This document shows positions 1-64,000 of a DNA stretch of 64,000 nt, one piece after another. The notes below the pieces were generated by a model that ran no database searches, was not told where the DNA came from, and saw only the letters and a program-made list of their open reading frames with translations. This DNA is from Chiridota heheva (taxonomy: Eukaryota > Echinodermata > Holothuroidea > Apodida > Chiridotidae): positions 427,501-491,500 of the forward strand of contig JAIGNY010003294.1 of the NCBI GenBank assembly GCA_020152595.1, written 5' to 3'. Made by a program: the position numbers and the translations under genes. The first letter of the stretch is position 1. Every line of letters starts with the position of its first letter.

Positions 1-244
1 TTTTTCATGCGAATTTTTGGCTTAAAACCGTTAAACAAGGCGCTGCCAAAGAAACCAAAGTCACCAGAACGATGAGATATTGCAGTACATCTTTAAGAAA
101 CATCATCTTTCTTCGCATTCACCTAAACATATAAAATAGCACGATACGAAAATATACTGATAATACATTATTAACTGATTAAGAGAAAGAATAATTAGAC
201 CGAATGGTAAAACATTATTAACGCCTTTTGAATATACACTAAAT

Positions 245-480
245 ATTGCAAAAAAAGTTGCAGCAAATCGAGATTTCTCCATCAATTTTTAGGAAATTTC
301 CTTTACTTTTGAGAAGCTTTCTTCAAATTTTATCATTTTTCGGGAAATTTTCCTAAATTGTCGAGAAATTTGCTTCATTTACGGAATTTTGCCTCAATTT
401 TCAGGAAATGTTGCCAAATAAAGTGTCCTTATCTTAACATTTTCCCAAATTTGGTAGAAAGTATGCAACTGGGCATGTGA
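245..480 (-). repeat. A/T-rich degenerate 'AAATTTCC' module
   Basis: The stretch is a loose array of about 17-20-bp units with the core GGAAATTT/AAATTTCC. Read on the minus strand it runs into a box resembling GATTTGCTGCAAC. Similar arrays occur at 7640-7740, 23310-23640, 25780-25880, 35930-36070, 38225-38370, 42480-42690 and 61180-61480, several ending in a related box (AGCAAC.TTT, then TTTACCAGTG). It looks like a dispersed repeat family; nothing codes here. Bases 1-244 and 481-840 show no recognisable gene. Confidence 0.45.
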
Positions 481-845
481 AATCCTCTGAGATGAGACAG
501 CTTTTCCCCTGCCCTTCCACACTTCCTTCGCCTCTGGGTATGAGCATTTAACGAACTTAAACCCGTATACCCTCAGGCTTGGAAAAACACAACCAAATAA
601 ATGTAAAGCGTCGCGTAACCATTTTTCAGTTTTTGAATTGTAGGAAGTACCTGCATAGGGTTGGCGACAGTCCGAATTTCACTTTCTAAAGAAAATCAAC
701 TTAACGTTTTTACTCCTAATTTTTTTCTTACATCTTGTTCACGTCACAAGTAGATTATAGTTAGTTACGTTATTTTGTTTTACTACTTTCCTAGCATAGC
801 CAATAAATTTTAAGCGACAAAATATCAGTATAAGGGTGTTTCTGC

Positions 846-869
846 TGACGTCACGAGGTCACATGACCT
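846..869 (+). promoter_or_regulatory. Palindromic CRE plus paired AGGTCA half-sites
   Basis: TGACGTCA (846-853), a perfect CREB/ATF palindrome, is followed directly by AGGTCA-CA-TGACCT (856-869). The latter is two nuclear-receptor half-sites as an inverted repeat and also contains the E-box-like core CACATG. The pair lies about 110 bp upstream of the THAP start codon, a plausible promoter position. The assignment rests on motif match and location only; no TATA box is seen. Confidence 0.35.
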
Positions 870-978
870 TGCTAACATAACCATTTTGTCGGGAAATACC
901 ACTGTCGTCTGCTGTACACCTAATTAGACTCACATAAGTTTGCATGTTGTTGTATAAGATTATTTTTGTAAGATAATT

Positions 979-1156
979 ATGCCGGAATATTGCTGTGCCG
1001 TTATTTGCACTAATAGATGTGTGCGGGGAATAAAAAGACAATTTTCTCGATTTCCATTTGATCTTGATCGACTTTCGAAGTGGGTTTCTGCTGTACGACG
1101 CGACAGCTTTCAACCTACAACTTACACTAAAATTTGCAGCGAACAATTTATATCAA
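979..1156 (+). CDS. THAP-type zinc finger protein, first coding exon (partial)
   Basis: This exon encodes the N-terminal THAP domain, a sequence-specific DNA-binding C2CH zinc finger found in nuclear regulators and in P-element-type transposases. The protein starts MPEYCCAVICTNR. Cys5 and Cys10 match the first two zinc ligands. The hallmark FPF (for FPxD), KW and AVRRDSFQPT blocks follow at about residues 27-47, then ICSEQF. In the family this last block reads C-x2-H, so the expected His ligand is Gln here (codon CAA). The start is the first ATG and gives the canonical spacing to Cys5. The exon ends at TCA A|GTATGT, a good donor in phase 1, before the CF and AVPTIF box, which would lie in a later exon. 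No continuation was found downstream, where a LINE begins at about 1985. It may be a truncated gene, a domesticated or decayed transposase exon, or a gene with distant exons. Confidence 0.7.
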
Positions 1157-1984
1157 GTATGTAGGCTTTGTCTGAGTATAACGAACAATCAGCTGGCGTT
1201 AACGTTATCGTATACCCAATGAAAATTTCAAATTAAAAATATGAAAGGAAAATATGAAGTAAAATCGGAAGCGATACAAAAATTGCAAGTAGTAAAATTC
1301 GCTAAACTGGTACTGGTAGCTTACTGTAGTATGTTTGCTGTACGTGTAATATGACTGAGCTGTGTGAAGACGCGTGAAACGCAACGATGACGCCGCTGCC
1401 CTTAAAAATGGAGTTCAGTAGAGTTAAAGCCACGTGATGAAATCCCTATATATGAATGCAAAATAATAAAAAAAACGCTTTGAGGAATGTGATGTCACAT
1501 CTAGCCTGATTTCGTCGTTTCTACACAAATAATACAAAACTTGAGAATTATATATCTATCTATGAATTGTATATCTATCTGTCCATTACTTAATGATACA
1601 GGATTTTGAAACACTTTTCACGCTTTGTTCCTTTTCTGGCCCACTTTCACACACGCAAAAAAAAAAAAAAAAACTTGATTGACCACCTGTCCACTGAACA
1701 AATTACGTTACATAATCATTTCAGTACATGTTCCTGATAGGGTGATAATTTTGCAATAATTACTCACAATGCATCTCTCCTCATTCAAGGTCTCAAAGTA
1801 AAAAGTTCATAAAGCAAGTTTTTTTTCTTTCAAGAATGAAGATAATAAAGTTAATGCAAAGACGTTTTCAAGTTGTATTATATCTGTCATTCTGTATACC
1901 GTCTTAAATTACCGGCATTGTCAGATTGTTGTTGGTGCAACGTTTTCAGCATCGCATATGCCTGTATATTGGAATTTGCATTTT
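1157..1984. other. No gene seen; intron-like or intergenic
   Basis: A/T-rich sequence following the THAP donor. It has a short A run at 1656-1673 and no exon with convincing splice sites or protein similarity that I can recognise. Confidence 0.4.
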
Positions 1985-2427
1985 CAATTATAATGATAAT
2001 AATACATACATTTATATAGCGCTAATTTTGTAAAAATATTCAAAAGCGCTTTACATACAAGGAAATTAGATACGAATACAGAAATGACAACATAAATAGA
2101 AATGCAATGGATCAAGCTGCACATAAGATTAATATCTTTTTAACCAAATAAGTTTTAAGCTTAGTTTTAAAGGAGGTCAGAGATACATTATCAATACATT
2201 TGAGTTCAGTTGAGAGTGAATTCCACAACCCAGGACCTTTATAAGCAAAGGCCCTTTCACCATAACTGGTTATCAAAGGCCGTAGACATTGACTTGGTTG
2301 TCGATGTTATGTCTGTCCGTACGCCGTACATGTGTTTCCGTCCGGGTCGTATTAAGCGTTTCGTGATAGCATTGTTACTATCATAACCGAATACGCAGGT
2401 GACGACCCCGTCATTGTAATTGTGTGT

Positions 2428-3266
2428 TCACTCGTCGTTGTCGTCGCCAAGAGTTGTATGCTTAATACGGGGAACAAATAGGGACTTCAAACGAAGGTCA
2501 TAGCGGGATGGTTTTTCATGTACCATTTTGCATAAATATTTTGGAGCAAGGCCATTAATGCATTTGAAAACTTGTAAAATAATTTTATAATCAATTCTTT
2601 GTTTGAATGGTAACCAGTAAAGGGACTCTAAAACAGCATTACTGTGAGAAAAGTTTGGTAGTCTGAAAAGCAACCGTGCAGCACCATTAAGTATTCTTTG
2701 AATTCTGTAAAGTTGATAATCAGGTAGTCCAACAAGAAGTGAATTACAATAATCAATGTGACTTATACCAAAAGCATCAATAAGGATTTTCATGGCATCT
2801 ACATTTAGATATTTGGCAATCTGACGAATGTTATAAAGACAGTGATAAGCTTTGGAACAAACTTTCCCATAGTGAATATTCATAGACATGTGATTGTCCA
2901 AATAAACACCCTAATTTGTTACACTAACAAATGGTTTTATTTCAGCATCACCAATGTTGATGGATTGGACTTCAGCTTTGGCTAATTGGTTACGAGTGCC
3001 AATTAGAAGAAATTCAGTCTCGGAGTCATTGATCATGAGATTTTTCTTGACCACCCAAGACCCTATTTCAGCAATAAGAGATTGCATTGCCCCGACTGCC
3101 TCTTTCTCTGAAATAGAGCTGGCAGTGAATGAGCAGTAAAGCTGAGTATCATCAGCATAACATGGGCTTGTGGGATATGCTTTAACACAATACTGAAGAG
3201 TTGAGAAAGATAACACAAAAATGATATGGGACCCAGGCAGCTGCCTTGAGGTACGCCACAGTCCAA
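2428..3266 (-). pseudogene. LINE reverse transcriptase relic, catalytic and C-terminal part
   Basis: Three overlapping frames carry successive RT pieces: the CGVPQGSCLGP motif (about 3240-3266), the YADDTQLYCSF active-site box (about 3155), and a long C-terminal segment with CNSLLVGLP, AARLLFRL and LESLYWLPFKQRIDYKI (2428-2901). The order and spacing match CR1/L2-type ORF2. At least two frame breaks separate the pieces, so no functional enzyme can be made. It belongs to the LINE at 1985-5113. Confidence 0.8.
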
Positions 3267-3323
3267 TGGAATGTTTTTGGATCTAGCACCTTTAACAAAA
3301 GCATGTTGCTTTCTAGACGATAG

Positions 3324-4364
3324 TAGAGCTGTGACCGTTTAACGTGTACTCGCTACACGCTCGCAAATCTTGTAAACGTTTACTAAATACTTCATTGCGA
3401 GTAATCGTTTTTCATACATTATAGGCCTAGTGTCTTGCCGTTGAAAATCAATATTCATGAATCAAATCACACACACATTCGGCTGACAAAATTCCAATCA
3501 ATGATTTTTTACACTCTAAACCCGATTAGCATAATCTTTTTTAAATGTGCGAATCACAAATGCGCAGTAATCACCAATGAATGGGGATATTATGCACTTT
3601 GATTTCGCCGAAATCTGAGTAATCTAACTTGTAAAATGCACCGCGAATGTGCAGCAGTAAACAGTGAAACTAACAATAGGCCTAGCGTTAGGCCATAAGG
3701 CTTTAAATCCCACGCAATCAAGGCCCGTTTCATCGACCAAAAAACACTTGAATCGTGACAATCAGTACATTTACATGTAAATATTACCTGATGAGTCAAA
3801 TAAATTTTGCAAGAAAGAAAAAATATTGCATTATAAATAAACAGAAAAAGGTTTTAACAAAGCTGAAATTCTGCATGCTTCGCAAAGATGGCGGCCATTT
3901 TTTCGAGAGAACTGATATTTCAGAACTTCCTGGTGGTGGCGTAGTTTTGAAATGTTTTACGGTGAGATTTATCATAGGCCTCAATATGCAAGATTTTCAC
4001 AGAACTTTGAAAGCTGTAGCGAATAGGACAAACAAGTTACGCGATGTTGAGTTTAAATGACATTGAAAGGAAGTTATCTGTTCTATCTTAACTGAATTTC
4101 CATTCATATTTTCCATAAAAATGATGATTTATACTGTAAAAGTAAATTTTTTACGATTTGGAAAGCAAAACTCAGCGTCTATTTGGGCAATGCAGTCAGT
4201 ACTTTTGCCATACTAGTTGCGCGATTTTTTTACTTCGCCTCGTAGTTTTGGAACAATTTTGGTGTATTTCCGAAAATTACGGTACTAAACTCGTGTACAC
4301 GATACACGCTCGCTTTTTTTGGCGTGTACACGTTTACTAAAATCCCTAAACGTTCACAGCTCTA
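3324..4364. mobile_element. Non-autonomous hAT element, family A copy 1
   Basis: The 1041-bp insert has terminal inverted repeats beginning TAGAGCTGTGA (3324) and ending TCACAGCTCTA (4364). It is flanked by a perfect 8-bp duplication, GACGATAG, at 3316-3323 and 4365-4372. An 8-bp duplication with TAGRGCTGTG-type ends is diagnostic of hAT transposons. Subterminal CGTGTAC and TTTACTAA words recur at both ends, as hAT transposases use for binding. No transposase ORF is present, so mobilisation would need an autonomous relative. It lies inside the RT region of an older LINE and is therefore younger than it. A diverged sibling is at 49021-50029. Confidence 0.92.
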
Positions 4365-5100
4365 GACGATAGATAGGATATGAGCCACTGTTGGATGTCA
4401 CCAGCAATTCCAAACTGAGAGTGAAGTGTGTTGAGGAGAGGGCTGTGGTTTCCGGTATCAAATGCCGCACTCAGATCCAAAACTAACAAGAGGGTGCATC
4501 GTTGTTTGTCCATATTTAAGATAATATCGCTGTGAATTTTAATCAAGGCTGTCTCTGTCTGTCTGTGGAGTACTTATTTCTGTAAGCAGACTGTTAATCT
4601 GGAAGGGGAGCATGTTGTGAGAAATGAGAAACAATCTGGTCAACTACCGCCCGCTCGACCAATTTTGATACGAAGGTCAAATTACTCACAGGTCTGTAGT
4701 TGGAAAATGAACACTCCAATCCTGATTTTTTTGGCAGAGGGACAATAGTTGCATTTTACCAACTATTAGGTACTGCACCATCTCGGAGAGACAAATTCAC
4801 CATTGTTGTAAGCACAGGGAGTAGCGATTCAAGACAATCCTTAAGCAGCCATGTTGGTATTGGATCGAGGGTACAACTCGAAGTTTTAGAAAATATAACC
4901 AGTTTGCGAACATCAAGTGCAGATAATGGTGTGAAGGAATCAAAAATCACATCAACGCAGTGGAGTTCATCGCAGAGTTCAAAACTGTGAACTTCAACAG
5001 TGTCAATATTGTCTTTAATCTTTTGAATTTTAGAACCAAAGAAATTTCTAAAGTCATTAGCAATTTCTTTCGCATTACCATGTAGTGGGAAAGAATCCAC
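4346..5100 (-). pseudogene. LINE reverse transcriptase relic, N-terminal part
   Basis: The upstream half of the LINE at 1985-5113. Residues encoded at 4756-5100 cover the pre-RT linker (FFGSKIQKIKDNID, CTLDPIPTWLLKDCLESLLP). About 4373-4546 holds LLVLDLSAAFDTGNHSPLL and WLISYLSSR of the fingers/palm. Stops and a frame change between about 4550 and 4750 break it, and the hAT insertion ends it at 4364. Confidence 0.75.
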
Positions 5101-5113
5101 ATGTCTTATGTCT

Positions 5114-6690
5114 TAAATCTTATAGCAATATATATTAGCGTTAATTGGCAGCACTTATTAAAGTGGTCCTACCATGGAGGTCGGAATTTACGTTAAATAT
5201 ATTGATTAGGTTAATTGGCTTTTCAATATTTCGAGGAGAGATTTCAGGATTTAATTTTTCCTGAGTTTTTGGAATAAAATGTATTTCGGAATAAAATATG
5301 AAATCTGAGTAAGTTGATCTTGTTTATACTTGTATTTATTTGTTCGGTTTGTATTTTGTTTTGGGCCGCGCTTGCAATAAGAGCAGGGACCATGCTTTCC
5401 CATTTTTCAAGTAGTAATTTTTGGTGTTGGAAGTTTAGTTTAATTTAAATTATGAACGCAAACCTCTGTGATAGGCCTTTAAATGGAGGATATTTCTTCG
5501 CCCAGGAAATTTTCCATGATGCTAAGCGATGGCGTGCGGCATAACAAAGAACTGAACGAAATTAGTTTGAACAGAAACAGCAACCAGCACAATGAAGTCA
5601 ATGTATTAAGATAATATAGAAAAGAGAACAAACAAGTTTTTAGGGGAATTTATTTTAGAACGAAAAAAAAGATGCACGGTGTAGGCCTAAAGCCCGGGGG
5701 TCCTTCAAGAAGTAGAATAGTTTTTCTTCCCTCTGCTTCATTACAACAACGGGACTAGAATAAACTAAAACATGTTCCGTGAAATGGATACAATTTTACA
5801 TAATTTGTATGACTATCATCAGGAATATGTCACTTTATATCTAAAATAATTCGTGTCTGTTATAATTATCGAAGTAACGGCTTTGATCACTTGCCTTGTT
5901 CACTAGTCTCAAAATGTAAATGAACTACGATATTTGGGGAAGAATTTCGGAAGTATTTGGAGCACCGTTTCATTTAATTCTAATCACAATTGTGCCCAGT
6001 TTTTAGTCCCCGTTACAGGTAACAATTGTACCAAAAAATATTGTACTTGTTAAGAACATTATCAAAGTTCAAATTCACTCAAACGTAACATCACCGCGAG
6101 ATTCTCCGCTATCTCGCAGTGATTAGGGGCTATTGTATTCGGCACACAATAAATGCAAGTTAATGAGCTCTCTTCCTCAGGGCATTTCGGTGTTTTAATT
6201 CATACGTGACTTAACGGAAAAACGATTTCTTTTGTTCGGCGCTGCGGCTTAAAAAAGAAGACAAAATCCTGCATATCTCGAGTTGGCTATGCCTCTAATG
6301 AGAATTAAGATAACAAAAACAGAGATTCTTATTAACACAAACCTATTTCATGGCACAGCTGGCATAAAAGAGACATAATGAATGCAGCCTCAAGTATCCG
6401 TTTGTCCCTACTCAGCACGAACAAATTTTTTACAAATGTTGGCAAAGATGGATTTTTTTTTTTTTATCAGCATTTTTTTTTATCTATCTACAATTTACAT
6501 TTATGTGTGCATGTACATATTAACAGAGACAATATTAAATTTTTACATAGTGAAATGCAGAATTTATACATACATTTAAAACGATATAAAAAGTGACTAA
6601 GGGAAACACATAGGAAGTTCATTAGAACTTATGAGTTAAAGTTAAACAAAAAACATTGAAATATAAATGTTGGCAACATATTAAAGAGGG
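5114..6690. other. No gene seen
   Basis: Unique-looking A/T-rich sequence between repeats. It has short ORFs only, none with recognisable similarity. A T-rich stretch with ORFs at 6378-6596 is low complexity. Confidence 0.4.
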
Positions 6691-7350
6691 TAGACAGCAG
6701 GGTTTGCGTTAATAGCAAATGTTTTGTAGGTCTATATTACGCTAAGGCTGAGATTTTTTACGACACATGTTGTACCTGCATTGTAAGATTTAGATGCCAA
6801 AGTTTTTCATTAACTTAAATGAAAATCATGAAAATCTTACCTATCTTGATGCGATTAAAAAATTTATTTCACACACAAATGATTTTGAATTACTCAGAAA
6901 TAAAAGAAAATTACACAACTATGAGACTAACGGCCGAATGATTCAATATGTCTGTACAAGTACTGTACATAGACACATATAGGCTAGTATATATATTCAG
7001 TATGTATGCACACTGTACGTTAAAAGTTTTGATGTTGTTTTGAATGTAGGTTGCCAATTGTCAACGATGTCATTCAACTTTCATTCACTTTAGCGAGGCA
7101 GGCCTACGCAAATGTATTTGTATGTGTTAACAATACTTGCAAGCTTTACCAGTGCGCAGTATCCTGTACAGTATGCAGTGCCCTGTACATACGACGGCAG
7201 ATTTACAAAATACCCCCAAAATTAAGGGCTGTTCACCACACAAAACATTCTAACGCAAGCTCTGGTAGACGGTGTTTTGGCTTATTAAATACTTGCCATA
7301 ACGTTTGTGAAATGCCTGATTTTCATGAACTTTGGGACAAAAATTGACTG
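6690..7350 (+). repeat. Dispersed repeat family R1, copy 1
   Basis: This segment matches, in inverted orientation and with many substitutions, 55540-56520. Shared blocks include TTACGACACA.GTTGTACCTG, AATGAAAATCATGAA.ATCTTACCT, GTACATA.ACACATATAGGCTAGT and TGCAGTGCCCTGTAC.TAC. The ORFs in both copies are not conserved in frame, so it looks like an old non-coding interspersed repeat. No terminal repeats or target duplications were recognised. Confidence 0.6.
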
Positions 7351-10094
7351 TATAGCACTAGGTCTATCAAATATGTAGATTACTTTTTTCTATTTTTCTG
7401 CTGCCTTTCTTATTTTGTTCAAATTTCCTATTTTCTTCAGCATTGAGGGAAAATATTCTCTCTCCCTATTTAAAATTGGACACCCAAATGTCTATTATCT
7501 AAGGTGACTTTAATGTCTTTTCTTTTGCTCACCGAGACGTGTTAGTTTGAAAATATATATCATTTAAAGCAAAATTTTGAATTTCTTTGTTTTTGTCAAT
7601 TAAAGCTTTGACCTTCAGTGTCTTGCCTACAAACCATATTTTGGCATCAAAAACAAAGAAAATTTCTCAGCTTTTGGGGGCTTCGTCCTTGGACTTTTAC
7701 CCGAATTTTTCCAACTTTCAGGAGAATTTTCTTCACTGCCTGTTAAGAAATGGTAATCCAAATGCTTACATGTATCTTAGTTGATTTTAACGTCATCGAA
7801 TCTGAAAACATTTTTTCATCAATATCTGTGTTTGATTTTAAGCCATGTTGGGGGCCGATAAACGCAAGCTACCTATGCCGACACATTTTAAGTTCCCCCA
7901 CATTTTCTACACTTCAATACTGCGTCCCCCAAACTAAAGTCTTTGGCGATGCCACTGAAATTCACAACACACTGATGTAACTTGTTGTAAGTTATATTAC
8001 ATGTACAGTAGGGTCAAACTTAGTATGAAATTTGGGAAGTGAGCAGCCATTGCTACAGTGATAGGGTGCTTACAGAATGAAGATAAATCATACCAGTCAA
8101 ACCACCTTGGAAGTGTGCAGCCACTTCTGATGTACATGTAAGACTTCCAGTGTCTCTAAGCTTATACACTTTAAATATGTGAATGATGGTCATAAAATAT
8201 TGAAACTTGCTCATCGTTCTTGAACATATTCAATGAAGATTTCCTTTTTTTAAATTCACATTTGACCGAGTCAGAAGTAAGCAGCCACCTTCATAGGATT
8301 TTTTCAAATTTGGTTAAAATTTTCCTTTAAAAAAGGTATCTGTATGAGGCCTATTGGCGTGGCGCTGGTTTACATATATTTTCTGATTTTGGGCCATAAA
8401 AACCTCAGGAGATCACTAGTGAAATCTCAAACATAAAACAAATCTTAGAACTAAAGTTCAGTAAATATGGTGAAAACCTCGAAGGAAAACTTCTCCTTTC
8501 TGGTACAAAAAAGATCTCAAATTTGATGCTTAAGATATATCATATAATTCAAAAGGGCAAATTTAGTTTCGTGCTACCTCCACTGACATTACATGTAGCA
8601 CTAGGCTTAACCGTTAACGAGTAGCGTAGAGTTAGGCTACATAAACTTGAAAAGTAGAAAGTCCATTTCACCACTTTTACTGTGTTTTACTTACGATGTT
8701 ACATTTTCCAGATAATTTTTTAGAGAAAATGGCATGAGCTGGAGAAAATGGAGGAGACAGAAAGTAGAAGGAGGGGTTAATATGCCATGAAACGGAGGAA
8801 ATTGGCTGAAACCCCATCAAATTTACATATTTATGAAGCGCCATGAAACCGCAGGCCATTAGCAAACTTTTCTCGGTTATATCCAAGAGAAAAGGTGTAA
8901 AAGTGCGTCAGATATAACCGAAGAAAATGTGTACGTCGCACGCTGAGTTTTAGTGACGCATGGATGACGTTATCAGAATAAAAACCAATGAAAGGAGTTT
9001 AGTGGAAAAAATAAAACAAAATTTGTAGACTGCTACAGCCAGGCAGCGCAGGCCATGGGGCCTGCCGGTGCCGGGGGCCGGATACGTTCATGTATTTGTC
9101 ATAATATTATCATATTACTGTTCGTGTCACAGCATCAAAACAAGAAGAAGCAATTCCGTACGTAAAACACTGGTAGACCAACAGTTAAGCTCTCGTTTAT
9201 CTTGAAGGTATTGAACTTAAAGCAGCTAAAGTCAATATTGCCATTAATAGGCCTAGAGCTTATATTGCATTTGAAAGAAGAATCAATCATAAGGTCAGAA
9301 TGTTAAGATAAACAAACGTGTCATAGGCCTACTTGTAGTCGTACTACGAGATTTTAGGCTTAAAATCAGCAAACTTTGTGGAGTGAAGCTGATTGCTAGT
9401 TACTGTGTAAACGTTAACGTTAGGCCTAACGTTGGTAACGTCGGTAGGCCTATAGCCTACAGTAGGTGTGTACCCTAAAACTTTAAAGTTTGTGCACCCA
9501 ATATTTCTCCAACTTTTAAAAAATAACATCAAGCTCAAGATTTCACAGGTTAATTTGAGGAATTTGAAATAAAACTGTCTTTACTGTTAATGAAAACGCA
9601 CTTTGAAAATTAATATTTTTACAAAGGTTTTCTTCCCGTTTAAGACTTGTTTACGCGTTACTAATACAGCAGCTAAAAGTTGCATATGTTTATGTGCACG
9701 AACTTTGGGGTATTTGCGATTTGCTGAAAGAAACGAAACTTCTTTTTTCTTTGAGGAATATCTTGATAAATAGAATATCAAGCTTTTGTAAATTTATCAT
9801 GGATATAACGAGTAGAAATCAAAGAATTTATCTATATTGCTGCCATTGACAATGAAAACCATTTTTTTTTTCATTAAGAAAAATACAATCTATTTCCTTT
9901 ACGCTATGCCTAACGCTAGGTCACGGGTTCTGAATTATTATTTTCCAAGGGCCATCATTTCAAAGGCTGCGGGCCAATCGCATGGCAAAACCAGCGTCAC
10001 ATGACAAACAAAACCTCTCAAAACAATCCCTGAATACAAACAAGATGAGAGCGTGCGTGTGATAAGAAGGATGTACGCCAGATCATGTCGGCGG
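7351..10094. other. No gene seen; scattered low-complexity DNA
   Basis: No protein similarity recognised. A degenerate AAATTTCC-type stretch lies at about 7640-7740. Phrases such as GTGAGCAGCCA at about 8039 and AAAATCAGCAAACTTTGTG at about 9362 are shared with other repeats in the window (the latter with 48062) and suggest old transposon fragments. Confidence 0.35.
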
Positions 10095-11300
10095 TTCTCT
10101 TATCTGCCTTTTCTTAATCTTCATTAATGATATTGATGTTTCTCTTGGCTCCAAGATTTACAAATTTGCTAAAATAGCAATTTCAAAAGAGTTTGCTAGT
10201 CGCTTTCTAATTTCATCAGGCATGCACTGAATTCCCGTCATGTTTGAAAACTTTTGTTGTTACCATGATTATATATATTGTCTCTTTGTATTTGAGTTCT
10301 TGCTTCCTCAAGCCATTGTGTTGTTTTATATATTTTTGTCATTGTAAAGATTGTAATGTGAGAAGGGGTCAATGGCCTGTAACGAAATAAATGTATTAAT
10401 GATATCAATGTTTCCCTTGGCTCCAGGATTTGTAAACTTGCTGCTGTAACTAAGCTGTACAGGATTGTTGATGATGCTAGGGATTCTTCACTGTTGCAAA
10501 CTGATCTGGACAAGTTAGTTTCTTGGTCCCAAACGTGGCAGATGTCATTTAATGTTGATAAATGCAAAAATTCATTTTGGTCAGAGCATTTTGGCTTTTG
10601 ATTACTGCATGAATGATTCAAATCTTGGTTTTGTTGACCAAGTTTGCGATCTAGGTGTTGTCATTACTAGCAATTTGAAGCCTTCTAAGCAGTGTGCTTT
10701 AGCAGCTGCAAGTGCAAATAGGATGCTTGGTTTGATTAGAAGAATTTTTTGTTTTCTTGGTAGAGAGGTTGTCCTTCATTTGTATAAGCAGTTGGTTAGG
10801 CCTCGCTTGAGTATGTTATTCAGGCTTGGAGTCCCTACCAAGCAGTTACTAGGAATGTCGAACTTAAATTATTCGCTAAGGCTACAGAAAATTCATCTTC
10901 CTATCTTAGCTTACAGACGTGTTCGTGGTGACATTATTGAACTATTTAAGATTTTAACCATAAAATATGACCTGGAAGTGTCAAACTTCATACAATTCAA
11001 AGGGGGGTCATTGACTAGGGGTCATGAGTATAAGATCTTTAAAATCCACCCACTGCTTAACATCAGGAAATTCTCTTTTGTGCACCGCTCAGTTGACATA
11101 TGGAATAGTTTAAAAAATTCAGTTGTAACATCTAAATCAATACCCACATCTGAGGCAAGAGTAGATAGACAATGGAAAAACCAGCCCTTGTACTATGACT
11201 ACAAAGAATGCATCCAGATTAACCCAATTAGACAAGATCAATTCAGCATAAATACAAGCTTTGAGCTGACAGAAGAAGATCAAGGAGAATCCTAAAGTCA
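10095..11300 (+). mobile_element. CR1/Jockey-like LINE 3' fragment
   Basis: On the plus strand, 10440-10570 encodes the RT stretch LLQTDLDKLVSWSQTWQMSF. The frame opened at 10552 then gives LGVVITSNLKPSKQC, ANRMLGLIRRIFCFLGREVV and HLYKQLVRP, followed by a C-terminal RRVRGDIIELFKIL and SVDIWNSLKNSVV. This is the canonical order for the end of ORF2. A second partial copy of the INDI.VSLGS..CK region at 10108-10180 shows a local rearrangement. A CTGAAT-rich tail follows near 11500. Frame breaks and 5' truncation make it inactive. The LINE at 45490-46420 belongs to the same family (shared ANRMLGLIRR and FLGREVV). Confidence 0.82.
10552..11295 (+). pseudogene. LINE ORF2 C-terminal fragment
   Basis: A 247-codon open frame that is a relic of the LINE reverse transcriptase thumb and C-terminal region, not a host gene. 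It lacks the catalytic DD box, which lies upstream in another frame (KLYRIVDDARDSSLLQTDL at about 10453-10510), and has an internal frame change near 10830-10870 where the expected LEYAIQAW-type block is scrambled. Its end (EEDQGES) is not part of the conserved region. Confidence 0.7.
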
Positions 11301-12009
11301 GAAGAGGATCTTTGAGTATAAAAGGGAAATGATGGAATGTAAATCTTGGCTGAATGAAACAAATAATGAATGCTTAGCCTGAATCAAACTGAAAACAATG
11401 ATAATGGGGTAGATCCTGAATTGTTTAGAATGCAAGTGGTAATTCAGATCAACAGTGAGAAAGAGAATGTTTGGGGTTATAACTTGGTGGGTCTAGGGTA
11501 CTGAATCTGAATCTGAATAGGTTAAGTCGGCAAAAATCCTTCTAGAGGACATGAACGCCAACCAAACGTAGCAAAAGTATGAGAAATAATAATAATAATA
11601 ATAATAATTGAATTAACAAGCTTAGCAAGTTTAGCTTTGAAACAGTTTAAACTTGGTGCATGTACAATGTCCGGTGGTAAAGCATTCCAATCTTTTAGTG
11701 TTTGAGGAAAGAAGGAGTATTTATAAATATCTTTTTAGCATAAGGAACGTGGAAATTCAAATAATGCTTATTTCTTGTATTAATTCTTGCGTTTGGGATC
11801 AGGTTATCATTATCAATGGCGACAAGACTTATTGATTTTATATAGCACTTTTGGACGGGTGTTTCTTCTTTTTGTTATTAGCAGGGGCCAATCTAATTGA
11901 TGAAGCATGTTTTTTACACTAGATTTATAAGAGTAGTCTGCCATACAGACCTGGCTGCTCTCCGATGAATTGATTCAAGCTTATCTACATCGCACTGATA
12001 ATGGGGGTC

Positions 12010-13259
12010 CTAAATTGCTGATGCATACTCAAGTACTAGCCTAACTAGAGCTTTATATGCAGTGGTTTTAACGTCAGTGGGACAGTTTGAGAAGTTACGT
12101 CTTAATAGGCCAAGTACAGAGTTTGCTTTGTTGGTGATGTTGTGTATATGTTTCTCCCATCTGAGTTTATTATCAATTTCAACATCTAGGTACAAGTGGG
12201 AGTTAACATGTTTTAACGGCTGGTTGCACAAGGTATAAACTGGTGATTTATAACATTTTCTAGGAGATATTGAGAGGATATAGCATTTAGAGGGGTTGAA
12301 ATTCATTTGCCATTTATTTTGCCATTGTTCAAGTTTATTTAGATCATCTTGGAGGATTTGTTGGCCAGAGGGTTTATCAGTTGTTCTATACACAAGACAA
12401 TCATCATCAAACAGTCTAACCGTGCTGTTTATATTGTCAGGGATGTCATTGAAAATATAAAAGAAAGAATCAAGGACCTAAAATGGTACCTTGTGGTACA
12501 CCAGCTGACCAGATAGAGCTTGTTTAGGATTTGAGATTTCGCCATCACAGACAACACGCTGAATGCGGTTGCTAAGGAAGGATGCAAACCAGGCCAGTAG
12601 ATTTCCATCAATGCCATATGCGGAAAGTTTTGATAACAGACGTTGGTGTGGGACTTTATCAAACGCTTTTGAGAAGTCGAGTATAGCCAAAGAAATGGTA
12701 CTGTTTTGGTAAATTTGTTTAGAAATATCATTTATTCTTAAGAGAAGTTGTCTTTCAGTTGATCTTTTTGCTCGAAAGCCATGTTTGAGATCAGTAAAGA
12801 TATTATGCTCGTCAAAGAATTTCATCACATGTGAGTGGATTCTATGTTCAAGGATTTTACTACACACACAGGTAAGAGAGACTGGTCTGTAATTAGCTGG
12901 GTCGTGTTTATCACCTTTTTTAAAATGCTATATATGTTTGCTTCTTTCCACTTATTTGGGATAGTACTGTTATCTACAGAGGTTTGAAAGAGATCAGTTA
13001 GGATTTCATAAAAGTCTTTCACATGTGTTTTAAGAACCATGGTGGTATATGGTCGTCCCGAGGCTTTGTTTGGGTTTATGTTTTGCAGTTGCTTTTTGAC
13101 ACCTTCTGGAGTGATTATAAGTTGGTTTATTTTGTTGTTGGTGAGTGGTTTAGTTACAGGGATTTGAGAGGTATCTTCTTCTGTGAAAACGCTGAAAAAC
13201 TGGTTGTTTAGAATGTTAGCTTTAGTCATACTGTCACTACAAAGTTTACCGTTGTTCAT
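12010..13259 (-). pseudogene. LINE reverse transcriptase relic with altered active site
   Basis: Overlapping frames at 12825-13259, 12478-12867 and 12010-12393 spell successive RT blocks. At about 12395-12425 the expected F/Y-A-D-D box reads RLFDDDCLVYR: the Ala is replaced by Asp although both catalytic aspartates remain. The frame changes (near 12480 and 12850) mean no intact enzyme. The relic belongs to the LINE at 11585-14250. Confidence 0.75.
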
Positions 13260-13726
13260 AAGGTCTCACACACCCACGGAATTACTATCAAGTTTTTTAA
13301 AATTTTATGTAGGACCAAAATACTTTAGGGTTTTCAGTTAGGGAATTTAAAAAAAATTTACAGATGAAGTTGTTTCTAGCTTCTTTGATGTTTTTACGGA
13401 CAGATTTCCTAAAGCTGTGATATGTATTCCAGTCATGGATTTGTTGAGTTTTCTTAGCTTTCTTGAAAAGTCTTTGTTTTTTCTTGCAGAGACGGCGTTG
13501 GATACGGGTGAACCAAGGTAGATTTACTTTAGTTGAGGTGAACTTGTGAGGTGTTTTATTTTTCAATAATCAGTTTAATTTCCTTTTCAAAGAAATTACA
13601 TTTTTCATCAAGATTAATGGATGAGCTATTGAATTTAGAATAATATCGCAGTTTAAGTTTAGACAGGTCTTCTTTTATGCGTTCTGTGTTAGCTTTTTTC
13701 CTTAAATAGATTTTACGTTTAGGCAA

Positions 13727-14110
13727 CTATTTACGAAGAGGGGAGATGTTTAGGGTCAGTTCAACAATATCATGGTCACTTGTACCGGGTATGACGTTAG
13801 CTGACTTAACATCTGGTGAGTTGTTAGTAAATACAACATCAAGAATGTTGTTATCTCTGGTAGGTGACTGCACCATTTGAGTGAGATTGAATGAATCGGC
13901 CACTTCAGGAAGTATTTTGATTGCTTCAGAAGAAGCGTTAGTGCCTGAAATAATGTGTTGGCTCCATTCAATGCTAGGTTGGTTGAAATCACCAGCAAGA
14001 ATAACATTGTTTTTGTCAGCATTTTTTCTTAACTTTTGTAGTGATTTTCTCAAATCAAGAAGGCTAGTAAGGTCATTGTGACTAGGCCTGTAAAAAGTTC
14101 CTACATACAT
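13727..14110 (-). pseudogene. LINE endonuclease domain fragment
   Basis: An open frame of 127 codons with the exonuclease-endonuclease-phosphatase signatures of LINE target-nicking endonucleases: FYRPSHND, the catalytic GDFN (residues about 41-44), LDVVFTNN, and the SDHD box whose His is the general base. The N-terminal half of the domain, with the first metal-binding residues, is absent. It is part of the LINE at 11585-14250. Confidence 0.8.
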
Positions 14111-15000
14111 GCTCTTTTCCTTGGGGAATTGGAATTTGGTCCAGATGATCTCACAGTCAAAGTCTAGTTTTTGAGGCAGATGGTATTCCGGATGGGGAAT
14201 GAGCAGGGTGGAGGTATGCTCTCAACAGAGTGCTATGATTCTAGTTGACTGTGTATATTCTGATTTTTGAATGAGAGATTGTTGTAAAATGTTATACCTC
14301 AAATCTGTTTTCTTCATTGCAGTTAGAATATCTTACAGGTAGTAGAATTTCACATGTGCGGGTTGTGCAGGTGTGTGGGCACAAAATAGCATTCATGAAT
14401 CATGACCATTCTCGAATACTCAAGAATATCATGTAAACCCTCTTAATAAGTATTGCTAAATTTGAAGTGGGTACAGTATACTTCAGTACTTGAGCTCGAA
14501 AGTGTTAGTGAAAATTTGCCAGTGAAAATATGATTGCAAAAAGAGATATTCCATTATTCTGATTATAATGTGGAACTTTATTCTTATATATGTTTATAAT
14601 ATACTAATCTTATGATAAATAACCCTAATAATTAATATTAATTGTTTCATTTGGAATGTATTTTTCTTCCATATTCATCTGATTTTGACATGCCTTTATG
14701 AACCTATGCGAAACTTGGCCGCAAAACAGTTGCAAGGAAGGTAATCGTTGTACACAAGACAGCAAGGGGTCGCAAATTTGTTTCCATTAGATGATCAAAG
14801 AAGAAATGAAAGCAAAAGAGCTGTGCCAATTCATCCCAGGACGCCTTTAGGATGTATTTGGAGCCATAACACGACCCACCTACATACACCAAAGTCCAGG
14901 CTAACCAATGAAAACAGACGTACAAACAAAAGAGAGAACCAGCCAAAAAGGTTGGGCAGCATAGGGGGAGAGCCTCTGTGTAGCTAACACAAATTCCCAG

Positions 15001-15139
15001 CCAATGCTTCATTCCCCTGCGATTTCCTCCACTGTCGCAACTTGACAATGAGCAGATGCACGAATTGTGGCCCATCATCTTACTTCTGTGAGCAACATGT
15101 TGTATCAGGGAAAGATGCATGTCCCAGAACTTTGGAAGG
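15001..15139 (+). pseudogene. Cysteine-rich exon-like fragment, possibly KDZ-transposase CxC type
   Basis: One plus frame encodes CDFLHC, SRCTNCGPSSYFCEQH and KDACPRTLEG, i.e. paired cysteines followed by an aromatic-FC-x2-H block. This resembles the Cys-rich zinc clusters ahead of Kyakuja-Dileera-Zisupton transposases. It sits between a plausible acceptor (TTCCCAG at 15000) and a donor-like GGTAGGTA at 15138. An in-frame stop at 14985 separates it from an upstream basic reading frame (14748-14984). No catalytic domain was found nearby. It may be a lone exon, a transposon remnant, or chance; I rate the family assignment low. Confidence 0.3.
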
Positions 15140-15796
15140 TAGGTACTACATGAAATTGATTTTTTCTTTTGCATACAGTAATTTGCAGTTTCTACATGTG
15201 TATGTATAGATCTTGTGTTACACTTGATGCTTGGTGTGTATGTATGCACTTTGTTAATAAAGTTTTGTTTGAATATAACATAAACAGGACTATGAGGCAC
15301 ACTTCTATGCAAGCAGTATGTGTGTTTACAGTTCATTAACTTACTGTGCACTGTATGCAAACTTTTTTGTTTTCAAGTTTAATATTCATTGTATGCTTTC
15401 AATTTTAATTTGAAGAATGATAATATTTTCTTTCCTTTCTCTCTTAATTGTAAACAATGAAATTACTGCTCATATTTTATGTTTAGCTGTTGATTTTTCT
15501 TTATTAAAAAGCATATTTAAGTACAACTGTAGAAAGATAAGCATAATCCTAACATCTTTAACCATCATTTTCATTATGAATTGTTAAAAGTGCTGACAAA
15601 AATGGCTTCCATAATAAGATACAAAATCCATTTTGAAATTAGAACATGTTACTTTTTCTTCAATTTGAACAGTGTATCTTGCAAAATCGTTAAAGCTGTT
15701 TTTATGAGGATAATTGGGCTAAAACGTGTACAGCACATAATTTCCCCAAAAAGAGAAACACTGTTAACTTATATGTAAGGTTATTTCTTGTATGCT

Positions 15797-16093
15797 ATAG
15801 AAATATTTAATACACAGGAACCTACCAGCCTTGAAAATCAAAATTTTCATGTCTTTTTAAAACTACTGTATGTAATGAACGAAAGAAAAGATTGTAGTTG
15901 TTGTTGATATTAAAGGTATGTGAAATAATTGTTATAATCATTTTTAAATATCTATAGTTGTTATCAATAAAGTTGATTAATAACATTCTATACTGCAGAA
16001 ATAAGATGCTATAAAAATCTTTAATACACAGGAATCTACCAACCTTGGAAATTAAAATTTCCATGTCTTTCTAAAACTACTGTATGTAATGGT
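15797..16093 (+). repeat. Partial direct repeat, about 211-bp period
   Basis: About 85 bp at 15797-15880 recur at 16009-16093 with a few changes (shared TTTAATACACAGGAA.CTACC and AAAACTACTGTATGTAATG). The interval between them is A/T-rich. It is a short tandem duplication without coding content. Confidence 0.7.
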
Positions 16094-16386
16094 GTTAACC
16101 TGGTCAAAAATCAACTTTTTGTAGAGGTCTATTTTCAAATGCTGTTTTTCATGTTAAAACAAATAAATGTTTGAAAGAAAAAAAGCATTTTCAAGTACAC
16201 CTAAGTTTGTTGTCTGCATTGTGATTGGTTGAGAGAAGACACACCTCTAATTTTATTACCCCATGATGTATATGTTGTCAAGTTGAAGAAATGTATACAT
16301 ATCAAGGTTGCTAGTGTGGCGTTAACGAATAAGAATGTTGATACTGATAAATTGATTGTTTCTATGTTTTATTAGTGATATCTAGC

Positions 16387-19300
16387 AGTAGTAAGAGGAC
16401 ACTATACAGACCCGGCTGGGTCTGTATAGTGTCCTCGCCGGGTCTGTATAGTGTCCTCAGTGTCCGGGGCTGTATAGTGTCCTCGCCGGGTCTGTATAGT
16501 GACCTCTCCAGGTCTGTATGGTGACCTCAGTGTCCGGGCCTGTATAGTGACCTCTCCGGGTCTGTATAGTGTCCTCAGTGTCCGGGTCTGTATAGTGTCC
16601 TCGCCGGGTCTGTATAGTGACCTCTCCGGGTCTGTATAGTGACCTCAGTGTCCGGGCCTGTATAGTGACCTCTCCGGGTCTGTATAGTGACCTCTCCGGG
16701 TCTGTATAGTGACCTCAGTGTCCGGGCCTGTATAGTGATCTCTCCGGGCCTGTATAGTGACCCCTGAGCTTTTCCCTCTGGGTCATCGGCTTGGTCTGGG
16801 TCTGTATAGTGGCCCTGTGAGATTCATCTGGGTCATCGGATTGGTCGGGGGTCTGTATAGTGGCCCCTAAGCTTTTCCCTGTCCGGGCCTGTATAGCGGC
16901 CCCTGAGCTTTTCCCTGTGTGGGCCTGTATAGCGGCCCCTGAGATTTTTCCCTCTGGGTCATCGGATTGCATCACAAGATAGTCTGAATTGTTTTGCAGA
17001 GTCTTTTTAACGAGGTGTATAGCTTTCCATGATTGGGTGTGTCAGGTGGGGGGTATCATGGTACTCATTGTCGCCCATTTCACAACAATACACCCTGATA
17101 ATCTGTTGATTAGATTTGTCAAAGAGTTTAAACTGTACAAGTAATATAGATAAATCACGATTATCAATAATATTGGGATAATATCGTCACAATTTACCAA
17201 GTCACCTCATTCGAGAAACAGGAAACTTGTCATGTTTGAGACCATGTCTTTGAAAATAGGTAAGATTTGAGCGGCGATATTTTTCAAACGGTGTGATTCG
17301 AGCGGCGATATTTTTTTAAACGGTGTGATTTGAAAACGATTTTTTTTTCACAACCCATTGACTTTGCACAGGGAGCAAAATTTGAGCGACAATATTTTGA
17401 AAACGTGACTGATTTCAGAAGACATTTTTTTCTGACACTCCTCATTTGAGAAACAATTTTTTCGGAAACTCAACATTTGAGAAACAATTTTTCTGAAACA
17501 CTGTCATTTAAGGCAGTTTTTTGCTCAACTGTTTTTCATTTGAGAGGACAAAGCTGGCATCTAACGGGGAATGACAGGACAGAACTACACTTTAATGTGA
17601 AATACGGGGGTCTACGGGGACTTCATCGTGGGAATAATCGGACAAAACTACATTTTCAACGAGAAAAATGGCGTCAACGGGAGAATGACACGACAGAACT
17701 GCGCTTTAATGTGAAATACGTGGGGTCTACGGAGGCTTCATCGTGGGAATAATCGGACGAAACTACGTTTTTAACGAGAAAAATGGCGTCAACGGGAGAA
17801 TGACACGACAGAACTGCGCGTTGGGGGGTTCATCGTGGGAATAATTGGACAAAACTACGTTTTTAACGGAAAAAATGGCGTCAACGGGGAGAATGACAGG
17901 ACAGAACTGCACTTTAATGCGAAATACGGGGGTCTACGGGGGCTTCATTGCGGGACTTCGGACAGAACTTCGTTTTTTTAAAAAGGGGGTAATTCCAAAG
18001 CACGCCCCCTAAACTGTTTTCCTCAAACATTACATTTGAGCATGCACTTTTTGAAAACCATTGTGAAATTCTAATAAGGGCGTCAAATTTAAGAAGGCAT
18101 TTTGATGTGTACTTCAGTTTTTGAAATTCCTTGAGCGCTCTTTTTTCTCAACCATTCATTTTTAAGAGGCTAATTTGAAGGAAAAAAGTGGTAAAAAACG
18201 AGGGAAATGGGCTAAAAAGCAAGGGACTTTATTGCGTACACAATGACGTTTTTTTTAACCCATTTCCCTCGTTTTTACCACTTTTTTTCTTCAAATCAGC
18301 CTCTTAAAAATGAATGGTTGAGAAAAAAGAGCGCTCAAGGAATTTCAAAAACTGAAGTACACATCAAAATGCCTTCTCAAATTTGACGCCCTAATTGGAA
18401 TTTCAAAAATAGTTTTCAAAAAGTGCATGCTCAAATGTAATGTTTGAGGAAAACAGTTTAGGACGGGAGAGAAGGGGGAGGCGTGCTTTGGAATTACCCC
18501 CTTTTTAAAAAACCGAAGTTCTGTCCGAAGTCCCGCGATGAAGCCCCCGTAGACCCCCGTATTTCGCATTAAAGTGCAGTTCTGTCCTGTCATTCTCCCG
18601 TTGACGCCATTTTTTCCGTTAAAAACGTAGTTTAGTCCGATTATTTCCACGATGAAGCCCCCGTAGACCCCCGTATTTCACATTAAAGTGCAGTTCTGCC
18701 CTGTCATTCCCCGTTAGATGCCAGCTTTGTCCTCTCAAATGAAAAACAGTTGAGCAAAAAAACTGCCTCAAATGACAGTGTTTCAGAAAAATTGTTTCTC
18801 AAATGATGAGTTTCCGAAAAAATTGTTTCTCAAATGAGGAGTTTCAGAAAAAAATGTCTTCTGAAATCAGTCACGTTTTCAAAATAATGTCGCTCAAATT
18901 TTGCTCCCTGTGCAAAGTCAATGGGTTATGAAAATAAAATTTCGTTTCAAATCACACCGTTTAAAAAAATATCGCCGCTCGAATCACACCGTTTGAAAAA
19001 TATCGCCGCTCAAATCTTACCTATTTTCAAAGACATGGTCTCAAACATGACAAGTTTCCTGTTTCTCGAATGAGGTGACTTGATAAATTGTGACGATATT
19101 ATCCTAATATTATTGATAATCGTGATTTATCTATATTACTTGTACAGTTTAAACTCTTCGACAAATCTAATCAACAGATTATCAGGGTGTATTGTTGTGA
19201 AATGGGCGACAATGAGTACCATGATACCCCCCACCTGACACACCCAATCATGGAAAGCTATACACCTCGTTAAAAGGACTCTGCAAAACAATTCAGACTA

Positions 19301-19805
19301 TCTTGTGATGCAATCCGATGACCCAGAGGGAAAAATCTCAGGGGCCGCTATACAGGCCCGGACAGGGAAAAGCTCAGGGGCCGCTATACAGGCCCGGACA
19401 GGGAAAAGCTCAGGGGCCACTATACAGACCCCCGACCAATCCGATGACCCAGATGAATCTCACAGGGCCACTATACAGACCCAGACCAAACCGATGACCC
19501 AGAGGGAAAAGCTTAGGGGTCACTATACAGGCCCGGAGAGGACACTATACAGGCCCGGAGAGATCACTATACAGGCCCGGACACTGAGGTCACTATACAG
19601 ACCCGGAGAGGTCACTATACAGGCCCGGACACTGAGGTCACTATACAGACCCGGACACTGGGGTCACTATACAGACCCGGAGAGGTCACTATACAGACCC
19701 GGACACTGAGGTCACTATACAGACCCGGACACTGAGGATACTATACAGACCCAGCGAGGACACTATACAGACCCGGCCGGGTCTGTATAGTGTCCTCTTA
19801 CTACT
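16387..19805. mobile_element. 3.4-kb palindromic Polinton/adintovirus-like terminal derivative
   Basis: Two arms of about 1.7 kb are inverted copies of each other. They meet at about 18222-18252 around a non-palindromic centre of about 30 bp. The outer ends read AGTAGTAAGAGGACAC (16387) and GTGTCCTCTTACTACT (19805). They are flanked by a 6-bp direct duplication, TCTAGC (16381-16386 and 19806-19811). Six-bp duplications and long inverted repeats starting AG are Polinton/Maverick traits. Each arm has an outer array of about 22-bp units (CTGTATAGTGWCCTC plus GGGT), then CTGAGATTTTTCCCTC and TCATCGGATTGC blocks, also present at 32399-33340, then TTTGAGCGGCGATATTTTT repeats, then about 110-bp repeats around 17540-17990. 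The left arm has more repeat units than the right. No ORF is protein-like. See 32399-34247 for the coding relative. Confidence 0.8.
16395..16975 (+). repeat. 22-bp subterminal minisatellite, left arm
   Basis: About 20 tandem units around CTGTATAGTGACCTCTCCGG or GTCCTCGCCGG variants, grading into longer units with TGAGATTTTTCCCTCTGGGT. This is the outermost part of the palindromic element's left arm. The mirror array is at 19309-19797. The ORFs across both arrays (with SGAAIQARTGK repeats) are translations of the repeat. Confidence 0.85.
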
Positions 19806-20289
19806 TCTAGCGATTTCAGAATTACAATGTGCAGTTGACTGGAGCCATTTCATAAAAGAGTATTGTAAGCCCACGAAGAATTGGGCTGGGATTCCTAGCA
19901 CACGTAGGTTCAGGTAGGGCTATGAGACTTATTCCTACAGTTAGGACAAATTCATGAGTAACCAAATTACTACTAGCCTTAAGCAAACATAATGACACAA
20001 TTCAATTCAAATTTATTTTTATCTTGGAGGGAACCTAAACAACACAAAATATAACGTGTATGGAAAACAATTGCTTTATTCCCTTGCTTTATTCTATGCA
20101 TAGCATACATCGGCTCATTCGTTAAAGTTACTTTACCGTCCAATATCCCATATGGACGAAACGGTCTGGAAAGCTATAGTGTGCATAGGAAAAAACCATA
20201 ACCTTCGTAAAGGCTGCAGATCAGCAAACAACAGCAATAACACAATGTCAGCATACAGAAACGGGTTAAAGTGAAAGAAATTACGGCCA

Positions 20290-21030
20290 AAGGATTGTAT
20301 TGTATCACCTCTGTGGTAAGACAGAGGTGATGCTGTTTAGCACAAAGTGTAGCCGGTATAAATTGAATGTGGCTGTTGATTATGGAAGTGACAGAATAAC
20401 ACCTACTACGTCTGTGAGGAACCTTGTTGTTGTATTTGGCAGTGCTATGTCCATAAAAAAGCATGTCAACCAAGTCAGCCGGTCTTGCTATGCGCACATC
20501 AAGAGCATTGGACGGATACGCCCATTGCTGAATACAGAAACCACCAAATCTTTAGTGCACAGTTTGATTGATTTGCGACTTGACTACTGTAATGCGCTAC
20601 TGTGTTGTGTAACAGACTTTTTAGCTGGTAACCTGCAGCGTGTCCAGAACACAGCGGCCTGAGTAATCACTCGCACAAGAAGATCTGAACACATTACGCC
20701 TTTGCTGAAGGAGCTCTACTAGCTTCCCGTGGGTTACCGTATTAAGTACAAGGTCATTGTGCACACTTTCCGGGCACTATGTAGCTTATCACCTTGTTAT
20801 ATGACAAATATGTTTAAACTGTATACTCCAGCGCGTGCACTCAGGTCATGTAGATCTTCAAGTCTCGTAGTACCACGAACAAAAACTGTCAATTATGGTG
20901 ACAATTTTTTTTAGAACAATAGCATCAGCACTCTGGAACAACCTTCCAAGTGATGACCGAGACTGTCCAGATTTAAACACTTTTAAATCTTTATTAAAAA
21001 CGTATCTATTTAAGCCAGTATATGGACTAC
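20290..21030 (+). mobile_element. L2/CR1-like LINE 3' fragment
   Basis: The plus strand encodes the RT thumb and C-terminus in order: KTEVMLFSTK, VRNLVVVFGSAMSIKKHVNQ, CYAHIKSIGRIRPLL, LIDLRLDYCNALL and LQRVQNTAA, then a stop, TRRSEHITPLLKELY, another stop, LPVGYRIKYKV, PARALRSCRSSSLVVPRTKT, and after a frame change ALWNNLPSD and FKSLLKTYLF. An ATA-rich tail follows at about 21116-21132. It is 5'-truncated just downstream of the catalytic box and interrupted by stops at about 20660 and 20719. It is related to, but not identical with, the LINE at 1985-5113. Confidence 0.85.
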
Positions 21031-21132
21031 AATTTCTTTTTATATTACATTTCATGTACACTGCTTATGAACATGTTTTTTTTTTTCATGAATTTTAGCA
21101 CTATAATATTCGGTATAATAATAATAATAATA

Positions 21133-22059
21133 TGGTTCCACGATGACAACTAACGACGTTAAATGTTTACGTGATATGTAACATTAGGTTGGGCCTTTCA
21201 AATTTCAAGACGGTGCTCCATTGTTTTACTTCTTAATATTGTGATTGGAGAAAGCTTTTGTTTGTTATACAGAAGAGCTTTGAGAAATCTATTCTAGTGG
21301 AAGAGAAATTATTCATACGAATCCATACGATCCGGTATTTAGTAGCGGAATCGGTTAATTATCAATATCGTGTTGCAACGTTATCATCAGATGTTATGCC
21401 GGGCCTAGGCTACTTGCCTTTCATTTCAGGGCTCAGTCGCAGTGCTAAAACAAATTGAATATCTTCCATCCAATAGCTAAATGCGTGAAATAATCATGAA
21501 ATTACCTTAAAGCGGGGTAAGGAACGTTCTTGAGCTTGGCAGCTGGCAAGGCCTGCTTTCTGTGGCAGTGTAAATAGAAACGATGAGTACTTAGATAGTG
21601 GAAGAGCGCCACTACATTCGCGTACGTTTAGCGTACCTCTCATATTAGAGATATTCAGCGCATGCAAAATCATAATTTTATTTTATTCCGTAAAATGCTG
21701 ACATTTCTCAAGAATCTTGGCATTCATGAGATATTCCGATAAACAAAATAAAAAAATCATCGTTATATTTCACGGGTGGACGGCCTATTATGCAATTCTA
21801 AGCTCTATACGTGATGTCAGAGCGACATTTTTGGTTTGCGTCATTGTAGCTTACTGTATAGGGGACAATTCGGTAGCCTCCGTGGATGGGTCACTCGCGA
21901 AACGGAATGCTAGGCTCAATGATTAACTCCCATCGCACCTAAACTTACCAAAGATTCGGTGCAATAGATTAATTACTACGAAAGCACATATCTTCTAAAG
22001 TTGATAGTTATTTTCTTTGTTATTCAAGAAATTGTTTATTATACTTTCCTTCCAAAAAA
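21133..22059. other. No gene seen
   Basis: Intergenic sequence with short ORFs lacking any recognisable motif. Confidence 0.35.
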
Positions 22060-22400
22060 AATATATCGTTCAGCCACACCATAATCAAAAATTAACAATA
22101 GAATAATATCATTTGTGAATATAAAAATATATGTAAACATTATCATGAATAATAACGAACAACGCAAGTACACACTCGCACTGAAAAAAAACCCACCTCA
22201 TTAAAACCCCTCACCCGAGAAGGAAATAAATTCAAAATGCAACGGTGCCTTGATTATCATTATTACTAATGAAAGTTTGTACTGATATTTCATTATCCTA
22301 CTTACAGTTAATGATTACCAAACATATGATATCCCACAAATTAAAATTATGCAATTACCGTAGTTATAGTAAATTACACCCAAATTGGTATGCCTAATAC
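22060..22400 (+). repeat. Third, partial copy of the 34248-38453 duplicated unit
   Basis: Words such as AAGTACACACTC, CCCCTCACCCGAGAA, TTCAAAATGCAACG.TGCC and CTTACAGT.AATGATTACC are shared in order with 34800-35030 and 36890-37120, at lower identity than those two share with each other. The unit is therefore an older interspersed repeat that was locally amplified later. It has no TA array or Polinton end here. Confidence 0.7.
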
Positions 22401-23309
22401 TTTATAATCCCTCCCTTAAAATGGTAAGTTCCACAAAAATCCACGTCCTTAAAATAAAGAATGAAATTGTTGTCATTTGATTTTACATTGTCAGCCCGGT
22501 GACAGTTTCTTCGTAAGTTGGACGTTTGATCAGGTAAATCTATTTTCTAGTACTGTTGTAATTTTGTTAGAATTAAGTAACCTGCGAGAAAATCAACTTT
22601 GTAAACTAAACTGTAAACTATGCAACATTAACCCCGAGTCTGCGAGTAAAGGAATAAATCATTTTATGCCAGTAATTGTTTTGTTTTTCTATTCATAACC
22701 GATCATACTCTTTTTAAGATTGCTGCTTAGAAAGAACAAAATGAGAATCCACTTTTTTTTATTATACATTTGATTGCATGCATAAAACGTTGCATCAAAT
22801 CTGTATAATGTTTGGATTTATAATATGTTTAGATTTATGTATCATTCCTTTGCTACAAAGATAATATTAATATGTCCGATATTGGTGGTGGTGGTGGAGG
22901 GATAATGTGGGGGGGGGGGAATATCCCTAATATATACCAAAGAGAGGTGATGGGGGAATATCCCTAATATATACCAAAGAGAGGTGATGGGGAAAAGGGA
23001 ATAGTATTTTTGGTTCAATTTTTTGTGTGCGTTCATGTACATGGTGTACTAACAGAACTCCCGTCAGGTAAGCAGGTACCGTAAGTAGTCAGCTAGTACG
23101 GCTGGGAGCGAGTCCTATACACTCTAAAAAAGAATTGGTAAAATATATGGCCCTTGTACTTGGTCACTTCAAATTTGTTCCAATCTGACCACAGTGTAGT
23201 CAGATATTTCACAGTCATATAATCATACCGCTGACCATCGTGCGTGGTCAGATCATATACGTATTTTCATTGGTTGAAATGAATTGTGAAATTTTAAACA
23301 TAAAACTGA
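22401..23309. other. No gene seen; 39-bp exact duplication at 22915-22995
   Basis: Apart from a two-copy tandem repeat (GGGGAATATCCCTAATATAT followed by ACCAAAGAGAGGTGAT) and a G run at 22910-22919, this interval holds nothing recognisable. Confidence 0.5.
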
Positions 23310-23640
23310 AGGAGAATGCGTAAAATTGTTGAAAATTAAAGAAAATTTCCCGATGAAGTTAAAGATTTCACAAAAATGAAGAAAATTTCACAAAAAGTAA
23401 AAGAAGTTTCATGGAAATTTAACAAAAATTGACTAAAGTTAAAAAAATTGCGCGAAATTTAAAATTTCCCAGAAATGAAGAAAAATTCCTGAAAATTCAA
23501 AAGAATTTCCAAAAAAATTAAAAGAAAATTCCTGAACATTCAAGGCGAATTCCTAAAACTTATTCCTCGGTAATTAAAAAAGAATTTCCGAAAATTCAAG
23601 AATTTCCGAAAATTTAAGATTTCCCAATTTACAGCAACAT
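23310..23640 (+). repeat. A/T-rich degenerate AAATTTCC array
   Basis: About 18 loose units of 16-20 bp of the form GAAAATTNAAGAAAATTTCC, followed by a block ACAGCAACATTTCTTGTAAA. The arrays at 25780-25880 and 61180-61480 end with comparable blocks, indicating one dispersed family with a fixed polarity. Confidence 0.55.
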
Positions 23641-23879
23641 TTCTTGTAAATTAACTAGTGTTATTTTCATATGGAAAACGTTTGAGTTCTTGCTCCGTTG
23701 AAAGGTGACCCCTCCTATACTGTACCTCTTGCCAAGGCAAATGTTTTCAATTGCCAATTGGACGAAAAGGTAAAAGCCTATTTGAAAATGATTGTGTGAA
23801 AGAGGGGTAGAAGGGGGGGGGGGGAGCATTAATAAGTACATTCTGCCATTCATCCATCAAAGTAAAATCGTACAGGTGT

Positions 23880-24493
23880 TTATGGAGATAGTTTTGCTAT
23901 TGCTTCTCTTACCTTGGGAAACAAACGCTGTACTTCTTTCCACTGTTTCATCTTAAACATGCGACCTTTACAAGTCGGTATAGACTCTTCTTTTATGAAG
24001 AGCTGAACATCTACATAAATATTGTTTTTGAAACGTTTTACACACATCATGACTCCATCACCCAGTTGCCACTTGTTTGATTCTATGTCCTCCTTAGAGG
24101 ATGAAGTGATCAATTTGGAAATTTCTTTGTTCACCTTTGGGTCAACTGTTTCATCGCTTCCCACTGCGTCGTTTTAAGTGCAATTCCTTTTTTTTGTTGG
24201 AAAATATTTCACCCCAAACTGCTAAAATGATCTCAGATGAATGTCCTTCATAACAAATCACAGAATTGAATTCATCGTTTCCCAGATAGTAACGATACGA
24301 TCCATTCGGTTGCAAACGTTGTTTAGTATCCGGAAGCACAACCACATTTTCATCTTTTTTTTTCTGGTGTGTCCTTCTTTTCTGGTTCGTCTTCCTTTTG
24401 TTGGATTTCACTGGATCCTTCCACAAACACAAGTTCAGAATCAAATAAATTAGGATAAATCCCTGCTTCATCTGCGCCATACAAAAATGCCAT
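23880..24493 (-). pseudogene. Tandem PC4-like ssDNA-binding protein gene, frame-broken
   Basis: From an ATG at 24493 the minus strand encodes an acidic start (MAFLYGADEAGIYPNLFDS), a charged linker, and two PC4-like domains. The first has RYYLGNDEFNSVICYEG and then TTQWEAMKQL; the second (23880-24164) has KWQLGDGVMMCVKRFKNNIY and then MKQWKEVQRLFPKVREAI. PC4/p15 domains bind single-stranded DNA and act in transcription or replication. The order of short beta strands plus a final helix with QW/KQW matches the family. Three frame changes are needed: in the A9 tract at about 24354-24362, in the A8 tract at about 24188-24195, and near 24145-24165. Two lie in A runs, so assembly errors are possible. 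Tandem PC4 copies are unusual for a host coactivator; a viral or transposon origin is an inference. Confidence 0.5.
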
Positions 24494-24539
24494 GATTCTT
24501 TAAGGGTAAATTCAAACTTGCTTTCCAACGTTTAGAGGT

Positions 24540-24875
24540 TCAATTTAGGTAGTACCGCCTAATCTCGTTTTTAGCTGAAAGTGCTACCTTTGAGGAGCAC
24601 GGGCTTGTTTTTAAATTATTTTCCCAAACAACCTTGTTTATGTAGTTATTTTCATGGAAACTGTGTTTGTTAACAACACCCAAACTCGATTTTTTATTTT
24701 TGTGAACTGTCCTACCTTCACAATACTCAAAACATTTCTGTTTCCATGGTCTCTTCTTCCCTGACAACCTTACTATTTTCAAAACTGTATCTAAATTTTT
24801 AGCTCTTTTTCTTTCGGTTTTCTTCAATCTTGATAAAAAAATTCTCTTTGCTTGTGAAGTTTTTAATTGATGTTT
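24540..24875 (-). other. Unrecognised basic reading frame
   Basis: An open minus frame (stop-to-stop about 24875-24540) without an ATG near its start, rich in Lys/Arg (RLKKTERKRAKNLDTVLKI, KKRPWKQKCFEY) and ending KNEIRRYYLN. It lies just upstream of the PC4-like gene in the same orientation. No domain is recognised. It could be a further broken piece of the same element or a chance ORF. Confidence 0.2.
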
Positions 24876-25030
24876 ATTCTCTTTTTTTCATCTCTTCATT
24901 CGATTTTGATTTAAACTTTTTTAATCTTTACGTTTGTTTTTGATTTCATATTTCTTTTTATCTCTTCATTCGTTTTTAGTTTATATTTATTCCTTTTTAT
25001 CTTTTCATTTTTTTAAATGTATTTATATAT

Positions 25031-25255
<225 letters not shown>

Positions 25256-25404
25256 ATTTCTTCATTCTTTTTTAAATATATTTTACTATTTTTTTTTTTG
25301 TTTGTTTTGCATATACTATTTATATAAGTATACTTCCCCCCCTCCCCCCAGACATTTGTTTTCCTTAAGAATACCTTTCTCTCTAAATGCCTTCTATTGC
25401 CATG

Positions 25405-25557
25405 TGACGTCAGCTCATGAATATTCCAACACTTAAACGCTAGTGTTTAACCTTTTTCTAGGCCTGTATGACGTTATTGATCTGTTTCTCCCTTCCCGAA
25501 TGACCTCATGTCGCTTTGGACATCACTGACGTCATGCTGACGTTAAATATGACGTCA
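25405..25557. promoter_or_regulatory. Cluster of five CRE-like sites
   Basis: TGACGTCA occurs at 25405-25412, 25527-25534 and 25550-25557, and TGACGTTA at 25469-25476 and 25538-25545, all within 153 bp. The cluster lies 485-640 bp upstream of the sulfotransferase start codon. Three perfect CREB/ATF palindromes this close are far above chance expectation. It could be the gene's promoter or enhancer, although a probable 5'UTR acceptor at 26024 means the true first exon may lie further upstream. Confidence 0.45.
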
Positions 25558-25779
25558 CTGCCTGGAGTGTCCTCAAAGTGGTTCTACCTCGGGTGTCATC
25601 ATTTCTACTCATTTTGCTATATTTTAAGAAACGGCTGTATGAGGTCTATAACCTCATGTGGTTTTACAGGTTTAAAAGCCATGTTGATTAAGACAGTTAC
25701 ATGCTTTCTGATAGAGAAGGTAGAGTTGGAAAAAATTTAACATAAAATGAAACAAAAATGGTAATATTTTGTTAAATTT

Positions 25780-25880
25780 ATTGAAAATTTGGGTGAAAGT
25801 TGGGACCATTACTCACAAAATGAAGAAAAATTTCCGAAAATTAAAGAAACCTTTCTGAAAATTGAAGGAGATTTCCCGAT
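25780..25880 (+). repeat. A/T-rich AAATTTCC array
   Basis: A short array of units like GAAAATTAAAGAAACCTTTC, ending in AGAAGCAACGTTTCATAGAA then TTTACCAGTGCAATTTTCCC. The same final box follows the array at 61180-61480. The array runs directly into the presumed 5'UTR region of the sulfotransferase gene. Confidence 0.5.
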
Positions 25881-26041
25881 TAGAAGCAACGTTTCATAGA
25901 AACTTTATTTACCAGTGCAATTTTCCCACAAGATATCAAAAAAGTTCCTTCGCAGTTCAGTTTGTCTCTGCACCCCTTCCTTACGAGATATGTTTGACTA
26001 ATATTTTTTTCTTCATTATTTCAGTTCCTGAAATTATAATA

Positions 26042-26352
26042 ATGGCGGGAAAAGGACAGGCCCAAAATGGTATGAATTTTGGAGTCGAGATTAACCGTGT
26101 CTTCGTATGGATACACCCACGTTCGGTTTCCACTGCATTAACAAAATGCATCGCCCAAGTCCCTGGTGTACAGATTTGGCATGAACCTTATACCAGTTGC
26201 TACTACAACAAGATATTCACAACAAAGATGGATAGATTTCCGTTGATGATGCCGATACTGCAACAGTTTGCCGACGCTCGAAAGGAACTGGATGACGCTA
26301 AAGGCAAGCACATGTTGGATGGTGGCAACTTATTGCATGGAGACACATACAA
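26042..26352 (+). CDS. Sulfotransferase-like protein, exon 1
   Basis: This exon encodes residues 1-103 of a 318-aa cytosolic-type P-loop sulfotransferase. The family transfers sulfate from PAPS; many invertebrate members are annotated misleadingly as branched-chain aminotransferase-like. After a short N-terminus the strand-loop VFVWIHPRSVSTALTKCI (20-37) holds the 5'-phosphosulfate loop HPRSVSTAL. VQIWHEPYTS follows (about residues 42-51), and the exon ends in HGDTY. The ATG at 26042 follows a good acceptor (TATTTCAG at 26024), so upstream in-frame codons are treated as intronic or untranslated. The donor AA|GTGAGT leaves phase 2, matching exon 2. No signal peptide or membrane segment is visible. 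The acceptor substrate cannot be predicted. Confidence 0.85.
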
Positions 26353-26769
26353 GTGAGTATCTTAAATTTTTGATGGTGCAATTATAATCTTGGGCAAACC
26401 TGTTGGAACAGTATGGACACGTAAATTTCGGCCATGTGGCATTACTGAAATTGGTTTCCGGAAATTAGCGCTTTAGATTCGAAACGGTCAATTAACAGAT
26501 TGACCGCGGAATTGTGAACTCCCTGTGAACTCTGGAACTTGTCTAATATACACGAGGAATCATCGAAATAATTGTATTTCATTTCTCTTAAACAATTAAT
26601 TTACGGTCATTCCGGTTGTGTTAAAGACCCAAATACAATGTGGTATTACCAAACAATAAAGAGATAGCAATATTATATCAAGTTGAGCTATCAAACAGAT
26701 ACCATAATATGCAAACCTTGACGATACTTACATACCTAGTGGCGTGGCATGAAAGAGGTATAGAAAAGC

Positions 26770-29280
26770 ACCCTTGATTCAGTATTAGGACTGTAGGAAG
26801 AAAGAAAATCTTAAATGTCATCAGAAACCCTAAAGAAAATAGAAGTGATGAAAATAAGGAAGAAAGTAGTAAACAGTTCGGGAGCAACCCAAAAAACTGG
26901 GTACTTTAAAATACCAAAAAAATGGGGTACTTTTATGTATTACGTCATCGCATCAGCCTACACATTTGACTAGCCCACACTAAACATATGAGGTTTCACA
27001 TTTTTCGCTCCGGATTGTCCAAAATTTCATTGGATATCCTGAAATTTTGAAGACTGATAGTTAATAGATATTCAAAACTTTTTGCCGCTGTTTTTTAAAA
27101 TTCACGGTTGCTTTTTTGAGAAAATTAATAAAACAGTTTATAGGCAGTCTGTTTTGTTCATTTTGTCAAAATTGCGACGGTGAATTTGAAAAAGCAGCGG
27201 CAAAAAGTTTTTAATATCTATTTACTCTCCGTCTCCAAAATTTCAGGATATCCATTGAAATTTTGGACAATTCGGAGTGGAAAATGAGAAACCCCATATG
27301 TTTAGTGTGGGCTAGTCAAATGTGTAGGCTCATGCGATGACGTAATACATAAAAGTACCCAATTTTTGGGGGGTTTTCAAAGTACCCAGTTTTTTGGGTT
27401 GCTCCCGAACTGGTAAATAGAAGTCGTGCAAGAGCAGGAAGAGAGATTGTACAGAGAGATTATGCACTGGCGCATAATTATGTCAGACGAAGCGTTAAGA
27501 ATGCTAATAAAGAGTTTTACAAAATATTTAGCTAACGAAGCCTAAGAGGCCGCTGGAAAAAAAGAAACATGAAGGAATTGTACAACATTACTAAGAAATT
27601 AGCCGAAATGCATAAGCAACGAAAATGACCGGTGAAAGACAAAGACGATAATATGCTGACCACTAAAGAAGGTCAATTAAAAAGATTGGCAGTATATTTT
27701 GAAAGGCTATTGAATAGGCGACTCCCAGCTACTATGATTGACATACCTCCAGCAGAACTAAGCCTTCATATACAATTGCAATAAATTAATAGATGAAGAA
27801 GTAAAAAGGCCATAAACATCTGAAAAGGGAAAATATTTCTGGACCTGATGTAATCCCATCAGAAGCTTTAAAGGAAGGCATCAAAACATCAACAGATATG
27901 ATAATGGAGTGGTTGTATATGATATAGAAGGAAGACGATGTTCCCAGAGAATGGAAGAAAGGATACTTGGTAACAATACCGAACAAGTGAAAATTAACAG
28001 AGGAATCAATATCAGTAGTAGATACAGTGGTAAATAGATTACTCCCGGAAACAATAGAACTTAGAAAAAGCAATGAACAAGATATTGCGGGAGCACCAAG
28101 CTAGTCTCAGAAAAGAAATATTCTGTGTCGACCAGATTGCCACACCATAGAGCAATGTCCATAATGGAATACACCAGTACATGTATTTAATTGATTTTGG
28201 AAAATCATTTGACGGTGGAATATCATGAGACACCATAGGATCACGGATACTTTTGTGAGATTCATCAGCAACTCATACAAAGGAACCACCTACACGTTCT
28301 TAATGAAAGAAGCCTTAATGAGGAATTTGAAATTAAGACTGGCGTTAGACAAGGGGGATTACTATCCCCATTTTTATTCAACCTGGAAATTGACTGGATG
28401 ATGAAATCTCAACAAAGGGGAGGATAAATGGTCTTCAGTGTACACTTTGGGAACAGCTAGATGACCTAGTACGCAAATGATCTTGTCATCAGATACAAAA
28501 AAGACTACACTACTAGAGGAAACAGCAGGAAAATTTGGCGTGTATGTAAACACAGACAAGACAATGGCAAAGCGGATGCACAATAAACAACAATCAGATT
28601 CAAATTAAATTGGTAGAAATAGATGATTTTGTGACCTTTACTTATCTGGGAAGCACAATGAACATTTTAGGTGAAGCAGATGAAGTCAAAGTAAGAATAA
28701 GAAAGGCAAGAGTGGCATTTAATATGCTTACAGAAGTTTAGATTCAAGATCCATTACACGTACAAAAGGCTCAAGATGTTCAACTCTAACGTAAAAGCAG
28801 TGCTACTCTATGGGTCACAAATATGGCTTACTACCAAATCAACCACAAAGATTATCCAGGTGTTCATAAACAAATGTCGCAGATGAATTTTGAGAATTTG
28901 GTGGCCTGAAATAATAAGGAATGAAGAATAGTAGGAAAGGACCAATGAGCAACCATTTGAATAACTTATTTGCAGAAAGAAATAGGAATGAATTGGTCAC
29001 ACTCTAAGGAAGCGTAGGTCCAACATCACTGGGTAAGCCTTATCATGAAAACCCAAGGAAAAGGGAAGCGAAGCCGACCATGTAACATTTGAAGGAGAGA
29101 TATGGAGAAAGAGGTGAAAGCAGCTGGACATTCATGGCACATGGTGCATGGAGAGCGATTGAGAATGTAATCCAAAACCGTGTTAGATGGAAAGGAGTGA
29201 TTGGTAGCCTATACGCTGACAAGTGTGACAAGGCCTTAGTAAGTACAGTGAGTAGTGCCTCTGACACATGATGCCGCGAC
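26770..29280 (+). mobile_element. RTE/CFDP2-like LINE relic in the sulfotransferase intron
   Basis: The plus strand carries scrambled RT blocks. EFEIKTGVRQGGLLSPFLFN and a DWMMK block lie near 28330-28405. A fingerprint of the C-terminus (KMFNSNVKAVLLYGSQIWLT, INKCRR, LRIWWPE) lies near 28770-28930, then MEKEVKAAG, and finally an NRVRWKGVIGSLYADK-type end near 29180-29230. Stops and frameshifts are frequent. A 539-bp MITE (26874-27412) splits its 5' part. It shares the gene's orientation but lies wholly in intron 1 (26353-29488) and would be spliced out. Confidence 0.8.
26874..27412. mobile_element. 539-bp foldback MITE
   Basis: The element is a near-complete palindrome. The left end CAGTTCGGGAGCAACCC (26874) and right end GGGTTGCTCCCGAACTG (27412) are perfect inverted repeats, and complementarity continues almost to the centre near 27130. 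The 5-bp flank GTAAA occurs at 26869-26873 and 27413-27417. It has no ORF. The transposon superfamily is uncertain because a 5-bp duplication with CAG ends is not specific. It inserted into the older LINE. Confidence 0.85.
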
Positions 29281-29488
29281 CAGAGATCAATATTCCTGTC
29301 TGTTCCAGCGTTGTCTCTTTTGGTTTACATTTAGTGCGTAAATAATTCCGAAACCTGTCAGGTATTTCAAAATCTCCGAGAAGTTAGAACCAAAACCATT
29401 TCGAAACTTTAAAGATTTCTTTTTTATTAAGTAAATAATAGTTGCCTTTTTAATTTACATTTTTCAATTATCTTTGTTTTGTACTTAG

Positions 29489-29603
29489 CTTGGACTGGCT
29501 AAAAGGGCGGTTGGAGGCGCCTCTGGATGAAGGCAAGAATTTCCTCTTCTGTAAGGATACTTCTTTTGGAATCAATGGCTATTACGACAAGCTACCCGAA
29601 AAG
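29489..29603 (+). CDS. Sulfotransferase-like protein, exon 2
   Basis: Residues 104-142. The acceptor GTACTTAG precedes C|TTG GAC TGG, completing an Asn codon split in phase 2. The product LDWLKGRLEAPLDEGKNFLF and the following CKDTSFGINGYYDKLP contain the family's KD block that precedes the buried strand. The donor AAG|GTATTT is in phase 0. The 115-bp length keeps the frame from exon 1 to exon 3. Confidence 0.85.
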
Positions 29604-30539
29604 GTATTTATTAACTTGAATTAGGATATACATTTTTAAAAACACTACAACGTGCTTGGTACATTTTACCAGTCCGGGCAAAGCAACACAAATGTTTCTT
29701 AAAATAGGAAAGTTTCGTAAGATTTGTATGCTTCTGGCAATGCTCTAACGTCCAAACTTTATGAATTGCAAGTTCGTTTAACAATTGATCCAAATATTGT
29801 TATTCATTCCGGTTTCATCTCCCTTTTTGGAGAACGAAATCTTCTCCCAAATGGGCGAACTTTAATGTAAATCAACCTCCCTTGGTGCAACATTAACCAC
29901 AAGCCCTCTGTGTATGCCCCGTACTGGTAATACAACTCATTCATAAAACAGCCTCTGGAATTCTTGATAATGAGCGGGAAAGGTTGATTGTTAAATATTC
30001 CTACTGATTATTACTAGATCCAAATAAAAACCAATCTCTCGAATATCATTTGCCGGTCCGTTTCTTCGTAAAACACCGAAAAAAGTTGACCTGCGCAATA
30101 ACTTTTGCTGTTGAACGCATACGGTCGTTTAGTCTGTTAGTCACGCCAGTTATCGTTAGCAATGTGCACTGTTTCAGCATTTTATGACGGGTACTAAAAA
30201 ACACGTAATGTGATATTTGAGTAGTTTTTCTTGAATATTTTCAAACAAGCCTTGTCGTTCGCCTCATTCTACATTAGTCAATGAATTTAGTATTTTTAAA
30301 CAGAGAATTGAATTCTACCTATTTTTCTTCATTTTGTGAAAAGCTTGTAATATTTTTTGGATGCGATTGACTCGCTTAGAAACCGTACGGCACGCTCTTT
30401 GTATAATCATGGGGAAATGGGAAGGAAGGGATGGTTGCCAGATTCGCGATGAAATTTTATGTTTAATGACTGCCTTCTTTTTATGTAAACAATACGCATG
30501 CAAGTGCGATGATCGGTTCCGTAGGGAAGCCGAGAAGGC

Positions 30540-30990
30540 CCGCGTTGTATTCACTGGCCCGCGATGTATAATTCACTGGTTGCGGTGTATATTTCACTGG
30601 CCCGCGGTTTATAATTCACTGGCCCGCGGTGTATAATTTACTGGCCCGCGGTGTATAATTCACTGGCCCGCGGTGTATATTTCACTGGCCCGCGGTGAAT
30701 GATTCACGGCCCGCGGTGTATAATTCACAGGACGCAGTGTATAATTCACTGGCCCGCGGTGTAAAATTCACTGGCTCGCGGTGTATAATATACTTGCCCG
30801 TGGTGTAAAATTCTTTGGTTCGCTGTCTTTAATTCACTTGCCCATGGTGTATAATTGTTTATACTTACTGGCCCGCGGTGTAAAATTCACTAGCCCGCGG
30901 TGTAAATTCAGTAGCCCGGGGTGTATAATTCACTGGCCCTTGGTGTATTATTCACTGACCCGCGGTGTATAATTCACTGGCCCGCGGTCA
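30540..30990 (+). repeat. 22-bp minisatellite
   Basis: About 20 units of GTATAATTCACTGGCCCGCG plus GT, with scattered substitutions and a few one- to three-base indels. It lies in intron 2 of the sulfotransferase gene. A single outlying half-unit (GTATTCACGGCCCG) occurs at about 31329. The small ORFs here are repeat translations. Confidence 0.93.
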
Positions 30991-31715
30991 AGGCTGATTT
31001 CTAGGGGACCCAGGGTGGCTGAGACACCATTCTTATCAATTGACCTGACTTTAGGGTATCAGCCCTCCTCCCAAAATATTGAAATCTCTCTGAAATCAAT
31101 TGATTTTGAGGGTGGATTAGTTAGGGCATTTGAAAGTAGCAACATATAGGCCTAGAAGTTTCTTCTTCAAAATAAAGACTTTGACTTATCCTTAAGTAGT
31201 TTAGGGCATAAGTCAGAAGGTTATCATTGTTTGGGAAGATAAAACAAACGTTACCCGGGCACATTGTGTTTTGACCCTCTCTCTGTGAGCCCCTTGTTAT
31301 GTTTTTAGGAAATCATCCCTGCCCACGGCGTATTCACGGCCCGTAGTGCATAGGCCTATATCACCAAAAAAGCATTTTTTTTCCACGATGATCTACTCCA
31401 ACTCAATGGCAAGATACAGCTTTATCGCTGACCGTACGTGTACCCACGCCGAATTGTATATGTAGAAGACTAATAAAGCGGCTGACTAAATTCTAACACA
31501 ATGATGTAATAGAGATTCGCCCATTTGGGAAATAATGATTTTTTTCTCCCAAAAGGCGGACTGTTATCTCGAGTAACAGAACTAAGATAGATTCTAGAAT
31601 AGTAAGCTTTAGCTTTATATTACGGCTAAGATATTGATTACATACATTTTTTGTAAAACAATGGCATTTTTTTGGACAAAAATCAATAACCGTGTTTTTT
31701 CTCCCCTTTTCAAAG

Positions 31716-32246
31716 GTGACATTTCAGCATACATTCTTGATTCGGGACCCTAGGAAGCTTGCTGTGTCATCGAGAAGGCTATTCAAAAAGATGTTTCGTG
31801 ACGACTCTGACGATTTCGACATGTACTTCGATCATTGTTACAAAGGTTGGGAAGAGCTCTCTGACGACACCTTATACGACCTCTACCAACATGTTCGAAA
31901 ATCCACTGGCATCGAACCGGCCATAATTGATGCTGACGATCTAGTGACCTATCCCGAAAAGATACTTCCAAAATACTTCGAAAGAATTGGATTAAAGTAC
32001 AACCCTAAGTATCTGAAGTGGGATCCAAAGATAGATATTGTGAAGACCTATTACGCGAGCCAAGATCAGCTTTTTAGGGGTTTCAAGGAGGGCGTTTACA
32101 ACACAGCTTTTTGCTCTTCTGAGTTTATAAAGAACACGAGTGGTCCGCCAAAATGGAAAGATCTGCATTCTAGTGAGGTGAAGTACGCCAGTGATTTCGC
32201 GGATGGGTATAAGGTGATGTACGACAACAGGATAAAACCCTTTTAA
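31716..32246 (+). CDS. Sulfotransferase-like protein, last exon
   Basis: Residues 143-318 and the stop codon (TAA, 32244-32246). The acceptor CTTTTCAAAG joins in phase 0. It opens with FLIRDPRKLAVSSRRLF (149-165), the 3'-phosphate-binding segment whose Arg and Ser residues contact PAPS. Acidic helices, ADDLVTYPEKILPKYFERIG (about 220-239) and KWKDL follow, ending RIKPF. The segments up to the stop show no gap or break, so the gene appears intact. Introns 1 (3.1 kb) and 2 (2.1 kb) carry a LINE with a MITE, and a minisatellite, respectively. No clean AATAAA is seen directly after the stop. Confidence 0.87.
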   Translation: MTFQHTFLIRDPRKLAVSSRRLFKKMFRDDSDDFDMYFDHCYKGWEELSDDTLYDLYQHVRKSTGIEPAIIDADDLVTYPEKILPKYFERIGLKYNPKYLKWDPKIDIVKTYYASQDQLFRGFKEGVYNTAFCSSEFIKNTSGPPKWKDLHSSEVKYASDFADGYKVMYDNRIKPF

Positions 32247-32409
32247 ATGCAAACATATTTGATAACGGTTTATGGTTATTCTTCTTTATTGCATACACAT
32301 AAATATAAACCACATCATTTAAAGGGAGAACAAAAATGTTATATAATAGATTTTTGTTAATGAAAAAGCAACAAAAGGGCCCGGTGAATGGGTAGTATAG
32401 TAGTTGGAG

Positions 32410-33340
32410 GAAACTATACAGGTAGTGACTAATCACTACCTGTATAGTGGCCCCTGAGATTTTCCGGGTCATCGGATTGCGTCACAAGATATCATCGACG
32501 ACGGAGCTTCTGATTGGTCACTACCTGTATAGCGGCCTCTGAGATTTTCCCTCTAAGTCATCGGATTGCGTCACAAGATATTCTCGATTGTTCTAGAGGC
32601 CTTTAAACAAAGTGTATAGTTCATTTGCAATGCTAACTTCTGACTGGTCACTACCTGTATAGTGATCTCTGAGATTTTCCAGGTCATCGGATTGCGTCAC
32701 AAAATATTCTCGACTGTTCCATAGAATCTTTTGCTGGTTTCTGATTTGTCACTATCTGTATAGCGGCCCCTGAGATTTTTCAGGTCATCGGATTGCGTCA
32801 CAAGATATTCTCGATTGTCCCACAGAGTCCTTTTAACGAAGTGTATACTTCATTTGCATTGATAACGTCTGATTGGTCACTACCTGTATAGTGACCCCTG
32901 AGATTTTTTCACCTGGGTCATCGGATTGCGTCACAAGATATTCTCGACGACGGAGCTTCTGATTGGTCGGGGTCTGTATAGTGGCCCCTGAGATTTTTTC
33001 ATCTGGGTTATCGGATTGCCGTCACAAGATATTTTTGATTGTTCCGCAGAGTCCTTTTAACGAAGTGTATGGTTCATTTGCAATGCAGACTTCTGATTGG
33101 TCACTACCTGTATAGCGACCTCTGAGATTTTCTATCTGGGTCATCATATTGCCATCACAGGATATTCTCGATTGTTCCGCAGAATCCTTTGCTGGCTTCT
33201 GATTGGTCACTACCTGTATAGTGACCCCTGAGATTTTTTCATCTAGGTCATCAGATTGCCATCACAAGATATTCTCGATTGTTCCATAAAGTCCTTTTAA
33301 TGAGGTGTATAGCTTTTCTTGACTGGGTGTGCCAGGTGAT
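32410..33340 (+). repeat. Subterminal repeat array of the Polinton-like element
   Basis: Eight copies of a CTGTATAG.G.CC.CTGAGA core at roughly 32440, 32526, 32655, 32756, 32885, 32966, 33109 and 33213. Spacing alternates between about 80-105 and 129-143 bp because the longer units also include TCCTTTTAACGAAGTGTATA. A small perfect palindrome, ACTATACAGGTAGTGA with its inverse, sits at 32413-32449. Confidence 0.85.
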
Positions 33341-33394
33341 TGTAAAGTACCTCAAACGTAAAATTATAAAATTTGTTTTTGTGATTTCTCTCAA

Positions 33395-33403
33395 TATATA
33401 AAG
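33395..33403 (+). promoter_or_regulatory. TATA box upstream of the packaging-ATPase fragment
   Basis: TATATAAAG lies 31 bp before the ATPase start codon, at the boundary between the terminal repeats and the first internal ORF. That suits a compact viral-type promoter. Assignment is by motif and position. Confidence 0.4.
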
Positions 33404-33433
33404 ACATGTCGTACATGATTAGGATCATTTACG

Positions 33434-33788
33434 ATGACGTCGCATAACGACACGTTAGACGGGACGTTGAAACACCCATTTACCTGTATCATTGCAGGTC
33501 CAACGGGATGTGGAAAGACCCGTTGGGTTAGAACATTGTTGGAACGTCGTACAGAATTCATTAACTCACCACCTGAATGCATCTATTGGTTCTATGCCGA
33601 AAACCAACCCGATCATGAAGCGCTGAAGCGAGTTTTACCTCACGTGGAAACTATTGGAAGGCCTACCCACCGAAGAAGATCTGAAACGTTTGCGATCCAA
33701 GACGTAATAATATCATTGTCATTGATGATCTCATGAGTTTATTGAATCCCATTGTAATGACACTGTTTACCAAAGGCAGTCATCAGTG
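33434..33788 (+). pseudogene. FtsK/A32-type DNA-packaging ATPase fragment, frame-broken
   Basis: The first frame (33434-33736) encodes a P-loop ATPase start: a strand then the Walker A motif AGPTGCGKT, followed by ECIYWFYAENQPDH. After a frameshift near 33655 and another near 33702, the plus strand gives NNIIVIDDLMSLL with Walker B aspartates, ending at TGA 33786-33788. The order Walker A - YWFY - IIVIDD is that of the packaging ATPases of Polintons and adintoviruses, which load the linear genome into the capsid. The C-terminal half is missing: sequence jumps directly to capsid-related fragments. No product can be functional. A host AAA ATPase is unlikely given the context. Confidence 0.65.
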
Positions 33789-33789
33789 A

Positions 33790-34194
33790 CTCCACACCCA
33801 CGTATCTGTACAGAGCGATGATTGAAACGCTGTTCAACTATTTACGACAGCACTACCTTTTGTGAAACGTGGTGCTGCGAGCTTGGCAAAAGAAGCCGGT
33901 AAAGAAGCGTTGACCACTGGTGCAGGAATTCTGGAAGACGTGTTGGCCGGACAAAGCGTGAAACAAGCTGCATCCCGTCGAGCGAAAGCGGCTGGACAAC
34001 GTTCGACACGCAAAGCCATGGGTTCCGCTAAAGCGCGATTGCAACAGCTTGGTACCGGTACAAGGAACCCACTTCGTCAGCGAAAAGCCAAGATAACAAA
34101 GCCGAAGGTTCCCTTAAGTGATGCTCGTTTGAAACAGTATTTATGTCAACGACCGTCGTTGAATATGAATATATATGAGAAATTAATCACATGA
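33790..34194 (+). pseudogene. Capsid/core-protein-like fragments (pX-like basic protein)
   Basis: A short fragment at 33790-33858 encodes TPTYLYRAMIETLFNYL, resembling the YRA-IE-LL motif of proteins seen in Polinton-type gene clusters. It runs without a gap into a basic ORF (to TGA 34194) with FVKRGAASLAKEAGKEAL, then AGILEDVLAGQS, then AASRRAKAAGQRSTRKA. A small amphipathic N-terminus followed by an Arg/Lys-rich tail is typical of the minor core proteins (adenovirus pX-like) of adintoviruses. There is no ATG at the fusion; the 5' end is lost and two genes are fused by deletion. The identification rests on composition, motif and neighbourhood. Confidence 0.5.
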
Positions 34195-34247
34195 CTGAAA
34201 TGCTGGCTTTTGATTGGCCACTACTTGTATAGTGACCCCTTACTACT

Positions 34248-36168
<1,921 letters not shown>

Positions 36169-36327
36169 CTTTCCGATGACCAAGAGGGAAAATCTCAGTG
36201 GCCACTATACAGGTAGTGGCCAATCAGAAGCCAACATTGGTATTTATGAATATTCATGAAAAAGTAATCACATGACTGGAATGCTGACTTCTGATTGGCC
36301 ACTACCTGTATAGTGACCCCTTACTAC
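36169..36327. mobile_element. Miniature Polinton-end derivative
   Basis: Between the two duplicated units lies a foldback of about 155 bp. The left half has GGAAAATCTCAGTGGCCACT, then ATACAGGTAGTGGCCAATCA. The right half is CTGATTGGCCACTACCTGTA followed by TAGTGACCCCTTACTAC. Its inner part (GTATTTATGAATATTCATGA, AATCACATGACT) matches 34137-34247. It is a strongly deleted sibling of the element at 32399-34247, duplicated together with its flank. Confidence 0.75.
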
Positions 36328-40442
<4,115 letters not shown>

Positions 40443-40589
40443 CCAGCCTGCAGTCTGCAGTCTGTCTGCAAAATAGTAGGACACATATATATGTTACTAT
40501 ATGAACCAAGAGCCGAATTTATATTCCTCGTATGTAGAGGCTGACCTGCCAAGGGGGCTTCTAATCAAAGTAACTCAATATTCAAATTT

Positions 40590-41575
40590 GGGGTGGCCGG
40601 TTGTCTAATGTAAACCATACAAATGCGGAAAAGTTAAGATATCCTGAGCTGACGCACCAAGAGAAAACAACAAATACTTATCAAAATTTACCTTCAGACC
40701 TAAAGAAATTTACAAAAATATTTAAAATGTTAACAACTACAGAGAGGGACTTAAAGCTACCATCAAGGAAAAGACTTGCATCATCCGCGTACTGCATTAT
40801 TTTAAAGGCCAGTTATCGTCTCTGTAATGTGGAGGTAAATAGATTTCAATTTGTGTGTTTTGATTGGTCAGAGAGCATTTGTACAATGTGCACTTATCAG
40901 TATCGTTTGGGAATAAAACGTACGCCTCCACATTTTAATCACGATAGATGGTCTTTAATATTGGTACCAAATATAGAATTCCCTTTAATTAAAGGGTTAC
41001 AATTTGTGCTTAGCACTAAAACCTCGGGACATATAAGGATTCAGGGGACATCCCTGCAGACACCCCTTGTAGCAGATGAGTAACCATTATTTATAAGACA
41101 TGCACTGTTATAGGAATAAAAAGTCTTAATCCACCGACTAAAGCTTTCTCCAAAATTTAAAACACTTCAGGCACTCGAAAATAAAGTCCCAGTCCACACT
41201 GTCGAAAGCCTTTTCGAAATCAACTAAAAGCATAATACCCTTATCATCAAGCTTCGAATAGTAGTCAACGAGATTGAGAATAAAACGAATATTTTCACCA
41301 ATAAAACGATTTTTAAGGAAGCCTGTTTGATACGGACCAATTATACTTAATTACTTTAACTCTTGCCTCAGCACAAATTTTATGGTCAGTATTTAACAAT
41401 GAAATTGGACAATAATTCTTAACAAAAACACGGTCTTTACCGGGCTTTATGATCAAAGTAATAATAGCACGACTTTGATAAGTCGACAAGTGAGCATTGT
41501 CATAAGAAAAATTCAAGGCATCAGTTACGAAATTCCCTATAAGGGGCCATAAAGCCATAAAGTAATAGATAAATA
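40590..41575 (-). mobile_element. L1/Tx1-like LINE RT fragment
   Basis: On the minus strand from 41560: LSTYQSRAIITLIIKPGKDR, CPISLLNTDHKI, then QTGFLKNRFIGENIRFIL, LVDFEKAFDSVDW (about 41200), GVCRDVPLNPY (about 41045) and YADDASLFLDGSFKSL with the catalytic YADD at 40780-40791. The PISLLN-DYK, GFLKNR-IGENIR and YADDASL blocks define the L1/Tx1 group, a different clade from the CR1-like LINEs elsewhere in the window. Stops and frameshifts occur throughout. It is truncated at both ends, on the 5' side next to an (ATGG)n array. Confidence 0.82.
41313..41566 (-). pseudogene. L1/Tx1-like RT N-terminal fragment
   Basis: The RT relic portion (FSYDNAHLSTYQSRAI, IKPGKDR, CPISLLNTDHKI). The surrounding 185-codon open frame also runs upstream through the simple repeat and unrelated sequence, so it is not one natural protein. 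A frame break near 41340 separates it from the GFLKNRFIGENIR block. Confidence 0.7.
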
Positions 41576-41591
41576 AATAAATAGATAAATA

Positions 41592-41665
41592 TATGGATGG
41601 ATGGATGGAAGGATGGATGATGGATGGATGCATGAACGGACGGATGGATGGATGGATGGATGGAC
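41592..41665. repeat. (ATGG)n microsatellite
   Basis: Imperfect ATGG repeats with interruptions (ATGGAAGG, ATGATGG, ATGCATGAACGG) at the truncated 5' end of the LINE fragment. Confidence 0.93.
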
Positions 41666-44545
<2,880 letters not shown>

Positions 44546-44784
44546 ATATGGAAATGACCCCCTTTCCTCTCCACCCCACCCCACCCTCCCACCCCCAATC
44601 CTCCCCTTGCCCGTACTTCCCTTGCCCCTACTCCCCTTTCCCCTGCACCTTCCCCTTTCCCCCGATCAGTTCAACCCACTTGAAAATATTTAATCATTGC
44701 ATGACCAGTTCGATCCAGTTCACACTCTCCGAAATCTGCAGATTGCATTTGTCAGTTTGTAAACTTGCAGTGCAAGCTGCATAG

Positions 44785-44824
44785 CACGTACGTACGTACG
44801 TTTACGTGCACATACGTACGTACA
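44785..44824. repeat. (ACGT)n-rich tract
   Basis: CGTACGTACGTACGTTTACG with a following TACGTACGTAC: short self-complementary ACGT runs just upstream of the RANBP3 core promoter. Confidence 0.8.
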
Positions 44825-44892
44825 CAGACTACTTTGAATTTGCGTTAGCGCTAGCGGGACACTGAACTGGTTAACGCCGCGCCGCGGAGTGT

Positions 44893-44899
44893 TATAAAA
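44893..44899 (+). promoter_or_regulatory. TATA box of RANBP3-like gene
   Basis: TATAAAA lies 89 bp upstream of the start codon, just after a GC-rich patch (AACGCCGCGCCGCGGAG). A start site about 30 bp downstream would give a 5' leader of roughly 55-60 bases. Assignment is by motif and position relative to exon 1. Confidence 0.5.
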
Positions 44900-44981
44900 G
44901 TTCAATTTGTACATGTAGGCCCTATCTGCGGTTCCTTAGAAATTTCTTTCTGATTCTAACCTAGTAAGGAGACGGTACAAG

Positions 44982-45003
44982 ATGAGTTTAGTTGGTCAGA
45001 ACG
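44982..45003 (+). CDS. RANBP3: RANBP3-like, coding exon 1
   Basis: A 22-base coding start, ATG AGT TTA GTT GGT CAG AAC G, giving MSLVGQN, with donor G|GTAATT in phase 1. An in-frame stop (TAG, 44937-44939) lies upstream, fixing this ATG as the earliest start. Joining to the acceptor at 54412 completes a Gly codon and continues DLAAKSSS. The vertebrate protein also begins with only a few residues before a low-complexity segment. The exon is inferred from phase match, promoter position and donor quality; its tiny size makes it less certain than the later exons. Confidence 0.55.
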
Positions 45004-45489
45004 GTAATTCTTAATTTATATTGTTATTTGTATTTTACAGCACCTGGCAAAACATAATGAAAGTTGAGCCTAATGTTACATATTTTGTTTAAGAATCTTG
45101 TGGTAGGCTAACGTAACTTGGACCTTTTTTTTGTCAATTCCTCTCTGCTCTGGCTGTCTGGTCGTAGGGTAAATGTACTCACCCGTGGGCCGTATTTAGT
45201 ACCGTCGCACTGATTCTCGTGGTCGGAGTCGGCGTAACAGTGTACGAGCTCAGTACTGCTTTGCCAAGTTGGAGGGGAAACTTTATCATTAGACCTAGGC
45301 CTAGGGCCTACAGTCAATGGGATATTTTTTATGAATACTTGTGTCGCCTCAGCCAGTGAGCCAAATTAATGGTAGGCTTAGGCCTACTCTATAGGTCTAA
45401 CGTTAGTTATTAGGCTATACACATAACATAACAAGATTACAGGTTAGTCACCCTGTAAAAGCTTAAACTAGTAACACCACCACTACCAC

Positions 45490-46420
45490 CACAAAAAAAA
45501 AAAAGACCCAGAGTTAGTAGGAAAGAACTTACCATCAATGTTGACTTTGAAATTGTGAACAGAATTAGAGCTAACTACCCACTCAGACAAACCATTCCAC
45601 TCGTTAATAACCCTTTGGGAAAAGCTAAAATGCTGAATATCTATTCGTGAGAGTAAAAGCCCAACAATTTGCTGCAAATCAAAGAAACGTTGCGATGACG
45701 TGATAAGGAAGCAGCACTTCAATTGGTTTGCAGCAAGTTGTTGGGCTTTTACACCGTAATGTTGGTAGAAAATCCATCGTTTGTACATCTCATCAGAAAA
45801 AAGAACAAATACTGCGGCTTATAAAAGAAGAAGGGAGTCTCCAGCAAATGTGAGAAGAGTCAAAAAATGTAATTAAGATTCAAAAGTGGTCAAAAAAAGG
45901 AATTTTCATATACGGTTGAAAAGTCGCATTAGAAAGTGACCTACTTTTTTCTATATATGTATTAAGTATATAGATTGGCATAACGCTAGGAAAACCTGTG
46001 GTGTCACATGAGGATTAGCTGAAACATGCAAGAAATAACAGGAAGTCAAAGCATCACTACCAGATAAGAATTTAAAAACCTGAATCATATCGCCACGTTT
46101 TCTTTTCAACTCAAGCGTCGTCAAATAAAGTATTCGCAGCCTAAATGTAGATTCATAAGAGAGATTCCTTACTTTGGGAATAAGTCCAGTGGCTCTTCGC
46201 TGAACGTGCTCCAAAATGAACTTATCCTTCTCATAAAAGGGACTCCAAGCCTGAATAGCCTACTCAAGAAGAGGTCTAACTGCTTATACAAATTAAGAAC
46301 AACCTCTCTACCAAGAAAACACAAATTTCTTCTTATCAAACCTAGCATCCTATTTGCCCTACTTTACCTATTTAGCACCACGACGGGATAAAATTTTCCA
46401 AGATTCATATTTTGGTCGCT
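45490..46420 (-). mobile_element. CR1-like LINE 3' fragment (same family as 10095-11300)
   Basis: The minus strand from 46400 reads ANRMLGLIRRNLCFLGREVV, LNLYKQL, FRLGVPF, then MEHVQRRATGLIPKVRNLSY, KRKRGDMIQVFKFL (45951-46214), and later the C-terminal RIDIQHFSFSQRVINEWNGL with FKVNIDGKFF (45483-45660). The match to the element at 10095-11300 (ANRMLGLIRR, FLGREVV, LYKQL) shows one family. A 100-bp hairpin at 45653-45752 interrupts it. It lies in RANBP3 intron 1, antisense to the gene. Confidence 0.85.
45653..45752. mobile_element. 100-bp hairpin insert
   Basis: GTAAAAGCCCAACAATTTGC and its near-perfect inverse (GCAAGTTGTTGGGCTTTTAC) bound a 100-bp segment that splits the LINE C-terminal region. 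Thirty-plus paired bases per arm and a roughly 35-base loop suggest a very small MITE. No clear target duplication was found. Confidence 0.6.
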
Positions 46421-48089
46421 ATTTTCTAGTCACCGCATGTTTGTTATTATTATTAGACGTCCCCAAATAAGTTTTAGAATGTTCCACTTAACTGCAAGTT
46501 GAGTTTTCGCTGACAACATTTTGTTTTGTTCATATAATTTTTTTAAATAGTTTTAGTTTTTAAAAAAACTGTCCGAAAACAAATAAATAAAACATCAAGA
46601 AATGTTTAGATTATATAATTGTACTTAATATGTATTATTTTAAGTTTTTCCTCAAATAATCTAAAACATATTACCCCCTCTAAAATGTTTTAGCCCCGAT
46701 GGCAGTGTTTTGAACTTTGACCTACTTTGGAGAGCTCGTCAGATGATTTTTACGGAAGGAAAAGTAGTCTAAAATACTTTAATAAAAGTAACTAAAATCA
46801 CCTTAACAACAGTTTTTGAAGACATGCATGGGCTTCAAACATCGATTCTAATTTTTGTGGGCAAAAAAAAAGGTAAAATGGTTTCATTTTCATAAAGATT
46901 TAAAACTAAGATTTTCCTATACTTTTAACACCTCGCTTAAAACATTACAGGAGGGTATAGGATTTTGTAGTACCCTCGGATGGCCAGCCATCACTAACAG
47001 CAACCATACTATCATGGCTGGCATCAGTCCAATGGTACCACGCAAAGTACTAGGTTCAATGCTGTTTGTAGCCGGCGTTATGTAAATCCTTGTTAGCAGT
47101 TTACAATATCAAACCACTGAGCACAGATCTCTTATTGTGAAGGTAATGATACTCCTGCGATTTTTGTTTAACTTAACCAAGTTAAATGACTGCTTGGTGC
47201 TAATATCTGTTGGCTTCTCTGTACAAATTTCTCAAATTCTCACTAAAAAGTTTTTTTTTTTTAATATCGCTGGGTTTTCTATATAACCTCCAAATTTTAC
47301 AGAAATGAGATTACCTTTTAGCTAGAATGTTCCTTAACCTGGTACAGTGGTAGGCAGGTGAACTAAGCTAGATTATTCCTGTGTAGGAAAAAGCAAGGGT
47401 TTTTTGACGAAATGGACTCAAATTCGTTCAACAGGATGAGAATCTTGTAATCAGACACCAAATGTATGATTGATGTGAGTGTTATATGTACATGTAATCA
47501 AAGAGCAAGTGGAGCGTACAGATCCACCAGATATTTTAAAGAAGATACCGTTGCACGTGTTGAGCAACATTTGTGCATTTTTTATACTGTACCTTATTCT
47601 TTTGTCTTTTTTTTCTTCAATTTTTGCCTTATTTTTTTAGCTTGTACCAGAAAAAAAACATGCAAGTGCAATCCACACTCATTGTAGCGTCTTTACACTG
47701 TAAGCTATAAAACTTCAATCACTTAAATGACGCCTACCTAATTGGTTGTGAATGTTCATAAAGATGCATTTGTGTGTGTGACACTGCATGTTACGATTTT
47801 TAACGTACACGGGGAAAAAATGGGTGGGAATTTGATTTTCTTCACCAACTTTTGACAGGATCTTAAGCAAATTATATTTGGATAGCCACAGGAGATTGTA
47901 CAAAACTTACTTCAGTAAATTGTAGGAATTTTATGAATGTTGGTGTTTATTTGAGGCTGATATTTGTTTTAGGGCAACTACTTTTAAGCACATGTTCAAT
48001 CCCATTGACTTTTGCTTCAGCATGCATTTTTGTTTCTTTAGTGGGTGATTTCCTATACCTAAAATCAGCAACCTTTGTGAAGTAAAGCT
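46421..48089. other. No gene seen
   Basis: A/T-rich RANBP3 intron sequence. The ORFs here (e.g. 46855-47085, 47466-47687) show no family motif. Confidence 0.4.
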
Positions 48090-48900
48090 GATGAAGATAG
48101 AGTAAATGTATTAGCTTGATGCTTGGTTGCTCGACATCCTAAAAGAGCAAGAAAGGCTGTCCTGGATGGTAGATGCTGCAGTGTGGTCCAAGTGCAATGA
48201 AAAGAAAGATAAGATGAACACTGGTGCAAGTAAAACTGGGAGGGTTTATTAACCATGGTTGGAAACTAGGTGGCAGGTATCTCTAATGGTCCGTATAATG
48301 CTGCCGAACTGAAGCATTGGAGTGGGAGATTACATGTACAGTAGGTGTTCATGCTGGAAGAAACATGGAAGCGAAGATGATGTGAACGTCTGGCTGGCCT
48401 TTAGTTTACTTTGAACTGTATTACCGAAATTTTGACGGTGGCATTCCTGATCTTAAAGAACAAGGTACTGTAGCTTGGGTAAATAGTCTACAGTGTTCCA
48501 GTGTATCTCATTTACGTGTCTGGAGCATAGTGGTAACACTTGGTGTTCTGCGGTAGTCTCCTACTGTGAAACGGACTGCTTGCCTTTGTATGCTCTGAAC
48601 TTTCGTCTTGTCATGCTTCATAAATAGGTTCCACACTACAGAACCATACTCGAGCTGGGGTCTTACTACACTGTAGTAGGCTCTTTCCTTTACAGAGGTA
48701 TCGCATGGACCAAAGTTCCTGCAGAAGGGATCTAGTGTTCGTGAGGCCTTAGCTTTGATTGAATTTATGTGTTTGGTCTAGGAAGTAATGGTGGCTCCCA
48801 AGTACTTGGTAGAGCTTTGTATGGGAATGATATCACCCTTAATGGAGTAAGAATACTCTGTTAGAAATACTTTTAGAAATGGTGAGGTAAGCGCATTTCT
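48090..48900 (-). mobile_element. Jockey-like LINE 3' fragment
   Basis: The minus strand at about 48480-48800 encodes SKYLGATIT, HINSIKAKASRTLDPFCRNF, VKERAYYSVVRPQLEYGSVV with WNLF, and VQSIQRQAVRFTVGDYRRT, the classic end of RT ORF2 (LGV, VR-LEYAS-VW, QR-AARFV blocks). The rest to about 48090 (DTLEHCRLF, INPPSFTC) is degenerate. It is 5'-truncated and lies in RANBP3 intron 1. Confidence 0.78.
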
Positions 48901-49020
48901 TTAACTTGAAACTCATTCTCGTCAGATTAAATAGGTTTTTTTCTAGCTCGGATAATCTGCGATAATTTTTTATTGAGAGAAGTTATTTTCATGATTTTGT
49001 TGCACAGTTGTAATTCTAGG

Positions 49021-50029
49021 TAGGGCTGTGATGATTACAAACCTTTAATTAAAGTTTTAGTATAATCCTCTCAAAATTTGAAACATTTGCGATTCACACT
49101 TGCCATTGAAAATCAATAACATTAAACACACACACAACTTTCATTTAATGACTTTTATCAAACTTTACATACGGTCAACAAAGAATCTAATCCTTAAAAA
49201 TAAACTCCTTAATAAAGGAGTAGAAATTCACACTAATTACTGTAGCTATGAATGGGGCCATATTTGACTTTGATTTGCCAAATTTAGAGATTTTTGATGA
49301 AGAGGCTTTGGCCCGATTAACAACATTGTTAGGCATAAATCTGCATTAGGTTAACACCTGTTTTACAAGCTGTAAAACTGACCCAGAAATTCATTGACAA
49401 AAGGCTTAGATTGTTATTTTCACTACAAATAAATGCAAAGCTTACCCGATGAGTCCAATAAATTGTGCAAAAACAAAAAAAAGATTGTAAAATAAAGGAA
49501 CAACAAATTACAAAGCTGCTTAGATTTCAGCGTGGTTCGCAAATATCATGGCCATTTTCCAGAGGGTTGTATCAATCAAATACGGTACAACTGGAAATAA
49601 GGCTGGGTTGGAATATTTTTTTCTATGCCTCACTACGCCTGGCTGGCGGCGCACTTTGGAAATTTGTAAGGCACAGTCATAAGTGTTGAAAACGTATCTA
49701 AATGCTTGCAAGGCACGGCAAATTTACCTGTTGATATTTCATTTCTGCATCTTTTTAAAAGGGTCTCCAACCATGGATCATTATTTTTTAAGCCTTACTG
49801 GTAGTTTGAAGACTTATTATAAAGCCCCTCTTCAAGTTTTCTGGCATTCCTTGCTTATTTTTGGGTGGTTATTGTAGGGCTAGAAGCAGTTCTGCAAAAA
49901 ATGTCCTTTTTTTTTCTCAACACTTCGTGGTCTAATGGGGGAGGGGGGGGGGGTGCTCAGTTTAAACATATAATGAATGGAAATTCAGCCGTTTAAACGT
50001 TTATCCTATTAAACAAAAACACAGCCGTA
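49021..50029. mobile_element. Non-autonomous hAT element, family A copy 2
   Basis: A 1009-bp element with ends TAGGGCTGTG (49021) and CACAGCCGTA (50029; one mismatch in the 10-bp repeat). It has a perfect 8-bp duplication ATTCTAGG at 49013-49020 and 50030-50037. Internal blocks are collinear with 3324-4364, e.g. GATGAGTC.AATAAATT.TGC, TTTGATTT.GCC and GGTTCGCAAA.AT.ATGGCC, so both descend from one family. They have diverged considerably. No transposase ORF; in RANBP3 intron 1. Confidence 0.88.
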
Positions 50030-50037
50030 ATTCTAGG

Positions 50038-50619
50038 TGCACACTTTTGATTCTAGGTGCACTTCTATCAATAAAGTTTAGTTTTCTTCATTAAATAGTT
50101 TAGAAAAGTCAAACTTCTTGATAGCCTAATCACAGGTAAACTTTTTCATATTTGCAACTTCAGCCTTTTGTTGAATATTTTTGTATTATTTCCACTATCC
50201 TTACCTTAATCTTAAATCTCTCTCAGACTCTCTGTTCCTTGCAGCACATAAGGCCATGACGCTCACTCTCCAACCTTCGCGATCTTCTGCAGCCTGCCAT
50301 ACCTCTGGCCAACTTCTCTACCCAAATCTATCTCTCTCTTTTGTCACTGTCCTCCATGTTATCTTTCATCTTCCAGCTTTCTTTTTTCCCTCTGGTGCCC
50401 ACTATCACATAGATGATTATTGGTATACATTTTCTAGACATTGGCACACATTTTGTAGATCTTGGCACACTTTTTTTTACACATACACACACATTTTTGA
50501 GTCCACAATTATCCAACATACACACACATTTTTAAATCCACAATTATTCTTCGTGCACACTTTGCAAACTACAGTATGCAGTCTGGCATTCCCCAAGCCT
50601 CAGTCCAGGGAAAAAAAAC
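50038..50619. other. No gene seen; simple T/C- and CA-rich DNA
   Basis: Contains a ggCCATGACGCTCACTCTCC phrase and short ACACAC repeats. The ORF at 50181-50624 has no recognised domain. Confidence 0.35.
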
Positions 50620-52125
50620 AGTGAGAAGGTCTTAATGAAGGAGGAGCTGGTCCTCAGGTGACTTGATGCACCTATAGATGACACTGTCCTCTGCAGAAGT
50701 CTGACACTGAATGTGACATTGGTAGTGATACCATCAATAAACAGGACTGGGCCCCGAACCAAGCCCTGGGGAACTCTAAAAACAACTGGGCACCAGTCAG
50801 ACTCTTCTCTATCCACAACAACACATTGTGTTCTGTCTGTAAAACATCTTATCCAGTTATTTGTTTTGCCAGCAATGCCATAGTACGAAAGTTTATGGAG
50901 AAGACACTTGTGGGGTACCTTGTCAAAGGCTTTGCAGAAATCAAGGAATAGAACATCCTGTTTGACCATGTGTGTTGAGGGTAAATGTCTAATCATCAAC
51001 TGCTTGGATAACTTGTGTTTCACAAGAAAGCTTATCTCTCAATCTTTGCTGGTTGTCAGTGATTATGTGATGGTTGCGAAGCTGTTTGGCATGATGACTA
51101 AGAGGGATGTGCTCCAGAATCTTACAACAAATGCAAGTCAGTCTGAATGGTCTGTAGTTCTCAGGGTTAGTCTTATGACCCTTCTTGTACATCCCATTTA
51201 CCATGGTTTTGGACCAGTAAGATGAAAACTTCCCAAGGGTGTAATACTGCTGAAATATGTTGGTGAGCACGGGTGTGACTTCATCAGCATATTCGTGGAG
51301 AAATTGGGCCGAGATATCATATGAGCCAGTTGCTTTGTTGGTCTTCAGCTGGTGTAGTTTATACACTTAGTGTTCCTCTATCTGCAAATCCCTGATAAGT
51401 TTATAAGAGGATGGCCCAAATCGGGTTGTTCAACTCTATCTGCTCGGGTGAAAACTGAAGCAAACTGAGAGTCGAGTGCATTTGCTTTGGACTGGTTGGT
51501 GATGTGCACCCTTATCGGTACTGAGGGTAGAGATTTCAATACTACAGTATCTTTACGTTTGGATTTGATGTAGGTCCAGAATCTCTTGCAGTCAGGTGTG
51601 AGAATATATCCAATAATGTTGTTAAGATAGTTGGAATGTGCTGTCATCACAAACTTCTTTACTAGGTTCTGCTGAAGCTTATATCTAGACCAGACTCGGA
51701 GGCATCTAGTTGATCTAGCTTTCTTATGGTGTCATGCTTCCTCATCTGATGAGTTATTGCTGGGGTTGCCCTTTTTATGACATTTTATGTGGAATGTGCT
51801 GCATGGCTTTGACAATACTTTGTTTAAAAAATTCCCAGCTGGACTGTTGTAGGGATAATTTAACCAGGTCAGGGTCGACTTTCTTGAAGTTCCAAAGTTT
51901 GCATGGTTGGATACTTCTGGGTTTAGTAGAGACATTTATGTCAAAATGAACTACAGTCATGAATACTGATACCTGTGGTGGTATGCAAATTGGATACAAG
52001 TCTCTCATTAGTTGTCATAACTATGTCTATGATATTATTGGAACTTGGCCTGGTGATGGTGTTTATTAGTTGAGTAAGGCTATATTCATTAAGCATGTCA
52101 GTAAAGTTTTGGTGACATTACATTG
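50620..52125 (-). mobile_element. CR1/Jockey-like LINE, endonuclease end plus RT
   Basis: The minus strand from 52125 gives the end of the endonuclease (LNEYSLTQLI, IIDIVMTTN, GISIHDC, where the usual GISDHD is altered). The inter-domain linker (51378-51935; FWTYIKSKR) comes next, then the RT start (51366-50989; LHQLKTNKATGSYDISAQFL, NYRPFRLTC, KILEHI) and the palm (LFLDFCKAFDKVPHKCLL, GIAGKTNNWI, VPQGLVRGPVLFI at about 50720-50960). The catalytic DD region is frameshifted and the element ends at about 50620. It is truncated at both ends and lies in RANBP3 intron 1. Confidence 0.85.
50725..51366 (-). pseudogene. LINE reverse transcriptase relic
   Basis: Two overlapping frames (50989-51366 and the upper part of 50544-51023) give the RT fingers and palm up to the VPQG box. 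The NYRPISL motif reads NYRPFRL. The active-site region below 50720 is only found out of frame. It belongs to the LINE at 50620-52125. Confidence 0.75.
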
Positions 52126-52243
52126 AATAACAAAGAAATTGTTTTTGTTACCTCTTTGAAATTGAACATGAATATCTTACAAAGTCAATGCCCAAATCAA
52201 ATGTAGAATAATTAATAGAACCTTATGACACTTAGGTACACTG

Positions 52244-53332
52244 TAAGGATGTACCGGATATCCGGTCCGGCTGGATTATCCGGCCGGATTTGGGAAAAAA
52301 ATCCGGTTCCGGCCGGATTTTTTTCCAAATCCGGCCGGAACCGGATTTTTGGCAATTCTAACAATTGAAGATTTACATTATGAGACTGTGGTACATTACA
52401 ACTATATGAAATATAAAACAAACATGAATATCTAGATTTTTCTCGGTATAGATAATGTATTTTCTTCTTGAAAACACTGAACAAATTGGCTTATGTTACG
52501 TGTATGATCATTTAAAAGGAAATAAAGACATGTAGCTGTTTAAAATCAATAGAAATTTTGAAACAGATTGGGCTGTAACAGATAATAAATAAAACCACAC
52601 CAGTTGTTAACAATTTTATAGTTAGAGACATTAATGAAATTTGTAGATAAAAGTACATGTACATGTAGGTTGACTGAATTTGTTTTCCACAATTTTTCAT
52701 TGCTTAGATTCTCCTGCTATTGAAAAAGAGAAAAATGTTTTTCCCCACTTATCTAAGCGAACTGTTTCACAATTAATTCAGGGTACCAAGGTGTTTTAAT
52801 GAAATAACACAAAAATAATTCAGAGAATAATTACTTTCCAAATGTAAAACATGAAAGAATTCATATCCATTTCTATTACCTTGTTACTGTCCTTAATTAT
52901 TTTAGTTTAGTTTTTACACAATTTGCACATACTTGCACTTCAAATACATGTTAAGGTTAGATAAATGACCCTTTTCTCCCTCCATAGTGTCATTTGACTT
53001 TTTGACTTCCTCAGTAAGAACACATGTATGACAGTCTCAAGTTTTATAATATTAAAGATGTTAGGATTATTCCAGAACTTTCACTAATTTTGATTTGATT
53101 TCATCACAATATGCCCAATAATTATTATTTTCCAAAAATTTTGGGTTGCTAGCCATTAGTAGCCAACTTGACAATCCCCTGCCCCCACCCCTTTCCCTTT
53201 GTTTCTTAAGATTATGAGAATTGTTGTAAGCAATGAAAAATCCGGTTCGGCGGATTTTTATCCGCCGATTTCAACCTGGATCCGCAAAATCCAGTTCGCC
53301 GGATCCAAAAATTTGGATCCGGTACATCCCTA
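52244..53332. mobile_element. Non-autonomous hAT element, family B
   Basis: A 1089-bp element with ends TAAGGATGTACCGG (52244) and CCGGTACATCCCTA (53332), and a perfect 8-bp duplication GTACACTG at 52236-52243 and 53333-53340. Subterminal DNA is packed with palindromic GGATCCGG/CCGGCCGGAT words at both ends (52255-52350 and 53240-53320). The interior is A/T-rich without a transposase. It abuts the 29-bp minisatellite on its right side. It sits in RANBP3 intron 1. Confidence 0.92.
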
Positions 53333-53340
53333 GTACACTG

Positions 53341-54395
53341 TTTGGTAGGAACTTTCTTCTTTACACGAATTTGATACGAACCTTCTCCATTAAATGTGTT
53401 TGATATGAATCGTCTCCCTTAATTGTGTTTAGTATGAACTTTCTCCGTTAAATGAATTTAATATGAACCTTCTCTGTTAAATGTGTTTGGTATGAACCAT
53501 CTCTGTTAAATGAATTTGATATGAACCTTTTCTGTTAAATGTATTTGGTATGAACCTCCGCTAATAGTGTTTGGCATGATCCTTCTCTGTTAAATGTATT
53601 TGGTATGAGCCTTCTCTGTTAAATGTATTTGGTATGAACCTTCTCTGTTAAATGTGTTTGGTATGAACCTTCTCTGTTAAATGTGTTTGGTATGAACCTC
53701 TGTTAAATGTATTTGGTATGAACCTTCTCTGTTAAATGTATTTGGTATGAACTTCTGTTAAATGTATTTGGTATGAACCTTCTCTGTTGAAAGTGTTTGG
53801 TACAAACCTCTGTCAAATGTATTTGGTACGAACCTTCTCTCTTAAATGTATTTAGTACGAACCTTCTCTGTTAAATGTATTTGGTATGAAACTTCTCTGT
53901 TAAATGTGTTTGGTGGGAGCCTTCTCTGTTAAATGTTTTTGGTATAAACCTTTTTTGTTAAATGTGTTTGGTATGAACCGTCTCTGCTAAATGTGTTTGG
54001 TATGAACCTTCTCTGTTAAATGTATTTGGTATGAACCTTCTCTGTTAAATGTGTTTGGTAGGAGCCTTCTCTGTTAAATGTTTTTGGTATAAACCTTTTT
54101 TGTTAAATGTGTTTGGTATGAACCGTCTCTGCTAAATGTGTTTGGTATGAACCTTCTCTGTTAAATGTATTTGGTATAAACCTTCTCCGTTAAATGTATT
54201 TGGTATAAACCTCTGTTAAATGTGTTTGGTATGAATCTTCTCCATTGTGTTTGGTACGAACCTTCTCCATTAAATGTGTTTGGTACGAACCTTCTCCGTT
54301 AAATGTGTTTGGTACGAACCTTCTCTGTTAAATGTGTTTAATACAACCTTCTCCATCAAATGTGTTTGGTACGAACCTTTGTAAATGGTATGAAT
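53341..54395 (+). repeat. 29-bp minisatellite next to a splice acceptor
   Basis: About 36 tandem units of CTTCTCTGTTAAATGTGTTT then GGTATGAAC, with variants ATGTATTTGG, TACGAACC and units shortened to about 24 bases. The array ends about 15 bases before the T-tract of the RANBP3 exon 2 acceptor (TTTTTTTTTTCTTCTAG). It begins directly at the target duplication of the hAT element. Confidence 0.95.
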
Positions 54396-54411
54396 TTTTT
54401 TTTTCTTCTAG

Positions 54412-54488
54412 GGGATCTGGCAGCTAAATCTTCAAGCAATATCTCCGGTTCACGCCTTACTACTTCAGACACCAACAAAGGAACAAAG
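54412..54488 (+). CDS. RANBP3: RANBP3-like, exon 2
   Basis: A 77-bp exon between TTCTAG and AAG|GTATAT. In the phase set by exon 1 it reads (G)DLAAKSSSNISGSRLTTSDT then NKGTK, a Ser/Thr-rich low-complexity segment as expected for the disordered N-terminal region of Ran-binding protein 3. It ends in phase 0, matching exon 3. A second frame is also open across this short exon, so the assignment depends on phase agreement with its neighbours. Confidence 0.6.
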
Positions 54489-55539
54489 GTATATTTTGTA
54501 TTTCACGTTTTCTTTGCATAATCTAAGAAAGTTTAAAGGTCCTTAAGCTGTTCATATGACATGCTTGGCTTTTGCATGGCTCAGGGTCTGTAACAATCGC
54601 TTTTGGTGGTGTTGGTGAGGGGTAGGATTCAACATATGGCCACTGAGGCACACCACTAAACTTCATTAGTGTGCCACCTTCATAATCTGCCTCTGCATAT
54701 ATGGCTAATTCCAGCGGGACAGATTTACACTATCTTTTTTGTTTTAAAGGCCTGCCAAAAACAATGTGTAAGATGTAACCTCCTGAGTTATGGATATAGT
54801 CATGGTAAACAATCTATAATTCACATTAAAAAACAATCCTTGAAACTAGAGGATTCACTGGCTGTATAGTGACAAAGTAAAATCAGCATAACAGACTGGA
54901 CAAAAATAACACTCAATTGTATTTAAATGACTTTCATTGGAAAAAACTATCTGTTCCCCTATGAAATATACTGTTTTCTTTGTTTTTTTGTCAAGTTAAT
55001 CACTTTTATGCATATAATCAGTAAACATGTGACTTAGTTATTCAAAATATGTACCTGAAAACACTATGGCTCATTAATGTTGACAGGACGGGTCAGAAGG
55101 GACAGGACATTATTAATTAATATTTTGATAAACACATCATTTAAGCTATAGTGATGTGATGATCAATTGCTTTTCTCAAATTTATTTTTAATCAACAACA
55201 ACAATTGTACTACAAAGTAATAATAAAGTTACTTGCAACATTAATAATCATAGATTACCTCCTTAATAGACAGTAAATTGGAGCACATTCATTCATGCTT
55301 GAATTTAAGCTAATTTTGGTTTGCTTATTTTATTGGTCAACTAATTACTCAACATTTAACTTCAAAAGGGAATTTCTTTATTATCTTATTATTTGGGACC
55401 AACAAGTATGTGCAAAAAGATGTCAATAGATTAAACTTAACAATCTTGAGTGAAATTCACACATTTATGTTTAATCTTTGGCGTTTTTGCATTACAGTTT
55501 ATTCAGTTTTACTGTTTTTTTCTAATATAAGTTATTTTA
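54489..55539. other. RANBP3 intron sequence, nothing else seen
   Basis: A/T-rich intron DNA; no repeat family or ORF recognised. Confidence 0.4.
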
Positions 55540-56520
55540 AATGATGGAACTTGAAGTGTAGACCAGGGGTTGTGTTAAACTTTTGTCCAGTGTATTTGGT
55601 TACGACAAGCCCTTGATTTTCGGCGTATTGTGTAAATTTGCCGTTGTACGTACAGGGCACTGCGTTTTGTACAGGGCCGGCACTGCGCTTGCGAAGCTTG
55701 CAAGTATTGTTAACACACACACACACCTGTGTAGGCCTGCTTTGTTAAAGTGAATGAAAATTGCACTTAAAATACCGAAAACATTAAAAAATCGGACAAT
55801 TATTATCATAAAAATATTAAGAAAAAGTTCATATGCAATCCTTGTATAATGCTGATTGTTGAATCATGAAATTTGGGTTAACAATCCCAAAATAAACCAG
55901 AAAATACTTTTGTTTATTGTATCCAAATTTTCACGAGGTTTTAGTAAACTTTGACTAATTGTCAACGATAATATACTATTCAGAACTTAAACACACCTAC
56001 TTCCTTACAGTGTAGTAACTTGACTTGCATTGTGATCACTTCACAGATACAAGATCAACACAATACAGGAGGAAAGTTAAATCCTAGCTAATAATATCAA
56101 TGACAATTGACAGCCTGCTTTCAAAAGAACATTAAAACTTTCAAATACACTGTACACTGTATGTACATCATGCATAGGGCCTATGTACTAGCCTATATGT
56201 GTTTATGTACAGCACTACCGGCATGTTGAATCATTTAGCTATTAGTCTTGTAGTTGTGTCATTTTCCTTTTATTTATGAGTAATTTAAAATCATTTTTGT
56301 GTGAAATAAAACTATGAATCGCACCACAGAGGTAAGATGTTCATGATTTTCATTTATCTTAATGAAAAACTCTAGCGTAAAATTCCACATGCTATATCTA
56401 AATCTTACGACGCAGGTACAACTTGTGTCGTAAGAATTTTTAGCCATGGCGTAATATACGACAAATTTGTTGGTAAAGCGATCTCTATCCACCAGCACTT
56501 GTTTTTGAAAATGCGCTTGT
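55540..56520 (-). repeat. Dispersed repeat family R1, copy 2
   Basis: The inverse of 6690-7350, with a longer extent. Shared blocks are listed at copy 1. Located in RANBP3 intron 2. Confidence 0.6.
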
Positions 56521-58360
56521 GAGGCGGAGTCAAAGATGGGGAACCCAAAACGGCGATAATATCGCCACGTGGTAGAGTAAGGATTAAGTCAGTTCACGCT
56601 GGTATGTTGTCATCGTATAACATAAGGTCCACAGCCACACTCTAAAAATAGTGCACACCACAACGTTCAGGAAGGGTAAGAATTTCTACACTCTTTGGTT
56701 GCCATGAGGCATATATGTCCTCCATGTGTTGAGTAACATCCCCAAGTGATGCATATAGGATATGTTCTGTTCAGTGTTCCGGTTGCTGCCATTGGCCAAG
56801 ACATAATCTGTGACATTTTATTTAAGGGTCCCCCTAATACCATCAATACCCCCTTTGCCTTTAGATGTTGACGCACATATCACATATCACATGTACACAT
56901 TTTTGTACAGTAGTATGCAAGCAAATCACATGTGCAGTACATATGTGTGCAGTGGGCATGCAACAGAAAAGTGTATGACTGACATGACAGGAACATAATG
57001 ATGGGTGAAGAAGGCAGACATAGTAATTAAAGAGTGCACTAAAGGCTGAAGGGAGTTTTTCTTTATAAATAATATTTTGTTTACTTTTTTTATTGATAAA
57101 GTGATCAATTATATTATTTTTAACAACAACATGGAGTGTTAAGAAGTAAAACAGCTTTCTGTTTACCCTATTTAACAACCCAGAGATGATTTTTTTTAAA
57201 TGTGACAGAAGGGACAAAATATAAGAAAGGGATAAATTGTGACAGACAGGACAGATTTTGACATGGAATATCAGATCAATTATACAGCAAAGGCTATTTT
57301 TATTTTATTTTTTAGGTGAGGTCATCTTGATAGAAGATGGGAATCATCTTTGAAGCAAAAATATGTATTTATATAAGAAATACACAACTTTTTTATGTAT
57401 TTTTGTGACAGACAGGACATGGCAATATGGTTATTTCAAAATGGTACAAGATTGTTATATGTCATGTTTTGGGTTAAAATTCTTTAGTGGTGGATAGGGA
57501 AAGTATCATACTTCATAGTCAACCAATAATGATTATCCTTGAAGCATAAGAACTGTAACAGAGGACAACTCAAATTTCCACTACAAAATTGGTGGAAATA
57601 CTACAGTAGTTCTGTTTCACCAAACTTCAAGTCTTGATCAAAATATATCAGTTAGAAGAAAGCAAAAAGAATTTCTGAAATCTTGGTTAATGACTTTCCA
57701 AGAAAAAATGATTTACAAGTGGAAAATGTACTTTGAAAATTCATGCATGTGAAACCCTTACCTGGAATTAATCATATATTGAATATTTTGAATGGGAGAA
57801 GTTGGCTACAGTGAACAGGAAAAGGGATATTATACCCTCGACCCAGATTTAACAATTGAACACAATTTGATAACCTTTGAAATTTGGGAAAGAAATATAA
57901 AGAATATTCAACAAAAATATTGTAAAAATGGGCCAGCAGTACGAAACTGACCGAGTAATACGGCATTTTTTGGGACCTGCACTACGAAAATGATGCAAGA
58001 AAGGCACCTACTTGTGCAGCATATATATACCTCACATATGGAAGTGCCCACTTCCCCACCCCTTCCCCCTCCCAGGCGAAATTCCTTCTTTTACAGTTTT
58101 ATGGGTGTAACAACACTCTTTTACAGTAGACTTTTTACACCAGTTATTTTCATACAAATTCTCATCTATTTTTTTGTGTACAGTAAATCAAATGTTTGTT
58201 AAAGTACTCACTGAAATGTGCACCAATTGTCTGTAAATACATGTTTGTATTGTCTTAATAAGAAATCTTGTTTTACAATATCCAAATAGTAACATATTTC
58301 AAGTAATAAGTTCAAGAAACCTTACATTGAAAAACTATCTGATATCTTTTTATGCAACAG
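56521..58360. other. RANBP3 intron sequence, nothing clear
   Basis: Contains several scattered GTGACAGACAGGACA phrases (about 57238 and 57408, related ones near 55082 and 57205) that may mark a degraded repeat. No gene. Confidence 0.4.
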
Positions 58361-58406
58361 AGGCCTGCTGAAGATGATGCAAATCCTGAAGAAGCCAAAA
58401 AGCAAG
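58361..58406 (+). CDS. RANBP3: RANBP3-like, exon 3
   Basis: A 46-bp exon flanked by TATGCAACAG and CAAG|GTAGAG. It encodes RPAEDDANPEEAKKQ plus one base (phase 0 in, phase 1 out), an acidic-basic disordered stretch. The exon joins in frame to both neighbours. Confidence 0.65.
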
Positions 58407-59430
58407 GTAGAGTAGGCTTCCGTTATACAAGTGGTTAATTACTGATAGGTAGCTTAATCTTTTTACAGTCATTATAGTCACACTAAAATTCTTTTGTTCT
58501 CAGTACAACAAAACTTTTGTTAAATTTTGTTTGTGAAACCCTTTTAGGAAAACCCTTCTATTTTAAGTACAATAGACCTTTTGTTGTGTGTGTTGTTTTT
58601 TTTTGTTTTTTTTGTGTCATTAGGCCACAGGAAAATTCTTCTGTTCTCATCAGTACAATATAATTTTATTCTTATATTTTTGTAGTCATAAGGCCACAGA
58701 AAAAATTATGTTGTTCTTGTTACAATGAAACTTCTTGAATTTAACATGTCAGGTTTGATCCTTTACTACTTGAATTTGATCAGTTTCATTCGAGCAAATA
58801 CTGTTATTGTTATACATTTACAGTATACTAAGTGGGAAAAATATATTAATATCATGGGAAGTATCCTCACTGAATTAAGGGCAAAGTAATAAGCAGGGGT
58901 GGAAAATATTGTAGACCACGGCACTATATTTCAGGTCTCCAGAAAGATAAAAGAGGAAAAGAATCAAGAAAGAAAGGGGGAAATAAAAATGAAAGAAAGA
59001 AATGAGAAAAGAAAATACAAAATACAATTTTCTTCCAGCCAAAAATCACAAAGCAAAAAATATTTGCAAGGTCCAGACTAGGAAAAACTGTTCCTACGGT
59101 TATACATGTAAACTGCAGAAAAAACTGGAATTTGTGGGAAGATTTTTTACTTAAAAAAATAAAAAATAAAAAAAATGGTTCGTTTTTTTAGATTTCTTGA
59201 GGAAGGAACAATATATGTGCTCCCGCTTCGTCATCTTCTCCTACTCTCAATCCATTCTCACTGGCATCCTCAACATGCCCTGGTACAATCCACACATCCT
59301 ACAAATCCTGAAAAAACTTCACGCTCTTTCTTCCTTAACGATAACATCGCACAGATTTCTCACAATCAACAGGAAAAATGGAAGTGACTGTGGCATTTAC
59401 TTCTGAAATGTATTTATTAGATGATACCTT

Positions 59431-59970
59431 TCTTTATATATTTGTTGCACTTCTTTCTAATACATTTCTGTGCTTCACATATTTGTTGCACTTCTTTCTA
59501 TACATTTCTGTGCTTCACATATTTGTTACACTTCTTTCTATACATTTCTGTGCTTCACATATTTGTTACACTCTTTCTAATACATTTCTGTGCTTCACAT
59601 ATTTGTTGCACTTCTTTCTATACATTTCTGTGCTTCTCATATTTGTTGCACTTCTTTCTATACATTTCTGTGCTTCACATATTTGTTGCACTTCTTTCTA
59701 TACATTTCTGTGCTTCACATATTTGTTGCACTTTTTTCTATACATTTCCGCGCTTCACATATTTGTTACACTTCTTTCTATACATTTCTGTGCTTCACAT
59801 ATTTGTTGCACTTCTTTCTATACATTTCTGTGCTTCACATATTTGTTACACTTCTTTCTATACATTTCTGTGCTTCACATAAAGTGTTTTTTACACTTCT
59901 TTCTAATACATTTCTGTGCTTCACATATTTGTTGCACTTCTTTCTATATATTTCTGTGCTTCACATAAAG
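59431..59970 (+). repeat. 40-bp minisatellite
   Basis: About 13 units of CTTCTTTCTATACATTTCTG then TGCTTCACATATTTGTTGCA, with single-base variants (TTACAC for TTGCAC, one CACTCTTTCTAATACA). Because 40 is not a multiple of 3, successive units rotate through three frames, so long hydrophobic ORFs appear in all three plus frames. It lies in RANBP3 intron 3. Confidence 0.96.
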
Positions 59971-60229
59971 TGTTTTTTCCCCTTGATATTTTATTTATCA
60001 ATGGGTACAGGAACTGCACTGTTAGTATGTCTTAGAGAAATCTATAATTTCTTCAACACAATTTAACTAATATTTTAAAAATATGCGGCTTTTGCTTTAA
60101 GTACCTCGAAAAAACAATTTTAGGAAATATAGATGTGAATAACAGATTGAATACAATTCATCTAAAACAGTATCTGACTACTACTAATTCCCACTGTCAT
60201 TGATCAAAACACTTTACTCAAAGGCAGTC

Positions 60230-60390
60230 TGTAAAATGAGTACCAGCATTGCTGGAGAGTTTACCTGAGATAGACTGGCCTCCCATCCAGGGGGAGTTGT
60301 GTGTTCTCATCTGCTTACACCAAGAAAAGCGGGAATAAGCACCGGCCCTGTGGGCCTAATGGCTCTGATGGATTAACTTTTTAACTGTAA
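60230..60390 (+). mobile_element. SINE-like element
   Basis: GAGATAGACTGGCCTCCCAT, CCAGGGGGAGTTG and GCGGGAATAAGCACCGGCCC followed by TGTGGGCCTAATGGCTC form a phrase I recognise as a common short interspersed repeat of marine animals. No A/B box pair is obvious in this piece, so it may be a SINE body without its head. Confidence 0.45.
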
Positions 60391-60547
60391 GTGGGTAAAA
60401 GTTTTTGGTCAGATGTTAAATTCCAACAATTTTTATTAATTGCTGTCTGAATACCTAAAACTACCATACATGAGTGGAACACACTTTTTGGTATGGAAGT
60501 TGTAAAGAGGTAATAAATATTTGTTCTCCATTTAATTTCTTTTTCAG

Positions 60548-60592
60548 AGACTGAAGCGCAAGCTTTTCGGCCACAGTTTTGGACAATTACAG
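60548..60592 (+). CDS. RANBP3: RANBP3-like, exon 4
   Basis: A 45-bp symmetric phase-1 exon between CTTTTTCAG and ACAG|GTATGA, encoding (E)TEAQAFRPQFWTIT. The length is a multiple of three with equal phases, so skipping would keep the frame. The PQFW segment sits where the vertebrate protein has its Pro-rich stretch before FRLKPPTLIHG. Confidence 0.65.
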
Positions 60593-60699
60593 GTATGACT
60601 CACCTAAAAACCTTCTTCTGATTTACGTTTTAAACATCGATGACTTTAGATACAGAGCTTGACTGACTGTTCAAATCAGGACAAGAAGTGAATGAACAC

Positions 60700-61000
60700 C
60701 GTGTTTACACGCTTCTCTTCTCAAATAGTGTTCAGAGAGCCAGGCAGGAGGGGACTCTCCTGCTGCCGGAACCGCCATTTGACGTCCTCATCAGAGGGAT
60801 AGTGAGTACCATCCGACCATTCTCCCAAAGGCTGAATGAGGAGTAGGAGCTGCAGATGACGCTCTTTCATTTTGATGTTTGGTGTATCTGTCTACATAGC
60901 TGTAGAAAATCGAATGGGACTTGGGTGAGCCTCGAAGCTGGGACCTGTAGCATCTCAGTCGTACGCTCTACCAACTAAGCTACTGTACCTTCAGGAATCA
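60700..61000 (-). mobile_element. tRNA-derived SINE
   Basis: On the minus strand, TAGCTTAGTTGGTAGAGCG (A box) is followed after about 35 bases by a B-box-like CAGCTTCGAGGCTC (about 60930-60990), the RNA polymerase III promoter of a tRNA-derived SINE head. The body extends toward 60700 (GCGGTTCCGGCAGCAGGAGA region). It is not a real tRNA gene: the cloverleaf is degenerate and a body follows. In RANBP3 intron 4. Confidence 0.6.
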
Positions 61001-61179
61001 CTTTAGGATAGCCATAAAAGATTGTGTAGTTTTCTTCCTTCTGGTGTTTTCGAAGTCAGTGGGCAAAGTTCCCCCCTTACAGGATTTCACCTTCCAGATT
61101 GCATGCTTTCTGCCCTGTCGGAAGATAAAATTGGGAGATTATTAAAATAAATTTGATTGGAAATTGGGTACTATTTGAT

Positions 61180-61480
61180 GGGAATTTCCCAATAGTTGAA
61201 GAAAAATTCCCCAATAGTTGAAAAAAAATTCCCCAAAATTGGCCAATTTTCTCAAAAATTGAACGAAAACAATTCCTGAATATGAGTAAAATTCCAGATA
61301 ATTAAAGAAAATTTCCTAAAAATTAAGGAAAAAGAAGGAAAATTCCAGAATAAGGAAGAAAATGCTCCAAAAATTGAATTGAATTGCAGGAAATTTCCCA
61401 CAAATTTAAAAATTCTGCAAAATTAAAAAAATTATGCAAATTAATGGGTATTTCCCAAAATGAGAGATTTTTCAATTAGC
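61180..61480 (+). repeat. A/T-rich AAATTTCC array
   Basis: About 15 loose units such as GAAAAATTCCCCAATAGTTG, followed by AGCAGAAACTTGAACATGG and TTTACCAGTGTAATGTTTCC, the same end box as the array at 25780-25880. Confidence 0.55.
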
Positions 61481-61799
61481 AGAAACTTGAACATGGTTAC
61501 AAACTTAATTTACCAGTGTAATGTTTCCGTCTTGTAATCAATCAGGAATCCTGTTTGTGATTTTTACAAAAGCCCTGGCAACTTGGAGACCAAACTTGTT
61601 TAGAATTCAGGAACCTGGAGAGTTTTTAATTTTATTGGAAAGGGACATTTGTGACTTGTGTTTCATTGTGCAGTGTAATCATAATGTAATTTCCTAAGAC
61701 CGTTTGGTTATTAGTTTGCTAGGTTTTTGATCAGTTTGCTAGGTTTTTGATCACTTGCTAGTTTTTGATTGGCTTGATGGGTTTTCAAGCCTTGTTGAT

Positions 61800-62010
61800 G
61801 AAGGTAAGCAGGATAGGTCAGTTGGAAAAGTACTGGACTTTCATGCTGAGTGGTCTCTGGTTGGAGCCCAGACTTGGACAGGGGTACTTACAAACTCTCA
61901 CTGTGTTCTTAGCAGTGAAAAGGGTACCTGGGATATCAGCAGGGGATGGTTTACAGATGATGACGAGGAAAGGATCTGCCCACCAATATCTGACTTCCTT
62001 CTCTTCTGCT
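61800..62010 (+). mobile_element. tRNA-derived SINE
   Basis: TAGGTCAGTTGGAAAAGTAC (A box, about 61814) and GGTTGGAGCCC (B box, about 61860) with an anticodon-arm-like TTTCATGCTGAG between. The body continues to GGGTACCTGGGATATCAGCA. The ORF over this interval is a translation of the SINE. In RANBP3 intron 4. Confidence 0.55.
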
Positions 62011-62099
62011 GGTTTTCACATTTTGAATTTGATATGAAGGTTTTGAAAGTATATAGCTTTCGATTTTAAGAGTGACATTGTTTTTTCACTTCATTGTAG

Positions 62100-62183
62100 A
62101 AGAGCAAAAACCGGAGTTTCGCTTGAATCCTCCGACACTGATTCATGGTGTTGCAAAATCAGCTCCTAAAATAGACGAAGAAG
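62100..62183 (+). CDS. RANBP3: RANBP3-like, exon 5
   Basis: An 84-bp symmetric phase-1 exon (TTCATTGTAG before it, GAAG|GTAAAG after) encoding (E)EQKPEFRLNPPTLIHGVAK then SAPKIDEE. FRL-PPTLIHG is the conserved N-terminal motif of RANBP3, the nuclear Ran-binding cofactor that works with CRM1/XPO1 in nuclear export and also exports SMAD2/3 and beta-catenin in vertebrates. This is the block that identifies the gene. The FG (FxFG) repeats and Ran-binding domain would lie beyond the window. RANBP3L is a possible alternative; a single pre-duplication orthologue is expected in an invertebrate. Confidence 0.75.
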
Positions 62184-62509
62184 GTAAAGTCTTTTTCTCT
62201 ATTTTTCCACACCAGAAACTAATGAAGCCCCATATAGCTGTGATGAGCTCAAATTCTTTATTTTATTTTGCGTGACGTTGTCAGACTTGTTTGCCTCTGG
62301 TATTTCAAACACAGTACAACCTAATTTATTTTGTGTATTCTCAATACAAGCTAAAATATTTCTCCCATGCCAACAAGGTTTTGAATGTAGATAACCATCC
62401 TAAAGCATGAAATTGTTTTGCGATTATTGAAAACTAAACATACCAAAAATGAAAAATGCAACTATTTGTTTTGTAATTTTCTGGTATTATAGTTTTACTA
62501 AACACATTT

Positions 62510-63790
62510 TTTGGTTCTGATGCAATCAGCATCAGGGACCTATGCAGTCATAATTGTGTGTGTGTATTGTATGTGTGTGGGTATGTATGTATGGGTGTAT
62601 TTATGTATGGGTGTATTTATGTATGTGACTGAGCTTGTAAACATGATATCTCAAGAACAGTACAGTACAGTGGATTCATGTCATATGTAGTACACAGATA
62701 GCCCATGGCAAGTAGATTTGCCCTATTGTTTTTGGTGCTGATGTCATGTGGGGCTTAATATAAAAATCTTGAAATGCTCATATTTTAACAACTGCATATC
62801 TGTTTTGTTTCATATTTGGTACAGTTATGACATCAGCTAGTGTGTACATGTTCATGGTATAAAAATGTTGAAATTCATTAATATGCATAGCGGGTAGGGC
62901 TTATCATGATTTTGTTAAAAATTGCTTGTAAACACGAACGATACGTGGGAATCATGTCAAATGTGGTACACATATAGCCCATGGTCTGTAGATGTGCCCT
63001 ATCGTTTTTTGGTGTTAATGTCAAGCATATTTATGAGTAGGTGGGGGCTTTAAATTAAAATCTTGAAATGCTTATATTTTAGCAACCGCGTATCTCTTTT
63101 GTTTCATATTTGGTACAGTTATGATGTTAGCTAGTGTGTACATGTTCATTGTACCAAAACATTGGATTTCATTAATGTGCATAGTGGGTGGGGCTTAAGC
63201 TGATTTTGTTGAAAGAGCTTGTAAACACAGTATCTCAAGAAAGATACATGGGAAACAGTTCATATATGGTACACGGATGGCCCATAGTCCATAGATGTGT
63301 GCTATTGTTTTTGGTGGTGAGTCATGCATATTAATGAATAGGCGGGGCTTAATGTTAAAATCTTGAAATGGTTATATTTTAACAACCACATGTCTTGTTT
63401 TGTTTCATATGTGAAGTAATTATGTTGCTACTTAGTGTGTATATGTTCATGGTACAAAAGTGTCAAATTTCATTAACATGCATAGTGGGTGGGGCTTAAC
63501 ATGATTTTGTTGAAGAAAGCTTGTAAATACAGTATTTCAAGAATGATATTGGGATTCAGATTATACATACACAGATTGTTCATAGACTGCAGATGTGCCC
63601 TATTGTTTTGGGTGGGAAGGTCATGCATATTAATGAGTAGACAATTAGGGCATAAATTTAAATCTTGAAATGCTCATATTTTAACAACCGCATGTTTGTT
63701 TTGTTTCATGTTTGAAACAATTAAGTTATTAGGTAGTGTGTACATGTTAATGGGATGCAAATGGTTGAATTTAATTAATTGTGAAATTCC
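62510..63790 (+). repeat. Tandem repeat with about 300-bp unit, about 4 copies
   Basis: Each unit contains in order AAATCTTGAAATGCTCATAT, TTTTGTTTCATATTTGGTAC, GTGTGTACATGTTCATGG, TGCATAGTGGGTGGGGCTTA, a ..TATCTCAAGAA.GATAC block and GCCCATAG..TGTAGATGTGC. The TTTTAACAAC word recurs at about 62783, 63077, 63376 and 63680 (spacing 294, 299, 304). Units differ by 10-20 percent. No coding frame is conserved. Located in a RANBP3 intron. Confidence 0.88.
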
Positions 63791-64000
63791 ATTCTTATGA
63801 GTACTGTAAGTTATTGGTTGTCATTGTTATTTTGAGCCCAGTGTGCAGCAGCATTTATTATACAAAAGTTCAAGCTTAAAATTCATATTGCTCGTTGGAA
63901 CCCCAAAACATTTGGTTTTCTAGTTCCTTGATGCCATAGTACAGTTTGACTTTTTGTGTTCAATAGCAATATGAGTCAGGGCTGTACTTCCTGGAGGACA
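63791..64000. other. RANBP3 intron sequence to window end
   Basis: No exon recognised before the edge; the next RANBP3 exon lies outside. Confidence 0.35.

Follow-up and report, generated by a model that had tools for sequence, protein, structure and literature searches.

The inverted repeat at positions 16387–19805 of the window (the whole 64,000-nucleotide stretch of Chiridota heheva DNA analysed here) belongs to a large repeat family. Our preferred interpretation, to which we assign a probability of about 0.58, is that the family consists of non-autonomous, foldback-type derivatives of a Polinton/Maverick-like element and that the window copy most likely derives from a long-armed parent through internal deletion. 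As judged from its sequence, the window element is real, Polinton-type in its ends and target duplication, non-autonomous and foldback in form.

Self-BLAST, a repeat finder and direct reading of the bases all locate inverted arms in this interval (Table 1). Global alignment splits it at position 18233 into arms of 1847 and 1572 bp that agree at 1500 of 1540 columns (97.4%, in 19 blocks), a length and identity that exclude a chance origin. An earlier, sequence-only reading had called the palindrome near-perfect, which is accurate for the bases but not for the length, the right arm being ~275 bp shorter than the left. The same reading proposed a centre of ~30 bp, the termini AGTAGTAAG and CTTACTACT and a TCTAGC duplication; the innermost ungapped inverted pair (18048–18218 and 18251–18421) leaves 32 bp between the arms, and the termini and both TCTAGC copies are exactly as given. 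On the ruler used throughout, the left half of a longer family copy (C236), the left arm can be followed to arm position ~2907 and the right arm starts at ~2876. The outer parts of the arms are tandem arrays with units spaced 22 and 26 bp. No gene was recognised in the window copy, and in particular no type-B polymerase. The host flanks, ~2 kb on the left against ~2 kb on the right, have no mutual similarity on either strand, as expected of a single integrated unit rather than of one locus present twice and joined; with TCTAGC on both sides, this bears out the proposal that the palindrome was inserted as a unit. Two 86-bp direct copies that are 91% alike (15792–15877 and 16006–16091) lie directly to the left of the palindrome.

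Table 1. Features of the palindromic element, in window coordinates
Feature	Position	Strand	Basis
Left target duplication, TCTAGC	16381..16386	.	sequence
Left arm	16387..18218	+	repeat finder, C236 mapping
Left terminus AGTAGTAAG, fits (AGT)2 Maverick end motif	16387..16395	+	sequence; motif PMC8097293
Left-arm tandem array, 22/26-bp spacing, units with CTGTATAGTG, family D1	16403..16832	+	repeat finder
Single-copy centre, 32 bp	18219..18250	.	repeat finder, C236 mapping
Right arm, inverted copy	18251..19805	-	repeat finder, alignment
Right-arm tandem array, family D2	19490..19781	-	repeat finder
Right terminus CTTACTACT	19797..19805	-	sequence
Right target duplication, TCTAGC	19806..19811	.	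sequence

A search of the source genome (1.1 Gb in 3744 contigs) with one arm gave at least 199 arm matches, a lower bound from scoring the best 40 of 1308 candidates. Thirty loci were mapped (the window and two sets of 18 and 11 contigs), picked from the best arm matches and therefore biased toward long arms. Eight are arm-to-arm joins, four retain a piece of the parental centre and five carry a piece of polymerase; the other 13 are single-armed or have a two-arm structure that is unsettled within the stretch examined. Runs of N in two of the mapped stretches (L040 and L046) fall outside the elements located there. Individual copies show further rearrangement: C147 has three arm copies, and the arm join of C626 contains ~280 bp that read like a tRNA-derived SINE.

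The five longer copies (C236, C2997, C1812, C1631 and C3647) carry the polymerase fragment inward of the arm, at ruler positions ~6310–6715. Both long arms are visible in C236, C2997 and C1631 and reach ruler position ~4304, although the stretch examined for C1631 did not show its outer right end; for C1812 and C3647 it contains one arm each. The architecture of the long copies is one of ~4.3-kb inverted arms flanking a ~3-kb centre with a broken type-B polymerase gene. An extra spacer of ~810 bp is present in C2997, C1812 and C1631 and absent from C236, and a LINE sits within the right arm of C236. C2044 has a longer centre, its spacer pieces being separated by ~0.7 kb more sequence within a 900-bp stretch that ends short of the arms. 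In the centre of C1812, a minus-strand segment (L047 6129–6482) matches the Bcl-2 family weakly (PF00452, E 0.0023, below the cut-off) and has no match among PDB sequences.

When the polymerase pieces of the family are taken alone, three of six match PF03175 weakly (E 0.011, 0.025 and 0.089, all below the cut-off) and the Pfam scan gives no PF03175 match for the other three. The fragment is 95% identical at the DNA level, over 299 bp, to an open frame on C1273 (L052:2–3745, 1248 codons read) that matches PF03175 at 7.9e-18. These similarities suggest that it is related to type-B polymerases of the viral or organellar kind. The genome contains at least 151 matches to the polymerase protein (150 of 523 candidates scored). 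Among the matches listed at >80% identity, those at C236, C1631, C2997, C3647, C1812 and C1365 align from query residue 1 and the remainder start no earlier than residue 16; a single polymerase join is shared by the six loci, which therefore probably have one ancestor. For the 136-residue polymerase piece, a protein database search whose length limits exclude full polymerases was empty, and neither the viral contig scan nor PHROGs contained a relative.

The sequence-only reading had suggested a one-arm search of the genome for autonomous elements with the same terminus. Polymerase-bearing relatives with the same kind of arms were indeed recovered, but no complete element with the ends of the palindrome was found among the family copies examined, and the Pfam scan, which covered some of the ORF pieces of the longer copies, gave no integrase. 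The C1273 locus was considered as an autonomous parent and rejected. Though its polymerase is closely related, there is no AGTAGTAAG end in the 9 kb read there; with low-complexity sequence masked, its matches to the C236 ruler are two centre pieces and none in the arms; and its homology with the 23.9–25.6 kb piece of the window ends at a different border. That window piece (23862–25605) is part of another polymerase-bearing element and is 87–89% identical to the PC4-domain gene region of C1273, where a minus-strand PC4 gene (L052 4357–5016; PF02229, E 1.1e-19) adjoins the polymerase frame. The 2 kb examined on C426 contain only additional sequence of this PC4-gene region.

The left and right breakpoints of the eight arm-to-arm joins differ by ~31 ruler bases in the window, ~487 in C626, ~1007 in C413, ~1031 in C147, ~1117 in C2605, ~2481 in C647, ~3020 in C1943 and ~3512 in C187. 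The window join is thus the most symmetric of the eight. With uniform independent breakpoints, however, a value as small as 31 among eight has P = 0.11, so the tight join is no proof of a snap-back, and by the same figure a folding mechanism keeps its place among the candidates. Four other copies (C2538, C882, C2288 and C3123) have lost most of the centre and keep the piece beside the inverted arm. Because the joins of 8 of 30 loci are scattered and 4 of 30 retain parental centre, internal deletion is simpler than one snap-back per copy. As a general rule the latter is not supported, given that the shortened copies have the parental centre piece in common and the remaining breakpoints are dispersed.

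For the window copy itself, the simplest and most likely origin is internal deletion in a parent with long arms, with snap-back second. The sequence-only reading had favoured the latter, with one end mirrored and the product integrated as a unit; in such an event a protein-primed strand would have turned back ~31 bp onto its own complement. The tight centre of 31–32 bp would suit such an event, as would a type-B polymerase of viral or organellar kind in the family. So would a segment of C2997 (ruler ~4309–5219) that is present in both orientations there and single in C236, as though the sequence of one end had been transferred to the opposite end; the comparison suggests at least one episode of end-to-end copying or conversion, or else the loss of one copy from C236. 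Against this, parents with ~4.3-kb arms exist, so that deletion would yield the same product, the seven remaining joins are not tight and the four shortened copies retain parental centre. Taken together with the modest P value for one tight join among eight, these observations make a snap-back origin of the window copy possible but rather unlikely.

A second element in the window (32399–34247) also bears on the origin of the long arms. It begins with AGTAGTTGG, contains similar tandem units and terminates in CTTACTACT. It is asymmetric: its ends have only ~37 bp in common, with an aligned core of 23 bp, and no 6-bp duplication was found at them. An ORF at 33826–34194 lies 53 bp before its right end; its five relatives (E 4.7e-36 to 2.3e-23) are unnamed, it has no Pfam match, and it may resemble Polinton proteins. 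If this element mirrors the full one, short terminal repeats would be the original state and the long arms derived, which would favour end-onto-end copying and, to that extent, the snap-back account. Other features of the window include an exon-like ORF at 25859–26356 with a weak sulfotransferase match (PF19798, E 0.072), an exon-like ORF at 31638–32246 with no domain match, and long TA-type microsatellites within listed ORFs at 25017–25446, 37564–38126, 40035–40504 and 43622–44693.

Under the internal-deletion model, the parent would have had ~4.3-kb arms around a ~3-kb centre with a broken polymerase gene, and its very long arms probably came from copying one end onto the other. Internal deletion, possibly at a hairpin, would then most likely have produced the window copy, removing that centre together with the inner stretch of each arm and bringing the two arms into direct contact. 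We infer that the polymerase of a full element copies the derivative as linear DNA from its ends, that single strands may pair end to end, by which both ends would stay alike, and that a Polinton integrase would insert the product through a 6-bp staggered cut. It is reasonable to suppose that this integrase acts in trans.

In most of the copies tested, the two arms are each other's closest relatives. A tree of 35 arm blocks includes seven copies in which exactly two arms contain the block, and in six of these the arms are sisters, with support of 98/92 or better in a tree whose bootstrap had not settled. For C882 the sister relationship may be trivial, since its arms could represent one arm in two haplotypes; leaving that copy out, the count is five of six. 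The exception is C626, where the arms are not sisters, and the three C147 arms group weakly. Mean arm divergence is 2.8% within copies as against 5.9% for random pairing, and when the 14 arms were paired at random there were never more than five reciprocal pairs, none of 5000 shuffles reaching six. The two ends were therefore made alike before, at or after insertion. Several processes could each contribute: homogenisation while the ends are paired in replication, formation of a new mirror copy, post-insertion conversion, and polishing of the assembly.

The assignment to the Polinton/Maverick group comes in part from the ends and the target duplication. Vertebrate Mavericks have been picked by the combination of (AGT)2//(ACT)2 or (AG)3//(CT)3 ends with a 6-bp duplication (PMC8097293); AGTAGTAAG...CTTACTACT fits (AGT)2//(ACT)2 and the duplication has the same length, so the proposal of Polinton-type ends agrees with the published motif. 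Intact vertebrate elements in that study have terminal repeats of 46–1447 bp (PMC8097293), and the arms here (~1.6–1.85 kb in the window and ~4.3 kb in the longer copies) are outside this range, which describes one set and is not a strict criterion. The expectation that other copies would have different 6-bp duplications was confirmed: they are perfect and differ from one another in six of nine two-ended family copies (the window, C2538, C2997, C413, C187 and C2605), and in C236 five of the six bases agree. The remaining two, C882 (L037) and a 249-bp copy on C3647, have inverted flanks, and their mirror image extends into the flanks (on C3647 within L041 4648–5174) at ~94–98% identity, which looks like a haplotype mis-join at the palindrome or a true inverted duplication.

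Like Polintons/Mavericks (polintoviruses, adintoviruses), then, the family has (AGT)2//(ACT)2 ends, 6-bp duplications and, in its longer members, a type-B polymerase fragment. Unlike them, the window copy has no recognised gene and kilobase arms compared with the 46–1447 bp of intact vertebrate elements (PMC8097293), and integrase and capsid genes are not tied to the palindrome family in the sequences examined. The long inverted arms with inner tandem repeats and the copies made of arms only are shared with the foldback types Galileo, of the P superfamily (PMC3573991), and Tetris, and arm length varies strongly in Galileo as well (PMC3573991). An alternative reading is that the family is a foldback-like cut-and-paste DNA transposon of another superfamily that makes 6-bp duplications and captured a polymerase fragment. 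Arms of this kind have been described as a convergent trait, the first known copies of Galileo consisted only of long repeats and earned it the name Foldback-like (PMC3573991), and the lack of an integrase tied to the family in the sequences examined would suit this scheme. We nevertheless consider it improbable: both the ends and the duplication length match the Maverick motif (PMC8097293), the polymerase fragment occupies the same place in five copies, and Galileo has 7-bp duplications (PMC3573991), whereas this family has 6-bp duplications, Polinton-type ends and a polymerase fragment in its longer copies.

That two haplotypes or loci were fused at a repeat during assembly is very improbable for the window locus, where the flanks are unrelated yet share TCTAGC and where same-kind ends with other perfect duplications recur at five more two-ended loci, although the mirror image that enters the flanks at C882 and the 249-bp C3647 copy calls for caution at those two.

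Incomplete particles of adenovirus contain snap-back DNA, whose two ends are mirror images because one has taken the place of its counterpart. Similarly, the Towne and AD169 strains of HCMV carry at one end an inverted duplicate of the opposite end in place of the original sequence (PMC2885757). Those are viral genomes in culture, whereas the copies described here are inserted in a host and a one-sided origin is only a candidate. In a collection of papers that excludes subscription titles and Repbase-type records, and as far as titles and the beginnings of abstracts show, we found no account of Polintons stripped down to their ends.

The broader proposition that copy-back defective genomes of a protein-primed element recur in the germ line and integrate in trans, and that Polintons generate kilobase palindromes in this way, is one we regard as doubtful; if true, the copy-back reading would provide an equivalent, in DNA, of the defective interfering genomes known from viruses. 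Long palindromes are regarded as fragile sites (PMC7999016), and this family supplies the host genome with them. The gradient from polymerase-bearing copies to pure palindromes also offers a means of testing how the ends of a linear, protein-primed element are copied and kept alike.
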